A stretch of 64,000 nucleotides of DNA, taken from positions 124,001-188,000 of the forward strand of contig CAIUMP010000021.1 in assembly GCA_903900335.1 (NCBI GenBank), in the 5' to 3' direction. Source of the stretch: an uncultured Ignavibacteriota bacterium. GTDB lineage: Bacteria > Bacteroidota > Ignavibacteria > Palsa-1295. Both the position numbers and the translations under genes were made by a program. Positions 1-64,000 of the stretch are shown here, piece by piece (the stretch's first letter is position 1; each line of letters begins with the position of its first letter). Below the pieces are notes generated by a model that saw only the letters and a list, made by a program, of their open reading frames with translations, made no database searches and was not told where the DNA came from.

Positions 1-267
1 ATGGAGCGGATGGCCGGCGGCTTCTTTCCGTCTTTGGAAGACTACAGTAGTAGGTATGGATTATCGGCAAGCGGAGCCGGGGCGCGGCGCAGCGCATCAT
101 GCGTTATCCTGCACCCGGGGCCTGTGAATCTTGGAGTGGAACTGGATGCGGAAGTATCAGGTGGTGAGCAGTCGTTGGTATTGAAGCAAGTCAAGCGTGG
201 TGTAGCGGTTAGAATGGCTGTCTTGGAGTGGATGTTTGAATCGGAAACAAGTAGCAGAGTAGAATGA
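1..267 (+). CDS. pyrB: Aspartate carbamoyltransferase, C-terminal part (partial)
   Basis: This is the last 88 residues of aspartate carbamoyltransferase, which joins carbamoyl phosphate to aspartate in de novo pyrimidine synthesis. The reading frame is open from the first base of the window, so the gene begins upstream. The conserved ending is visible: an [11 protein letters not shown] stretch followed by [18 protein letters not shown], both typical of the PyrB C-terminal domain. The TGA stop overlaps the ATG of pyrC by four bases, so the two are probably translationally coupled. The first ATG of the window is within the protein and is not the real start. Confidence 0.9.
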
Positions 268-1538
268 ACCTCCTATTACAAAATGCTCGGATCATTGACC
301 CCTCGCAGAAGCTTGATGCCTCCGGGATGGATATTGAAATCCGGAATGGTGTGATCGCTCGGATCGGTCAGGGGCTGAAGCCCGATGGCGATAGCAGGGA
401 TCTGGCCGGCGCTGTTGTCGCTCCCGGCTTCTTTGATATGCATGTTCATCTTCGCGAACCAGGGCAGGAGTACAAGGAGACGATCGAGTCGGGGCTTGGC
501 GCTGCAATGGCCGGCGGATTCACGGGGGTCTGCTGTATGCCAAATACCGAGCCTTCGATCTCCGATCCGTTCGTTGTTAGCTACATAAAGGAGAAGGCGG
601 CGGGGCATCTTGTGGATCTGACGATCTGTGGCACAATGACGAAGGACCGCGCTGGCGAAGAGCTTTCACGGATGGATGCATTGGCAAAATCCGGAATCCG
701 GATGATCTCGGATGATGGTGTAGCTCTGAGAAGTTCGCAGATGATGCGGCGGGTTTTCGAGTACGCTAAGATGTTCGATCTGCTGGTAACCCAGCATTGC
801 GAAGAGCACACGATGACTGTGAAGGCTCCGGTGAACGAGGGGCGGGTTTCGACCAAGCTTGGGTTGACGGGTTGGCCTTCGGTCGCAGAGGAGATAGTCC
901 TATCGAGGGATATCTTGCTTGCGGAGTATGTCGGCGGAGTAAGGTACCACGCGGCGCATCTGAGCACAAAGGGCTCGGTTCGCATAGTTCGAGAGGCCAA
1001 GTCGCGGGGAGTGGCAGTGACCTGCGAGGTGACACCGCATCATTTCGCCCTCACTGAAGATGCCGTCGAGCGTCATGGAACGATGGCAAAGATGAATCCG
1101 CCCCTTCGGACGCAGGAAGATATTGATGCGATCATCGAAGGATTGAAGGATGGTACGATCGATTGCATCTCTACCGACCACGCACCGCACGCTACTCATG
1201 AGAAGGAGACGGACATGGTGAGCGCCGCTTTTGGGATCATAGGACTTGAGACGGCTCTGCCGCTCGGGATAACTCATCTGGTGGAGTCGGGGAGACTGAG
1301 TCTCGTGGAGTACATCACAAAGTGCTCTGTCAATCCTAGGGCAGCGTTGCGGTTGCCGCAGGTTTCTGTCAAAGAGGGGACGTTGGCCAATCTGACGATC
1401 TTTGATCCGAAGGCGAAATGGCGCTTCATGGAGCAGGATATTCGATCTAAGTCCCACAATACTCCGTTTATTGGCCAGGATTTTGTGGGAAAGGTGATCG
1501 GCAGCATAAATAATGGGTTGTCTCACTGGCCGCGTTAG
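264..1538 (+). CDS. pyrC: Dihydroorotase (class I)
   Basis: A 424-residue dihydroorotase, catalysing ring closure of carbamoyl aspartate to dihydroorotate, the step after PyrB. The zinc-binding [10 protein letters not shown] motif lies near residues 59-68, followed by MPNTEP, QHCEEH and HAAHLS; the catalytic region STDHAPHAT is near residue 303. Length and motifs fit the class I (Bacillus/Aquifex type) enzymes. The ATG overlaps the pyrB stop, so the start is well supported. No other pyrimidine gene follows; the operon seems to end here. Confidence 0.95.
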
Positions 1539-1608
1539 TCTCCCGAGGTTCTCCTGCGCAGCGCGGTAACGAAAGCGTGTTTCTGATTTTGATGTTTGCA
1601 GTTTTTTC

Positions 1609-2055
1609 ATGCTACGAGCGATTCTGTTCTTCGCGTTTCTTGTGACATGCTCTGCGACTCAGTTGCACTCGAGCGGGCGCGGATTCGCAAGAGCCCCCGT
1701 AAATGATCCTCGGCTACGAACTCAAATTCAGAAGCTCATTGTGGCCCTAAACAAGCGCGATTTAGATAGCGTCAGATCGCAAATTAGTCCTTCGAGAGTG
1801 TTCGTAGAGATTACCACGAAGCCAGGAGCCTATTTGTCTAACAGCCAGACTATTCTGGTGATGGAATCCTTTATTCGGACTCGGACAGGAATATCCTCAG
1901 TGTTCGATTTTGTCTCTGATGATGGTCGATTCGGGAGCGCCTCGGGTACGATGACTGCTACGGAAGGTGGACGGCGCGTTAGTTATCGACTAGATTTTGG
2001 ATTCGTTTTGAGTGGCGGAGGAAGTTGGCTGCTGAGCCGCATAAGCATTCGCTGA
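1609..2055 (+). CDS. Exported DUF4783-like protein
   Basis: A 148-residue protein with an N-terminal hydrophobic signal segment (residues 1-20). The rest resembles the DUF4783 family, small NTF2-like exported proteins seen in Bacteroidota: a helix with LNKRDLDSVRSQIS, then beta strands ending in WLLSRISIR. Its molecular role is unknown. It lies 70 bases after pyrC on the same strand and could be cotranscribed. The family assignment is by pattern recognition and is not certain. Confidence 0.6.
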   Translation: MLRAILFFAFLVTCSATQLHSSGRGFARAPVNDPRLRTQIQKLIVALNKRDLDSVRSQISPSRVFVEITTKPGAYLSNSQTILVMESFIRTRTGISSVFDFVSDDGRFGSASGTMTATEGGRRVSYRLDFGFVLSGGGSWLLSRISIR

Positions 2056-2144
2056 GCCACATTTCTTAGAGACTGGCGTAAAAATGCTTTACACGTGTCA
2101 AAAATCGGCCACCACTCGTAACAAACGGCAGTTTGAAGTGTTAT

Positions 2145-2477
2145 TATACTGTAGCTGAGATCGGGATTAAGGGGATTAGGTCTTCTTGGCCCGGAAATTG
2201 ATGCTATTATTTACAGCGTCCCTAAATCTGAACGAGTTCGCAGTGACTTAATCATTAAAGGGATAGAGAAAATTGAAAGAAAGTCGCTGAAACCTCTGAA
2301 ACAATCCAAATTGGTTTGTCGTAAGAGGTGACAGAAGCAGAGAGCAACCGGATGAGCACACATCCGAGCTAGCTCGAAAAAGTTTAGCCGGGGATACTAG
2401 GGACAACCCTCGGCTATGAAGACACAACACAACTCAATCAGACCTCGGGGAACTCTCACCACCCGGGGTTTTTTTTT
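2145..2477 (+). ncRNA. Candidate structured non-coding RNA
   Basis: A roughly 500-base gap between two plus-strand genes has no convincing reading frame but contains several hairpins: CGGATG/CATCCG (2351-2368), an AGCCG.GG/CC.CGGCT stem around 2388-2416, and a CCTCT/AGAGG pair enclosing a CCAAATTGG core near 2294-2328. It ends in a strong intrinsic terminator. A TATACT -10-like box sits at 2145-2150, though no good -35 is seen. The transcript would be about 310-320 bases. It does not match RNase P, 6S, SRP or tmRNA signatures I know. It could also be only a long leader plus terminator. Confidence 0.35.
2443..2477 (+). terminator. Rho-independent terminator
   Basis: CCTCGGG (2443-2449) pairs with CCCGGGG (2462-2468), with one G-U pair, followed directly by nine T residues (2469-2477). 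It ends the candidate RNA region upstream of the sensor kinase gene. Confidence 0.75.
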
Positions 2478-2553
2478 GGACTTACTCAGTCCACGAGTGC
2501 AAAATACGCAATTGTTGCGCGGCCATCTAGAAATCTAGAATTTTACTGCTGAC

Positions 2554-5500
2554 TTGCGCGGTGTCTTTGGCTTCTTGCGGGCTCTGCGGAGGAACGGTAT
2601 ACCAAGAAGCATCATTCAATACTATCAGAATGATTCACTGTTCAATTTGAACTTCAAATCGGGAATACAGATAGTGTCCCGAAGGAGCCGCGAGGTGATC
2701 GCCAGGCTCATTTCGTTGTTTAAGAAAAACTCGATCGGGACAGGGCACTCCCTGGGATTCTTGATCCCGCCGCCTATTGCTCGGCGGGTCATCGTGGGGC
2801 TCGGTGCCACTTCCGCGTTTATTTTCCTTGTCGCCCAAATCGCGACCGTTGCGGGATTCGATGACGCGAACGAAGTATTGAGTCAGACAGAGATCACGCG
2901 TCTTACCAAAGAACGGCTTAAGGGAATTGCGCTTGCCCTTGATAGTACCCGTGAGTGGCTCGCTAGAGATCCAATGGTTCGGTCTGCCTTGGTCTCAAAC
3001 AATCCGTCATCGTTGTTCCGACTACTTCGGGAACGCGACTCCGCTTACGCAGCCCGCGTTCGTGCGTCGGCACTCTATGGTGATCCCATCACAAACAATG
3101 TAGATAGAGAGGCCTCGTCGAGTGGAATAACAGCGACACACGGATTCGCGATCTATTCATGGGATGGTCGGCTTGTTTCGTGGTGTTCCTCTGGCACGGG
3201 AGGCCTGGGATTCGATACCACGTTGAAAGGGAATGCACTACTGCAAAGTCGGGATCGGGGTGTCATGCTGGACAATGGTCCCGTGCATGTCAGCCTTTTC
3301 GCTATCCAGAAATTGGTTTCGCCTGGCGGAAATGTAGAAGGCTATGTCGAGTCGAAGCGGCTTCTTATCTCCAAAGATCCTCTCTCCAATGGTCGGACGA
3401 CTGGATTTGTAGATGACATACGAGCCCGTGCTGGGCGGGAAGTAACCTTAGTATTCGGCGCAGTAGAGGAGCCAAGGCGAGTCAATTCGGGGTTGCCGCA
3501 GGTCGACTTGTATGCCGATCCCAGCGACCCTGCGAGTTTTGTGGGGAGACTCTCAGTTAGCGATGCCGCTACACCTGAGCCTTCCCTTTTTTCAAGAGTA
3601 CTACACCAGGTATGGACCGCGGGACTTAGTCTAGCGACACTCGTTGCACTGCTCTGGCTGCTCATTTCGATCGCGGTTCGGGATGGATCGAATTCTATAT
3701 CGCAAGCGGGTGGTGAACGTACGGATGATCCCAACGAACAGGGGGTAGAACTTGAGCCAGGAGGATCCAGGCGGCCGCTTCTTACTCGAACCTACTATTC
3801 CATACTGGCGCTGATTATTCTGATCTCTGCGAGGATGCTGCTCTCCTCGCTTGGTTCCATAGGTAGTATTGTGGGCCAGGCATATCAGGATCCGAGCGAT
3901 TTTGCTTCGGACTGGGGATCTGGCATGGTTCGGAACCCGCTCGAACTATTCTTAACAACAGTTTTCGCAACCACAGCGGCGGTTATGTTGTGGATCATTT
4001 GGATGCCGAGAAAGCAGTTGGTCAGAGATGACGCGCGGAAGAAGGATATCCGCGAAATTGTCAGACGAGAACGAACTACGCTTCTTGTCTTCACCGTAGT
4101 CGCCCTCCTTGGATCGCAGTTCCTGGTTGATGGATTGAGTGAAACAGTGGCGGCGATAGTCCGGAACGGCTCGCTGCGTTATTTGAGCGTAAAACAGGTA
4201 TTACCCGCTCCTGGAATGCTCATGATGTTACTGTCTTTTTTGGGGATCGGGGTTACGTACTTCTTTCTCACTGCGCTTGTACTCACGTTCGCCTTACGAG
4301 CGGCGATCTTCATCATACCCCGGACTGTTTCGCTCGGTATACGGATCGCTGCAGGAGCTGCATTAATTGCAATCATGATGGCAGCGGCAGGGTTCGGAGT
4401 GCAGGGACTCCATCTCACGGACACAAGCTTGCTTTATAGAGCATCCCTGGCGGCTTTCATCTTCTCAATTAGCCTGGCTGTCATTCTGATTGACACCTTT
4501 TCGAGCGATCCGACGCAGACAACCCCATCGTTCCTTTACAAGCTTCCCCGCTCGAGTCGTACGATCCTATTTATTCTAGCCGGAAGTGCTGTGTTGATGG
4601 CACCTCTCGTTGCATCCAAGCAGTTCGGAACAGATAAAGAAATTGCACGCACCTTTGTTCAGGACAATACTGGTGTAGAAACCCCTGCATTAGAGACAGT
4701 TGCTTCACAGGTCCTGAACACCGCTTCGAGACGAGCAGTGGAGTGGTACTCATCGGGTCATGATTCGATCGCGCTTCGCCAGACAGCGCTAATTTCCTGG
4801 CTCCAAGGGCTTCGGGAACATCAGGAGTGGAATGCAATTGTCGATATTTATGATGCCACTGGCAATATCCTCTCCCATTATTCAACTTCCGATGCCGCGA
4901 CCGAGCAAGCTCGACTTCGACCCACCATGGATTCCGTTCTTCGGATGATTCGAAGACGGGATACCATTACGGATGCGTTCTTTGTTGAAGTACCTTGTTT
5001 CACTTCGTCCTGCACTCCTGCGGTGGTTGGCGGTATATTGACTAATGCAACTCCGGTTCTAGTTTCTCCGACGTCAGTTCTTCCCGCGCTGCCAAGCGCT
5101 GCGGCAAAGCCCGCGTTCGTTACAGTTGCCTTGTGGACCGATCTACCTGCCCTGGCGGCACCACGCTCCAGATTTAACCTACTTTCAGGGGCGGCTCAGT
5201 CCGCGAACGCTGGGCCCGTGCTCGATGGTGGATTCATCTTAGCGCAATATAGGCCAAACCTCCGACGTCTTACGAACACACCAACGCTGGATGTTCCAGG
5301 GAGCATACCTTCGGCCTTTGAACGAATACTCCGCACGCGACAATATTTTTGGCACGAAGGGGTTATTGACGGGGCAAAGTACCAGACCCTTTACTACCGC
5401 ACGAATCGATCAATGCAGCGTGACGAGAAGGCTGCGGTACTGACAGTCAGCATACCGGAACCCACTTTCGGGAAGATCACGGAGTTTGGGCTGAGAATGA

Positions 5501-7032
5501 ATGCCATCGGGCTCATCTACGGCACGTGCATCGTGATCCTTCTTTTGCTTGCTCGACAACTTGGGACTAGCAGGCTCCGTTTTACTCTGAAATTTCGGGA
5601 TCGCATTTTTCTCATCGTCCTGCTGATTGCACTCGTTCCGCTTGTCGTGGTTACGAACGTGACTCGAACGCTATTGACGGCAAGAGCCTCATCCGAGCAA
5701 ACTGCACGGCTTACGCGCGACGCATCGGTCATCAAAGAGAGAATTTCCAGGCAGCTTGAAGCCTCTGTCATCTCTAGCCTGGCTCTTCATAGCGAAGTCG
5801 AGAACCTTGCGGAAATAATTGGTAGGGAATTCAGCGTCTACGATGCGACAGGTCGCCTCCGAGCGAGCAGTCGTCCAGAATTTTATGAATCTGGAATGCT
5901 TCCCAGCATTCTTAATGCCTCGGTGATCGAAGAGGTAGTTTTTGGCAAACGGTCTTTCTATACCCAACCGGTCCAGATCGGATCTCAATTATATGAGGCG
6001 GGATACCAACCCATTACATCGGCTGATGGCCTGAGACTGCTCGGGGTGATCGCCTTAGCGACTCGTGACGAACAATCCAATGTCGAAGCCGAGATCGCAC
6101 GCACAACCAGTCTGATCTACGGCACTTTTGCGGCTCTCGGTCTTGTGCTACTCGGCATAGGTGCGCTTTTTGCGGCCCGAGTCGCGTCACCTATTCTCGC
6201 CTTGATGCGGGCCACAGAACGAGTTGCTCAGGGTAAGCTCTCGACTTCCATCCCGGTTACGCGGCAGGACGAAATCGGAGAGTTAATGCAATCCTTCAAC
6301 TCCATGACACGCGAACTTGAAAAGAGTAGGGAGATTGTTGCTCAAACGGAACGAGAGATTGCGTGGAAGGAGATGGCGCGGCAGGTTGCGCATGAGATCA
6401 AGAATCCACTGACCCCAATGAAGCTTTCAGTCCAACACCTGGAGCATGCACATGAGGCCAAGGATCCTAACTTCAGTTCCATTTTCCGAAGAGTGATTGG
6501 TACCGTATCTGAGCAGATCGACGTGCTGACGAGAATTGCTACCGAGTTCTCAAGGTTTGGTGCAATGCCACGTCGTAAGTGGGGGCCTGTCTCGTTGCGG
6601 AAGGTCGCAGATAGCGCTGTCGCCCTATTCGACGCTGATCGTAGTCGGATCCGGTTCATTGTGGATGTTCCCAAGAATCTACCGATGCTTCATTCTGACG
6701 AAGACGAACTGCGTCGAGCGTTTGTGAATCTGCTTCGGAACGCAGTTCAGGCGATCGAAGGCTGGGGTATCATTGTCTTCAGAGCAAGTTTGAGGCAGGG
6801 GATGATCCACGTCAGTCTGAGCGACACAGGGTCCGGAATGTCAGAAGAGACACTCAAACGCGCCTTTGATCCAAACTTTTCGACCAAGACAAGTGGGATG
6901 GGGCTGGGGCTTGCTATCGTCAAAAAGACCATAACAGACATGTCTGGTTCAATTCGGGTTGAGAGCCGCCCGGGCCATGGTACCACGTTTTTGATAGATC
7001 TACCAGCCCGAGGGTACGTTGAAGAGGAGTAA
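2554..7032 (+). CDS. Large NtrY-like sensor histidine kinase
   Basis: A 1492-residue membrane histidine kinase. The first membrane helix is near residues 79-100, followed by an outer domain to about 350, a block of some seven to eight further helices (about 352-690), a second outer domain (about 690-980), two helices, a third sensory segment and a last helix near 1185-1205. Then come a HAMP linker, the HisKA H-box with phospho-acceptor His1280 (AHEIKNPLTP), an N-box (LLRNAVQAIE, about 1395), DTGSGM and the GMGLGLAIV ATP lid. This architecture resembles NtrY-family kinases but is about twice their usual length. No response regulator is adjacent. The TTG start at 2554 lacks a clear ribosome binding site, so the N-terminus is uncertain. 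Confidence 0.85.
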   Translation: MRGVFGFLRALRRNGIPRSIIQYYQNDSLFNLNFKSGIQIVSRRSREVIARLISLFKKNSIGTGHSLGFLIPPPIARRVIVGLGATSAFIFLVAQIATVAGFDDANEVLSQTEITRLTKERLKGIALALDSTREWLARDPMVRSALVSNNPSSLFRLLRERDSAYAARVRASALYGDPITNNVDREASSSGITATHGFAIYSWDGRLVSWCSSGTGGLGFDTTLKGNALLQSRDRGVMLDNGPVHVSLFAIQKLVSPGGNVEGYVESKRLLISKDPLSNGRTTGFVDDIRARAGREVTLVFGAVEEPRRVNSGLPQVDLYADPSDPASFVGRLSVSDAATPEPSLFSRVLHQVWTAGLSLATLVALLWLLISIAVRDGSNSISQAGGERTDDPNEQGVELEPGGSRRPLLTRTYYSILALIILISARMLLSSLGSIGSIVGQAYQDPSDFASDWGSGMVRNPLELFLTTVFATTAAVMLWIIWMPRKQLVRDDARKKDIREIVRRERTTLLVFTVVALLGSQFLVDGLSETVAAIVRNGSLRYLSVKQVLPAPGMLMMLLSFLGIGVTYFFLTALVLTFALRAAIFIIPRTVSLGIRIAAGAALIAIMMAAAGFGVQGLHLTDTSLLYRASLAAFIFSISLAVILIDTFSSDPTQTTPSFLYKLPRSSRTILFILAGSAVLMAPLVASKQFGTDKEIARTFVQDNTGVETPALETVASQVLNTASRRAVEWYSSGHDSIALRQTALISWLQGLREHQEWNAIVDIYDATGNILSHYSTSDAATEQARLRPTMDSVLRMIRRRDTITDAFFVEVPCFTSSCTPAVVGGILTNATPVLVSPTSVLPALPSAAAKPAFVTVALWTDLPALAAPRSRFNLLSGAAQSANAGPVLDGGFILAQYRPNLRRLTNTPTLDVPGSIPSAFERILRTRQYFWHEGVIDGAKYQTLYYRTNRSMQRDEKAAVLTVSIPEPTFGKITEFGLRMNAIGLIYGTCIVILLLLARQLGTSRLRFTLKFRDRIFLIVLLIALVPLVVVTNVTRTLLTARASSEQTARLTRDASVIKERISRQLEASVISSLALHSEVENLAEIIGREFSVYDATGRLRASSRPEFYESGMLPSILNASVIEEVVFGKRSFYTQPVQIGSQLYEAGYQPITSADGLRLLGVIALATRDEQSNVEAEIARTTSLIYGTFAALGLVLLGIGALFAARVASPILALMRATERVAQGKLSTSIPVTRQDEIGELMQSFNSMTRELEKSREIVAQTEREIAWKEMARQVAHEIKNPLTPMKLSVQHLEHAHEAKDPNFSSIFRRVIGTVSEQIDVLTRIATEFSRFGAMPRRKWGPVSLRKVADSAVALFDADRSRIRFIVDVPKNLPMLHSDEDELRRAFVNLLRNAVQAIEGWGIIVFRASLRQGMIHVSLSDTGSGMSEETLKRAFDPNFSTKTSGMGLGLAIVKKTITDMSGSIRVESRPGHGTTFLIDLPARGYVEEE

Positions 7033-7096
7033 GCGAATTGACTCCGCACCATACTATTTCAGGTTCTGTTTGGCACTCATACGCAAATGGTAACCT

Positions 7097-7999
7097 ATGC
7101 TTTTTGATCTTCCCGTCGTCGAATCTCGGTTGAATGAACCCACTGCTCCAGAACGTGAGGCCAGACAGCCTCGTCCGGAGTGGCTGAAGGTAAAACTACC
7201 GTCCGGTGAGACCTTTCACAACCTGAAGAAACTCATAGACAGTAAGAGTCTGCATACGGTCTGTGAGGAAGCGCGATGCCCGAATATGGGGGAGTGTTGG
7301 AGCGCAGGCACTGCCACGTTCATGATACTTGGCGACACTTGCACGCGTTCTTGCGGATTCTGTGCTATCAAGACGGGACGCCCACTCACACTGGATACGA
7401 ATGAGCCCAGACATGTTGCCGAAGCTGTCCGCTCGATGAAGGTGCGGCATGCCGTGATCACCAGCGTGAATCGGGATGAGTTGAAGGATGGTGGTTCAAT
7501 CATTTTTGCGGAGACCATCCGCGAAGTACGAAGATTAAATCCGGGTACAACGATAGAAGTGTTGATTCCGGATTTTAAGGGAAAAGAGGATTGCCTCGAT
7601 CGAATTCTCGATGCCGGACCAGACATTCTGAATCACAATACTGAGACTGTACCAAGCCTCTACCGAATTGTCCGTCCTCAGGCAAAGTACAAGTGGTCCC
7701 TGAAAGTCCTCCGGCGGGCCAAAGCGGCTGGCTTCGTGACAAAGACTGGTATCATGCTTGGGCTCGGAGAACCACGTGAGGAATTGCTACAAACGATGCG
7801 GGATCTGGCAGAGGAAAAGCTGGATATTCTGACTCTTGGGCAATACCTCCAGCCGACCAAAAACCACCTGCCAGTTCACAGATTTGTGCATCCCGATGAA
7901 TTCCGAGAACTACATGATCGCGGGATTGAAATGGGTATTCGAATCGTCGAAGCGGGACCTCTGGTCCGAAGTTCCTACCATGCAGAGAAGCACGTGTAA
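7097..7999 (+). CDS. lipA: Lipoyl synthase
   Basis: A 300-residue radical SAM enzyme that inserts two sulfurs into protein-bound octanoyl groups to make lipoate. The auxiliary cluster motif CEEARCPNMGEC (from Cys56) and the radical SAM CTRSCGFC (near residues 82-89) are both intact, and the C-terminal RSSYHAEKH carries the RSSY serine that ligates the auxiliary cluster. Length is typical. No lipB lies beside it. It is followed by waaA after only 17 bases and may be cotranscribed with it. Confidence 0.96.
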   Translation: MLFDLPVVESRLNEPTAPEREARQPRPEWLKVKLPSGETFHNLKKLIDSKSLHTVCEEARCPNMGECWSAGTATFMILGDTCTRSCGFCAIKTGRPLTLDTNEPRHVAEAVRSMKVRHAVITSVNRDELKDGGSIIFAETIREVRRLNPGTTIEVLIPDFKGKEDCLDRILDAGPDILNHNTETVPSLYRIVRPQAKYKWSLKVLRRAKAAGFVTKTGIMLGLGEPREELLQTMRDLAEEKLDILTLGQYLQPTKNHLPVHRFVHPDEFRELHDRGIEMGIRIVEAGPLVRSSYHAEKHV

Positions 8000-8016
8000 A
8001 ATAGCCCAGTATCCTA

Positions 8017-9303
8017 TTGCTATTTCTCTACAATCTGGTTCTCCCCGTGTTGCTGGCCGCGGCACGGGTGATGGCATGGTTCAACCCAAAGGTAGCAAGA
8101 GGGCTTGCGGGTCGTCGAGCTGCTACAGTTGAACTTCGTGACCATTATTCCAAGCCAGCGATCGGAAACCCGCGTCTACTTTGCCACGTTGCTTCATACG
8201 GTGAGCTTGAACAGGCAAAGCCCGTTATTAGTGAGTTGAGGCGATCCTACCCGAACATCCACATTCACCTTACCTTCTTCTCTCCTAGTGGATATGAGAA
8301 CGTAGTCGGAAAGTACGAAGAGGTCGATGTTATTTCCTATCTCCCATTAGACTTACGTGCCGACGTCTCATCCTTTCTCGATCTGACGAAACCCGATCTT
8401 GTGCTCTTCGCTAGGTATGACGTTTGGCCTAACTTCGCTGCCGAGTTAGCTCGCCGGAAGACGCCAACAATTCTCTTCTCGGCGACCGCCTCCAATAGCT
8501 CCCGCCGAATGTTGCCGCTGGTTAGCGGGCTGCTTCGGCGTACGTATTCGGGACTGACCAAGCTTCTGACAATATCTGAAGCAGACAAGGCCGTATTTAC
8601 AAGGATGGGGGTTCCGGCCGAGAAGATCGCGGCAGCGGGGGATACGCGATTCGATCAGGTTGTAACACGTAAAGAGCGGGTGGCACGGGCGGAAGGAGTA
8701 CTCCCGGACGGGATTGTCACAGACCTTCAGGAGAAAGGGACGCTTGTGTTCGTCATGGGGAGTGCATGGCCGGAGGACGAGGCCATCATCCGTGCCTCGA
8801 TCCAGCAGAGTATCGAGCGCGGAGATAACATACTTGCCATCGTGGTCCCACACGAGCCTACGGACGCGAATGTCAGAGATCTGCTGGCCGATTACCCCCA
8901 GAAGGCGATCCGATTTTCGGAATTATCTAACTATCAGCGTCAGCCGATTATCATAGTGGACTCCATTGGCAAGCTCTTCGGGCTTTACCGGTATGCAGAT
9001 ATTGCAATGATAGGAGGAGGTTTTGGCGCGGGGGTCCACAACGTCCTGGAGGCAAGTGTATGGGGCGTCCCGGTAATCGTTGGTCCGAATCACCGAAAAT
9101 CACAGGAAGTGCAAAGGCTTATCGATTCACTTGCAGCCTTTGAAGTGGGCAACGCGAAAGAATTCGACTTTGCATTCTGGCAGTTGGTGGTTTCTGAGGA
9201 TCTCCGGAGCGGGACGGGGGAAAAGGGGCAGCGTTTCGTTGAGGCACAATGTGGCGCGACCCACCGAATCATGAACGAGATAACCAGCGTGCTGAGTACT
9301 TAA
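8017..9303 (+). CDS. waaA: 3-deoxy-D-manno-octulosonic acid (Kdo) transferase
   Basis: A 428-residue Kdo transferase that adds Kdo to lipid A precursors at the inner membrane, so the organism makes LPS-type lipid A. An N-terminal membrane anchor (LVLPVLLAAARVMAWF) is followed by the N-terminal Rossmann half with HVASYGELEQAKPVI and FARYDVWPNF, and the C-terminal half with GGGFGAGVHNVLEA, the conserved nucleotide-sugar site. It starts with TTG 17 bases after lipA. Its stop overlaps the stop of the convergent amidase gene by four bases. Confidence 0.93.
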   Translation: MLFLYNLVLPVLLAAARVMAWFNPKVARGLAGRRAATVELRDHYSKPAIGNPRLLCHVASYGELEQAKPVISELRRSYPNIHIHLTFFSPSGYENVVGKYEEVDVISYLPLDLRADVSSFLDLTKPDLVLFARYDVWPNFAAELARRKTPTILFSATASNSSRRMLPLVSGLLRRTYSGLTKLLTISEADKAVFTRMGVPAEKIAAAGDTRFDQVVTRKERVARAEGVLPDGIVTDLQEKGTLVFVMGSAWPEDEAIIRASIQQSIERGDNILAIVVPHEPTDANVRDLLADYPQKAIRFSELSNYQRQPIIIVDSIGKLFGLYRYADIAMIGGGFGAGVHNVLEASVWGVPVIVGPNHRKSQEVQRLIDSLAAFEVGNAKEFDFAFWQLVVSEDLRSGTGEKGQRFVEAQCGATHRIMNEITSVLST

Positions 9304-10082
9304 CTTCGCTCGTAAATCGCTTTGTACTTCTTAATACCTTCGAGGATCCCACGCGCATAATTATTCTGCCCGGCCTCACTTTTGAGCAATGCTTCCTCTT
9401 TGGGGTTGCTGATGAATGCCGTCTCCACATACACACTTGGCATCGCCGCTCCCACGAGCACGAAAAAGCCAGCCTGCGAAACGCCGTTGCTCTTAATCTT
9501 AACCTTTGAACAGACGCTGTTTTGAACGAACGCGGCGCATTTCTCGCTGAACTTTACATCCTGACTACGCGACATAGAGGTGAGAATAAAGTCCTCGTCG
9601 GAGAGATTGTTATATCGTGACTTATTCTTCTCGTATTGGATCACAGCATTCTCGCGCGCAGCCACGCGGATAGCAGCGTCGGTTTTGCCGGGGCGGAGGA
9701 TGTAAGTGGTTAGACCCGTTGCCTTGGAGGGCTTCTGCGGGGTCGAGTTGCAATGCACGCAGATGAAGAGCTTGCCGTGGTGCTCATTCGCGATCTCTCC
9801 GCGTCGATAGAGCTCTATGAACCGATCATCTTTCCGAGTATAGACAACCTTCACACCCGGCATCTCCTTCTCGATGAGCTTGCCGAGCTTGAGGATGATC
9901 CCAAGTGCGCCCTGCTTCTCCATGTAGCCGTTCGTGCCGATAGCACCAGCGTCCTTGCCGCCGTGTCCGGCATCGAGAACGATGACGTCAAGATGCGGGT
10001 GGGACTTTAGACTCTCCGTCGGGGCTGACGAAGAGGTAAGAAACAGCCATCCGAGCAAGGCTGGAAGAAGGATGAATATCAC
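9300..10082 (-). CDS. N-acetylmuramoyl-L-alanine amidase (Amidase_3)
   Basis: A 260-residue exported zinc amidase that cleaves the bond between N-acetylmuramate and the stem peptide, an AmiC/CwlM-type fold. An N-terminal hydrophobic stretch (IFILLPALLGWLFL) serves as signal or anchor. The zinc ligand motif LDAGHGGKDAG lies near residue 37, a second histidine in FICVHCNS and the catalytic glutamate in VYVETAFISNP near the end. The start overlaps the yajQ stop by four bases, so the two genes are coupled. No SPOR or LysM domain is present. Confidence 0.9.
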   Translation of the reverse strand: MIFILLPALLGWLFLTSSSAPTESLKSHPHLDVIVLDAGHGGKDAGAIGTNGYMEKQGALGIILKLGKLIEKEMPGVKVVYTRKDDRFIELYRRGEIANEHHGKLFICVHCNSTPQKPSKATGLTTYILRPGKTDAAIRVAARENAVIQYEKNKSRYNNLSDEDFILTSMSRSQDVKFSEKCAAFVQNSVCSKVKIKSNGVSQAGFFVLVGAAMPSVYVETAFISNPKEEALLKSEAGQNNYARGILEGIKKYKAIYERS

Positions 10083-10576
10083 CGATAATTCGTAAACTGT
10101 ATCGGAAAATCAAAGCTCTGGCCCTTGAGGGTGGCAATCGCGGTTTGCAGATCATCCTTGCTCTTGCCGACGATGCGGACGGCGTCGCCCTGAATGGAAG
10201 CCTGGACCTTCATCTTCAGGTCCTTGACCATCTTCGTTATCACCTTCGCCTGCTCGCTTTCGAGCCCGTTCTTGATCTTGACGGTCTGACGGAACGAGCC
10301 GCCAGTCGCATCTTCGATCTTTTGGTAATCGAGCGACTTGAGCGAGATACCACGCTTGATCATCTTGCCGTTGAGGATTTCTGTAAGAGCACGGAGCTTC
10401 ATGTCGTCAGAAGTGTGGAGCACTATCGTCCAATCCTTTGGAGTCCAGTCAATTGTGGTATTCGACCCCTTGAAATCATACCTCTGCTCGACCTCTTTTC
10501 GTGCCTGATTGATCGCGTTATCGACTTCTTGGTGATCTACTTCCGAAACGACATCGAATGAAAATTGTGCGGCCAT
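10079..10576 (-). CDS. yajQ: YajQ-family nucleotide-binding protein
   Basis: A 165-residue member of the YajQ (DUF520) family of cytoplasmic proteins; some members bind cyclic di-GMP. The N-terminal SFDVVSEVDHQEVDNAINQA and the RYDFKGSNTTIDW segment are characteristic, as is the ending LKGQSFDFPIQFTNYR. Length is normal. It is the first gene of a two-gene minus-strand unit with the amidase. The actual role in this organism cannot be inferred from position. Confidence 0.93.
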   Translation of the reverse strand: MAAQFSFDVVSEVDHQEVDNAINQARKEVEQRYDFKGSNTTIDWTPKDWTIVLHTSDDMKLRALTEILNGKMIKRGISLKSLDYQKIEDATGGSFRQTVKIKNGLESEQAKVITKMVKDLKMKVQASIQGDAVRIVGKSKDDLQTAIATLKGQSFDFPIQFTNYR

Positions 10577-10999
10577 GTGAGATGAATTTATCTGTTGAAT
10601 TCGTGCAAATTTACGGCAAAATCAGGCCCCTGTCCAAAAGAGCTCAGAACGATAACACTTTTTCTGTTACCTTTGGCACTCTCAAGTGTCTTATTAGTAG
10701 AGGTACCTCTCTATTTTTTGATCTTGAAACTGACTGCACTCGCGACGTTTGGCGGGAAAATCAGCCACACCTTTTCGGCCCGTCAGGTGAAGCGGTCCAG
10801 AATCGCAACATTCATTGCGAACCGAAGCGCTTTTCGATTGGCACGGAAACAGTTACAAGTGAAAATAGAGCGCGACATTCGAGATTAATAGACACCGACA
10901 TTATTATCGAAGACTCATCGAAAATCACTCTACCGAACGAAACAGCAGAGAGCATTACTCGAATACTACCAAGGATCATTTACGAATAAGGAGCACGCT
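10577..10999. other. Intergenic region between divergent genes
   Basis: A 423-base gap that must carry promoters for yajQ (minus) and the TPR gene (plus). A reading frame crosses it on the plus strand, but its composition is not protein-like and it overlaps yajQ. An AAGGAG ribosome binding site at 10988-10993 precedes the ATG at 11000. I see no hairpin, tRNA or clear promoter. Confidence 0.5.
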
Positions 11000-11512
11000 A
11001 TGGAACAGAACATGACCACACCGAACGACGGCAGCGCTTCCCTGAAGGAACGTGCACAGGAGTTCCTGCAGAAGGCGTATCGCCTGCAAATGTCCGGTCA
11101 CCTGAACGAGGCTATTGAGAATTACAAGCAGTCGATCGAAGTTCTGCCTACGGCGGAGGCTCACACCTTTCTCGGATGGGCGTATAGTTTCTTGGGCGAC
11201 TTTGAGTCGGCCATCGACCAATGCAAAATGGCGATCGAGCTTGATCCGGATTTTGGCAATCCCTATAATGACATTGGTGCGTACATGATCCAGCAAGGGG
11301 AGCTAGATGAAGCGATTCCGTACCTGGAACTGGCCATGCACGCCAAGCGCTATGCAACGCCGCACTTTCCGCATTACAATTACGGGCGAGTGCTCGAACG
11401 CCGAGGCCTCTGGTTCGAAGCGCTCGACGAATACAAAGCTTCGTTAGAATTAGAACCTAATTACACGCTAGCCAAAGACGCATTTTACCGATTGCAAGCT
11501 TTACTGAATTAA
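11000..11512 (+). CDS. Tetratricopeptide repeat protein
   Basis: A 170-residue soluble protein made almost wholly of TPR helices: repeats start near residues 20 (YRLQMSGHLNEAIENYKQSI), 54, 88 and 125, with the usual A-x-x-L-G/Y spacing and acidic ends such as ELDPDF and ELEPNY. It has no signal peptide. TPR proteins mediate protein contacts; the partner is unknown. A good AAGGAG ribosome binding site is seven bases upstream and a strong terminator follows, so it is monocistronic. Confidence 0.88.
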   Translation: MEQNMTTPNDGSASLKERAQEFLQKAYRLQMSGHLNEAIENYKQSIEVLPTAEAHTFLGWAYSFLGDFESAIDQCKMAIELDPDFGNPYNDIGAYMIQQGELDEAIPYLELAMHAKRYATPHFPHYNYGRVLERRGLWFEALDEYKASLELEPNYTLAKDAFYRLQALLN

Positions 11513-11560
11513 CTCCTGCACCTCGGTTCTCAGGTGAGATCTCTATGTTGAAATGAAGAG

Positions 11561-11592
11561 CGAGGCGATAACGAAAGTTGTCGCCTCGTTTT
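11561..11592 (+). terminator. Rho-independent terminator
   Basis: A 12-bp stem with one G-U pair, CGAGGCGATAAC and GTTGTCGCCTCG, closes a GAAA tetraloop and is followed by TTTT. It lies 48 bases after the TPR gene and can also serve the convergent metallopeptidase operon. Confidence 0.88.
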
Positions 11593-11619
11593 GCGTCTAG
11601 GGAGCATCCGCGGTAAGAC

Positions 11620-13044
11620 CTACTTCTGAATGACTAGGTCAATACCGGCTCGGCAATCACCAATTGAGATTCGGCAGATGTAATGCCCGCTCGCTAGCGA
11701 CTCGCCTCCAAGCGAGATTGTTCGCGAACCTTCACTCTCGAAACCGGACGTAACGACTCGAAGTTCATGCCCAAGCACGTCATAGATAGAAATGTTGACC
11801 AATGCTCGGACCGGAACATTGTATTCCAACTCTGCTCTTCCCGAGGTAGGATTCGGAAATAATGTTGCAGTCAAACCGGGCTCAGGAATTGCGCCCTGAC
11901 CGACACCACTGGCGCACGGATTGCAGTAAAGTTTCTGGAATTGACACTTGTCTTCATCCGTCAATCCGCCAGGAATAGGCGAATAGTCACGCGGGTATGC
12001 AGGCATCATCACCGTCCAGTACCCATTGGGGTTCAGGCTGCTATTAGAATTGATTGAGGGATTTGCAGTATAGCAATTCGGACAGCTTGACCCAAGCTCG
12101 TCGGGGTGGTGCATTCCCAGCAAGTGGCCAAGTTCGTGTTGAACAACCTCGAAAAAGCTGACGGCATCGAAGCCGGACTGAGTGAAGGGCTTGCCGGAAG
12201 TGGAGGTGTACCACCCCGTATGATGAACATCATGAATCGCATAATTGGGATCTGGGCCTGAAGGGCTAGTGGATTGATCCAAAAAGTCGTCCGAGACATT
12301 GAATAGGATATAGCGATCATTATGAGGGCAGTGATCTTCATTACAGGTTGGATACCCTGGTTTACCAGCCATATCTTGTGTGTAGGCCTCAGTTCCCACA
12401 GGATCAAGCCCCAAATCATTAAAGTCGAGAGCATTGTCGTCCATGAGAACATGAAAACAACAGTTTGGGTCGCCGGGGGAGGGTGGAATCGGAGGAATGC
12501 ACACATTCAGCCAACTCTGTAGAGCTGTATTGGCGTCAGAACCAGCGTCATTGTCATCATATATTGTTGCGTACCCGTGCGAGGCAGCGTTGAAGGCAGC
12601 CAAATCAGCATTGTACTGAGCAAGTGCCGCTTCGTATTCTGCCATATCACCACCATAATAATCCAAAGTCGGTGGATTATCTGCCCCGTCGGCAGGTGAT
12701 TCACCATTGTCAAATAGCTCTTTATCATACTCCCACTGATCGTGTTCAACAGTACCGCTACTTGGTTCAACGGGAAAAGTTGGGGGTGGAGTTTTCGGTT
12801 GTAACGTTGCATCTGGACGTATTGCATCCACGCAGACACTGTTTGGTATCCAGGATTTGGTCGGTGTCCCGTCTGCATTGGGATTTGCTGAACACCGTGT
12901 CACCTCTTGGCCGTTCTCGCAAAAAGTGTAAGGAAATTTCTGTTCGCATCAGGGAATACTACAATTTGAGTGAGGAGGTGTCTGGGCTCTACCCTGCAAA
13001 ACACCCAGCGTTGTTAATACAAAAATCAATAAGGTTCTTTTCAT
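11620..13044 (-). CDS. Secreted zinc metallopeptidase with T9SS tail, interrupted by in-frame TGA
   Basis: A matrixin-like metallopeptidase: VVQHELGHLLGMHHPDE is the HExxHxxGxxH zinc site with an extra histidine, and a downstream VMMPAY segment may be the Met-turn. The last ~85 residues (LFPNPTSGRAELEYN to the end) are a T9SS sorting domain. From the ATG at 13044 the frame encodes a clear signal peptide (MKRTLLIFVLTTLG...GRAQ) and then meets TGA at 12949-12951, codon 32; the same frame continues without a break to 11620. The uninterrupted part can only start at GTG 12903, giving 427 residues with no signal peptide. Either a nonsense mutation, a base error or read-through explains this. It is the last gene of a five-gene operon. 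Confidence 0.8.
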
Positions 13045-13071
13045 GGACGTATCGCGTACCTTGATTGATTA

Positions 13072-14076
13072 TTAACGATTGATAAGCGCAGCAATTCTTC
13101 CTCTCAGGCGCGACTTCCATTCTGCAACAGTCAGTCCTGTTGCGCCAAATCCAAAGTCGTCATTAGGATCAAAAACGATCCCATTTAGGACGGGATACAT
13201 TCCACCACAGGAAGGGAAGCCATGTGGAACGGTGGTAAAGTAGTACTGATTATGATTTGAATGATCATAGCCAATCCCAAGGAAGCTTAGGAAGACAATG
13301 TACTCTTGACCAGGCTTAATCCACCATCCGCCAACAGCATCTCTTAGCTGGGTGGAATGTGTATCGTCGTTTGGCCCGGTTGACCACTCCGGTGAATATT
13401 GGAACTGAATACACGCGCCTACAGATGCTGTGTCCGCATAGGTTGGTGAAAAACCATTGCTTTGGGTTTTCGCACCTTTTCCTATTGTACGCGTATTTTG
13501 AGGACATGCAGGCTTATGCAGCCCCTTAATCTCATCAAGAATTGTGGCATTCACTAGCACCTCGTCTAATGCAGCATGCGCGTAGGGATCTTGTGTGCAA
13601 ACAGTATCCTGAACTATGATATCCGAGATGATTTCAGGGAATAACAATGCGGCTGTTCGCCCCGTGTCGGTTGCCGTCAGTAGGACATGCTTCGCGAAGA
13701 GATATTCACCCTGACCAGGATCCCAGTGGTAAGGGTTCGGTGTCATGCCTCGACCAGACCAAAGATAATAGGAGACCGGGTTGTCGTCCTGCATCCTATA
13801 GAGCACCGCCGCAATGGTCTTTGCCGTATCCCCCCATGTAAGTGAGTCGATAAACGAGGAGATTTGTCCCCAATTATCGTGGCGAAGTGCTGCATCGAGC
13901 CATAAGTACGCTGTTGTGACCTGGGATGGCTGCCCCGGATAAATCGGCGGAGCAGATGCATCCAATGACATCCGATAGAGTAGTGGGCCTCCATAAGTAG
14001 GGGGCTGCGCACTAGCACCAGGGCCAAAGGCTACGAGAAGCATCAGGCTCGTTGCAATCAAGAACGCTTTTTTCAT
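13072..14076 (-). CDS. Exported protein of unknown function
   Basis: A 334-residue protein with a clear signal peptide (KKAFLIATSLMLLVAFGPGASAQ). I do not recognise the mature part. It contains scattered cysteines (TVCTQD, HKPACPQN, VGACIQF, FPSCGGMY) that could form disulfides. No T9SS tail is apparent. It overlaps the upstream small gene by four bases (ATGA) and sits 27 bases before the metallopeptidase signal-peptide start, so it belongs to the same sigma-factor-led operon and is probably exported with its neighbours. Confidence 0.75.
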   Translation of the reverse strand: MKKAFLIATSLMLLVAFGPGASAQPPTYGGPLLYRMSLDASAPPIYPGQPSQVTTAYLWLDAALRHDNWGQISSFIDSLTWGDTAKTIAAVLYRMQDDNPVSYYLWSGRGMTPNPYHWDPGQGEYLFAKHVLLTATDTGRTAALLFPEIISDIIVQDTVCTQDPYAHAALDEVLVNATILDEIKGLHKPACPQNTRTIGKGAKTQSNGFSPTYADTASVGACIQFQYSPEWSTGPNDDTHSTQLRDAVGGWWIKPGQEYIVFLSFLGIGYDHSNHNQYYFTTVPHGFPSCGGMYPVLNGIVFDPNDDFGFGATGLTVAEWKSRLRGRIAALINR

Positions 14077-14475
14077 CCAAGCCTGCCTGCGAATTGAGTT
14101 CTTTCGATTGGCAGAGACTTTGGATTGAGCAGATCAACGGTCCTAATCTCCACATCTGGTGTGGGCAGCAGTTGTCCGTTGCACGGTAATTGAATTTTCA
14201 TGATAGCAGCATAGAATGAATTACCTGTTCCTTCGCCAATCAGCAGACAGCCATCATGGTAGGTCCAATGTTTCCCAGGGCAGGACGACGGTAATAGTTC
14301 TGTGGGAACCATCGTTGCCCTGAATATCAAATTCATCCGTCTGGCAGCCATCTGCAGTTGTTCCACGCCCCATCCAAACATATCTCACAGCCCAATCCTT
14401 GTTAGGCAAGAGCGCCAGCATCCCCAAAAGTACTGCCGCCCCAAGAAGGGAAGTCCGTTTCATACTGTGTGTCAT
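14073..14475 (-). pseudogene. Small exported protein, split by a frameshift
   Basis: The ATG at 14475 (or 14463) starts a signal peptide (MKRTSLLGAAVLLGMLALL) and a frame that stops at 14254. A second frame, open from 14381, continues to 14073. Joining them near 14273-14282, by removing one base in either the CCC or GGG run, gives a single protein of about 133 residues running through ..ITVVLP and ..KHWTYHDGCLL. The joined gene overlaps both neighbours by four bases at its two ends, which strongly supports it being one original gene. Function unknown. Disruption could be real or a sequencing indel. Confidence 0.7.
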
Positions 14476-15512
14476 TGTATTTGAATCTTTTTGGTTAGAG
14501 TGTTGATACCATCGGTCAACCGGAGAAAATAGGCACCGGGTGGAATTCGTGCATCAATCTCGAAGCTAGAGTTACCAGAATGAGCATTGAATAGTACGGA
14601 TCTGCTTGTTTCACCGAGTACATTGACAACTTCGCATTGAATATGTCCCGATGCTTCAGAATTCAGCTCTATCTGGATTTTTCCATACGTTGTGCTGGAA
14701 ATCGTGACAGCCTTCAACGCGAAAACAAGCGGGATGCTGTTAATCGGGATAGCCGGTTTGAATGCGGTAAAGCTGCAATTGTCTTGAAATTCTCCACACA
14801 CATTCCCTGTCACTGTTGGTTCTTGCTCGGCCATCGAATAAGGGTAGTGGGTAAAACTCGAACCTAGTGGGATAACGGATGACATCCTTACGGCAACATA
14901 GGCGAGAGTCCCCATTCCCGCGGAGCCGATGCATTCAATCCTATGACTGGCGGTGTTTCGCGTAGTTGAGAATCGTAGCTTTCCACCTCCATTTGCGTAG
15001 CAGGTAACGGTATCGAGCCGAAGGAGTACCGCGTTATCACTCGCTCTTCTAAGCTCAACGATGTAGCGCACGCTAGATGATGATGCAAAGGAGGCTGTGT
15101 CCGGTGTGATGGTCTTTGCACTTAAGATGGTCTCCCAAGCGGCTATGACCGAGTCAGCTTGAGCTCCTGGAGTTGTAATATCAACATCCGTGAACAAGAC
15201 TCCCTTTGAATCGAAATTCATTACCCGATAGAATGAGAGGGAGTCACTACTGTCTGCTACGATAAATGAATTGGTCACAAGAAAATCCGAGGCCGGAGAA
15301 GTCCAAGGTGCGGCGACGAAGCCGAGATATGAAGACCCCGTGGATTGCAGTAATCCAATTTCTCCTATTCTGTAGCTGAAGATAGTGGAATCAGGGAGAA
15401 TGCTCCTCAATGTCCGATATTGGATACTGTCCCCTGACTGGGCCGCACTGTCCTTCAGTGAATAGACGGACGACAGGAGGGCAATTGCAAGAACAATTAC
15501 TCGTTTCATCAT
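14472..15512 (-). CDS. Exported protein with T9SS sorting domain
   Basis: A 346-residue protein with a signal peptide (KRVIVLAIALLSSVYSLKDSAAQ) and a C-terminal beta domain typical of T9SS cargo: IQCEVVNVLGETSRSVLF, then PPGAYFLRLTDG and a KKIQIQ end. The middle is beta-rich with no family I recognise. It is the second gene of the operon, 34 bases after the sigma factor, and its stop overlaps the start of the next gene by four bases. It is likely exported to the cell surface. Confidence 0.8.
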   Translation of the reverse strand: MMKRVIVLAIALLSSVYSLKDSAAQSGDSIQYRTLRSILPDSTIFSYRIGEIGLLQSTGSSYLGFVAAPWTSPASDFLVTNSFIVADSSDSLSFYRVMNFDSKGVLFTDVDITTPGAQADSVIAAWETILSAKTITPDTASFASSSSVRYIVELRRASDNAVLLRLDTVTCYANGGGKLRFSTTRNTASHRIECIGSAGMGTLAYVAVRMSSVIPLGSSFTHYPYSMAEQEPTVTGNVCGEFQDNCSFTAFKPAIPINSIPLVFALKAVTISSTTYGKIQIELNSEASGHIQCEVVNVLGETSRSVLFNAHSGNSSFEIDARIPPGAYFLRLTDGINTLTKKIQIQ

Positions 15513-15546
15513 TTTGGAAAATTAAGTTCAATAGACTTCCATCAAC

Positions 15547-16134
15547 TTATAAGTCCCTATCCCCCTTCCCATTCGCCACACGAATCCATTTTTTATTCGA
15601 ATTATTTTTGGTGTGGTTATTGCGGGGGGGGGGGGCAAGCTCATCCTCTTTCGCGAGCTTACGTGCCTGCTTCTCGGAGCGTTCTTTGAGATGGTAAATC
15701 GCATCGAGCGTCTTGCCCATCGCAAGAGCAATCTCGGAAAGATCAAAATCCTTGCGATAAAATAGGATCATAAATTTCCGATAGTCTCTTCTCATTCGAC
15801 GGAGTATGGAATCGTTGGTCAGTTTTGCATTGATCTCACTTGCGGCAACGTCGTGGGAGTCCGGATCGGCAGTAACATCCATGCTTGGTCGTTCTAGTTT
15901 GGCTCTTCGAATTCTCTTCAAGAGTGAGTTCTTCGTCACCTTTCGTATGAATCCAAAAGGCTTGTCACCGTCTTTGAGTGATTCCTTACGGAAGGCTTCT
16001 ACGTAGGCATACACTCCCTCTGAGAGGGCCGTCTGAAAATCGGCCGGATCGACGTCACTAAAGCAGTGTTTCAATGACTTTCACACAAGTGGGCGTGTAC
16101 GCTCCACGTTCTGAACGAGTTCTTCTTCTGTCAT
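15547..16134 (-). CDS. Sigma-70 family (ECF-like) RNA polymerase sigma factor, interrupted by in-frame TGA
   Basis: The region 2-like helices (TALSEGVYAYVEAFRKES, GFIRKVTKNSLLKRIRRAK) and a region 4-like helix-turn-helix (FDLSEIALAMGKTLDAIYHLK) mark a small sigma factor. The natural start seems to be the ATG at 16134 (MTEEELVQNVERTRPLV), but codon 18 is TGA (16081-16083), after which the same frame is open; without read-through the first available start is TTG at 16074 (175 residues), lacking part of region 2. A run of 12 C bases (15624-15635) lies after the helix-turn-helix, so the tail could change by slippage. It heads the operon of exported proteins and may control it. Confidence 0.72.
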
Positions 16135-16298
16135 GGGGGATAGTCACAACTAAGCACAATTTTGGCTTCGACCTTGGGAACGGCAAGATTCCCGTCAGAC
16201 GAATATACAAAGAAGATACTCGGTCGCGGTAAAATCCGATTTAGATTATGGTTCCTAGCCACGCGGGGAAATATTCTCAAAAAAGATTCGGAAAGCTC
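16135..16298. other. Upstream region of the sigma-factor operon
   Basis: No gene seen. It must carry the minus-strand promoter of the sigma-factor operon, but I could not identify -35/-10 boxes with confidence. It is AT-richer than its neighbours. Confidence 0.4.
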
Positions 16299-16327
16299 TT
16301 GACTTTGGGTTTTGGATGTGTTATGTT
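16299..16327 (+). promoter_or_regulatory. Sigma-70-type promoter
   Basis: TTGACT (16299-16304) and TATGTT (16322-16327) are separated by 17 bases, a good match to the general bacterial promoter. It points toward the Rieske gene and would give a leader of about 310 bases. Confidence 0.5.
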
Positions 16328-16533
16328 GTAGGATGTATTATGAGCACCTACTTTCTGATGGGCATACAAATCTTGGTCTGACAAATTGGCTGGAATGGTT
16401 ATTCATTAAATGAAAACACAATTGAGAGAATAGGGGCACCTGTTTTCAATAAGGCAGAAAGACGAGTTCATGAAAAAAGGCCGAACCGCAATGTCAACTT
16501 ATTTTATACTTGGCCATCTTCGGGGGAGGGGGA

Positions 16534-16574
16534 AGATTCGCCTGAACGGCGAATCTCGTAGCCTAGAGGCTACG
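16534..16574. repeat. Two abutting perfect hairpins
   Basis: AGATTCGCC/GGCGAATCT (16534-16556, loop TGAAC) is followed without a gap by CGTAGCC/GGCTACG (16557-16574, loop TAGA). They lie in the leader between the promoter at 16299 and the Rieske start. No T-run follows, so they are not a terminator; they look like a REP-type palindromic element or a structured leader. Confidence 0.6.
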
Positions 16575-16642
16575 TCTACCGGGCGAGGAAACGTCTTCCT
16601 ACCCCTGCAAGGTTACACAACCGATTCAACCAAATCCTTAGC

Positions 16643-17212
16643 ATGAACAGACGATCCTTCCTCGAACGAGTGTGCTTGACCGGTGCCGGTATTATTATTG
16701 GTGGCGCGGCTATTGACATGAATAGCGTCCGAACGCTCAGGGCCCACTCTCGATTGGGGGCGAATGAGCTCCGGGAAGTGCCGCTTAACTTGACGGATAC
16801 CCCTGAACTGAAGCCGATCGGCGGCACCTTTCACCTAAGCGTGGAAGATCTGGAGCGTGAGATTCTCGTGGTTCACACAGGGCCAGGGAAGTATGTGGCA
16901 GTTGATATTAAATGTACCCATCGAGCTTGCGATCTCAATTATGAGGGAAAGGAGAAGAAGTTTGTATGTCCTTGTCACGGCTCCGAATTTGATTTGACTG
17001 GCAGGGTCATGAAGGGACCTGCAGAAGCGCCTATCAACTTCTACACCGCAGAACTGAAGGGCGAAGAAGTTGTCGTTAGTGTGTACGGTCCGAATGATCC
17101 GGCACCGCCGCGCCCAGCTGCGGACTCCTCAGTCCGCACACAGCCTCAAATCGGTGGAGCGGACTCGACCGCAACCGATTCGCTCGCTCATCTTCGAAGG
17201 AAGATGGAATAA
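16643..17212 (+). CDS. Rieske [2Fe-2S] protein
   Basis: A 189-residue Rieske iron-sulfur protein. Cluster ligands are in CTHRACDL and CPCHGSEF, spaced as usual. The N-terminus NRRSFLERVC with a following hydrophobic stretch (GAGIIIGGAAI) resembles a twin-arginine signal or anchor, which fits a periplasm-facing electron carrier. No cytochrome b gene is adjacent, so a bc-complex role is not proven; an arsenite-oxidase-type or stand-alone Rieske is possible. The last ~40 residues are low in complexity and contain a palindrome-encoded stretch. Confidence 0.88.
   Translation: MNRRSFLERVCLTGAGIIIGGAAIDMNSVRTLRAHSRLGANELREVPLNLTDTPELKPIGGTFHLSVEDLEREILVVHTGPGKYVAVDIKCTHRACDLNYEGKEKKFVCPCHGSEFDLTGRVMKGPAEAPINFYTAELKGEEVVVSVYGPNDPAPPRPAADSSVRTQPQIGGADSTATDSLAHLRRKME
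17119..17138. repeat. REP-like hairpin inside the Rieske gene
   Basis: TGCGGACT and AGTCCGCA form a perfect 8-bp stem with a CCTC loop. It is translated as part of the C-terminal tail of the Rieske protein. The GCGGACT arm is also found in the intergenic repeat at 56045-56104. Confidence 0.6.
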
Positions 17213-17352
17213 GATAGCCGCAGCCAAAGGCGAAATCGTCGCAGCACGGGTACCTGACGCTGCCAATCTGCACACCAAACCGAGCCATATCCTCGTAACT
17301 ACCTGCGCCGCGTTAGGAGGCGCAGCTAGATTGGTTGCCTCGTCGTGAGGGC

Positions 17353-19131
17353 TCAATGAGGACTTTCTCTTTCCATACGCGACCGCACTTGATCATAGCG
17401 AGAATGTGTCACGAGGGGGCCTAAGATCGGAGAGTGTCCCCGTTCAAACATCTTGAGGTATCGGGCGATACCACTGAATCTTGGTGCAGACAGCGTATAC
17501 TCAATTGCATCGTCGATCCGAGCGAGTAGGATCAGCAACATTGCCAAGAGCGCGGACTCAACTTCATTGAGGCCATGGTTAAGCAGCATCCTGTCAGCGA
17601 TCGCATTCGCGTTCTCGTTATCTCCAAGGCTTACTACCATCAATCCATTGAAGATCGTAATTTCATCATCATGAGGATGAAACTTGATCTGTCGCTCGAG
17701 GAAAGGTAGGGAGCTACGTGACAAACGGGTCATCGCATCTGCATCACCGACGAGAACTGCCTGAATAAACGCCGTCATCATGATCACAATATCGTCCGGG
17801 CGCCGTTCCAGTGCGATCTCACATTCCATTAGGGCTTCTCTGCCATTTCCAACCGCTGCCATGACTACGCTGCGCTTGACGTGAACATAGTAGTCATTTT
17901 TGTCAAGTTCAACCGCTCGATCGATCGCGTCGATCGCTTCGCTCGCCTTGCCTTGAAGCGCATAGGAATTGGCAAGTTCACCGTAAGCCCGAGCAGAATG
18001 TGGGTAATTCAACAATGCCCGGAATGCATTCTCGCGCGCGATGTCGCAAAGCGAGGGGGAAAAACCCAGCATCATCACCATCCCATTATTGGCTCGCGCA
18101 CGGAGTACCCACGCTTCGGTAAACCGTGGATCCAGAGCAAGCACTTCGTCAAGATATCGTATGGCGAGTTCATAATCCTCCGCCTGGAAACGTGCAAGTG
18201 CCATGACCTCTTCGGCTTTGAGGTAGAACTGGTAGGCGTCTACATTGTCCGTGAGCCGCTTAGCAACGTTCGATTTTTCTTCAAGTGTCAGTGTAAGGGT
18301 CAGAGCACTCGCAATGTCCAGAGCAACCCGTTCTTGAATCTCAAAGATGTTCTCCAGCGTACCTTTGAAGGTATTGCTCCAAAGGTGATCGTCGGTCTGG
18401 ATGTCGATCAATTCTGCAGTTGTACGGATATTATTCCCCTGTTTGCGGACTGTACCTTCGAGTATGAATTGGACACCCAATTCGTCCGCAATCCTTGCAA
18501 GAGATTTCCCTTTGGACTCGTAGTTCATGACCGACTTACGATCTTTGACGCGAAGAGTCTTGATCTGTGACAAAACGTTGATCAGTTCTTGGGTCAATCC
18601 ATCTGCGAACCAATCGTCCTCCGAGTCTCTACTGAGATTCTCGAAGGGGAGCACCGCTAGCGTTTTTCTTCCAAGTGGATCAGGGGGTAGGGGGCTAAAC
18701 GTCGATGGCGCACTTGCGCCACTCAGGGCCGAATATTGATCTTCGATCTGAATTCCGAATTTCTTCAAGGCACGAAGAACACCATCTCTGTCCGAAGCCA
18801 GTAACCTCTGGATGCCAGCCAGCGGGTAAAGTAGGTCGACCGGAAGTGTCACATGTTCCAGGTCGATCGGGAGAATGGGCTTCTTACGTTCAGCCGCGAT
18901 CGCTACTTCACGGGCCACTTCTGGAGAGGCAACGGATTGCTCAGAAAGCAGGACTGCGAACGCCTTGCAATCCAAGATAGCAGCTGCTATCTCCTTGGAC
19001 CAGCTTGCAGCACCGCTTATCGCCTGCTGATCCAACCAAACCCTAACCCCTGCCGCCCTCAGAGACTCGACCAATTCGAGTGCCTGAGTCGAGTCTCGGC
19101 GGGAATAAGAGATGAACAGATCGGAGGCCAT
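17353..19131 (-). CDS. TIR domain - TolB/FlgO-like domain - TPR protein
   Basis: A 592-residue protein. Residues 1-130 are a TIR domain (DLFISYSRRD, VRVWLDQQAI, FAVLLSEQS, and a glutamate in SPEVAREV). Residues about 155-290 match the TolB/FlgO-like nucleotide-binding module often attached to adenylate cyclases (LAVLPFENLS, DGLTQELINVLSQI, YILEGTVRK-like FILEGTVRKQG). The rest is TPR repeats (e.g. ARAYGELANSYALQGKASEA). TIR domains either signal or cleave NAD; whether this one is active is unknown. It has no signal peptide. Regulatory or defence function are both possible. Confidence 0.85.
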   Translation of the reverse strand: MASDLFISYSRRDSTQALELVESLRAAGVRVWLDQQAISGAASWSKEIAAAILDCKAFAVLLSEQSVASPEVAREVAIAAERKKPILPIDLEHVTLPVDLLYPLAGIQRLLASDRDGVLRALKKFGIQIEDQYSALSGASAPSTFSPLPPDPLGRKTLAVLPFENLSRDSEDDWFADGLTQELINVLSQIKTLRVKDRKSVMNYESKGKSLARIADELGVQFILEGTVRKQGNNIRTTAELIDIQTDDHLWSNTFKGTLENIFEIQERVALDIASALTLTLTLEEKSNVAKRLTDNVDAYQFYLKAEEVMALARFQAEDYELAIRYLDEVLALDPRFTEAWVLRARANNGMVMMLGFSPSLCDIARENAFRALLNYPHSARAYGELANSYALQGKASEAIDAIDRAVELDKNDYYVHVKRSVVMAAVGNGREALMECEIALERRPDDIVIMMTAFIQAVLVGDADAMTRLSRSSLPFLERQIKFHPHDDEITIFNGLMVVSLGDNENANAIADRMLLNHGLNEVESALLAMLLILLARIDDAIEYTLSAPRFSGIARYLKMFERGHSPILGPLVTHSRYDQVRSRMERESPH

Positions 19132-19262
19132 TGCTACAAATATACCACTTCCTCAACTCAGAGACATCTGATCACATGCAGTCACCCTGAAAGATGTTCG
19201 AATTCTCGTTTTGCAATACGGGGCACCATCAAACAAGCAACCATGGGAAAAGAAATTCCGGT

Positions 19263-22193
19263 TTAGAAGGAGATCGGGAATTTCACAGTTTCTTGATCTG
19301 ATCGCTTGAGTTCGAGAATCCCAATGTATTTGTACCCTGTAGGTGGCGCGACCATCGCGTTGCCGGAGCTCAGATCCAGATCCTGTGTTTGATAGGGTTG
19401 GATTGAGATTCTCGAAGGCTCCGCTGAGAGATACGATGAACTGCTGAGGTAGCGTGTTTCCTTCACGTGGACATGCCACCGATTCTTCCGATCTATGAGC
19501 GCGAGGCCTCCGCGAACGTAGAGAAGATAGCTGTTTTTGGGATCGGCTTTCGCTGATTCAGTTGAGTCTTCCGTTTCGGGCAAGTCACCGAAATTTATTG
19601 CGACGTTCTTCTTCCGATAATCAAAAGCCTGGTTGTACACCGCGCCGGAGTCCGGTTTCTGAACCATGCAGGTGATATCTGTAAAGAGGTTGTAGTCTTC
19701 GGCTGGGAGTGTGATTTCGAACAGCACAGATTTCTCTCCTGGCCTTGGGGTAAAGTGCTGAGTGAAGAGATCGCTCGAATTGATCACCGTATCGAACGTT
19801 CGCTGATAGCCAGTGATTGAACACTCTGTTTGAGCGGAGAATGCACGTAGGGTAGGGTTTGTGATCGAAAGCCGGGCGCGAGGCTCTTGTGCTGTCGTCA
19901 TACCTCCATCGGTAAGACGAATATCCAAAGGTACGGCCTCGACGGTAAAATCCACAGCTAGATCTGCTTCATCTTCCGATGCGCTTGTTCGCGAAATATC
20001 CGCTTCCCAAACACCCAAGGATAGATTACCACCGCTAAGGTAAGTCGTTGTGGTTCGCTGTGTAGAGTTGCGACGAAGACTCAGACCTGAGAACTCCCTG
20101 CCATCGTTGTCGTTGAGCGATATGGAGCAGCCGCCTTTGCCCTCCCTGCCGGTCAGAGTGAGCTTCACCGCTTTCGTACCGGGGGGAATTGCAAAGAATT
20201 CTCGTTGAACAGCGCCCGGTTGCAGCTTGATATTTGAAAGGGTGACGCGATTGCTATTCTGATCGGAGAACGTGTGCGGGATGATGATCGTGTTGAGCAG
20301 CTCGAATCGGGCTTCCGAACGGGTGTGCTCGCGGCCCTTATCATAGCCCCATATCCTCCCAGAGTAGAGCCCAGGCTTTTGAAGAAGCTTTGCATTATAC
20401 CGAACGTCAACAGAGATAGACCCCTCGCCTCTGCGATAGACACTTGATTCCAGCGGAGCCATCCATGGTTCGTCGGAGACCAGGTCGAACGCCTCCATGC
20501 CGAGTGCCTTCTGATGATCCGTTGTGCCAGGCCGCGCCTCGGGGAGAATGCTGAAAGTCTCTCGTTCGCCATCAGTGGGGTAATTGCCAGCTCGGAAGTA
20601 AGCGGCGGTTCCAGTTTTGACGGGTGATGGGATCGCGGCTGATACGTGGACCGGTATCGGTATGTAGTTCTTTCGCTGCCATTTGGAGAGCAGATCAAAT
20701 GCGGCGGGGACATCGATCATCCCATAGCCTTCATCGAGCGGAGTCGTACCATCAATGTGTGCAGCGGAGAGCATCATCGCTCTCTTGATCGCGAATGCGT
20801 TCGTCTTCCAGTCCGGGAAGGCCTGCTTCATCGCTGAGAGCAGCACTGCGGCACAACCCGCGGTATAAGGGGAGGACATGCTCGTCCCGTTGTAACGGTC
20901 ACCGCCCACATAATCTGGAACGGTGCTGACGGCGGTGCCAGGTGAGACGAGATCAGGCTTTGCCAGTTCTCCGCCTCGTGAGGAGAAATCGAAGAGGACT
21001 GGATGCGTGAGATATTGATTGTACAAGTCGCGAGCCGCGTCATCAGGAAGAGCAGCGCCGCTGGAAACAATACGATCCGATGAACTGGGTAAACCGATGC
21101 TGGAGAGCCCTGGGCCGTCATTCCCGGCCGATACACAGACCGTCAGATTCGGGGTCGCGGTCAAGAGGCTATCAAGCCATTTATCCATGGCGGATTGGCC
21201 TTCGAGCTCGTTCCCAATTCCGAAACTCATATTTACAACCACCGGCTTTGGCTGCGACTTCGCCAACTCCGAAGCATAGAGGAATGCTCGCTGCATTGAC
21301 CCGGAGACAGTGACTCCGCCGGCGGAATTATCGGCGAATTTTACAGCCACGATCTCTGCGCCGGGAGCAACTCCATTGAACCCCTTTTGGCTATCTATGT
21401 CATGACCAGCCGCAATGCCCGCAACGTGGGTGCCGTGACTTCCATCATCGAAATACACAGATGCAAGGCTGCGCTCTGGGTATATGTTTATGGCCCCCGT
21501 AAGTCGCTTCGCGCTGGAGCCAGAGGTATCCGTTGAGTGGAACGAGAAGGTATCGAAGTGCTCGTGGTAGTTGGTTAGCTCATGCTCATCGCTGAGATCC
21601 TGATCGCCGTCGGAATCGACATAGGCAACATAGTGATCTGTTGCGTCCTTGAAAATGAGTACACCAAAGTTGTCACTTTCGCTCGCATTGAAATTAAGAT
21701 CGGAGAGGCCATTCTGAAATCGCTTCTCGGGTAAGGCGCCGTAAAAATACTTTCCATCCACTGGATTGGACTTCAGAGAGTTCAACCCCTTTAGCACGAT
21801 CGCGTTATCCACTTTCAACTCGTCGCCGCTCCGGGTCGCCTCCTTGTAGGGCACATCGCCAGTGCCCGAATAATCGCGGACTTCGATAACCTTGGCCTTT
21901 CCCTCTGTAGTGGTAGAGAGTCCGGGGACTCCCGGATCAACGCCGGTATCAAATATCAAAATGATTACTCCGCGTCCATCATAGGTGGGGTGTTCACGTT
22001 CGAACGTGTCGGCGTGAGTAGCACCAAGCGACAAGAAGCTCCAGGACGAGCGTGTTGCTGCCGTTTTGTCAGGCAGGGATAGTGGAGGTGTCGATGGAGT
22101 TGGGCCAGTGACAGGGCGCTGTTTTGGAGCCTGTGCCGTGGCGGCATTCGTCACGAGGCACAGCAATGAGAGGAGGAGCAGAAAACGGACCAT
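19263..22193 (-). CDS. Subtilisin-family (S8) serine protease, tripeptidyl-peptidase II-like
   Basis: A 976-residue exported protease. The start at 22193 is chosen because it begins a good signal peptide (MVRFLLLLSLLCLVTNAATAQ); a longer frame reaches 22304. The catalytic triad is visible: Asp82 in LIFDTGVDPG, His near 252 in GSHGTHVAG, Ser near 437 in NGTSMSSPY, with an oxyanion Asn in VSAGNDGPG. The DTGVDPGVPGL start and the insert between Asp and His are like tripeptidyl-peptidase II. The C-terminal half is beta-rich. There is no evident T9SS tail; the protein ends ETVKFPISF. Confidence 0.88.
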   Translation of the reverse strand: MVRFLLLLSLLCLVTNAATAQAPKQRPVTGPTPSTPPLSLPDKTAATRSSWSFLSLGATHADTFEREHPTYDGRGVIILIFDTGVDPGVPGLSTTTEGKAKVIEVRDYSGTGDVPYKEATRSGDELKVDNAIVLKGLNSLKSNPVDGKYFYGALPEKRFQNGLSDLNFNASESDNFGVLIFKDATDHYVAYVDSDGDQDLSDEHELTNYHEHFDTFSFHSTDTSGSSAKRLTGAINIYPERSLASVYFDDGSHGTHVAGIAAGHDIDSQKGFNGVAPGAEIVAVKFADNSAGGVTVSGSMQRAFLYASELAKSQPKPVVVNMSFGIGNELEGQSAMDKWLDSLLTATPNLTVCVSAGNDGPGLSSIGLPSSSDRIVSSGAALPDDAARDLYNQYLTHPVLFDFSSRGGELAKPDLVSPGTAVSTVPDYVGGDRYNGTSMSSPYTAGCAAVLLSAMKQAFPDWKTNAFAIKRAMMLSAAHIDGTTPLDEGYGMIDVPAAFDLLSKWQRKNYIPIPVHVSAAIPSPVKTGTAAYFRAGNYPTDGERETFSILPEARPGTTDHQKALGMEAFDLVSDEPWMAPLESSVYRRGEGSISVDVRYNAKLLQKPGLYSGRIWGYDKGREHTRSEARFELLNTIIIPHTFSDQNSNRVTLSNIKLQPGAVQREFFAIPPGTKAVKLTLTGREGKGGCSISLNDNDGREFSGLSLRRNSTQRTTTTYLSGGNLSLGVWEADISRTSASEDEADLAVDFTVEAVPLDIRLTDGGMTTAQEPRARLSITNPTLRAFSAQTECSITGYQRTFDTVINSSDLFTQHFTPRPGEKSVLFEITLPAEDYNLFTDITCMVQKPDSGAVYNQAFDYRKKNVAINFGDLPETEDSTESAKADPKNSYLLYVRGGLALIDRKNRWHVHVKETRYLSSSSYLSAEPSRISIQPYQTQDLDLSSGNAMVAPPTGYKYIGILELKRSDQETVKFPISF

Positions 22194-22317
22194 CACGTTT
22201 GGAATTTGTTGGAAGAGCCATAAAACCTGTCTTTGGGAAGTTTGAGTCCTACCGGGAAGAATCGCCCTGTGAATTTGGATTAGTTGTTTTGGCGGAAACT
22301 CCATTACCGAACTGTGC

Positions 22318-22346
22318 TGTTAAGCGCCCTGCCTTCAAGGTATATC
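22318..22346 (+). promoter_or_regulatory. Possible promoter of tRNA-Phe
   Basis: TGTTAA (22318-22323) and TATATC (22341-22346) are separated by 17 bases, with transcription expected to begin just before the tRNA at 22356. The -35 is weak. Confidence 0.35.
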
Positions 22347-22355
22347 TTTTCCCGA

Positions 22356-22428
22356 GGTCAGGTAGCTCAGTCGGTAGAGCAAAGGACTGAAAATCCTTGT
22401 GTCGGCGGTTCGATTCCGCCCCTGACCA
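22356..22428 (+). tRNA. tRNA-Phe (anticodon GAA)
   Basis: A 73-base cloverleaf: acceptor GGTCAGG pairs with CCTGACC, D arm GCTC/GAGC, anticodon stem AGGA/TCCT enclosing loop CTGAAAA (anticodon GAA), and T arm with GGTTCGATTCC. The discriminator is A and the 3' CCA is not encoded (next bases CCT). It is followed by a terminator. Confidence 0.96.
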
Positions 22429-22444
22429 CCTCGTATTTAGGATT

Positions 22445-22474
22445 GGCCTCCGCGCATTGCTCGGAGGCCTTTCT
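22445..22474 (+). terminator. Rho-independent terminator after tRNA-Phe
   Basis: GGCCTCCG (22445-22452) and CGGAGGCC (22462-22469) form a perfect stem followed by TTTCTT. Confidence 0.8.
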
Positions 22475-22523
22475 TATTTGTCGTAAATTTGTGTTGATGG
22501 CTTCTCCATCATAAGCCTGCAAG

Positions 22524-25454
22524 ATGTCGCCTAACCCAAATCGCAAAGAACTTCGCCTGTTCGTCTCTTCGACGTTCCGCGACCTCATGCCCGAGCGCGA
22601 ACAACTCGTCAAGAAGGTGTTCCCGCGAATTCGGAAGGAGTGCCGTTCGCGGGGGGTGGAGTTCACCGAGATTGATCTGCGGTGGGGGATTACCGAAGAA
22701 GAGTCCCGTTCGGGCCGCACTATTCGCATTTGCTTAGAGGAGATCGACCGGTGTCGGCCATACTTTATCGGGATTATCGGTTCGCGGTATGGATGGGTGC
22801 CGGGAATCGAGGAGATTGAGAAAGATGATGAGATTCTGGAGGAGTTTCCGTGGCTGAGGGAGTTTGCTGCGCAGGAGAAGAGCATCATCGAGATGGAGTT
22901 TGCGCATGGGGCGATCCATGAGAAGAACGATAGTGCGTTCTTTTACGAGCAGTCCACCCCCCAGCCCCCTCCTCGTACCGAGGTGGGGGAGCCGGATTCG
23001 CTTGAGTACCTCAAGCGTAATCTCCAATCCACTGGCCTCCCATATCGCCGCTTTACTGACCCCGAAGAACTGGGCGAGCAGGTCTTTCAGGATATGGTCG
23101 CTATCCTCGACCGCGATTTCCCCGGCAAGCGCGAGCTGACCCCGCTCGAACACGAACGCATCGAGCATGAAGCGTATTCTCTCAATCGTCGGCAATCGTA
23201 TGTCGCGAACCCCGCGTATTACGAGGCCTTCGACAAGTTCGTCAACGGAGATGGTCCGCCGCTGATCTTGTGGGGCAAGTCTGGACTCGGCAAGAGCGCG
23301 CTCATGGCCTATCTTGCGCACGAGTATCAGACGCAGCACCCGGACGCGTTCGTCGTGCAGCATTTCATTGGCGCGGCGGAGGGCAGCGATCCCGAGGACG
23401 TGATGCGTCAGGTGATGATGGAGATCAAGGATCGGTATGGATTGTCGGATGTCATTCCATCGGACGATCAGGCGCTTCGGGATGAGTTTCCGGTGTGGCT
23501 TGCCAAAGTTGGATCGAACCCCCTCCTTTTCAAGGAGGGGGCAGGGGGTGGTCTCCCCGATGCCGAGGGGCAACCACCCCCCAGCCCCCGCCTTCGAAAG
23601 GCGGGGGAGCCGGATCGACTCGTCCTCTTCATCGACGCCCTCAACCAGCTCACCGGCATTGCGCCGGAGATGCACTGGCTGCCGGACTTCATCCCGGCGA
23701 ACATCCGCCTCATTCTTTCCACAACAACCGGACTGCCGCTGGAACAACTTCGTGAGCGGAATTGGAATGAACTTGAGCTTTCACCTTTAAGCGCGGAGCA
23801 GCGCGAGGCCATTGCGCTGGGGTTCTTGCAGCGGTATCGCAAGTCGCTGCCGGCGGAGCAGCTTCATCGTTTGTCATCCGACAAGAAGTCGGAGAGCCCG
23901 CTCTTTTTGCGGACGGTACTTGAAGAACTCCGCATCTTCGGCCACTTCTCCACACTCGGCGAAGCGCTGGAAGATTATCTCTCCAGCGCGGACGAACGCG
24001 AGTTGTTCCAGAAAGTGCTGGCGCGCATGGAGCACGATCATGGCGCGGATGCCGTGCGCGATGTGCTCACCGCGATCTGGGCATCGCGGCACGGGCTGTC
24101 GGAGTCCGAGTTGATGGAGATAACGGGCATGTCCCGCATGGCGCTCTCAGAGCTGATGATCGCGATGGAGTACCACCTTATGCAGCGCGAGGGGTACTAC
24201 AGCTTCTTCCACAACTACTTGCGGGAGGCGGTGGAGCGGAGGTATTTGCCAGAGGAAGCAGCGAGCAAAGCGGCCCATGCACGGCTGGGAGAATATTTCT
24301 CCATGAGAGAGTATGGACACCGCAGAAGAGATGAAGAGCCGTGGCAGTGGGTTGCCGCTGGGGATTTGGATGCCCTCTGGAAGTGCTTCGCCGATCCCGA
24401 AATGTTCATGCTCTTTGCACATGAAGATCAGCGGTACCACTTCATCGCCTATTTGCAATCGTTCGAGCGCGAGAGAAACATTGCTCTCTTTAATGCGCTC
24501 TATCCCGCGATGCAACGCGACGAAGGATACGAACGCCGGCGCTGGCTTGCTGAGATAGCTCGAGAAGCGGCGTTCTATGATGTTGCAACCGAAATACTCA
24601 CAACCAGCCTTGCGGCAGCTCAGGCGAAGGGGGCAGATGAAGAGTCGCTACTTCCTCTCAAATGCGAGCAGGCGAGGCTCTTAATGGAGCGGCAGGAATA
24701 CCGCCTCGCGTACCCTCTGTGCAGCGAGATTGCTGCATTGATTGAGGAAGAGAAAGGACAGAGTGAGGACCTTTTTGCTGCGCTCGCCGAACTCTCCACC
24801 GTGATGCATGGACTCGGCGATTATGCTGGTGCCGAGCAGGTCATACGCCGAGCATTGAAATTCAGCGAAGTTGTACCGCCCACAATGCGAATTAGTGCAA
24901 TCGAAAACCTCGCTGCACTGGTTTCGATGCAGGGAAATCAGGACAAGGCTGCGGAATTATTTGAGGAGGCGTTGGAGCTTTCGAGCAAGTTGCTGGGTAG
25001 GATGCATCCGACGACGTTGCACATCGCGCTCAATCTTGGAGCTGCGCTTAATCTTGCCAACTTATTCGACCAATCGCTAAGTATATTTGAGAATATGTTA
25101 CCATCTATTAGAAGAAGTCTCGGCGACAAGCACTTATGGTACTTAGTCTGCCTCACAAACCTGGGAAGTGCTCTAACAGATATACGGGCCTATGAGCGAG
25201 CAGAGAGGATTATTATCGAATTGATCGAGAAATCAACTATGTCGCAGGGGCCGGAAAACGAATATACACTTCGTTCTCAACTGGGGCTCGGGTATCTCTA
25301 TTATGTTAAGGGAGAGCTCTCAAAGGCGTTAGATATCTATCAGACCTATTCTCCGCCGTTGGCGGAAAAAATTGGAGAGGATCATGCGTACGTACGCCAG
25401 GTCAACGAAACTCTCAAAAGGATAACTGAGAATCTGAGAGAGGAGGCATCCTGA
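22524..25454 (+). CDS. DUF4062-NACHT-type ATPase with TPR repeats
   Basis: A 976-residue STAND-type protein. Residues about 10-95 are DUF4062 (LRLFVSSTFRDLMPEREQL, EIDLRWGIT, YFIGIIGSRYGWVP), as in TEP1 and nephrocystin-3. A P-loop GKSGLGKSAL lies near residue 251 and a Walker B-like LVLFIDALNQL near 366. The C-terminal third (about 690-970) has TPR repeats. Such proteins sense ligands and oligomerise; bacterial NACHT relatives include phage-defence proteins, but this role is inferred. Two palindromic repeats are translated within it (around residues 145-157 and 333-363), the second just before Walker B. No effector domain is obvious apart from DUF4062. Confidence 0.83.
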   Translation: MSPNPNRKELRLFVSSTFRDLMPEREQLVKKVFPRIRKECRSRGVEFTEIDLRWGITEEESRSGRTIRICLEEIDRCRPYFIGIIGSRYGWVPGIEEIEKDDEILEEFPWLREFAAQEKSIIEMEFAHGAIHEKNDSAFFYEQSTPQPPPRTEVGEPDSLEYLKRNLQSTGLPYRRFTDPEELGEQVFQDMVAILDRDFPGKRELTPLEHERIEHEAYSLNRRQSYVANPAYYEAFDKFVNGDGPPLILWGKSGLGKSALMAYLAHEYQTQHPDAFVVQHFIGAAEGSDPEDVMRQVMMEIKDRYGLSDVIPSDDQALRDEFPVWLAKVGSNPLLFKEGAGGGLPDAEGQPPPSPRLRKAGEPDRLVLFIDALNQLTGIAPEMHWLPDFIPANIRLILSTTTGLPLEQLRERNWNELELSPLSAEQREAIALGFLQRYRKSLPAEQLHRLSSDKKSESPLFLRTVLEELRIFGHFSTLGEALEDYLSSADERELFQKVLARMEHDHGADAVRDVLTAIWASRHGLSESELMEITGMSRMALSELMIAMEYHLMQREGYYSFFHNYLREAVERRYLPEEAASKAAHARLGEYFSMREYGHRRRDEEPWQWVAAGDLDALWKCFADPEMFMLFAHEDQRYHFIAYLQSFERERNIALFNALYPAMQRDEGYERRRWLAEIAREAAFYDVATEILTTSLAAAQAKGADEESLLPLKCEQARLLMERQEYRLAYPLCSEIAALIEEEKGQSEDLFAALAELSTVMHGLGDYAGAEQVIRRALKFSEVVPPTMRISAIENLAALVSMQGNQDKAAELFEEALELSSKLLGRMHPTTLHIALNLGAALNLANLFDQSLSIFENMLPSIRRSLGDKHLWYLVCLTNLGSALTDIRAYERAERIIIELIEKSTMSQGPENEYTLRSQLGLGYLYYVKGELSKALDIYQTYSPPLAEKIGEDHAYVRQVNETLKRITENLREEAS
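22955..22995. repeat. Palindromic repeat inside the NACHT gene (short copy)
   Basis: A CACCCCCCAGCCCC arm runs into CCCCC-T-CCTCG / CGAGG-T-GGGGG (22965-22989, loop TAC), ending GGGAGCCGGAT. The frame stays open through it. The CACCCCCCAGCCCC and GGGGGAGCCGGAT ends are shared with the longer copy at 23519, so the two are members of one family. Confidence 0.75.
23519..23614. repeat. Palindromic repeat inside the NACHT gene (long copy)
   Basis: Two hairpins, CCCCCTCCTT/AAGGAGGGGG (23520-23541) and CCCCCGCCTT/AAGGCGGGGG (23585-23608), are joined by an inner inverted pair (CAGGGGGTGGT and ACCACCCCCCAG). The whole unit has dyad symmetry, is about 95 bases long, and is translated in frame into about 31 proline/glycine-rich residues just before the Walker B motif. 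It looks like a mobile palindromic element that inserted without breaking the gene. Confidence 0.8.
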
Positions 25455-25668
25455 AACGGACTGGATTCCCACCCGTCCTTGATCTAGTTCCAGATATACT
25501 TTCCTACTCGATCCGATTGCTCGCAGTGATTAAGTCATCTCACAACACTTTAGGCCAATATTGAAAGATTAATTCGTCATCAGAGCCTAACGAAACCTCA
25601 TTAGACTCTGAGACGAACCGATATTTCAATTTAGGAAAATAAACACTGTCGACACCGACGGAAATCGG

Positions 25669-26082
25669 CTATCTACCTTTCCCAGTATTCAAAGAAATTG
25701 TCACGATCCCAGATGCGGTGTAGTCCTTCGATAACGCGCTCCATGTATTGAAGGCGTAGTTGCCGTTGCCCTGATCCTGAACGTTCAGAAAGACTCCGAG
25801 ACCGATACTCGGGTCGTCAATCGTAGTAGCAACGAGATATATCTGGCCCGCATTGAGCGTAAAGTTCGCTGGTGCCGGCCCCGCATAGAGACCGGTCCAT
25901 GGTGTTTGCTGCCACACATACATTTGCCCATTGTTTTGTGCATTCACCCCGGAACTTGGTGGGCTGGTCGGCGCGGGGCAAACTACTGTGGCAGTAGATG
26001 TGGAGGGATCCTGCGTAAGATCAACCTGCACAACTTGTGTTCCTTGCCATAACCCTGGCCCTTGCACTAATGAAAGCTTCAT
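25669..26082 (-). CDS. Hypothetical protein
   Basis: A 137-residue protein not matching any family I know. It has no signal peptide and is rich in Gly, Thr, Asn and Trp (WQGTQVVQVDL, YVWQQTPWTGLYAG, GQIYLVATTIDDPS), suggesting an all-beta fold. A good GAGGAG ribosome binding site lies about ten bases before the ATG, which supports it being a real gene. It is alone on its strand between the NACHT gene and the peptide-binding lipoprotein. Confidence 0.65.
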   Translation of the reverse strand: MKLSLVQGPGLWQGTQVVQVDLTQDPSTSTATVVCPAPTSPPSSGVNAQNNGQMYVWQQTPWTGLYAGPAPANFTLNAGQIYLVATTIDDPSIGLGVFLNVQDQGNGNYAFNTWSALSKDYTASGIVTISLNTGKGR

Positions 26083-26385
26083 TTTTATATCTCCTCTTTG
26101 TTGTTTTGAAATCTTGGTTGTTTTGAAAAAAAATCGGAGGTCTGGTTAAGCCTTCGGTTTCATGTCCACGAACGTGCTGAAGTTGGCGAGGCTACATTAC
26201 CATCGCGTTGCGGCGGAGTATTAGCAAAAGATAGATCAACTTCCGGGGGTGGCGTTTCCCTCATATTGCAATGAACCAACATCGCGAACATACCACATTA
26301 TTTCGCGCTCCCTGTGAAATCCGTTTTCGTGTGGGTAGAGGTGGGGAAACGCAGCGCGAGGACAATCTCGCCGTAAATTTGTCGG
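26083..26385. other. Intergenic region between divergent genes
   Basis: About 300 bases between divergent genes. A direct repeat TTGTTGTTTTGAAA-like occurs twice near 26098-26130, close to the minus-strand start; nothing else recognisable. Promoters for both neighbours are expected here. Confidence 0.4.
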
Positions 26386-28086
26386 ATGATACGAACACGC
26401 ATTCTCCTCTCTACGCTTTTTCTTTTTGCGCTCGCCTCCTGCGGCCACAAGCAGACCGCCGTCATGCACTCCGCCAATGGCGGCAAGAAGTATGGCGGAC
26501 GTTACACGCTGAACGAGATTCGCGGCAATCCGTCGTCGCTCGATCCGGTGCGGATGAACAGCAAGGTGGAGGATGATGTCGGCGGCAATATCTTCGATAA
26601 GCTGGTCGAAAATAGTAGCACTCTCGCGCTCGTGCCGGAGCTTGCTACGCGGTGGGAGATCTCGCCAGACGGCAAGACCTACACCTTTCATCTCCGCACC
26701 GATGTTTTCTTCCATGACGACTCCTGCTTCCCCGGTGGCAAAGGTCGCAAGTTCGTCGCACAGGATGTGAAGTATTCGTTCGAGCGCGTGTGTAATCCGA
26801 AGACGCTGACGTCGGGGTTCTGGGTTTTTCAGGATATTGTCGAGGGGGCGAATGAGTACTTTGCTGGTAAGGCGAAGGAGCTAACCGGTTTCAAAGTAAG
26901 GGATGACTCAACATTCGTCGTTCAACTTACGAAACCCTTCGCGCCGTTTTTGGAACATCTCACGACAAGCTTCGGCTACATTGTGCCGCACGAAGCGCTG
27001 GAGCTTTATGGTAAGGACTTCTTCCAGCATCCGGTTGGCACCGGTGCGTTCCGTTTCTCCTACTGGAAGCCCGATCAGGAGATCGTGCTGAAGCGCAATC
27101 CGAATTACTGGGATACGGATTCGTCCGGTAATCGCTTGCCGCTGCTCGATGAGGTGAAGTTTACACTTATCAAGGATGACAAGACGCTGCTGCAATCCTT
27201 CATGCAAGGCACAGAGGATGAGGACTTTACCATTCCGACCGAGAGCTTCCAGCAGATCGTCACGCCGGATAAACAGCTTACGCAGCAATACGCGGGCAAG
27301 TACGCGTTGCAACATGTTTCCGCGATGAACTCCTACTTCATGGAGTTTCTCTGCACGAGCAAAGCATTTTCGAACATGGCACTGCGCCGCGCGATGAGCT
27401 TTGCTGTTGATCGTGGAAGCATCGTGAAGTTTGTGTTGAAGGATGCGCCGCATGGTCCGGCGGAGCATGGGATCATTCCGCCCGCGTTCAATCGCTACCC
27501 GATTGATGAGGTAAAGGGGATCGCGTTCAATTTGGATAGCGCGAAGCATTGGTTGGAAGCCGCGGGGTATCCGAACGGCAAGGGCGCACCGGAAATAAAG
27601 CTCTGCGTCTATAACGAGCCGCGTCCGATGCAGATCGCTGAGGCTGTGCAGCGCATGTGGGAGAACATTGGACTCAACGCGAAATTGCAGATCATGCAGT
27701 CCGCGCAGTTGCTCGATGGCTCCGAAGATGGTAAGCTCGATCTGTGGCTCACGCGCTGGTACGCGGATTATCCTGAGCCGGAGAATTTTCTCAATCTGCT
27801 GAACGGTCGCCTCGTCCCCAAAGAAGCGACGACAAAGAGCTACCCCAATAGTGCGAGATGGAACAACGAGAAGTTCAACGATCTCTTCTATCAAGCCATC
27901 GCCACGACGGACGAGACGAAGCGCATGGAGCTATACGCTCAGGCCGAGAGTATCGCCGCGTATGAAGCGCCATCCATTCCGCTCTTCTATGAGGAGCATT
28001 ACCGACTATTGCAACCGTGGGTGCGGGACAATCCGCTCGATCCGATGAATAGGATCGATCTGAAATACGTGTGGATGGATAAATGA
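26386..28086 (+). CDS. Peptide/oligopeptide ABC transporter substrate-binding lipoprotein
   Basis: A 566-residue family 5 solute-binding protein. A lipoprotein signal (LLSTLFLFALASCGHK, lipidated Cys19) anchors it. Typical motifs follow: the N-terminal RGNPSSLDPVRMN, VPELATRWEISPDGKTYTFHL, KYSFERV, GTGAFRFSYWKPDQEIVLKR, and the ending region AYEAPSIPLFYEEHYRLL. It would bind peptides outside the membrane and deliver them to Opp/Dpp-type permeases; two such permease genes lie 20 kb away (47847-50187). Its stop directly abuts an inverted-repeat element. The upstream gene is divergent, so this begins its own unit. Confidence 0.92.
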   Translation: MIRTRILLSTLFLFALASCGHKQTAVMHSANGGKKYGGRYTLNEIRGNPSSLDPVRMNSKVEDDVGGNIFDKLVENSSTLALVPELATRWEISPDGKTYTFHLRTDVFFHDDSCFPGGKGRKFVAQDVKYSFERVCNPKTLTSGFWVFQDIVEGANEYFAGKAKELTGFKVRDDSTFVVQLTKPFAPFLEHLTTSFGYIVPHEALELYGKDFFQHPVGTGAFRFSYWKPDQEIVLKRNPNYWDTDSSGNRLPLLDEVKFTLIKDDKTLLQSFMQGTEDEDFTIPTESFQQIVTPDKQLTQQYAGKYALQHVSAMNSYFMEFLCTSKAFSNMALRRAMSFAVDRGSIVKFVLKDAPHGPAEHGIIPPAFNRYPIDEVKGIAFNLDSAKHWLEAAGYPNGKGAPEIKLCVYNEPRPMQIAEAVQRMWENIGLNAKLQIMQSAQLLDGSEDGKLDLWLTRWYADYPEPENFLNLLNGRLVPKEATTKSYPNSARWNNEKFNDLFYQAIATTDETKRMELYAQAESIAAYEAPSIPLFYEEHYRLLQPWVRDNPLDPMNRIDLKYVWMDK

Positions 28087-28196
28087 GTCTGAACTGTGAT
28101 TTATGTGATTGGGTTGATTGAAGAATGATGGGACGATGTGATTGATGAGATCATTCATCCCCCAATCATTCAAATCACATAAATCACAGTTCAGAC
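28087..28196. repeat. Inverted-repeat (MITE-like) element
   Basis: A perfect 24-base inverted repeat, GTCTGAACTGTGATTTATGT.. at 28087-28110 and its complement at 28173-28196, encloses about 62 bases that also pair in part (ATTGGG/CCCAAT). The element exactly fills the gap between the SBP stop codon and the TTG start of lysC. Similar ATCACATAAATCACA-type repeats occur in many Bacteroidota genomes (from memory). Confidence 0.82.
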
Positions 28197-28197
28197 A

Positions 28198-29574
28198 TTG
28201 TACAAATTAGTCGTACAAAAATTCGGCGGGACATCCGTTCAAGACGCGACAGCAATGTCGCGGGCGATCGAGATCGTCCGCGCGCATGGGATTACGCGGC
28301 GTACACGCCCGCTCGTTGTTCTCTCTGCAGCGTCGGGGGTGACGGACACCCTCATCCGCATAAGCGAATTCGCACTCAAGCCGGATACACACGATGCACT
28401 TCTCCTTGTCGATCAACTCGAAGCGCGTCACGCACGCATCGCCCGCGAATTGATTGCGGATTCCGAGACTGTGGTAACCGTGCAGAATCAACTCCACTCT
28501 GTTTGGGAGGAAGTTCGCACCCTCGTGCGCGGCGTGCATCTTTTGAAGGAGCTTACACCTCGGAGTCGCGATCAATTTCAATCCGTAGGGGAGCGGTGTT
28601 CTACTCGCATCTTTCAGGCCGCTCTTGCCGAGCGAGCTGGGACGAGCAAAACGCCAGTCCATTATTATGACGCTCGCGAGTTCTTCGCAACCACTTCCGA
28701 CTTCACCGCTGCACGTCCGCTTACTGGTGAGATCAAGAAGCGTATGCGGAAGATACACAATGCACTCGCAAAGGGCGCTGTCGGTGTGTCGCAAGGATTT
28801 ATCGGCTCGACCGCGGAGAATCAGGTTACGACAATTGGTCGCGGTGGATCTGATTTTTCGGCGGCGATTCAGGGTGTTGCAATTGATGCCGCAGAAATTC
28901 AGATTTGGACAGATGTCGCGGGCATTATGACCTGCGATCCACGCATCGCCCCTGCCGCAACTACCATCGACAAAATCTCCTTCAGCGACGCCAGTGAACT
29001 CGCATTCTTTGGCGCGAAGGTGTTGCATCCCGAGACGATCTGGCCGGCGGTTGAGGCGGGGATTCCCGTTCGTGTTCTTTCATCGAAAGAGCCGGAGAAT
29101 CCGGGGACGATCATCGTCGAAGACTGCGAGAGTGAAAGGCCGATAACCGGGATCGCAATTCGACGAACGCCAGTGCTTGTGAAGATCACATCGCGAAGTG
29201 CCGTGATTGATACTAGTATTCAAGCAGCGGCGTGGGAAGCGTTGGATCGCGAAGGCGTCGCGCCGCTTGCCGTATCGCTTGCGAGAGACTCCGCGCTCCT
29301 TGTCCTGGACAACATGCACGCCGTCCCTCGATTGCGTGCGATGCTCGAACATGTAGCGGATATTGAAATTGTCAGAGACCGTGCACTAATTACACTTGTT
29401 GGATCGGGACTCAAAACGCGGTCAGGAATTGCTGCGAGAATCTTCCGAGGCCTTGGACGTGCGAATTGTGAGATGGCCTCGTTCGGGGGATCGCAGACCT
29501 CGGTGAGTGTTGTGGTGCAGGATGATGTTGCTGCTCGGGTGGCGAAGCGGCTGCACGGGGAGTTCTTTGAATAG
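28198..29574 (+). CDS. lysC: Aspartate kinase
   Basis: A 458-residue monofunctional aspartokinase, first step of lysine/threonine/methionine synthesis. It begins VQKFGGTSVQDATAM, the conserved amino-acid kinase start, with the substrate-binding SVGERCS at about 128 and the ATP-site TIGRGGSDFSAA near 215 (28825-28860). WTDVAGIMTCDPRIAPAA is also typical. The C-terminal part (about 310-458) has two ACT-type regulatory domains, so feedback inhibition is likely. The only sensible start is TTG at 28198, two bases after an inverted repeat and with no ribosome binding site. No homoserine dehydrogenase domain is fused. Confidence 0.93.
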   Translation: MYKLVVQKFGGTSVQDATAMSRAIEIVRAHGITRRTRPLVVLSAASGVTDTLIRISEFALKPDTHDALLLVDQLEARHARIARELIADSETVVTVQNQLHSVWEEVRTLVRGVHLLKELTPRSRDQFQSVGERCSTRIFQAALAERAGTSKTPVHYYDAREFFATTSDFTAARPLTGEIKKRMRKIHNALAKGAVGVSQGFIGSTAENQVTTIGRGGSDFSAAIQGVAIDAAEIQIWTDVAGIMTCDPRIAPAATTIDKISFSDASELAFFGAKVLHPETIWPAVEAGIPVRVLSSKEPENPGTIIVEDCESERPITGIAIRRTPVLVKITSRSAVIDTSIQAAAWEALDREGVAPLAVSLARDSALLVLDNMHAVPRLRAMLEHVADIEIVRDRALITLVGSGLKTRSGIAARIFRGLGRANCEMASFGGSQTSVSVVVQDDVAARVAKRLHGEFFE

Positions 29575-29855
29575 GACCGCTTTAAAAAGGTAATCGCTGC
29601 TCGGATGTACATAACCTTGCAGCGATCGATGACTGAAGTGCGACGTATCGCACTGTTGTTGTAACCTCCGAGGAACGTTCGGCGGCCTTTTGGCGACAAG
29701 TCAATAGCTCTTGTCTCGGCAGCATTAGGAGTTCCTTCGGTACCTGTATTCCCTTGCCGTAGCAGCGGGAGTACAAAAATAGCATCTTGCTATTAATGAA
29801 TCATTACGGTCGGATTGTGGAAAAGTTACGTTCTCCACGATGTCGCCGAAATGCT
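29575..29855. other. Intergenic region with several hairpins
   Basis: Between convergent genes. Hairpins seen: ATCGCTGC/GCAGCGAT (29593-29626), AGTGCGA/TCGCACT (29637-29654, loop CGTA), and GACAAG/CTTGTC (29695-29716). A possible terminator, GGCGGCCTTTT, follows a CCGA/TCGG stem near 29669-29692. The 14-base AGTCAATAGCTCTT (29699-29712) recurs at 59234. No gene found. Confidence 0.5.
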
Positions 29856-30902
29856 CTATTCTATTACCAATTTTGCATGATCGGCCTCTGTGCCGTCAAC
29901 ATACATTCGAACAATGTAGCATCCAGAAGCAAGTTTGCTGTCGTTCATCTCGACGGAAGTCTGTCCTTCACCGAGTCGTTGATTGTTGAGCACACGTACT
30001 TCGCGGCCAAGCATATCGGAAAGCGTGAGCCGAACATTGGCAGGGGACTGTAGCGTAAGCCAAAACTGAGCATGGCCGCCTGACGGGTTTCCCATCACGC
30101 GAAGCGCCGGTACGGGTTGGTTGGGAGTCGCGACCACACCGCTACCTCCAAGAGGAAGATTTGCAAGACTGACGGTGCCGATTGCTTCTACCTTCTTGGT
30201 GGCACCTTGATCATCCTGCAGCCATGCGACCGCTTGCATGTTGTCGGGATTCCATGTATCCAAATTCACATCGTCTTGGGTAGGATCGAAATGATAGGTG
30301 TACTCATCATTCCCAGTAGGGGTGAAGAGATACCCGTCTGGGGTAGGGAGCATTTCGCGAAAGATATTATCCCAAACTCCACTCGGTGGTACGCCCTGCG
30401 CCAGTGGATTGGCCTTGACGATCTTCGACTCCAGCAACGCAACATTCAAGCGCTGGGCGGATGCGATGCTATTCGTGTTCTTAACATGTACATAGATGAG
30501 ACCGGCAGCATCTTTGTAGGCCGTCACCGTGAGCGGAGGCAACTGCTTCGCGTTTGTACAATCCGATTCCCAGGTAGGCTCGCTGCCAACATCCACTTTC
30601 CCATTTACCGCAGCTACAGGATCTGCGGAAACGGCGTAGAAGTCACTTCGATAGAGTGTACTGCGTCCCTGGCGCGCGACCATGAAGAAAGGATCCGACG
30701 GGCTAGGGCTGGCATTGTGATAGTTGATGAGCACGATCTTCGGCTTATCAGATAGATAGTCCTCGAATGTAAGGTCCGCGATCTTACAATTTGCGCAGTC
30801 GAAATTGCTAAACAATTCGGCAAGAACCGTCGGCTGCTGGGAGCGGGAAAAAGAAGGCAGGGCCAGCATGACTAATGCCGACAAGAGGAATGTCCGTCTC
30901 AT
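29856..30902 (-). CDS. Omp28-like exported protein with T9SS sorting domain
   Basis: A 348-residue secreted protein. A signal peptide (RRTFLLSALVMLALPSFSRSQ) is followed by a thioredoxin-like segment VLAELFSNFDCANCK, as in the Omp28-related family, where the CxxC replaces a redox site. The last ~85 residues (RVMGNPSGGHAQFWLTLQ, LSDMLGREVRVL, LASGCYIVRMY, HAKLVIE) are a T9SS sorting domain. It lies 16 bases downstream of a DUF6029-like gene on the same strand, a pairing I recall from other Bacteroidota, suggesting a shared role at the outer membrane. Confidence 0.8.
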   Translation of the reverse strand: MRRTFLLSALVMLALPSFSRSQQPTVLAELFSNFDCANCKIADLTFEDYLSDKPKIVLINYHNASPSPSDPFFMVARQGRSTLYRSDFYAVSADPVAAVNGKVDVGSEPTWESDCTNAKQLPPLTVTAYKDAAGLIYVHVKNTNSIASAQRLNVALLESKIVKANPLAQGVPPSGVWDNIFREMLPTPDGYLFTPTGNDEYTYHFDPTQDDVNLDTWNPDNMQAVAWLQDDQGATKKVEAIGTVSLANLPLGGSGVVATPNQPVPALRVMGNPSGGHAQFWLTLQSPANVRLTLSDMLGREVRVLNNQRLGEGQTSVEMNDSKLASGCYIVRMYVDGTEADHAKLVIE

Positions 30903-30918
30903 AGTGTGTATCGAAAGA

Positions 30919-32649
30919 TCAGATCTGACTGGTTAACGAAATGCGTATTCCCTTGAACGGCGGTACGACGCGGCAAATTCCACCCGTGCAGTTGATTCCG
31001 CCACGTTCGGAGCCGTAGGAGGTGAGCAGCGTGTGAGAGCCGCCGAGCCGGAGAGAGACGAATCCTTGAAACCACGAGTCTTCGATGTGATAGGGCATAT
31101 TCTCGTATTGAACGGAGAAGTCAGCCAATCCGCCGAATGTAATAAGAGGATTGAATGAGTATTGAAGTGTCAGAATGTCGTTCAGGGTCCGCTTGTCCGG
31201 GTGTGGTCTCGATTGATCATATGACCACTGGTGCTCCAGGATTGCCAGAACGCTCTGGTTAGGAGCAGTCATATACTGCAATTTTCCTGCGATCGTGGTC
31301 TCCATTTTCATTTCCGCGGAGGTATCGGCGTAACTGTACGTTATGACCTCGCTTCTGCGGTGCAAAGCAATGCGGGCATAGTTGAGGTCATTGTTTGGGT
31401 CGAACTCCCACTCGGCCTCGGCGAAGCTCTCCCAGAACGGGTAGAAGCCACGGTCCGTGATGCGAGGGAAGAGGTTGGTGCTATCTACGAGGAGGCTAGC
31501 ATTAGGACGTAATCGCTTGCGAACCGAGTCATAATACCACGCGCCATATTTGTCATGACTGCTGGATGCCGCTCCGTATAGATTTATCGTTACATGCGGG
31601 ATTGCTGTGATATTCGCTTCGGCCTGCATGCCGACTTCATCATCAAACATAACGGCGTGAGTAGAGCGGGATATCGTGGTGTAGGTGAAATCCTTATACA
31701 CCTCCGGTGGGCTGGAAAGAGGGGACTTGCTGAAAGCACCCTCGTAGATATCGCCGCGATTGTGGAGGAAGTAGCTGTAGTTTTTGTATTCGAGTGTCAA
31801 ACCGAATATGTCATTCGAGTAGCTAAATGCGCCATACGTCGCGTGTCCGGTATGATTGGTGTCAACCGCCGTGCCGTTGACCTCCATCACATGGGTCCGG
31901 TTCTCGGTCCAATCGAGATGGGCAGCGAAGTCGCCAAGATTGAGTTCAGTATAGACTTCCGGCTGGTTGGTTTGGTTGGAGAAGGTCCTGCCGGTGTTAA
32001 GATAATCGCCATTGTCGGAGGCTTCGAGGAAGGAGCCACCGACCAGCACCTTCCGCTTGAAGAAGCCAAGCTCTGCGTTGGCTGCGCGAGCCGAGATGTG
32101 CTGCGCGAGGATGGTCGTGTCAGAACTCGAAAGTGGCACAGGATAGAAGTCGGTCTTGCCACCGACGCCTTTTAGGCCTACGGAAACCTCTGTGCCGATC
32201 CAATCCTTCGGAATTTTCACATCACCTTTGGCAGATACGCCGTCGAGCCACGAATCGTAATTCAAGGGACGTGACTCAAACAGATTCACGGAGAGTCCAC
32301 GACCGAATAGTGCGTTGACGTCTCCACCTTGGATTTCCAGTTGGTCCTTGCGGTAGGTGATCCAACGGCGGCGGAATGCTTTGTCATTGTATGAGCGGCC
32401 GACTTCGCTCGGGTCATCCATCTCATATCGGAGACCCACGGAGAAATTCTGGAAGAAGATTCGCGCATTGGCAATTTCCTCAAAATAGCGTTTATCGGAC
32501 TCGTTGCCAAGCGCGTCGCTGGTCGAGCCGGAGCCTACGCGGAGCGTATTCGAGCCCGTTGCATGGACGGCATCGGGCTCCTGCGCGAGTGCGTGTCTTG
32601 TCGGAGCGAGAACGAATGCTAATGCTAATAGAACTATGGCGATCTTCAA
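30919..32649 (-). CDS. DUF6029-like outer-membrane beta-barrel protein
   Basis: A 576-residue protein with signal peptide (KIAIVLLALAFVLAPTRHALAQ) and many alternating aromatic strands ending SLRLGGSHTLLTSYGSERG and RISLTSQI, as expected for an outer-membrane barrel. The early segment FFQNFSVGLRYEMDDPSE, VNALFGRGLSVNLFE matches the DUF6029 pattern. Its function is not known. It is the first gene of a two-gene unit with the Omp28-like protein. Confidence 0.72.
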   Translation of the reverse strand: MKIAIVLLALAFVLAPTRHALAQEPDAVHATGSNTLRVGSGSTSDALGNESDKRYFEEIANARIFFQNFSVGLRYEMDDPSEVGRSYNDKAFRRRWITYRKDQLEIQGGDVNALFGRGLSVNLFESRPLNYDSWLDGVSAKGDVKIPKDWIGTEVSVGLKGVGGKTDFYPVPLSSSDTTILAQHISARAANAELGFFKRKVLVGGSFLEASDNGDYLNTGRTFSNQTNQPEVYTELNLGDFAAHLDWTENRTHVMEVNGTAVDTNHTGHATYGAFSYSNDIFGLTLEYKNYSYFLHNRGDIYEGAFSKSPLSSPPEVYKDFTYTTISRSTHAVMFDDEVGMQAEANITAIPHVTINLYGAASSSHDKYGAWYYDSVRKRLRPNASLLVDSTNLFPRITDRGFYPFWESFAEAEWEFDPNNDLNYARIALHRRSEVITYSYADTSAEMKMETTIAGKLQYMTAPNQSVLAILEHQWSYDQSRPHPDKRTLNDILTLQYSFNPLITFGGLADFSVQYENMPYHIEDSWFQGFVSLRLGGSHTLLTSYGSERGGINCTGGICRVVPPFKGIRISLTSQI

Positions 32650-33162
32650 GGGCTTCCCTCTTTTCGATAAGTTGAACTCAACAATTCTCGCAAAAATAAG
32701 GAAGTCTTGGGTGGAAGGCGTGTTTTTGCGGTTTTTGCTCTAGCAGACAATCGAGCCAAATTGAAAAGGATGCACGATCACCAAAGGGTGCAGTACCTTC
32801 TGAAGGTAGGTAATATTCAGCGTTTCGCCGCCTAATTAGTCCATCGTGCGATCCACGGTGCTACAATATTCCATCAAAAATCATAACTCGAAGCCTGTCA
32901 GAGCTGCTAGACGCCTAGCGGTTTGACCCTTCCTCATTGTGTAATTATGAATTCTGTTGGCGCAGGGTGATTCATCGAACTGTTAAAATCTACGCGCCGT
33001 TAATCGCTCACCGTCAGGAAGGGCAAGTCGTGATAAGAAATACGACGCGCCATGTTGGTCAATAAGTGATCCGTCATCACTTTCCGTCAGTGTATTTATA
33101 GTCTCGGTACGCATGCTCGCGTGTTTTCGGTTGCGGGCTCCGAGTTTTGCCATTAGCATTGT
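32650..33162. other. Intergenic region between divergent genes
   Basis: A 513-base gap. Small dyads are visible: TACCTTC/GAAGGTA near 32802-32816, and GTCGT/ACGAC near 33027-33045. No gene, tRNA or riboswitch was recognised. Promoters for the DUF6029-like gene (minus) and the esterase (plus) are expected here. Confidence 0.4.
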
Positions 33163-34281
33163 ATGCGCTCGTTGGTTTATGCGGCACTGATCGCCGCGGT
33201 AGTATTTGGGTTACACATCGCTTGTGGTACTGCGCTAGCGCAGGAGGATTCCTATTATCCGCCTGTTCGTAACGCTTGGCACGATGCAGGCTTTGCTGAA
33301 ACCCACGGCGACTGGCTTGGAGCTGCCAAGGCTTATCAAAAGGCAATCGACCAAAGCTCACCGCTGCCACTACATATTCGGGAGTGGTTTCGTGGCACTG
33401 CCGCGTACGGCATCGCCCGATGTGCGGCACGGATGAATGATCCCAAAAGTGCTCGTGCCTATTTAGCATATGCGTTCGATCACCATTTCTGGAATTCCTC
33501 GCTTATTAAACTGGATTCCTGTGCCGTCGCTGTTTGTGGAGCAACCTGGCTGGACTCATTAGCAGTGTATTGGAGAGAGGTCTGCAACAAGGAGCAGTTA
33601 AATTGGCGTACGCAGGATCCGTTCATATTCTATCCAACAGGATACGACTCCACTGCCCGCTGGCCGCTGCTTATCGCGATGCATGGTGGCAACGGCAACT
33701 ATGAGAACTTTGCAGAGTACTGGCGGCCTATGGCAACGGTGCTACACGCTGTCATTGTAGTGCCACCAGGCGAGGTGCGGGAATCGGAAATCACGAACTC
33801 GTGGGGGGCCGATATGAAGTACGTGGAGAAGCCCATCCTTGGGATTGCGAAGGCGATGATCGCGAAGCACCTTGTGGACTCTTCAAAAATTTATCTTACT
33901 GGGTTTTCACAGGGTGCCCAAGCGTCGATCGAACTGGCCGTTTTGCATCCAGAGATTTTCCGAGGTGCAATCGCAATGGCAGGCTTTACCTCGGACCGTC
34001 CAACCGACAGCGCGCTGCAAGTCGCACGCAAGCGCGGGACGCGCATTTATGCATTCACTGGCGAGTTCGAAGATCCAACGTTTCGCAAACAGATTGAAGA
34101 TGCGCATACAGTTTGCCTCAGGAATGGAATTGCCTTCGAATGGATGATTGTGCCTGGAATGATCCACCAAGTGCCAGTCGATTTCCAAACGCGGTTCCCG
34201 CCAGCGTGGGACTGGATTCAAGGACAGCAGAGGGCGGGTGTATCTATTGAACCAAGCAGCGTTCAAAGGGGTCAGAACTGA
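33163..34281 (+). CDS. Exported alpha/beta-hydrolase (esterase-like)
   Basis: A 372-residue protein with signal peptide (RSLVYAALIAAVVFGLHIACGTALAQ). An N-terminal TPR-like helical part (about 35-110, LGAAKAYQKAIDQS) precedes an alpha/beta-hydrolase domain: oxyanion-type LLIAMHGGNGNYENF, nucleophile Ser in LTGFSQGAQASIELAVLHP, and catalytic His in MIHQVPVDF. It resembles esterase/PHB-depolymerase-like hydrolases; substrate unknown. No T9SS tail. It stands alone between divergent and convergent neighbours. Confidence 0.8.
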   Translation: MRSLVYAALIAAVVFGLHIACGTALAQEDSYYPPVRNAWHDAGFAETHGDWLGAAKAYQKAIDQSSPLPLHIREWFRGTAAYGIARCAARMNDPKSARAYLAYAFDHHFWNSSLIKLDSCAVAVCGATWLDSLAVYWREVCNKEQLNWRTQDPFIFYPTGYDSTARWPLLIAMHGGNGNYENFAEYWRPMATVLHAVIVVPPGEVRESEITNSWGADMKYVEKPILGIAKAMIAKHLVDSSKIYLTGFSQGAQASIELAVLHPEIFRGAIAMAGFTSDRPTDSALQVARKRGTRIYAFTGEFEDPTFRKQIEDAHTVCLRNGIAFEWMIVPGMIHQVPVDFQTRFPPAWDWIQGQQRAGVSIEPSSVQRGQN

Positions 34282-34292
34282 CTACCAGACCG

Positions 34293-36047
34293 CTACCTTC
34301 TCATCAACCAGATCTCACACGGGTAGCTGCCACGATTGAACTGTCCGATGAGCGAATCGTGAGCGCCCAGTAGGTTCGGATGGGAAGGCGTGATCCCGTG
34401 AAAGAATCTTCTGTCAAGGTCACTTTGCAGGAAAAGATACGCGTTTGGATCATCTCGCATCGCGTCAAGGACGCGTGGCACCATCACCGTATCTTCGAGG
34501 TAGGCGTGACGAATGTCCCAACGCCCCAATATTTCAAAAACGTGGTAGACAAAGCCACCGTCGAAGGTATATTGCTCACGTAACTTTGTTGAGTCATCCA
34601 TTGCCGTGATGGATGCTAGGTGGTCTTTTCCGTACAAACTATACAGCCCGGTAGCAAAGACCGCATTCTTCGGGAGGCTCGCTGCGGCCCATGCAAGCGC
34701 TTCATTTGCGTTGCGGCGAACATCTCGTGCCTCACGAAGCAGGTGCTCCTGTCTGGATAGCTTCGGGATGAATCCGACAATGCTGAAGGACTCGCCGAGA
34801 ACAAGCGCTGTGAGTATCAGTTTTCGGATCGGGGGAGAGATGGTCGGAGAATGCAACGCCGTATGAAAATCCTCACCCCACACGCACCACGCCCAGCCAG
34901 CGAGAATGATGGAGAGCATGGCGATCTCCGTCAGTTGCGTTTTGACGACCTGAATGGTGATGAGCAACGTCGCGGTCGCCAGCAGTATGCAGGCGAGGAA
35001 TGGCAGTAGGCGCCGGACCCGCTGCATTTCAGGGTTTGGATAGACCGCGAGTGCAGTAAGTGCAAAGACCAAGAGCGGCAATGCAAAGAGAATGTTTGAA
35101 CAGCAGGACAGGGTTATCGCAGCAGCAATTGCGTTAACCAAAAGGAATATGATTAGTCCATTTCCAAAGCGCAAGTAGAGGAATGAACTTGTCGCAGCAT
35201 AAAGGATGGGGAAGCACAAGAAGATACGGGGAGCTACGTTGAGATAGATCCCGCTATAATAACTCAGGCGTTCTCGAATCAGCGAAGCAATATTCGGATC
35301 AGAGAAGGGCACGAAGCGATTGGTGCGTGTAGGTGAGACGAGGATGATGTAGAGTGTGACAATGGAAAGAGTTGCGTACCCGGCAATAGCCGCCCACTTC
35401 ACCGTCTTCGATTTTGATTTCCACTCTGCAAAGATGGAATGACGCTCCAAGGCAAGCGAGCCGATCAACACGACATGAACCAGCACGAGTGCGGGTTCCT
35501 TCGACATCACTGCAAGTGAACCGGATGCCATTGCAAGCAGCCAGAATTTGAGACGTGCTTCGTAGAGTCCCCGAAGGCCGAAGTACCATGCGGGCGCGGT
35601 GAAAGCGAGTTCGAGGCCGAAGGTGAGGTCGCTGTACCAGAAGAAGACGTTGAGGATGGCGGTAAAGGCGATCCAGTACAATCCAATTGAGATTTGCAGA
35701 GCGAACCAACGCTCTGCGAGATAGCGAGCTGTGAGGCCCGTGAAGGTGAGGCCGATGAGAAGAGAAACGGTGAGTGTCAACTGCCACCAGAACGGATGCG
35801 CCCAACCGGCGAGATGTGTCAGCACATAAGCCGTCAACGCATAAATCGGGCGGACACTGTTGACGATCTGGCCTTGAATCGGATCGAACGCATCGAGCGC
35901 CGGATGCTTTGTGGCCCACTCCATGAGCAGCACATCATCCAAGCGGAAGGCCATGAGGTAGCGCGTCGTGAAGAGCACGGCGATACCGATTCCGCCGAGG
36001 AGGAAGAGGAGGTCGGAGAGTTGTTTCGCGCGGGAGGTGGGTTTCAT
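34293..36047 (-). CDS. Polytopic membrane protein, possible GT-C glycosyltransferase
   Basis: A 584-residue protein with about ten hydrophobic helices (from LLFLLGGIGIAVLFTTRYL to WAWCVW near 400) and a soluble C-terminal domain (about 430-584). An acidic pair in FRLDDVLLMEWATKH after the first helix matches the usual site in GT-C type glycosyltransferases that use polyprenyl-linked sugars. This is only a resemblance; the substrate is not known. It ends 12 bases from the convergent esterase gene and lies 15 bases downstream of the toxin gene on the same strand. Confidence 0.6.
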   Translation of the reverse strand: MKPTSRAKQLSDLLFLLGGIGIAVLFTTRYLMAFRLDDVLLMEWATKHPALDAFDPIQGQIVNSVRPIYALTAYVLTHLAGWAHPFWWQLTLTVSLLIGLTFTGLTARYLAERWFALQISIGLYWIAFTAILNVFFWYSDLTFGLELAFTAPAWYFGLRGLYEARLKFWLLAMASGSLAVMSKEPALVLVHVVLIGSLALERHSIFAEWKSKSKTVKWAAIAGYATLSIVTLYIILVSPTRTNRFVPFSDPNIASLIRERLSYYSGIYLNVAPRIFLCFPILYAATSSFLYLRFGNGLIIFLLVNAIAAAITLSCCSNILFALPLLVFALTALAVYPNPEMQRVRRLLPFLACILLATATLLITIQVVKTQLTEIAMLSIILAGWAWCVWGEDFHTALHSPTISPPIRKLILTALVLGESFSIVGFIPKLSRQEHLLREARDVRRNANEALAWAAASLPKNAVFATGLYSLYGKDHLASITAMDDSTKLREQYTFDGGFVYHVFEILGRWDIRHAYLEDTVMVPRVLDAMRDDPNAYLFLQSDLDRRFFHGITPSHPNLLGAHDSLIGQFNRGSYPCEIWLMRR

Positions 36048-36062
36048 TCGCAGAAGTTGGCT

Positions 36063-36395
36063 CTATCGAATGTTGCTGACCATTCGCGCGAGTGTCAAAC
36101 TCACTGCATCCCTGTCCCGCTGCGTAAGTTGTCCGATGTCCTTCAAAATGAGACTTGATTCAAGCGAGACCAATTTACTCAAACGGATGACGGAAGGGTA
36201 CAACAGGCGAGAGGCTTTCCAATCCCGAATCGCGACCTCCCAATCACCGACGCGATCCTGACTCGTAATTCGTGTAAAGAGAATGTCTCCATCACTCTCC
36301 GGTAACAAAACAAGACCCGGTCGCCGTTTTGAACCAATCGCGTTCGTAAAAGGATAATCGAGAAGAACGATGTCTCCGAACTGATACGGCATCAC
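36063..36395 (-). CDS. PemK/MazF-type toxin
   Basis: A 110-residue PemK-like protein. The N-terminal PYQFGDIVLLDYPFTN and RRPGLVLL are the conserved beta strands of the CcdB/PemK fold, whose members cut mRNA. The first codon is GTG at 36395 or ATG at 36392, directly after the stop of the antitoxin-like gene, so the pair is coupled. Toxicity has not been shown; the assignment rests on fold pattern and gene order. Confidence 0.8.
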   Translation of the reverse strand: MMPYQFGDIVLLDYPFTNAIGSKRRPGLVLLPESDGDILFTRITSQDRVGDWEVAIRDWKASRLLYPSVIRLSKLVSLESSLILKDIGQLTQRDRDAVSLTLARMVSNIR

Positions 36396-36602
36396 TCAAT
36401 AGTTATCGTAGTCAGCATCCTTCTCATTCGTATCCCGAAAGAACGACTCGATAGAAATCCGACGCCATGCCTCGTCGTCGGCGAGTGCTTCGCGTGAAGG
36501 AAAGACGACTACCTCAACATGCTCGCCCATCGGAAATGGCACGTCTTTCAGGATTAAACCACCATCCTTCTCGATAATTGTTTCTGCGTGATATGTGTGC
36601 AT
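36396..36602 (-). CDS. Antitoxin-like small protein
   Basis: A 68-residue protein beginning MHTYHAETIIEKDGGLILKD, with VPFPMGEHVEVVVFP like the DUF2281/AbrB-type antitoxins found with PemK toxins, and an acidic tail (DTNEKDADYDNY). The start at 36602 is chosen because the longer frame upstream (to 36800) overlaps the divergent gene and lacks protein-like composition. Its stop abuts the toxin start. Confidence 0.75.
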   Translation of the reverse strand: MHTYHAETIIEKDGGLILKDVPFPMGEHVEVVVFPSREALADDEAWRRISIESFFRDTNEKDADYDNY

Positions 36603-36730
36603 GATGGGATAACCGAGATGTCCCCGAAATACTTCCCAGAAGGACCTACGTACCAAATTACGTACTCCCCCTGCAACCAACCTGCTCCCCGCGTGTTTTC
36701 CAAAGCAGTTAAACATCGGAGACAAGAAGA

Positions 36731-37972
36731 ATGAAGTTCGTCGTGTGTGTGGTGCTGTGCTGGTTTGCCTCGGAGTGTCGGGGGCAGGCAGCGTGGACAA
36801 TGCTGCCGCAGAGCTTCAGTCACATATCGCAAATGCGATTCTTTGACCGTGACACCGGACTGCTTATTTCAAGCGGCCAAGGGGGATACGGTTATGTAGG
36901 GCCAGAATCCACCGCAGACTCGCTGCTCAAGACCACAAATGGAGGTGAAACTTGGAATGACGTGCTCGTCCCAATGGCGCGCCCATACCACCTATTCGAT
37001 TTTTACATGCTTCGGGGGGAGATTTGGTTGGTATGTGTTGGGAGGAGCAATGGTGTTCCGGTGCGTATTCTTCATTCAACTGACATAGGCAATAGCTGGA
37101 ATATTATTGCCTTCGACTCCATGAAGTATCCCTTCGAGATCGCCTTCGCAAATAGAGATACAGGTTACTTGCTCCATCAACTTGATACGAGCCACGCCAG
37201 CTCTAAACAATACTTCACTTATCCTTCTATCACAACAGACGGGGGCAAAAGCTGGGCCGAGTTTCCACTTGTCGCAAGCGGATGGCAGTACTTGAAGGTC
37301 GGATTTGCTTCTACTGTCTTTCTCACTCTTCCGAATCAAAACGATCCTCACCCTAGCGCATACGTCACTTTCGACTATGGGGCTTCGCTCAAATACTCAG
37401 CTAAGCCAGACAATATTTTGGATGAGCCCGATTATTGTTATTGCGGAGACGGAGTGTGGATCGGCGGGGGCGGACGTTCCACCGACGGTGGACACACTTG
37501 GGGAGGTAGCACTGTGCATAAGGTATGGGCTGACACACTTAGAACTGTGTACACCAATTCGTCGATCTCTCAAGACCGCGGGATGACGTGGGATGCGATT
37601 GAAGGATTCACTAGAACTGCCGCAACAAAAGTCGAGGTCATCGACAATCTTTGTGCATACAGGAGTACAGGAACCGAAATTTATAAAACCACGAATAGCG
37701 GTGGCGGGCCGCCGGGTGCAGTTATGGCGCATGAAAGTGAAGAATTTAATCCATGCGAGGTGAACTCTATTAATGGTATGTGCTTCATAAATTGCCAACT
37801 TCCAAGCGGCATGTTTTGCCTTTCCGACGCCCTCGGTCGCACCATCCTCTCGACCCGCATAACCCAACCCGAAACGCGCATCCCGCTCACGGGCATTCCG
37901 GCGGGGATGTATTTCTATTCGTATGGTGGGCGGGTGGGGAAGTTTGTGAAGATGGGAACGTCGGAACCATGA
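36731..37972 (+). CDS. Exported BNR/propeller protein with T9SS sorting domain
   Basis: A 413-residue protein with a signal peptide (KFVVCVVLCWFASECRGQ). The body has repeats of the form TTNGGETWNDV, TDIGNSWNII, TDGGKSWAEF, TDGGHTWGG, SQDRGMTWDAIEG, the Asp-box (BNR) signature of sortilin/photosystem-stability-factor-like propellers. The end (FCLSDALGRTILSTR, IPAGMYFYSYGG) is a short T9SS sorting domain. Surface location is likely. It is divergent from the toxin pair and ends before a repeat cluster. Confidence 0.8.
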   Translation: MKFVVCVVLCWFASECRGQAAWTMLPQSFSHISQMRFFDRDTGLLISSGQGGYGYVGPESTADSLLKTTNGGETWNDVLVPMARPYHLFDFYMLRGEIWLVCVGRSNGVPVRILHSTDIGNSWNIIAFDSMKYPFEIAFANRDTGYLLHQLDTSHASSKQYFTYPSITTDGGKSWAEFPLVASGWQYLKVGFASTVFLTLPNQNDPHPSAYVTFDYGASLKYSAKPDNILDEPDYCYCGDGVWIGGGGRSTDGGHTWGGSTVHKVWADTLRTVYTNSSISQDRGMTWDAIEGFTRTAATKVEVIDNLCAYRSTGTEIYKTTNSGGGPPGAVMAHESEEFNPCEVNSINGMCFINCQLPSGMFCLSDALGRTILSTRITQPETRIPLTGIPAGMYFYSYGGRVGKFVKMGTSEP

Positions 37973-37984
37973 TTTTAGGAGATT

Positions 37985-38370
37985 TTTGAGATTAAGAAGA
38001 TTGGATTAGTCGCGGAGCGACGGTGTACTAGCAGCCCAGGGTGAAGCGCAGCGAAACCCTGGGTTTGGGGGTCAGGAAGTGCGTGTGAGTCCTGAAAGAA
38101 CGGAGTACCCCGTGCCGTGTCTTACATCGCACTCTCAGGGCTAATGGCATCCATCCATATCGTTACCCAACATTCCGCTTCGCTCCATGTTGGGCTGCGA
38201 GTACTTCGTGCCTCCGGCACTGGGACAAGGGGATGTCGGGCAAGGATGCCCGACCCCCAATCAAGTTGAGGGCAGGCTCCACGCGAATTGGGGTAGTGAT
38301 TACGAATGAATTATCATTCGACCCGAACCAAAACTCGTAATTCGTAATTCTCCATTCGTAATTGACATCT
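37985..38370. repeat. Mosaic of palindromic repeats upstream of ssrA
   Basis: No gene. Separate hairpins are packed together: CCCAGGGT/ACCCTGGG (38035-38063), CCAACAT/ATGTTGG (about 38167-38194), GTCGGGCA/TGCCCGAC with loop AGGA (38235-38254), and a cluster of ATTACGAAT-type motifs (38297-38364). These kinds of sequences are known as dispersed REP-like elements in many genomes. They sit directly before the tmRNA gene. Confidence 0.7.
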
Positions 38371-38845
38371 GGGGATGCAATGGTTTCGACGGGGAATGTC
38401 CGGTCGGAGTGTGCGGATGAGCAATCATTCGCCGGTGCGCACCGAGTGGTGCCGAGGACGCTCGTGAACTTAGGGTGAGCAATCACCTCTTGTTCTGACT
38501 CAAACTCTCGGTAAACAATAACTGCGAACTCTTATAGTTACGCAATGGCTGCCTAAGCTCCTTTAACGCAAGTTAGAGTCGTAGCTGCTATCTCGCTGTA
38601 ATGGCGGGAGGGCGCCCATCTCCTCGGACTTTTAGACCTGGCGGGTCCGAAATGGAGGTGCCGAATTGCCAGGTCTCTTCTGGCGAGAACGCTTCTCGCT
38701 TGCTGGGAGTATTCAGGAGGAGCGGTGCAGGCGGGTCGGTGGTCACATGCTATGGCCCGCATGTACGCTACTACATCATGGGACTATGTGCGTAGTGCCC
38801 TTCGGCCACGTTTTTCGGACAGGGGTTCGACTCCCCTCATCTCCA
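38371..38845 (+). ncRNA. ssrA: Transfer-messenger RNA (tmRNA)
   Basis: The 5' end GGGGATGCAATGGTTTCGAC is the tmRNA start; the 3' end has a T arm GGGGTTCGACTCCCC and an acceptor strand CATCTCC pairing with GGGGATG (one G-U pair). The tag reading frame starts at GCG 38524 and encodes ANSYSYAMAA, stop TAA at 38554-38556; the tag ends AA, the usual degradation signal. At about 475 bases it is longer than most one-piece tmRNAs. It rescues stalled ribosomes with SmpB. A terminator follows. Confidence 0.95.
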
Positions 38846-38873
38846 CGTAGCAGCCGGTAACGTGTGCTGAAAA

Positions 38874-38906
38874 CGCTCAGGAATTTTACGTCCTGAGCGC
38901 TTTTTT
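38874..38906 (+). terminator. Rho-independent terminator of ssrA
   Basis: CGCTCAGGA (38874-38882) pairs with TCCTGAGCG (38891-38899), followed by C and six T residues. Confidence 0.9.
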
Positions 38907-39074
38907 GTTGCCGCTATCTCGGCGTAACTCGACGGATGAATGCGTATTTTGGTGAGATTCTAACTGGCAGGTTGTTTGTTCTTCTTCTGGTTGCAATTTT
39001 GACGCATACGTTTTGTTTTCGGCGTGTGCACTATGGTGGTCCGTCCATCGCACAATTTCGTTCTGTATTATCAG

Positions 39075-42000
39075 ATGACAACTCCCATTCTTCGGTCATC
39101 ATGCAAATTCTTGGGCGCCGTGCTTGTGTGTGCTGGCGCTATGTCTGGTGTGGTCTTTCCTGTTGATTCGCGCTGTCAATCCTCATCGGGGAGCGGCGGC
39201 GCGCAGAGCACAGTACGGGTAGGCCCGACGAGCCTCAGTTCACAGCCCTTCGAGTTTATCGAGAACCGCGGCCAGCTTGCCGATCAACATCAGCGCCCGA
39301 TGCCGGAGGTGCGCTATTATGCGGAGTCTCGTGGGGTGCGGACGTACTACACCAAGAACTCTCAGCACTTTGTCTTCCAGAGGAGCGAGAGGAAGCCGGG
39401 AGTCACGGGATTAGACTCGGTGCTTGGTGAGGATAAGCTTCTCACGTTGTATCGTGCTGATATGACATTCGAGGCTGCATCCGAGAATGTTACTCTCACT
39501 GCTGATGACCGCCGCGAAGACTATCTCAACTTCTATCTCGCGTCCTGCCCGGACGGATTGACGAATGTGCCGACGTTCGGTTGTATCCGCTACCAGAATT
39601 TGTATCCCAATATTGATCTTGTCGTGCGGGGGGATGGCGCTTCCTCGAAGTACGAGTTCACTGTGCATCCAGGTGGGAGAGTGAGCGATATTCGTATGCG
39701 GTATGATGAGCGTGAGCGATTGACTCTAGCAGCGGACGGCTCGCTCACGGTTTCAAATACGTTTGGTGAGATGACTGAAGCGCGACCAGTTTCTGCTCAA
39801 GGAGACTATCCGATCGAAACGAGCTTTATGGTAGCGGGTAGTGCTGTAATGTATCAGGTTGCACGCTACGACAGCACGAAAGACTTGGTGATTGATCCAC
39901 CTCGGTTGTGGGGGACATACTACGGAGGTGGCAGTGCGGATCGATTCACCGCTATCACCTCGGACAATTCAGGAAATGTGTACTGTACGGGGTGGACGTC
40001 AAGCACCGCTGGCATCGCGACGACTGGTGCCTATCAAACTACGATTAGCGGAGGGGATGACGGTCTGCTAATTAAGTTTTCAAGCACTGGGGCGCGCGTT
40101 TGGGGTACCTACTTTGGCGGAACGTCTAACGACCATGCCCAGGGTATTGCGATAGATGGTAACGGAGATATTATTATTGCTGGTTCAACGAAGAGCACAA
40201 CAGGAATCGCGACAACGGGTGCATATCAGACGACACCAGGTTCGACCAGTTATGACGACGTGATGATCGTGAAATTCACATCGGCCGGTGCGCGAACGTG
40301 GGGAACATACTACGGGGGCGCTCACTTGACGTCGCCTACTGCATTGGAACAGATGGAAGCAATAACATCTATATTGGCGGACTGTGGGATGGATATTCAA
40401 CTCCTGGACACCCATTTAACGCGAAATTCAATACCGGCGGGACCAGCCTGCTTTGGGTGAACAATTATCCAACCAGCGGCGTCAACGATGAGATAACGGC
40501 GGTCGCAGTGGATGCAGCTGGCAACAGTTTCTGGACTGGAATTACAAGCTCAACGACCGGATATGCAACGGCGGGAGCCCACCAAACTTCCCTCGGTGGA
40601 TCAAACGATGTCTTCGTGACGCGACTCAATGCAAGCGGCGTAGTGCAATGGTGTAGCTACTATGGTGGCACAGCGGACGATATGGGGTATGGCATTGCCA
40701 TCGACGCAAATGATTACGCCTATGTCACAGGTTCGGCAACGAGTACCTCGGGGATTGCGACTTTGGATGCGCACCAGACATCACGTGGTGGCACGAACCC
40801 CAATGCGATACTCTCGCGGTGGTCTCCCACTGGCACCTTGCTGTGGGGCACGTACCTTGGCGAGGAGGGCTCGGACTTGGGGTGGTCGGTTGCCATTGAT
40901 AAGAACTGGAACATTGTTTTCGGTGGCCAGACGGGGAGTTCTGGTCAGATTGCGACCTCGGGTGAGTATCAGACTTCCCTCCTGGGCACGAACCAGTACA
41001 ATGCCTTTCTTGCCGAGTTCGATACGACCGGAATCCAACTTTGGGGTACGTATTACGGTAGCGGAAATTACGAGGAAGGAAGAGGGGTCGCTATTGACTC
41101 CAGCGATAATATCTTCCTTGCTGGGAGAACAGATGATCATACTGGTGCGATGGCGACCAGTGGCACATACCAGACAATCAATGGCGGTTCCACTGACGGC
41201 TTTCTCGTGAAGTTTTGTGGAATGCAAACTCCGCAGGTTCACAGCACATCGGAGGACATTGTGTGCTTCGGCTATTCATCGACACTCTCGGTACCAACAG
41301 GCTACTCCAGCTATCAGTGGAAATTTGGTTCGAGCAACATAGTTGGCGCGACGACCAACACCTATGTTGTTCCGACAACCCTGGCTATTGGCCAGTATCA
41401 TTACTCGGTGGTCGTCACGAACAGTACGGGTTGTATCGCGATCAGTCCAGCACAAGAGATACAGGTTGTTCCCAATCCAACGGCATCTGCGGGTACGAAT
41501 CAATCCATTTGCCGAGGTGATTCGGTCATAATTGGTGCTCCCGCAACCGGTGGGCAGACACCGTACTCCTATACATGGACCCCGACGGCGGGATTGAGCA
41601 ATTCGCACGTGGCCTCGCCGAAAGCAAGCCCGGCTACTACCACGACCTATACCGTCATCGCTACGGACGACAACGGATGCCAGGGCACAGCGTCAGTTTT
41701 GGTTACTGTCAATCCGATTCCCACGCTGTCGGTGACACGACATGTCTATACCTGTACCGGGAGCCCGGTAGCTATTGGAAATAGTGCCGCCGGAGGTACG
41801 GGGCCTTACACATACGTGTGGACTCCAAGCAGTGGGCTGTCATCCACCTCCGTAGCTCAGCCGCTTGCGAACCCTACTTCTAATACACAATATTACGTCA
41901 CGGCCACTGATGCGAATGGTTGTCACATTAATGATTCGGTGCTCGTGACACTCTACACATTGCCAGTGCTTCACCCGACACCTGGCGTCTCCATCTGCAA

Positions 42001-44938
42001 GGGGACTTCCACCGTTATTGGCACTTCTTTCACCGCTGTTGGTACGACGCATACCTTCGCGTGGTCACCTGCCGCCACGCTCTCCGATCCGACAGCGCAG
42101 GATCCTGCCGCGACGCCCGCGGTTACAACGCGCTACTATGTGACCTTTACCGATCAGCAAGGTTGTCAGGCGAGGGACTCGGTGCTTGTTACGGTCAATC
42201 CAATGCCGACGCTAAGCGCTGGTCCTGACACAGCAACTTGCCTCGGAACGCCAATACAAATCGGCAATCCTGCAGCAGCAGGAACGCCACCTTTCACTTA
42301 CGCATGGTCACCTTCCAGCGGACTTAGCTCCACGACCGTTGCGCAACCGTTAGCATCACCGAGCACAACGATCACCTACACCTCGACGGTGACAGATGCC
42401 GTAGGTTGTTCCGCTTCATCAGTCGTGACGGTCAAAGTTCGACCGTTGCCGCTTGCAGATATTGCTGGTGCGGTTTCGGTCTGTCCAAACACCGTGAGCC
42501 AGTATAGTATTAGCGATCCGAATTCGAATGGGATCACGTGGGGCCTTTCTGGCGGAGGTACGATTCAGAGTGGACAGGGCACCAACATTCTTTCCGTAAA
42601 ATGGACGACCACAGGTACCTGGATGTTGAACGTGCACGTCGTTTCCACTCAAGGGTGCGTAAAGGATTCGAGCATTTCAGTGCTTGTAGATGCATCTCTT
42701 CATCCGCAGATCGCCGTGCAAGGCAGCCTGACGCTTTGTCAAAACGATTCGCTTGTGCTTCGTGCGCCTTCCGGGTATCAATCCTACAAGTGGTCGAACG
42801 GAGAGACGATCGACAGCATAATCGTCCGTGCTTCAGGAACATATACGGTTGATGTAACGAACGCGAGTGGTTGCAAAGGCACTTCGCAGCCTGTCACGGT
42901 GCAAGTTCTCAGCACTCCAAAACCCACACCAACGATCTCCGCATCCGCAATGACGATCTGCGAAGGAGATAGCGTAATATTGACGGCGACACCGGGTTAC
43001 GCGAGCTACGCGTGGTCTGATGGCGCCACGACGCCGGTTATTGTTGCGCGCAAGGCTGGGACCTATTCGGTCACTGCAACGAACGCGAGCGGATGTCAAG
43101 GGAGCTCTCCGGCGATTACGATCACGGTGCTTCCTTCGCCAGCGGTGACGCTCGCGGCCTCTGGACCGACGACGATATGCGAAGGCACTGCCGTTACGCT
43201 TACGGCGACTTCAGGGTTTGCAAAATATCAATGGTCGAATGGTGCTTCGACGCAATCGATTCAGGCATCGGCGACAGGGGTGTACAGTGTGACAGTCACT
43301 AACGCAAATGGATGCACCCGGACTTCCTCGGCAATTAGCGTGACTGTTATTCCCAAACCGGTACCGGTCATTTCCGGTGCTGTCGCCGCATGTGTGGGCA
43401 GCACGCAGACATATAGCATCGCAGACATTAACGGCAGCACGACGCAGTGGCAGGTGACCGGAGGTACGATCGTTAGCGGCCAAGGGACAAGTACGATAAC
43501 TGTGCAGTGGGGCGCCATGGGCACCGGGACTCTTAGTGCGGACCAAACCATGACGACATCAGGGTGCGCCGGTTCTTCACCCGAGCTATCTGTTGCCGTT
43601 GGGAGCAGCCTCAAGCCAACGATCGCGGTGACCCCACTTGGACGCACAGTTCTCTGCGGAGTGGGTGACTCCGTAGTGCTCAACGCCGGAAGTGGGTACG
43701 CGAACTATCTGTGGTTGAGTGGCGAGAAAAGCCAGAAGATCACTGTGCGGAATCCAGGTACCTACGGAGTTTCCGTGGATGACGGTGCTGGATGCAAGGG
43801 CTCATCTGACCCGATAACAATTACAACTGCGCAAGCGCCTCAACCAGCGGTTGTAGGTAATGGTCCGCTTAGCTTTTGTGAAGGCGATAGTGTTACGCTC
43901 GATGCAGGAAGCGGATTCACTTCGTACGCTTGGAGCGTGGGTGGGAGCGTCATTGCAGGCGCCTCGCAGCAGAGGCTAACTGTTCTACAATCTGGCAATT
44001 ACACCGTGGACGTGACCAACGCCGCCGGGTGTAGCGGCACGTCACCGGCAGTGTCCGTCACCGTTAATCCGTTGCCTGCACGGCCAACGATAACGCAGTC
44101 GGGCGGCATCTTAACGTCATCACCCGCACAGACCTATCAATGGAGCTTCAACGGTAGCCCGATCTCGGGTGCGACATCGCAAACGGTTGGTGTGACATCT
44201 TCTGGGGAGTACACCGTCACGATCGGTGATATGAATGGCTGCACCCGTGAATCGTTGCCATTCACAATGTCCACGCAGGGGGTTACGACGGCCTCGGTTC
44301 CGCTTCTTACTAAAGCGCAGCCATTGGAGCTATTCTCCGTGCCAGTCGTTCTTTCGGGCTCGAAGAATCTGGTTGAGACCGGTGCGACAACATTCGTCGG
44401 GAGGCTGCGTGTGAATGCTGATCTCGTAACCCCAACTACCGCAGGCGCTACACGCGTCGGGAATGAATGGCTGATACCTGTTAGCGGGCCGCGATCCGTT
44501 GCCAGTGACACGCTCATGTTTGTGGGCTTCACTGCTGGTGCGCGAGATCCGAACTGCGGAAGGCTCAATATCGACACTCTATACTTCCCGAATGCGATGG
44601 TGCAAGTCACTGTCATTGGTGGGGAAGTATGTGTCTCAGGCGCGTGCAGCACGTGGATGTCGGGTTCGGACACCGCCTTTTTGATACATTCGATCATCCC
44701 GAACCCATCCAACGGTTCGTTTACCATCGAATACCACACACCAGCGGATGGAACTGTGACCATTCGACTAGAAGACATGCTTGGCCGCACAGCGACAGTC
44801 TTGAAGAGCGAGCCAATGAAATCAGGCACCTACCGCGAGACGTATGATGCAGGAAGCATCCTAACGAGCGGAGTGTACCGCTTAGAGCTACGCTCCGGTG
44901 CTCGCGTGTTGAACAAGATGCTACAGGTAGCGCATTAG
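39075..44938 (+). CDS. Giant SBBP/Ig-like surface protein with T9SS tail, one frameshift
   Basis: About 1970 residues if joined. The ATG at 39075 begins a signal peptide (MTTPILRSSCKFLGAVLV). Next comes a DUF7948-like domain (EFIENRGQLADQHQRPMPEV), then SBBP beta-propeller repeats (LWGTYYGGGSADRFTAI, WGTYFGGTSNDHAQGIAID...), then about twelve Ig/PKD-like repeats (CEGDSVILTATPGYASYAW..., GTYSVTATNASGC), and finally a T9SS sorting domain (NPSNGSFTIEY, LEDMLGRTATVL, GVYRLELRSG). The first frame stops at 40460 while the rest lies in another frame open from 40298. Reading six G bases instead of five at 40318-40322 joins them cleanly inside a WGTYYGG repeat. A sequencing indel is the simplest cause. 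Confidence 0.8.
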
Positions 44939-44955
44939 CTTTATATGAGTATCGG

Positions 44956-44981
44956 GTAACGGTATGCTCGTTGTCCGTTAC
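44956..44981. terminator. Possible bidirectional terminator
   Basis: GTAACGG (44956-44962) and CCGTTAC (44975-44981) form a stem between two convergent genes. There is no clear T-run, so termination is uncertain. Confidence 0.35.
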
Positions 44982-44999
44982 TCAGCGCTCGTTCCCACC

Positions 45000-47291
45000 T
45001 TAGAATGCCTGTCCGAGGCCGAACTGAATATTCATTGTTCGGCCCAACCGGAATGGATTGCCGCTGAGCCATGCGCCTTTGTCTGTAGGGAGAATTGATT
45101 GACTGCCCGTCTGGTAGCCGTGTGTTCCAGCTTGAGGGTCGTACAACTTGAATCCGACGTCAACGCGCAATGCGCCAAAAAAGAGGTTGTAGCGAATTCC
45201 GAAACCGATCGTTTGGGATAACTCTGTGTATGTACTAGAAAGCGTCTTGATGATGGCATCATCGAAGACGTTGCCGATGTCATAGAAGATGACAACACGA
45301 AACGGGGACAGCACTCGTTGCCAATAGGTGTATTCATGCTCATACTGGAATGGGGCATAGCGAATTTCCAGATTGCCTTCGATGTCATCGTACCCCCCTG
45401 AGCGTGAGTCGCGATTTGGATTGTCCGTGACAATCATTGACTGCTCTGGCCATCCTCGGTTGGAGGTTGCGCCTCCGGCAAAGAACCTGTGATTGAGCGA
45501 AGGTACACGCTGCGTGTCGCTGGTCTGCATTTGTGTGATGCCGAAGCGCACTCTTCCAGCGATCACAGTTCTTCCAGTGGAGGAAAGATCGTGGTAGAGT
45601 CTCAATTGCGGAGTGAATTTCCAATAGGCAGAACTCGGATAGTTCGAGCCGAAGATAGCAAACAGGTCCGATGGTACGCCATACTCTAACGACGCGGTGA
45701 AAAGCCTGCCTGCTGTCGGGTTGATGGGATCGTTCGTTCTGTCGTCCTGATAATTGACGGAGGGAAGCAGGTTGACCTGACGCGCCGGGGCATTTGGATC
45801 GCCGGTGGTAACCAAGTATTCGACCAGCACGTCTGGTGTAAAGGCGGACCGATTGTCCTGTGTACTTGAGTATATGGTCGTGCCGAGGTGCGATGAAATG
45901 CTCAACTGGTCATAGGAGCCGCTCTCGGTCGAAAAGTGGCTCTGCCGGCTCGTTCCAAGGCCGAGTGACAACGGGATACCCCATGCGAAGGAGTAGGGCA
46001 TGAAATAGTCAATACTTCCACTGTAGAGCCTCTGCGTCAGCGGAAAGAACTGGTAGGATAACTGCAGATTGAAGTAGTCTGCGATCCTCGTGAAATTGTG
46101 CCATAGCAGGGCGGCGTTGGCGCCGAGCACGAAACCATCCGTTCCAGCACCGCCATAAACGCCAACGGGGATCTCTCCGCTGAGCTTCATCCTCAGATAG
46201 ACCTGCACGGGGACAGCCGTAGAATCGCGGAGTGAATCCGGAATATTTTGTATCGCGTTTGTATCAAGCGACACGCGGACAAGATCGAAGGTGCCAAGCT
46301 TATAGAGGTTTTGTTCGCTGCGTTGAATATCCGAGAAGCGAAACCACTTACCGCTCTCGAACTGAAGTTGTGCTCGAACGACGCGCTCCGCAACAGTATG
46401 CTTTGACGCCCCCATGGAATCGTAGTCTATGTGGACGGAGCCGTAGCGATAGCGATGACCCGGCGTGAAGTACAAAAGCACATTCACATTTGTCTTCCCT
46501 TGAAGATGCTCGACGACAATGGGATCGAAGCGAAAATTCGGGTAGCCCCTTTCGACCATCAGCGTACTCAGCCGCTCGACCTCTTTGGCAGCAACCGTGC
46601 GCGACCAACGCACACCGCTCTTGATCGTAACATTTTCCGTCAACTCAGGCTGGAATTCCAAGGGAAGCGACTCGAGTCCCGCGACCGCGATACGAGAGAT
46701 GGTGAATTCTGGTCCTTCGTGCACGATGAAGGTTACGGTGTCTTTGACTACTGGAACATCGGTGTTCTTGCCTCCGCCGGTCGTGAGACGCACACGTCGG
46801 ATGTAGTCATTGTATTCACGTAGGCCCTCCGCATCCGGCGTAACTCGGAATGAGACGTGTGCCAGTAGGAAGCCGTTGTCCTTATAGTGTAGAGTCAGTT
46901 CTGCCGTATCACGTTGTAGGGTGGAGTAGTCGAGCGTCTGATAAGGGGATCCCGAAAACTTGAAAATGCCGAGTGTGTAGTTGTATAGAAACCGGCTGAA
47001 CATTCCAGTTACCTGAGTCGCCGTGATGCTCGCAAGTTCGTCTTCAGAGAGGGCCTTATTGCCCTGGAAGCGCACCGCGACGACGGGACCCGGAGGTGCC
47101 ATCATCAGGGTCTCCCGATCATAGGAGAGGTAGCGGTCGTCAGCATTGGGAATGGTATCCTGCGAGTAACTTGCGCGCGGGGTGAGAAGAAAAGTCAGTA
47201 CTGCCACGAGCACAGAGGCACGCCGCGTGAACGGCAGTATATTACTCGTACCGGGGAGCCGAAAGTCGGCGGCTTTCAGAGGTGAAGTCAT
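45000..47291 (-). CDS. Omp85/BamA-family outer-membrane protein
   Basis: A 763-residue protein with a signal sequence (RASVLVAVLTFLLTPRASYSQ, after a charged N-terminus). The first half has POTRA-like domains (VVAVRFQGNKALSEDELASI, HEGPEFTISRIAVAGLE, GYPNFRFDPIVVEHLQGKTN, HRYRYGSVHIDYD). The C-terminal half is a beta barrel with GPMNP-like FAGGATSNRGWP, matching the conserved L6 region (R/G) of the Omp85 barrel, and ends in aromatic strands. It probably assembles or exports proteins at the outer membrane, possibly TamA/BamA-like. No other bam gene is next to it. Confidence 0.87.
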   Translation of the reverse strand: MTSPLKAADFRLPGTSNILPFTRRASVLVAVLTFLLTPRASYSQDTIPNADDRYLSYDRETLMMAPPGPVVAVRFQGNKALSEDELASITATQVTGMFSRFLYNYTLGIFKFSGSPYQTLDYSTLQRDTAELTLHYKDNGFLLAHVSFRVTPDAEGLREYNDYIRRVRLTTGGGKNTDVPVVKDTVTFIVHEGPEFTISRIAVAGLESLPLEFQPELTENVTIKSGVRWSRTVAAKEVERLSTLMVERGYPNFRFDPIVVEHLQGKTNVNVLLYFTPGHRYRYGSVHIDYDSMGASKHTVAERVVRAQLQFESGKWFRFSDIQRSEQNLYKLGTFDLVRVSLDTNAIQNIPDSLRDSTAVPVQVYLRMKLSGEIPVGVYGGAGTDGFVLGANAALLWHNFTRIADYFNLQLSYQFFPLTQRLYSGSIDYFMPYSFAWGIPLSLGLGTSRQSHFSTESGSYDQLSISSHLGTTIYSSTQDNRSAFTPDVLVEYLVTTGDPNAPARQVNLLPSVNYQDDRTNDPINPTAGRLFTASLEYGVPSDLFAIFGSNYPSSAYWKFTPQLRLYHDLSSTGRTVIAGRVRFGITQMQTSDTQRVPSLNHRFFAGGATSNRGWPEQSMIVTDNPNRDSRSGGYDDIEGNLEIRYAPFQYEHEYTYWQRVLSPFRVVIFYDIGNVFDDAIIKTLSSTYTELSQTIGFGIRYNLFFGALRVDVGFKLYDPQAGTHGYQTGSQSILPTDKGAWLSGNPFRLGRTMNIQFGLGQAF

Positions 47292-47400
47292 GCCAGAGAG
47301 GAGGAGGGGCTGCCGTCCTCGTTCGTGTACAAGCCGAAACGCCGTTCGCTTCGAGGTTGAAGGGAACGGCGCCGGACAAAGACTTCGGGAAAGAGATTGA

Positions 47401-47631
47401 TCAATACTCGTTCAATTCGTCGTCGTAATAGAACTCGTCATCTTCCGGCGAATAATCCGGCCACACTTCACCGATGGACTCAAATTGCTCGTCCTCATCC
47501 TCAATTTCTTCAAGATTGTGAATGACGGCTGGCGGTGCGCCAATACGCTCGCAGTAGTCGATGAGCTCGGCCTTGTTGGCTGGCCAGGGAGCGTCCTCAA
47601 GATATTCGGCTAATTCTGATGTCCAAAGCAT
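47401..47631 (-). CDS. DUF2795 family small acidic protein
   Basis: A 76-residue protein with EDAPWPANKAELIDYCERIG and VIHNLEEIEDEDEQFESI, typical of DUF2795. It is very acidic at the C-terminus (SPEDDEFYYDDELNEY). Function unknown. It lies between the Omp85-like gene and the permeases on the same strand. Confidence 0.82.
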   Translation of the reverse strand: MLWTSELAEYLEDAPWPANKAELIDYCERIGAPPAVIHNLEEIEDEDEQFESIGEVWPDYSPEDDEFYYDDELNEY

Positions 47632-47846
47632 AACGTGTAGTGCTGTCTCGTAATAATCTGTTAAAAATCTGGGATTGGACCCTATGCCAATCCGCGAACG
47701 CTGGGTGCGACAGTGGGAAAACCGTTCTACAGTGTCCTTGTCTTATGAATCCTATTCGGGTCACGGCGAGTGTCAGAGGAGCCGCGCCCCTTCCATTCAA
47801 TTTTAGGGGTCTTTGGTTCCGGCACTCCCTGAAAAGATACAAGATG

Positions 47847-48995
47847 TTAGTCGCGAAGCCGTGGATCAAGTGCATCACGCAAGCCATCACCAACAAGATT
47901 GTAGGCAACAACGGCGAGAAATATCGCGAAACCAGGAAAGACGGCAAGCCACCATGCGTGAATATCATTGCGGGCGTCATTCAGGACGCTTCCCCAAGTC
48001 ACGACGGTCGGTGGAACACCAAATCCGAGGAAGGACAAACTTGCCTCTGCAAGAATGGCCCCCGCGATCCCGAAGGCAGCTGTCACCAAAACTGGTGCCA
48101 ACGCATTCGGAAGGACGTGGCGGAAGACGATCCTGGCGTCGCGGAAGCCAAGCGCGGAAGCCGCCGAGACGAAGTCCATGTTGCGCACGCGCAGGAATTC
48201 GCCACGAGTATATCGGGCGACGCTTGGCCAGCCGGTGATACCGATCAGGAACATAATGAGCCAGATCGAGCCGTGCTGAACCATGGCAATGACGGTGATG
48301 ATAAGGAAGAACGTCGGCAGTGTAAGTACCACCTCAATAAGACGAGAGATGAGCACATCCACCCAGCCACCATAGAAGCCCGCGAAGGCACCTAAGATGA
48401 CGCCGATCACAAGCATAAAGGACATCGAGACGAATCCGATGGAAAGAGCTATTCTAGAGCCGTGGATCATGCCCGAGAGCACATCGCGGCCAATCCCATC
48501 CGTGCCGAGGAGATGCTGTGCGCTCGGTGCCGCGAGGGCGTGTTCAAGATCTTCGTTTGACTCGGCATACTTGATCGGTGGCCACAGAGCAGTAGTTACC
48601 GAGCCCGCCTTTTCGAGCTCTTTCCAATCGGTGTTCACGAGGTCTGGTCCCCAGCGGTCAATGCTCATATCCACTAGATACTGCTTGAATACGGGGAACA
48701 TGATCGTGCCCTTGTAGCTCGCGAAGAGGGGTTTGTCGTTGGCGAGGACGTCCGCCAGGATCGCGACGCCAAAGAGGAAATAGACGATGTAGAGCGCGAA
48801 GACCGCGACGCGATTCTTCTTGTACTGGTGCCGCACGAGCGACCAGAAAGTCTGCGTCACCACTTTGCGGGTCGCGGCTCGCTTTGCGTCTTCTGCCATC
48901 TCTGTTGACGAGAGCGCCTCTTCGGGCGTTTCGTCTGAAAGCTTCGGCGATACCTGGTTGTTCGCGAGTGAATCGTTGTCCTTGTTGCTTGCCAT
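47847..48995 (-). CDS. Opp/Dpp-type ABC transporter permease (DppC-like)
   Basis: A 382-residue inner-membrane permease. After a charged N-terminal 60 residues come the helices; the BPD domain has the LGTDGIGRDVLSGMIHGSRIAL motif and the EAA-like loop AASALGFRDARIVFRHVLPNA that docks the ATPase. The C-terminal GDGLRDALDPRLRD is characteristic of DppC/OppC. The partner permease lies upstream on the same strand (49078-50187), 82 bases away. No ATP-binding subunit gene is present in the window. Confidence 0.92.
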   Translation of the reverse strand: MASNKDNDSLANNQVSPKLSDETPEEALSSTEMAEDAKRAATRKVVTQTFWSLVRHQYKKNRVAVFALYIVYFLFGVAILADVLANDKPLFASYKGTIMFPVFKQYLVDMSIDRWGPDLVNTDWKELEKAGSVTTALWPPIKYAESNEDLEHALAAPSAQHLLGTDGIGRDVLSGMIHGSRIALSIGFVSMSFMLVIGVILGAFAGFYGGWVDVLISRLIEVVLTLPTFFLIITVIAMVQHGSIWLIMFLIGITGWPSVARYTRGEFLRVRNMDFVSAASALGFRDARIVFRHVLPNALAPVLVTAAFGIAGAILAEASLSFLGFGVPPTVVTWGSVLNDARNDIHAWWLAVFPGFAIFLAVVAYNLVGDGLRDALDPRLRD

Positions 48996-48998
48996 TGC

Positions 48999-49033
48999 TT
49001 AAGTGCTGAGTCCTACGTTCTGAGTGCTAAGTC
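48999..49033. repeat. Short TGCTGAGTGCTAAGT-type repeat
   Basis: The segment contains AAGTGCTGAGTCC and CTGAGTGCTAAGTC in tandem; a related TGCTGAGTGCTAAGTG lies at 50202-50217, on the other side of the oppB-like gene. These flank the permease gene and look like low-complexity dispersed repeats. Confidence 0.5.
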
Positions 49034-49077
49034 TTTCGCTCCTGCGGCGTCTTGTTTAGTGACGCTGCGTGTGATCC

Positions 49078-50187
49078 TCATCCGGCCCGTTTGGTGAAGG
49101 CAATCCGTGGATCGATAACGGAATAGAGCAGATCCGCAATAAGGATTCCGAGCAGCGTCAGAACCGAACCGATCACGAATACCGCCAGGATCACCGGATA
49201 GTCACGAGCGACGAGCGCGTTGAACTCCAGCAGCCCAAGACCCGGAATGGAAAAGATCGATTCGATCACGATCGATCCACCAATGATGCTCGGTAGAATA
49301 CCTGCCATGATAGTAACGATCGGGATCAGCGAATTGCGCAGCGCATGCTTATAGACCACAATCTTCTCGGAAAGTCCCTTGGCGCGCGCGGTGCGAATGT
49401 AGTCCTGACGAATCACCTCCAGCATCGAGCCGCGCATTTGGCGGGAAAGATAGGCAAGGCTGCCATACGTGTAGCAGAAGAGCGGAAGGATGATGTGCCA
49501 GAGCAAATCGCCCGTGTTAGAGATCCAGCTTGGATAGGGGTAATCGTTGCCGTGGAGGCCGTTATTCGGAAACCAGGATAGGAAATCGCCGCCGCCGAAG
49601 AAAATGATGAGCATTGTGGCGATCCAGAAACTCGGAAGCGAATAGAGAATAAACAGCGTGGTCGAAACGGTGCGATCCACGCGGCTATTCGTACGCGAAT
49701 GAGACGCCGAGTAAATACCTATCGGAATAGCAATAATAAAAGATAGGAAGATCGAAAGGATGGAGAGTGTGGCGGTTATCGGCACTCGCTCGATGATCTT
49801 GTCAATGACGGGGCGCTGATCCTGGAAGGAGTTGCCGAAATCCAAGCGGAAGAGATCGCCCATCCAGCGGTGGTACTGGTTATTCGTCCCATTCCAGGCA
49901 AAACGGAAGCGCTCGCCGAGCGGCTTCAGATCGCCATCGGCGTTCTTCTCATCGGAGAACATGGACCAATACCAGATGGGCATGTCCAGATGCCACTGAG
50001 CGCGGATCTGCTTGATGATCTGCTCATTAAGCTGCTGATTACCACGCTGGGCACCCTCGGAGCCGACGCCGGCCTTGAGTTCGGCGGGGTCGCCGGGAGC
50101 CATGCGGGAGATGCCGAAGCTGATAACAGTGATGAGGAACAGCGTCGGTAGAAACAGAAGGACGCGGCGGACGATGTATTGAAACAT
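49078..50187 (-). CDS. Opp/Dpp-type ABC transporter permease (DppB-like)
   Basis: A 369-residue permease starting MFQYIVRRVLLFLPTLFLIT, the conserved DppB/OppB N-terminus (followed by FGISRMAPGDPAE). The EAA-like loop is RTARAKGLSEKIVVYKHALRN and the end is ADLLYSVIDPRIAF. A ~70-residue insertion between the first helix and the periplasmic helix is somewhat long (QLNEQIIKQIR...FRLDFGNSF). It precedes the DppC-like gene in one operon. Substrate is probably peptides, in view of the SBP at 26386. Confidence 0.92.
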   Translation of the reverse strand: MFQYIVRRVLLFLPTLFLITVISFGISRMAPGDPAELKAGVGSEGAQRGNQQLNEQIIKQIRAQWHLDMPIWYWSMFSDEKNADGDLKPLGERFRFAWNGTNNQYHRWMGDLFRLDFGNSFQDQRPVIDKIIERVPITATLSILSIFLSFIIAIPIGIYSASHSRTNSRVDRTVSTTLFILYSLPSFWIATMLIIFFGGGDFLSWFPNNGLHGNDYPYPSWISNTGDLLWHIILPLFCYTYGSLAYLSRQMRGSMLEVIRQDYIRTARAKGLSEKIVVYKHALRNSLIPIVTIMAGILPSIIGGSIVIESIFSIPGLGLLEFNALVARDYPVILAVFVIGSVLTLLGILIADLLYSVIDPRIAFTKRAG

Positions 50188-50647
50188 GCTTGGACTTCAA
50201 TGCTGAGTGCTAAGTGCCAAGAGCCTACCCCATATCAGAAGTCGGCGCTTACCCCCCGAGAGGAAGATCACTCATCCAATCGGGCCGCACCTCAGACGCT
50301 TAAAGCAGGGCGAACGGTTCCGAAGGAGCTGCGGAAATTGGATTTTGGGGAAAAAGAGGGGAAACGGCGCGCGGCAAGGTGTGCGTCAGTGGACTTATCC
50401 GCACAGCGTAGGTCGCCGCACTCAGCCTGACCTGACCCCATCAGTTGGGCCGGGGCGCCGGACCCTCGCACGGCGAGAGAAGGAATTGCACGTAGAGCAT
50501 CTTCATGAGAAGTGAGGATGGATCGTCAATTATTTTGAGAGGGAGGCCCGAAATTGTATTGTATTAGCCACCAGAGTTTGAGGTCAGTTGCCGGTTGGGA
50601 GTATGGCGCGAAGTCGCCACCAGAGTTTAGTTTGAGTCATTAACCCC
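50188..50647. other. Intergenic region with a direct repeat
   Basis: A 460-base gap between divergent genes. A 13-base direct repeat GCCACCAGAGTTT occurs at 50567-50579 and 50616-50628 (49 bases apart), just before the repeat-protein gene. The rest shows no gene or known RNA. Confidence 0.5.
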
Positions 50648-53600
50648 ATGACGCATCATGAAAATGCCATATTGTTTCTTGTCGTTCTCTGTTGCTCCGC
50701 GTTGAGCGTTCGAGCACAATCACAGACCATCAGCTACCAGGGCGTCCTCGCGAATGCTTCGGGAGGGCCGGTAGATAGCGGCACCTATTCGGTCACGGTT
50801 ACATTCTATTCTGACGAGGGCGGCCAGCACCCGCTCTGGCAGGACACGTATGCGACAGAAGTGCGAAAAGGCGTCTTTAACATAGCACTCGGCTCCAACA
50901 AGCCGTTACCCAAAGCGACCGAAATGGACGGGCTGATCTGGGTTGGCACGGCCATAAACGGCACGGCGGAAACGAGGCCGCTCGCGAGACTCGGCGCTGT
51001 TCCATTTGCAATGAATGTCGCGGATAATTCAATCACGGCGAATAAGCTGGCGACAGACTTCGTCTCTTCAATCTCCGTAAACGGCCAGAAGGTGACGGGC
51101 AAAGGTACGCCACTCAATATCTCAACCGGCGATGGTCTGGACGCTGTTTTTGATCCGGGTTCGAATAGCCTCCTGCTTACAGGCGGACGGACACGCGCCA
51201 ACGGTAAGGGCGCAACCGCACAAACACAAGTAGGCGCCGTCTTTTGGACGGAGACAGGAAACAAGAACATCTCTGTTCCGACGCAATTTATCGGCACAAC
51301 CGATACTAGTAGCGCGTTCGAGATCCATCTTGAAGACGTTACCGTGACCGCACCGTTGAATCGTATCGCGCATTTCGAAATCCCGTTAGTGAGCGGAGCA
51401 CCGAATATCATCATGGGATTCGGAGCGGGAGCCGCGACTGGCAATACCATCTCAACCCTCACTAGTGGTTCGACAATTGCGGGCGGTGGAAAATCCGGAA
51501 ACGTGAATGCCATCGATGCATACTTTTCCTTCGTGGGAAGCGGAGTATCAAATTCCATTCTCGGCGACTCATCCGCAATAGCAGGAGGAACGCACAACAG
51601 TATCGGGACGAGTGCAACGTGGAGTTTTATCGGAGCAGGCAGCGACAACATCATTGCCAACTCCAACCCAGGACCAGCCGGATCAGCAATCCTGAGTGGA
51701 TTTCACAACCGTGTCTATGATTATTCCTCCTTCATCGGGACAGGCACGGGAAACGTCATCGGCCTGAATACCGATCTCGACGGAGATGACTCTGCGAGTG
51801 TAATCGTCGGAGGAAGCGCAAATTTCGTTGAGGAGGGATGGGGGTTTGTCGGTAGCGGTTATCATAACTACATTAGTGGTGCTCACGATATTAATTACTC
51901 GTCCATTGTAGGAGGATATTACAACTTCGTTCAAGGACAATACGATGGCGTTCTTGGCGGTTGGTTTAATCACATCGACCCCGAATGGCAATGGACGTCG
52001 ATTGTGGGAGGAGACAGCAATGTTGCCAGCGGACACTTTGTGTTCATGGGTGGGGGGTACTGGAACCACGCCCGAGGAAAGGCGATTGCTATCCCAGGCG
52101 GTGGGGCAAATTTGGCGGGAACGTCGCCGCATAATCCAAACGGGACGGATTTCGCCACCATAGGAGGAGGAGAGAAAAATACTATCGATGGCCTAAGCTC
52201 CGAACACGCCACCATCGCTGGTGGAGAAGCAAATACCATTGACGGTGATTATGGGCATCATAGCTTCGTTGGAGGAGGAAAATACAACAGAATTCTCGGC
52301 GACACTATCGGGACAAGGACAAGTGCATACACGGTAATTTCCGGCGGCAACTCGAACACCGTCATGCAGAATAGTCTCGCAAGTACGATTGCTGGAGGTG
52401 CAAACAATACTGTGGATACGGGCGCGACTTATAGCTCAATCGGCGGCGGTCTTCAAAATACCATTCAAGGTCCTTACTCCGTCATTGCTGGCGGCGAAAA
52501 CAATTCCATTTACAATATCGGGGCCGATCACAATATGATCGGAGGTGGGCTTCACAACATCGAACAAAATCCGAGCTTCGGCGTCATTGCCGGTGGATGG
52601 AATAACCTACTCGACACAGCTGCTTGGGGGAGTACTATCGGCGGTGGTGATTCAAATATCGTCCAGCCGCCACTTTCCTTCATCGGCGGAGGTAGGATGA
52701 ACAAGATAGACGATATTGGCTGGGCAGACGGTGGCGCGATAGTAGGCGGGTATCATAATCGCATGGTGCATGGCGTCTATAGCTTCATCGGTGCGGGGGA
52801 AAGCAACTTCCTACAGGACGAGCATTCGACGCTTGTCGGGGGTTATGCCGACACAATGTATGGATATGGTGAGTTCTTAGGCGGCGGAATCAAAAACACC
52901 ATTTACTGGGGATCGGATACCGCAACGTTAGTTGGCGGAGCAAGCAATTATGTTGGCGGTGGCAAATTCAGCTTCCTTGGCGGCGGTTTGAAGAACACCA
53001 TTTCAGCGCCGTTCGGAGTTCTCGTCGGCGGGGACTCGAATTATGCGGGCGGTGGGCTGTATAACTCCTTAGTGGGGGGCTTGCAGGATACTATTGCACT
53101 GTCAAGCAGTTCAACTCTTGGCGGCGGAGATAGCAATATCATTCACCAGAACATTGGCTCAACGCTCACCGGAGGCGAACACAATGTAATCTCCACTCCG
53201 TATTGTGATTCCGGGTGTCTTCCTGCACAGGACAATTTCCTCGGCGGCGGAGCTTGGAATTATATCGTAGGCCACGCTGGCTGGAATTCCCTTGTTGGGG
53301 GCACACGCAACTACATTGCTGGTGTACTATACGGGACTATAGGGGGAGGGGCGTTTAACTCGACTTACTCTAATTACACGGTTATCTCCGGAGGAACCTC
53401 TAATTTGATCGAAGCGACTGGTAGCGCGGTCGGCGGAGGTACAAACAACATCATTTTAGGATCCTATGGGACAATCTCTGGCGGCGCATACGACAGCGTT
53501 AACGGGCAGTATGGATCAATTGGCGGTGGCAACTCGAACGTCATTAGACTAAAGGGTGCCAACGCATCTATTCCTGGCGGCGACCATCTCGTCGCTCAGA

Positions 53601-54220
53601 GTTATGGACAGACGTTTGTAGGATTCTACAATAAGGCGCAGGGCAGCTCTACGGATACTTCGGACGCACTAATACCCGCGCATGAAAACGATATACTTCT
53701 CGGAGTCGGCAATGGAAGGAATATCGGCGGCGTAACCGTGGCCTCCGATGCAGCGTTCATTACCAACAAAGGCGCACTTTCCGTCTTCGATAGCATCGGC
53801 TCAGGAGGAGCAACGGCGGGAGGACCAATAACTCCCTCCCGCGCGGGAACCACATTTGCTACCAACACCATCGAAGCGTGGGGTAATGTGGCACCTTTGG
53901 CACCCGGTGGAACGCTGCTAGGGGGCGGAGCTCTTGCCGATGTCGGTGTTCAAAGCGTTTTTCACGGTCCTCCTGGCTCTGGTTCGTACCTCGTAACTTT
54001 GAACGTCAAGAATCAAGATGGCTCAGCACACACATTCACCACGAATCAAGCTTCTATTACGGTAAGCCTTGGTCCGGGCCCCGGTGCTGGAGGTGGAATG
54101 ATCACTGTAACGCCTCTTACGGGCGGAACTGCCCCAACCTTCACTGTCGTCACCTTCCTTCCGGCACTAGGGGGTGCCAGCGATGCGTATGGATTCCAAT
54201 TCCATGTAGTTGCTCGTTAA
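50648..54220 (+). CDS. Exported glycine-rich repeat protein (left-handed beta-roll type)
   Basis: An 1190-residue protein with signal peptide (NAILFLVVLCCSALSVRAQ) and an N-terminal domain (ISYQGVLANASGGPVDSGTY, VTVTFYSDEGGQ) found at the start of many Bacteroidota surface proteins. Residues about 270-1010 hold about 42 short repeats, roughly 14-22 residues, of pattern [IF]-x-G-G-(G)-x-x-N-x-[IV], e.g. SFIGGGRMNKI and STIAGGANNTV. This matches the YadA-head-like beta-roll design. The C-terminal ~150 residues form another domain (NVKNQDGSAHTF, FQFHVVAR) without a clear T9SS tail. It could be a surface fibre or adhesin. Confidence 0.82.
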   Translation: MTHHENAILFLVVLCCSALSVRAQSQTISYQGVLANASGGPVDSGTYSVTVTFYSDEGGQHPLWQDTYATEVRKGVFNIALGSNKPLPKATEMDGLIWVGTAINGTAETRPLARLGAVPFAMNVADNSITANKLATDFVSSISVNGQKVTGKGTPLNISTGDGLDAVFDPGSNSLLLTGGRTRANGKGATAQTQVGAVFWTETGNKNISVPTQFIGTTDTSSAFEIHLEDVTVTAPLNRIAHFEIPLVSGAPNIIMGFGAGAATGNTISTLTSGSTIAGGGKSGNVNAIDAYFSFVGSGVSNSILGDSSAIAGGTHNSIGTSATWSFIGAGSDNIIANSNPGPAGSAILSGFHNRVYDYSSFIGTGTGNVIGLNTDLDGDDSASVIVGGSANFVEEGWGFVGSGYHNYISGAHDINYSSIVGGYYNFVQGQYDGVLGGWFNHIDPEWQWTSIVGGDSNVASGHFVFMGGGYWNHARGKAIAIPGGGANLAGTSPHNPNGTDFATIGGGEKNTIDGLSSEHATIAGGEANTIDGDYGHHSFVGGGKYNRILGDTIGTRTSAYTVISGGNSNTVMQNSLASTIAGGANNTVDTGATYSSIGGGLQNTIQGPYSVIAGGENNSIYNIGADHNMIGGGLHNIEQNPSFGVIAGGWNNLLDTAAWGSTIGGGDSNIVQPPLSFIGGGRMNKIDDIGWADGGAIVGGYHNRMVHGVYSFIGAGESNFLQDEHSTLVGGYADTMYGYGEFLGGGIKNTIYWGSDTATLVGGASNYVGGGKFSFLGGGLKNTISAPFGVLVGGDSNYAGGGLYNSLVGGLQDTIALSSSSTLGGGDSNIIHQNIGSTLTGGEHNVISTPYCDSGCLPAQDNFLGGGAWNYIVGHAGWNSLVGGTRNYIAGVLYGTIGGGAFNSTYSNYTVISGGTSNLIEATGSAVGGGTNNIILGSYGTISGGAYDSVNGQYGSIGGGNSNVIRLKGANASIPGGDHLVAQSYGQTFVGFYNKAQGSSTDTSDALIPAHENDILLGVGNGRNIGGVTVASDAAFITNKGALSVFDSIGSGGATAGGPITPSRAGTTFATNTIEAWGNVAPLAPGGTLLGGGALADVGVQSVFHGPPGSGSYLVTLNVKNQDGSAHTFTTNQASITVSLGPGPGAGGGMITVTPLTGGTAPTFTVVTFLPALGGASDAYGFQFHVVAR

Positions 54221-54263
54221 CTGATTATCAATCATCGTTTTGAAGAAAAGAGAGTTCAACCGG

Positions 54264-56036
54264 ATGAATGCCAGACCCTCGCACGCGACGGGTCTGGCAT
54301 TCCCGTTTTTTGTTTTCTTGGTTTTCGCCTATATCGTATCAATAGGCGTTCAAAATGTGTGCGCCCAGTGGGAGCCAATCGGTACATTCCCGCATCAAAT
54401 AGTGACTGTCTATTTTATGAGTGAGTTTGGACATCCGGAAATCGGTTTTGTTAGCATGTTTATTCCTGATTCGTCGGTTCCAGGGACCTTTTACGCGCGT
54501 GATTCCTTGGACTTATGGCGGACTTCGGACGGCGGAATAACCTGGAAACCGATACCACTTGTTTCAGAGTCAGCAGGTTTATACTTCGGTTGCAGAGATT
54601 TCACTTTTAAGGACAGCGTGAATGGATGGATGACGAGCTATCAGTGCTACAAGACGACGGACGCTGGAGTTACATGGAAGCATCTCTCTGCGGATGTAAG
54701 CGGCGAAGAAACCTCCATTTTCTATCATCCGGTCACAAAATTACTATTGTTATCGGATTGGGCTCACTATTGGAGCGGTTTTTTATTGGACAGTGTGTAC
54801 GTATCTGCTGATGAGGGCGATACGTGGGGTCATAATATAGGTAAGGAGCAAACTGGTTACTCTTTCTCAGGTCTGAACGGAGTGGTTACTGGTGTCTATC
54901 CAACACTTTATACGACGGACGGCGGGGCAAGCTGGTCGGAATCAACCTTATCAGATGAATGCTGGCAACCTGCCTGCATTCCCGGCACGACTACGTTCTT
55001 TGCTGCTTCTGAAAAGCAAAATAGAATATCTCGTTCGGATGACGGTGGCAAGACATGGAGAACAATTTTCGTTCATGGACCGCTTTTCGATATGGATCGA
55101 AATTTGAGCGGGTGCATTCGAATAGACCGATGTGGTAATCTTTACGTTATGACACAGGCGGAAGGCGTTCTAAAGTCTTCCGACGAAGGGATCACATGGC
55201 ATTCAATTGGCGGTCCATCAGCGTGGGGTGATACAAGATTTTGGATTACCTCAGATTATATCTACGCTGGGGATGGAGTTGAAGGTTACAACTCCCCTTG
55301 CCAATTATGCCCTCCAGGTACACTTTGGCGTTATCGCTTGAGCAATCCCGGTATCGCTTTTTCGGATGGCACGAAGCACTCGAATCTCAAAGCGGGTAAC
55401 GATGTGAGCATGAACTACTCTACCTCATTGAATGCAATCGCTGGGGCCGACTCCGTTCATCTCGTCATGTGCTACGATGGATCGCTTTCGATAAAAGAAC
55501 TGAGTATTCTCGGCAATTGGTCATTGCTCGATTCGAGTACGAAAGGGAATGTGCTTGAGCTTTGGCTCAAGATTGTTAATTCAGCGCCCTCGCAAGCTCC
55601 AAGCGTTCAATTTACGTTCAAGTCAGTGCTCGCATCGTCGTCAGCAAAAATCTATCTCGGCTCAGCACACTTCTATGGTGCATGTGCTACGTGTGCATGT
55701 ACACTTTCAGCTTCTGGCCCTGATTCCGTCGAGATCCATTTCGATGGCTGCGGAGATTCCACCGTGCTCCAATTCATGTCCACCGGTTCGCCGTTTCAGA
55801 TCGAGAGCGTAGAGCCCAATCCGGCAGGCAGCGAGGTGCGGGTACATTTTGCCTCGGCGCCTTCGGTGCCGGTGGAGGTGGGGGTGTTGGATGTGCTCGG
55901 CAAGTTGCGCTTAAGCCGGGAGGTTTCCGGCCAGAGGGCGGCGCTGGAGGTCTCCTCCTTGCCGGATGGGGTGTATTATCTGCGTGTGAGTTCGGGCGGT
56001 TTTGTTGAGACGCGGCGGGTTGTGGTGGGGAGATGA
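54264..56036 (+). CDS. Exported BNR/propeller protein with T9SS sorting domain
   Basis: About 590 residues. The ATG at 54264 (MNARPSHATGLAFPFF) leads into a signal peptide ending VQNVCAQ; a TTG at 54240 is an alternative. Asp-box repeats (RTSDGGITWKPIPL, KTTDAGVTWKHL, SADEGDTWGH, TTDGGASWSE, RSDDGGKTWRTIF, SSDEGITWHSI) show a sortilin-like propeller. The tail (SVEPNPAGSEVRVHF, VLDVLGKLRLSREV, LPDGVYYLRVSSGG) is a T9SS domain. A terminator-like hairpin overlaps the start codons. It resembles the protein at 36731 in design. Confidence 0.8.
   Translation: MNARPSHATGLAFPFFVFLVFAYIVSIGVQNVCAQWEPIGTFPHQIVTVYFMSEFGHPEIGFVSMFIPDSSVPGTFYARDSLDLWRTSDGGITWKPIPLVSESAGLYFGCRDFTFKDSVNGWMTSYQCYKTTDAGVTWKHLSADVSGEETSIFYHPVTKLLLLSDWAHYWSGFLLDSVYVSADEGDTWGHNIGKEQTGYSFSGLNGVVTGVYPTLYTTDGGASWSESTLSDECWQPACIPGTTTFFAASEKQNRISRSDDGGKTWRTIFVHGPLFDMDRNLSGCIRIDRCGNLYVMTQAEGVLKSSDEGITWHSIGGPSAWGDTRFWITSDYIYAGDGVEGYNSPCQLCPPGTLWRYRLSNPGIAFSDGTKHSNLKAGNDVSMNYSTSLNAIAGADSVHLVMCYDGSLSIKELSILGNWSLLDSSTKGNVLELWLKIVNSAPSQAPSVQFTFKSVLASSSAKIYLGSAHFYGACATCACTLSASGPDSVEIHFDGCGDSTVLQFMSTGSPFQIESVEPNPAGSEVRVHFASAPSVPVEVGVLDVLGKLRLSREVSGQRAALEVSSLPDGVYYLRVSSGGFVETRRVVVGR
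54267..54311 (+). terminator. Terminator-like hairpin overlapping the start of a gene
   Basis: AATGCCAGACCC (54267-54278) and GGGTCTGGCATT (54290-54301) form a perfect 12-bp stem, loop of 11 bases, followed by CCCG and six T residues (54306-54311). It follows the repeat-protein gene by 46 bases and lies over the first signal-peptide codons of the next gene. Confidence 0.75.
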
Positions 56037-56044
56037 AGTCTGCT

Positions 56045-56104
56045 CGTGTAGCGCGGACTTCAGTCTGCGGATAGGGGGTCACAGACTAAAGTCTGTGCTA
56101 CACG
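56045..56104. repeat. REP-like hairpin
   Basis: CGTGTAGC (56045-56052) pairs with GCTACACG (56097-56104); inside are GGACTTCAGTCTG and CAGACTAAAGTCTG arms which also pair. The GCGGACT core is shared with the hairpin inside the Rieske gene (17119). Confidence 0.75.
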
Positions 56105-56691
56105 GGGAGTCGGGGAGAAATTCTGCGCTTTCTACCGAATTCCTGGTCGGTTCGGGAACCGCAAAAATTTTATGGAAAGCGTTTTCTGTCTTATAGACAA
56201 AAAGCTGTAAGTTGTTGATTTATATGAGAAGTTCATGAATCGCGAATTTACATCACACAACTAATGTGCTTGCGCCACGTGGGTGGGGAGAGGAGGGGGT
56301 TTAGTGTAGGGGGTTTGGGTGCCAGTTTTCTATGTACATGCCAGGTTGTGAATTTATCTGGTGGGTCACGCAGATTTCTGGGTTGATCGGGAACTCGGGT
56401 TTTTGGGTGTGGCAGTTGTCCCATAGAATTGAATTGTGAAAATTAAGCGCGCGCATACAGGGTCTCCAACAGTTTCTAAAGGCAAGTGCTCTGGGTTGAC
56501 GAAATGGGTCGAATATGGTGGATTTGTGGGCAACTTCTGGACTCAATCGGCGGGTTTTTTCGTTCTCCGGCGAGCCTAAAAACAGGCGAAATCGCCTTAT
56601 TTGTAAAGAGAACGGATTACCGAATGCCGCGTGGAAAAGCCCAGCTACGTTCGTTACTCATCCCTCGTTACCCGTTACTAATCCATAGAGC
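56105..56691. other. Intergenic region upstream of gyrA
   Basis: About 590 bases, with no gene recognised. An AT-rich stretch (56160-56270) and a GT-rich stretch (56275-56420) are seen; a promoter for gyrA should lie here but I cannot identify it with confidence. Confidence 0.4.
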
Positions 56692-59202
56692 ATGGCCACG
56701 ATAACCGAGAAGATTCTACCCCGTCAGCTTGAAGATGAAATGCGCGATTCATATATCGACTATTCGATGTCGGTTATCGTTTCGCGCGCGCTGCCGGATG
56801 TGCGCGATGGGTTGAAGCCCGTTCACCGCCGCGTGCTTTACGGTATGAGCGAGTTGGGTTTGGGCGCGAATCGTCCGTATAAGAAGAGCGCCAGAGTCGT
56901 CGGAGAAGTGCTCGGAAAGTACCATCCGCACGGCGATACGGCGGTCTATGATTCGATCGTCCGCATGGCGCAGGATTTTTCGATGCGCTATCCGCTGGTG
57001 CAGGGCCAGGGTAATTTCGGCTCGGTCGATGGCGATTCTCCCGCCGCTATGCGTTACACCGAGGCGCGCATGACGCCGCTCGCGATGGAGATGCTCCGCG
57101 ATCTCGAGAAGGAGACCGTGGATTTCGGCCCCAACTTCGACGACACGCTGCAACAGCCGCTCGTAATGCCCGCGGGCATTCCGAATTTGCTCGTCAATGG
57201 TTCGACGGGTATTGCCGTCGGTATGGCGACGAATATTCCGCCCCATAATCTTACGGAAGTTATTAGCGCCTGCCTTGCCTACATCGCAGATAATGATGTG
57301 ACGAGCCTGCAACTCATGAAGCATATCACCGCCCCGGACTTCCCGACGGGCGGCATCATCTATGGTTACGATGGTGTGCGCGATGCCTACACCACAGGCC
57401 GTGGTCGCGTCATCGTCCGTGCGCGTGCGACGATCACCACCGCGAAGAACGATCGAGAGTCCATCATCATCACGGAAATTCCGTACATGGTTAACAAGGC
57501 GAACATGATCGAGAAGATCGCCGAGTTCGTCCGCGATAAAAAGCTTGAGGGGATTTCGGATATCCGCGATGAGTCAGATAAGGATGGACTTCGTATCGTG
57601 ATCGAGCTGAAGCGCGATGCCGTAGCGAAGGTTGTGCTGAACAATCTCTACAAGCACACGCAGATGCAGACGACGTTTGGCGTCATCATGCTCTCGCTTG
57701 TCAAGGGTGTGCCGCGTGTGTTGGAGTTGCGTTCGATGATCAAGTATTACATCGAGCATCGCAACGACGTCATTCTGCGCAGAACGAAATACGATCTCGA
57801 TCAGGCCGAGAAGCGTGCTCACATCTTGGAAGGCTACATCATCGCGCTCGATAATATCGACGAGGTGATTCAGGTTATCAAGAAGTCGAAAGATGTCGAT
57901 ACCGCGCAGACGCGCCTTATGGCTCGCTTCTCTCTCTCGGAGATTCAAGCAAAGGCAATCCTCGACATGCGTTTGCAGCGCCTAACGGGCCTCGAACGCG
58001 ACAAGATCGAAGCGGAGTATCGTGATCTCATTCAGCTCATTGAACGCCTCAAGACGATCATCGCGTCGCCCCAGTTGCAGATGAAGATCATCGGCGATGA
58101 GCTTGCAGAACTCAAGGCTAAATTCGGTGACAAGCGCCGCACGGAGATCGTCTATGACACGAAGGACTTCACGATCGAAGATATGATCGCCGAGGAGGAT
58201 GTCGTCGTGACGATTTCGCACGGTGGTTTCATCAAGCGCTTCCCGGTCTCCGGCTATCGCAGACAGGGACGTGGAGGAAAGGGTGTCACCGGTGCAGCCA
58301 CGCGCGAGGACGACTTCCTCGAACACATGTTTATCGCCTCGACGCATCACTACATCATGTTCTTCACAGATCGTGGTAGATGCTATTGGCTCAAGGTACA
58401 TGAAGTGCCAGAAGCTGGCCGTACATCGAAGGGCCGCTCCATCGCGAACCTGTTGGAGAAGCCCGCTGACGAACGCATCACGGCCTTCATCAACGTTAAG
58501 CAATTCGACGAAGCGCATTTCGTCACAATGGTGACCGAGCAAGGCACCATCAAGAAGACGGTGCTCTCAGCGTTCGGCAATATCCGCAAGGCAGGAGTGA
58601 TGGCTATCACGCTCGACACCGGCGATAACTTGAAGGACGTTCGTCTGACGAATGGCAATCAGGAGATCATCATCGGTACGCGTGAAGGTATGGCCTGTCG
58701 CTTCAATGAGAAGGATGTCCGCGACATGGGCCGCACCGCAGCGGGCGTGCGTGGCGTGAGGCTGGACGAAGGCGATTATGTTATTGGCATGATCTCGCCG
58801 AGCCGTTCGGGAACGTCCGTGCTCGTCGTCAGCGAAGAAGGCTACGGTAAGCGCAGCGAAGTGAGCGATTATCGCCTCACGCGCCGCGGCGGAAAGGGTG
58901 TCATCACCATGAAGGCGACGGAGAAGACCGGCAAGCTCGTTGCGATCAAGGAAGTCGTAGATAACGACGATTTGATCTGTGTAACGAAGGACGGCCTCGT
59001 CATTCGCCAACACGTTGCGGAGATCCGCGTGATGGGCCGCAACACGCAGGGCGTGCGGGTCGTCCGCTTGGGCGAAGGCGATTCACTCGCCGCCGTCGCG
59101 AACGTCCCCGCAGATGAAGACAAGGAGATCGACGATGCAATCCCAGAAATCACCAAGGGCGTCCCGCCGGAGCCGGATCAGGGGAGTATTTTCGAGGGGT
59201 AG
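56692..59202 (+). CDS. gyrA: DNA gyrase subunit A
   Basis: An 836-residue gyrase A. The N-terminal [21 protein letters not shown] is diagnostic; the active-site tyrosine lies in AMRYTEARM near residue 121. The quinolone-resistance region reads [11 protein letters not shown] (Thr at the Ser83 equivalent, Asp at the 87 equivalent). The C-terminal pinwheel carries the gyrase box-like GRGGKG in [19 protein letters not shown]. Length is normal. Thr rather than Ser at position 83 is a natural variant in many bacteria and does not by itself indicate resistance. Confidence 0.97.
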
Positions 59203-59254
59203 CGAAACGGTGATTCAAGGTTACCTGAGGAGGAGTCAATAGCTCTTCGGTAAG

Positions 59255-59286
59255 GCCGCTACTGCAGCAAGTAGCGGCTTTGCTTT
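59255..59286. terminator. Terminator between gyrA and the copper cluster
   Basis: GCCGCTACT (59255-59263) and AGTAGCGGC (59270-59278), loop GCAGCA, followed by TTTGCTTT. It lies between convergent genes and probably works for gyrA. Confidence 0.85.
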
Positions 59287-59293
59287 CCCCATC

Positions 59294-59506
59294 TTAGCTG
59301 ATGGCCTCGATTTGATACCCGGCCTCTACAATAGCCGTCTGAATTTCGTGTGGCGAAAGATGCTCCCCAGTCACGGTTAGAATCTTCGAAGGATTCTTAA
59401 TGTCCACGTTCCATTCTTTGATGCTTGTGATTGACTTTAGGATTGGGGTCACTGCTCCAACGCAGCCGCCGCAATTGATCGTTGTTTTGAACCTCAAAGT
59501 TTCCAT
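59294..59506 (-). CDS. Heavy-metal-associated domain protein (copper chaperone-like)
   Basis: A 70-residue single HMA domain. FKTTINCGGCVGAVTP carries a CxxC motif (CGGC) for one metal ion; the rest has the usual ferredoxin-like pattern to AIVEAGYQIEAI. It lies 14 bases after copA on the same strand and would pass Cu(I) to the pump. The metal is inferred from neighbours. Confidence 0.88.
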   Translation of the reverse strand: METLRFKTTINCGGCVGAVTPILKSITSIKEWNVDIKNPSKILTVTGEHLSPHEIQTAIVEAGYQIEAIS

Positions 59507-59520
59507 GAGTTATCTTTTGA

Positions 59521-61821
59521 TTAGAGTACCAACCGTTTCAGTCTTAAACTGTTAGTTACCACCGAAACCGAACTGAGCGCCATCGCGGCTCCGGCGATCA
59601 TCGGGCTTAGCATAAATCCTGTCGATGGATAGAGCGCCCCAGCGGCAATCGGAATGCCAATAGCATTGTACACGAAGGCCCAGAAGAGATTCTGCTTCAC
59701 TGTTCGAACGGTTGCACGGGAGAGCTTTAGCGCTTTCGGTAATTGACGCAGCTCGGAGGAGATGATCGTCATGTGCGCTACTTCCATGGCAATATCGGTG
59801 CCTTTGCCCATGGCGATTCCGACATCGGCTTGCGCGAGTGCTTCAGAATCGTTAATGCCATCCCCAACCATACCAACGACATGGCCTTCCGCTTGGAGCT
59901 GGCGAATGCGGCTACCTTTGTCATGTGGCAATAACTCAGCTTCAAATCTGTCAACGGAGGACAGTCGAGCCATTGCTGCTGCCGTTGATTTGGAGTCTCC
60001 TGTTAGCATGACGGTTGCTATTCCAAGTTTGCGCAGAGATTCAATCGCATCCGCTGACCCTGACTTAATGGGATCACCAATGCTAATTGCTGCTAAGAGT
60101 TGATGCGAATTGAAGAAGTACACGATGGTGCTTCCGTTGACTTCCTGTTCCTCGATGGGCTTATGGATGGCGTCAGGTATTGTGAGCCCGTGCTCGGCTA
60201 ACAGTCGTGTACTACCGACGAAGAACGTTTGCTCACCGCTTTCTGCCATTACGCCCTTGCCTGTCAATGACTCGAACTTTCTGATACGATGCGGGGAGGC
60301 ACTCCCTTTCAGAGCCAAATATTGCGTGACAGCCTCTGCTAAAGGGTGCTCTGAAGCCCGCTCCATTGAGAATAAGATAGAAGAGTAATGTTCTATCTCA
60401 TCTTGTTCAACATTCCAAATCATGGAAGAAACCTTCGGTGAGCCCTCCGTGATTGTCCCGGTCTTGTCGAGGACTATGGTATCAATTCTGTGTGCAATTT
60501 CCAGGCTTTGTGCGTCGCGAATCAATATGCCGTTCTCGGCAGCCTTGCCCATGCTAACGATCAGGGCCGTGGGTGTTGCCAAGCCAAGGGCGCAGGGGCA
60601 GGCGATAATAAGCACGGTGACGGATGCAAACAATGCCTGCGGAATGAGTGCTATACCGCCAAAGACCATCCACGCAAGAAATGTGAGAACGGAAGCGGCA
60701 ATAACCATGGGCACGAAAATGCCTGCCACTTTATCCACGAGCTTCTCTATAGGTGCTTTGCTGCCCTGAGCTTGTCGCACACGTTTGATAATTTGCGCGA
60801 GAAGTGTTGTGCTACCAACTGCGCTGGCAATAATTGTTAGGCTTCCTCGCTGATTTATGGTGCCAGCGAAGACTTTGCTGCCCTTCTGTTTCTCATTCGC
60901 TATAGGTTCACCGGTCAGCATCGACTCGTCTAAGTACGACTCTCCTTTAAGCACCACTCCATCGACCGGGATTCTTTCACCCGGCCGGATTATTACGCTG
61001 TCGCCGAGCAGAACGCTGGCAACGGGGAAGTCCGCTTCAACGCCATTTCGAATCAAGCGGACGGTAGTTGGCTGAAGGCCCATCAGCTTCTTCAGCGCTC
61101 CGGCGGTTCGATCCTTCGCACCATGTTCAAGCAACTTACCCAACAATATGAAGGAGATGACGACCGCTGCCGACTCGAAATAGATGGGTGGTCCCATTTC
61201 ACTCATGCCAGTAGAGAAGATGCCGGGCGCGAGCGTGTTTATCAGACTAAAGAAGTAAGCAATGCCAGTGCTGAGAGCAACCAGCGTATCCATATTCACA
61301 TTCAAGTGCCGAGCCTGTCTGTAGGCATTGACAAAGAATTGCCGTCCATACCAAAATACGACAGGGGCGGCCAAAGCAAGTTCAACCCACCTGGCAAGGG
61401 GCCATTGCTGGAAGAACATAGCCAGTATCACGAGCGGGACGGAGAGGAGGAAGGCCGTCCGAGTGTTTCGTTTAAGCGACTGGTAGAACTGCTCCTGAGT
61501 CTGGTCAGATCCTTCAGATTCGGGTTTAGCAGCAATAAGGAGATCGTAGCCTGCATTACGCACGGTCTGCTTCGCATCGGAAAGGCTCAAAACTTCCGGC
61601 GCGTAGCTGATCAACGCAGATTGGTTAGCAAAGTTTACGTTTGCACTACGCATTCCCGGCATCGAGCGCAACGCCTTCTCCACGTTCAGCGCGCATGTGG
61701 CACAGGACATGCCCACTACGGGAATCGTGAGTATTGAAAATGGGCCGTCGCCAGGAAACGGGTTCTTGTCCGCGTTCTCTGACTGAGTTGGAGTTTTGAG
61801 CACGGGAAGTTGGTGGCTCAT
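59521..61821 (-). CDS. copA: Copper-translocating P1B-type ATPase
   Basis: A 766-residue copper exporter. One N-terminal HMA domain with GMSCATC at residues 37-43; then eight membrane helices. The ion motif IACPCALGLATPTAL (near 410) with CPC indicates Cu+; the phosphorylation site DKTGTITEG (near 453), the HP pair in SEHPLAEAV and GDGINDSEAL (near 650) are intact. Membrane transport removes copper from the cytoplasm. It follows the AraC-type regulator with a ~90-base gap holding an inverted repeat. Confidence 0.95.
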   Translation of the reverse strand: MSHQLPVLKTPTQSENADKNPFPGDGPFSILTIPVVGMSCATCALNVEKALRSMPGMRSANVNFANQSALISYAPEVLSLSDAKQTVRNAGYDLLIAAKPESEGSDQTQEQFYQSLKRNTRTAFLLSVPLVILAMFFQQWPLARWVELALAAPVVFWYGRQFFVNAYRQARHLNVNMDTLVALSTGIAYFFSLINTLAPGIFSTGMSEMGPPIYFESAAVVISFILLGKLLEHGAKDRTAGALKKLMGLQPTTVRLIRNGVEADFPVASVLLGDSVIIRPGERIPVDGVVLKGESYLDESMLTGEPIANEKQKGSKVFAGTINQRGSLTIIASAVGSTTLLAQIIKRVRQAQGSKAPIEKLVDKVAGIFVPMVIAASVLTFLAWMVFGGIALIPQALFASVTVLIIACPCALGLATPTALIVSMGKAAENGILIRDAQSLEIAHRIDTIVLDKTGTITEGSPKVSSMIWNVEQDEIEHYSSILFSMERASEHPLAEAVTQYLALKGSASPHRIRKFESLTGKGVMAESGEQTFFVGSTRLLAEHGLTIPDAIHKPIEEQEVNGSTIVYFFNSHQLLAAISIGDPIKSGSADAIESLRKLGIATVMLTGDSKSTAAAMARLSSVDRFEAELLPHDKGSRIRQLQAEGHVVGMVGDGINDSEALAQADVGIAMGKGTDIAMEVAHMTIISSELRQLPKALKLSRATVRTVKQNLFWAFVYNAIGIPIAAGALYPSTGFMLSPMIAGAAMALSSVSVVTNSLRLKRLVL

Positions 61822-61844
61822 ACAATGGAGTATCGTAGCTTATG

Positions 61845-61874
61845 TTCAGGGAGTAAACGAGGATCCTCCCTGAA
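61845..61874. promoter_or_regulatory. Inverted repeat upstream of copA
   Basis: TTCAGGGAG (61845-61853) and CTCCCTGAA (61866-61874) form a perfect 9-base dyad, 23 bases from the copA start, in the gap between the regulator and copA. It may be an operator or a structured leader; no T-run, so not a terminator. Confidence 0.45.
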
Positions 61875-61918
61875 TGGATACCTCCAGAACTTACAAGGTT
61901 ATCGCAAAGAGTTACGAA

Positions 61919-62512
61919 TTAGGTTGTTTCCGATTCGCTCGCAGTTGCTACTTCATCCAGCGCAATCCTATGATGCGATTTGAGCTTCTTGAACTGGCTT
62001 GGAGTGAAGCCCGTCTGTTGTTTGAACTGCGCAGATAGGTAAGCGGCACTGCTGTAAGCGAGTCTGTGAGCAATTTCAGCTAAGGTTAGTTCATTGTAGA
62101 TCAGGAGCTCCTTCACCCGTTCTGTCTTCTGGAGTATGACGAACTTCTCGATAGTGGTATTCTCTAAGGAAGAGAAGAGCGTGCTCAAATGGTGATAATC
62201 TTTCCCAAGCTGTGTAGCGAGAGAGGTAGATAGCGTCGTGTGGATGGTTGCAAATCCATCGGTTTGGATTAGCTGGATGATAAGTGTCTTCGCACGCTCG
62301 ACCATAACGGCTTTCCGATCCTCCATCAGGTCGAAGCCCTCAGAGACGAGGAAGGATTTCAGAATTTTCGCATCATAAATTGTTTCATCCTTAAGGCGAA
62401 CCTGACCCAGACTAACTTCTTCTACGGCATAACCTAGGCGGTCAAAAACCAGGTGGACGCTTTTGATACATCGAGCGCAAACCATATTCTTAACATGAAT
62501 GGTTAGCCCCAT
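61919..62512 (-). CDS. AraC-family regulator with N-terminal metal-binding-like domain
   Basis: A 197-residue protein (start ATG 62512; a longer start at 62533 overlaps pepP). Residues about 1-70 form an HMA-like domain with VKNMVCARCIKSV, a CxxC pair as in copper chaperones. Then comes an AraC-type double helix-turn-helix (about 100-185: LTLAEIAHRLAYSSAAYLSAQFKQQTG.., first 20 residues only). It sits directly upstream of copA, so copper-responsive control is a reasonable inference; the same HMA-AraC arrangement occurs in other Bacteroidota to my knowledge. Confidence 0.82.
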   Translation of the reverse strand: MGLTIHVKNMVCARCIKSVHLVFDRLGYAVEEVSLGQVRLKDETIYDAKILKSFLVSEGFDLMEDRKAVMVERAKTLIIQLIQTDGFATIHTTLSTSLATQLGKDYHHLSTLFSSLENTTIEKFVILQKTERVKELLIYNELTLAEIAHRLAYSSAAYLSAQFKQQTGFTPSQFKKLKSHHRIALDEVATASESETT

Positions 62513-62516
62513 ATCG

Positions 62517-63773
62517 CTATTTGGGAATAGCACTCGTTAGGACTTCTGGCTCACCAGTAGTCACATGGATATTGTCCTCGATTCGAACTCCGCCAAAATC
62601 CATCATCCTGTCTACCCTCTCCCAGTTCACAGCGTCTCGATGTTCATCACGCAACTCTCGGTTCTGGAGAAGGACTGGAATGAAGTAGATACCTGGTTCG
62701 ATCGTCACCGTGTACCCAGCGACTAGTGGTAGGTCAATTCGCAAATAGCGAAGACCGAGTTTCTCTTCAGCTTTGCGTCCCGGCATGTAGCCGCTTGCAT
62801 CCCGGACACCAAGTCCCACAAGATGACCCACCCCGTGAGGGTAAAAGAGAGCATGTGAACCTTGTTCAACGAGCGACTGGGGACTTCCTCGCAGGATGCC
62901 GAGATCCACGAGGCCTCGAGCAATGACAAGCGCCGACCCAAGATGAATATCCTTGTACTCCACACCCTGTCTGCATTCGGAAATTGCTTTTACGTTCGCA
63001 TCAAGAACGATCGAATAGATGTCCTTCTGTTCCGAAGTGAATTTCGTTGTGCTGTATGTACGTGTAACGTCAGAGGCATAACCAAGATATTCCGCACCCG
63101 CATCGATCAGGACTAATTCATCCTTACCGAAGGCCCGGTTGGTTGGGGAGAAATGAAGAATGGCAGAGTTGGGTCCACCTCCCACGATACTGTCGTATGC
63201 AGTACGTTGAGCACCATTCCGGAAGAACTCGGCTTCCAATTCGATCTGGATCTCTCTTTCGGTCTTTCCGCTGGTCAGAAGGTGTTGAATTGCAGAATAT
63301 CCCGCCTGAGATGCAGCAGCGGCATGTCGCATCCGATCCAACTCGATTTTGTCCTTGGGACGACGAACCTGATTTAGTTGCTCCCGGACCCTAGCCTCGA
63401 ACTCGTCATCTCTCGGAGAGCTGATAGTCGGCTCGCCGAGGTATGCGATGCGCCTGCCCCTCCGTGATTCAAGCCACGCAGTTAGTGTCGCGATGTCCTC
63501 ACCTTGCTCTTCCACAGCGGCGTACCACATCGCCTCATCAGGTCTTAATCGCTTGTGGAAAGCCGTCCATCCAGTCGTTGGATCATAGGCAAGAGCACTG
63601 TTTGGCTGTTCCTCGTCCGTGAGGTAGAAGTACTCGGAGTGTGCCCGAAAGGGGTAAGTTTGATCTCCACGACCCGGCACGGGCACCTCACTTCCGGAAA
63701 AAATTACGACGACCTCGTTCGTGAGGTTCCACCTGGCGGCTATTGCTTTGCGACGAGCTTCAATGTGTTCCAT
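62517..63773 (-). CDS. pepP: Xaa-Pro aminopeptidase (M24B)
   Basis: A 418-residue enzyme of the aminopeptidase P family, removing an N-terminal residue before proline. Start ATG 63773 is chosen because MEHIEARRKAI is the conserved N-terminus. Metal ligands are seen: Asp in LIDAGAEYLGYASDVTRTY, His in PHGVGHLVGLGVRD, Glu in VTIEPGIYF, Glu in GGVRIEDNIHVT. It is followed by the regulator within about five bases; the copper genes may thus be cotranscribed with it. Confidence 0.93.
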   Translation of the reverse strand: MEHIEARRKAIAARWNLTNEVVVIFSGSEVPVPGRGDQTYPFRAHSEYFYLTDEEQPNSALAYDPTTGWTAFHKRLRPDEAMWYAAVEEQGEDIATLTAWLESRRGRRIAYLGEPTISSPRDDEFEARVREQLNQVRRPKDKIELDRMRHAAAASQAGYSAIQHLLTSGKTEREIQIELEAEFFRNGAQRTAYDSIVGGGPNSAILHFSPTNRAFGKDELVLIDAGAEYLGYASDVTRTYSTTKFTSEQKDIYSIVLDANVKAISECRQGVEYKDIHLGSALVIARGLVDLGILRGSPQSLVEQGSHALFYPHGVGHLVGLGVRDASGYMPGRKAEEKLGLRYLRIDLPLVAGYTVTIEPGIYFIPVLLQNRELRDEHRDAVNWERVDRMMDFGGVRIEDNIHVTTGEPEVLTSAIPK

Positions 63774-63788
63774 AGCGCAAAATAACAA

Positions 63789-64000
63789 TCATTCTGGAGG
63801 AATCGTCTTAGTGATTCTTTGGGATTGACGCAATTCTCCAAGGGCATAGTCTTCGCGCTGAAGCACTGCTGTGGACACCATCCAGCTTCCCTCGTAGTTG
63901 GATGTCTTCATGGGAGAGAGAACAAGGAGCATTATTCGGAGACTTCGGAGCGCGGTGGCCAAACCAGGCTGGCGCCGCTCGAAGGGGATCCGTTGGGTTA
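63789..64000 (-). CDS. C-terminal part of an unidentified protein (runs off the window)
   Basis: On the minus strand the frame is open from the right edge to TGA at 63789-63791, about 69 residues. The readable part includes LRSLRIMLLVLSPMK and YEGSWMVSTAVLQ before the ending TKTIPPE. Another frame is also open nearby, so reading this one as coding is tentative. It would end 15 bases before pepP, which is the spacing of an operon. I do not recognise the family. Confidence 0.35.
   Translation of the reverse strand, partial: TQRIPFERRQPGLATALRSLRIMLLVLSPMKTSNYEGSWMVSTAVLQREDYALGELRQSQRITKTIPPE

Follow-up and report, generated by a model that had tools for sequence, protein, structure and literature searches.

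Five minus-strand genes form an operon at positions 11620 to 16134 of the window, the whole 64,000-nucleotide stretch of DNA that was analysed. A gene for an ECF-like sigma factor stands at its head and genes for exported proteins follow, as listed here.

15547..16134 (-): ECF-like sigma factor gene with an ATG start, assigned from a TIGR02937 sigma70-ECF match and the family alignment
15624..15635 (-): C12 homopolymer (minus-strand C, 12 bases) within the sigma gene's 3' tail, a putative phase-variation tract
15549..15623 (-): basic K/N-rich C-terminal tail of the sigma factor, in frame in the assembly and starting NNHTKNNSNKKW...
14472..15512 (-): exported protein with a T9SS type A tail (T9S), intact, assigned from a domain match
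14073..14475 (-): small exported protein gene, frameshifted near 14286, with an intact homologue in L042
13072..14076 (-): exported protein of an unlabelled family (DUF), intact
11620..13044 (-): metzincin-like zinc metallopeptidase with HELGHLLGMHH and a T9SS tail, assigned from the motif and domain matches

Direct reading and the ORF listing confirmed the layout given in the original prediction, namely five minus-strand genes with gaps of 34 nt or less and two ATGA overlaps. The intergenic gaps measure 34 nt between the sigma and T9S genes and 27 nt between the DUF and metallopeptidase genes, and the overlaps lie at 14475-14472 (T9S/small gene) and 14076-14073 (small gene/DUF). The view that a sigma factor heads a secreted-protein set also held, the sigma factor being ECF-like (TIGR02937) and the T9S and metallopeptidase products both carrying a T9SS type A sorting domain above the TIGR04183 cut-off. 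The metallopeptidase displays the HExxHxxGxxH zinc motif as HELGHLLGMHH, with a PF00413 match of 7.5e-5, just below the cut-off, and as a query against the genome contigs it gave matches mainly to its sorting-tail end. The DUF protein showed no Pfam or NCBIfam match, and no T9SS sorting domain was detected in it. Signal peptides of the operon products were judged by eye only.

The window sigma factor is divergent, matching TIGR02937 at 3.7e-7 and region 4 (PF08281) at 0.008, below the cut-offs. Among its relatives, region 4, the DNA-binding HTH, is recognised above the PF08281 cut-off in L051 (6.2e-12) and L106 (2.7e-6); region 2 is putative, indicated by a PF04542 match of 0.0011 in L141 alone and by a TIGR02937 match of 3.8e-13 over residues 15-156 of L051, above the cut-off. 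Single-sequence structure prediction returned mean pLDDT values of 44 for the sigma factor and 35 for the DUF protein, too low for use. Parallel operons at L106 and L103 comprise a sigma factor, a small exported protein, a propeller-like lipoprotein and a thioredoxin-like protein, these names being given by eye. A second stretch of sigma-tail and intergenic-like sequence lies upstream of another small exported protein at L103:587-850 and is perhaps a sigma remnant.

The sigma gene contains one in-frame TGA, at codon 18 (16083-16081), and the metallopeptidase gene one, at codon 32 (12951-12949). In the small exported gene the ATG frame runs only to a stop at 14254; the reading frame shifts near 14286, and the rest of the gene is read to its end at 14073. 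These two nonsense codons and the frameshift had been noted originally and were all borne out, as was the otherwise in-frame state of the operon, with T9S and DUF genes intact and one lesion per broken gene. The sigma N-termini of L042, L051 and L052 align on both sides of the sigma TGA, the small gene of L042 aligns on both sides of the frameshift, and the metallopeptidase N-termini of L043, L041 and L046 do so across the codon-32 TGA. Homologues, both congeneric and from within the genome, align across each lesion, so the interrupted stretches represent real coding sequence.

The same gene order, which the original prediction had proposed to seek in relatives, is present in the congener G001, where L042 holds the sigma, T9S, small, DUF and metallopeptidase genes in identical order and all open, indicating that the module is real. 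Among 61 genomes, T9S homologues are confined to the window's genus (three in the window's genome, one in G001 and two in G006), and five of the six lie directly behind a sigma gene, counting contig C52, where a repeat-bearing tail stands at the contig start. Within the window's genome, one T9S paralogue directly follows the sigma gene of L051 and another a sigma-tail tract in L107. The DUF-metallopeptidase pair also occurs at L041, L043, L044 and L046, where no family sigma gene was seen adjoining, and G006 keeps a deletion remnant of the metallopeptidase at L045. Different genes lie beside the syntenic tpr gene in G003, G004 and G005, so the operon is accessory there.

Decay, assembly error and recoding had all been proposed as explanations of the lesions. 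Decay of an accessory module is favoured as the best fit, in view of the second, TGA-broken peptidase copy (L041), the deletion remnant in G006 (L045) and the different genes found at the syntenic site of G003, G004 and G005, and the extra lesions of the window module, in the sigma, small and peptidase genes, most likely come from the module not being maintained. The main rival attributes the lesions to errors of assembly or consensus, the organism itself having an undamaged operon. This explanation, possible if somewhat doubtful, agrees with the single lesion per gene in otherwise in-frame sequence, with the difficult C12 run within the sigma gene and with the intact congener operon of G001. 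It accords poorly with the nature of two of the lesions, which are in-frame TGA codons in an ordinary sequence context rather than homopolymer indels. Moreover, no comparable split-gene cluster was evident in the remaining window under a coarse, non-exhaustive tiling, and a second metallopeptidase copy in the window's genome (L041) is also TGA-broken, at a different site.

The third explanation, that TGA is read through or recoded in the module as selenocysteine, as tryptophan or by programmed readthrough, appears highly improbable, even though both nonsense codons of the operon and that of the second peptidase copy are TGA and two relatives, L043 and L046, have Cys at the position of the peptidase TGA. 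A SelB search of the genome returned only other translation GTPases, all under the cut-off, and the sub-threshold tRNA-Sec hits were Leu, Ser, Gly, Trp, Arg and Phe tRNAs; neither SelB nor tRNA-Sec, the pair sought as the criterion for a selenoprotein, was found in the window's genome. TGA also serves as the stop codon of the T9S and small genes of this operon, the family alignment shows V, L or G opposite the sigma TGA, the TGA of the second peptidase copy sits elsewhere, and the frameshift would be left unexplained. Recoding is therefore not supported, and its selenocysteine and tryptophan forms were rejected on the absence of SelB and tRNA-Sec, the TGA stops within the operon and the mixed residues that align with the TGA codons, which replace no single kind of residue.

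The C12 run in the sigma gene, which ties the operon to a family of repeat-tailed sigma factors, is a more unusual feature than the broken genes, and the original prediction mentioned neither the run nor its recurrence in related genes. Scanning the 4.0-Mb genome located only 13 G/C runs of at least 9. Six of them reach 12 or more: five lie in sigma-gene tails of one family, and one falls where a small exported protein has its signal peptide. With the sigma family making up about 0.1% of the genome, the chance of this concentration is about 1e-14 by our own arithmetic. The five sigma-tail runs are on contigs C21 (the window operon), C31, C50, C49 (contig end) and C52 (contig start), three of the five being internal to their contigs. 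The C49 run, G37 at the contig end, may be partly a sequencing artefact. On C52 the run starts after only 17 bases of contig and lies just ahead of a T9S homologue; the sigma gene there is deduced from this downstream homologue and the tail sequence. A sixth family member, L051, carries (GACGAAC)x6 in the equivalent place.

Congeners bear repeats in the same position, with C12 in L141 (G003), G14 in L144 (G001, a weaker member), C9 and C10 in L047 and L048 (G006) and shorter runs in L049 and L050 (G006); the members L042 (G001), L142 (G004) and L240 (G006) are repeat-free. The control set of ordinary ECF genes, drawn from this genome and related ones, had no run longer than 5 in the coding tails. 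The sequences suggest that the sigma-tail repeats, placed just after region 4 and usual in the family, are probably hypermutable simple-sequence repeats. In L144 (G001:C1:23311-23745), another frame past the G14 run reads as the closing part of a T9SS-type sorting domain, looking as though a deletion fused the sigma tail with a cargo gene.

Long G/C runs were also observed in other genes. At L198:2497-2517 (G007) a C run lies near the N-terminus of a sigma-like gene with an exported-protein gene directly downstream. C runs occupy LuxR-type HTH genes at L209:2562-2573 and L204:2587-2597, where the adjoining downstream gene encodes an exported protein, and at L206:2565-2579, close to a contig end. 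In the window's genome, G12 at L107:5675-5686 and G9 at L101:3106-3114 lie in the signal-peptide regions of small exported proteins, so translation of these genes would be frame-dependent. A further family has long G/C runs at its 5' gene ends (L218:80-90, L219:129-143 and L212:2499-2510); its C-terminus resembles GRYxVxLRIxDNxGNYSxFEMDWIV, and it lies behind a repeat-tailed sigma gene in L047 and L049.

Past the sigma repeat, one of the three frames encodes a short, basic tail with many K, R and N residues, carrying the motifs KNNSNKK in the window, KNNSEKK in L051, KNKSSKK in L103, KNKSKK in L047 and NNNNSKK in L048. The mean net charge of the best frame was 6.8, compared with 3.1 for shuffles (0 of 1000 reached the observed value) and 2.1 for ordinary gene ends, in a set of n=10 whose independence is lower than apparent because one LuxR-type gene is included and L047 and L049 are close paralogues. 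In L048 and L107 the frame of highest charge differs from the K/N-rich frame. In the assemblies the basic tail is in frame in the window, L047, L048 and L106 and out of frame in L051, L103 and L141; these differences are between loci, among paralogues and congeners, rather than among strains or within a population. Such a between-locus mixture of joined frames is what random slippage would leave.

The repeats may instead be neutral, unconstrained tails simply accumulating long runs. The tail is dispensable for the sigma fold, and three relatives have neither the repeat nor a long tail, as this explanation would have it. It was nevertheless rated unlikely, on the basis of the ordinary ECF tails of the same genomes, which hold no such repeats, and of the non-randomly basic sequence that follows the repeat. 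The sigma-tail repeats are also the longest of the genome, and similar repeats lie in regulators elsewhere, near the N-terminus of the sigma-like L198 gene and in the LuxR-type HTH genes of L206, L209 and L204.

The small ECF-like sigma factors standing ahead of exported-protein operons are read here as putatively phase-variable. On balance, though with no great confidence, the operon appears to be a decaying member of a genus-level family in which sigma genes, mostly repeat-tailed, come before genes for exported and often T9SS-targeted proteins, and whose repeats would act as a random switch. In the proposed mechanism, slipped-strand mispairing would alter the length of the sigma-tail repeat, and the altered length would add, remove or replace the basic C-terminal tail or, alternatively, change where the sigma stop codon falls with respect to the following gene. 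Sigma activity, or its coupling to the downstream genes, would then vary randomly between cells, and each operon would be expressed in part of the population only. Gene order by itself points to control of the adjoining operon by the sigma factor; the self-controlled expression suggested in the original prediction is putative. More tentatively, in this T9SS-bearing lineage the paralogous sigma factors with frame-switchable basic tails may form combinatorial random switches, each governing its adjoining exported-protein operon. If so, six or more loci would generate many surface or secreted states within one clone.

The tail is an unusual site for an on/off switch, which counts against the putative switch. 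In the window operon the TGA lies upstream of the repeat and probably disables the sigma factor unless translation restarts at TTG 16074, so that, barring such a restart, the switch is moot there. By eye, GGCTCTTA-like sequences recur between the sigma and exported genes. An exact-pattern genome search for this element gave counts near chance save at two of its own loci, and a second Gibbs run scored 12.83 against a shuffle maximum of 12.15, a modest excess with a different alignment. Given these results, a promoter between the sigma and exported genes is not firmly established and is not claimed.

In comparison with known systems, the T9S and metallopeptidase products resemble T9SS type A cargo (TIGR04183/PF18962), and their sorting tail is ordinary. 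From the sorting tails and the tmRNA tag, the source may be guessed to be a T9SS-bearing relative of Chlorobi/Kapabacteria. The sigma factors are small and ECF-like in sequence, as are ECF sigma-70 factors (TIGR02937; PF08281), and L051 and the window gene match TIGR02937; the window family differs in that no adjoining anti-sigma gene was seen and exported-protein genes come next, and in the repeat and basic tail added past region 4. If confirmed, the proposed system would have random switching act on the transcription initiator of whole secreted-protein operons, in a lineage that has received little study, and would offer a simple sequence signature for locating further such loci.

Most known cases of phase variation by homopolymer slippage concern surface-structure genes of host-associated bacteria. 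Homopolymer contingency loci are well established (Orsi et al. 2010, PMC2831843) and include the poly-G genes of Campylobacter (PMC7677240). Like them, the loci described here have long G/C runs within coding sequence, and the reading frame depends on run length; the likeness is drawn from the repeat in the coding frame and the differing frames among copies. Here, however, a sigma-factor gene bears the run in its 3' tail, and six paralogues in a single genome have repeats. The open-access literature that was searched yielded no account of a sigma factor being switched by a repeat within its gene. The closest conceptual precedent found is sigH of Staphylococcus aureus, whose production is turned on in a minority of cells by a reversible DNA change (Morikawa et al. 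2012, PMC3486894), proposed by its authors as a possible kind of contingency locus (PMC3486894). The change there is a short-junction tandem duplication that yields an N-terminal fusion (PMC3486894) and involves no repeat slippage, whereas repeat slippage is proposed here; the idea common to both is a switched sigma factor.
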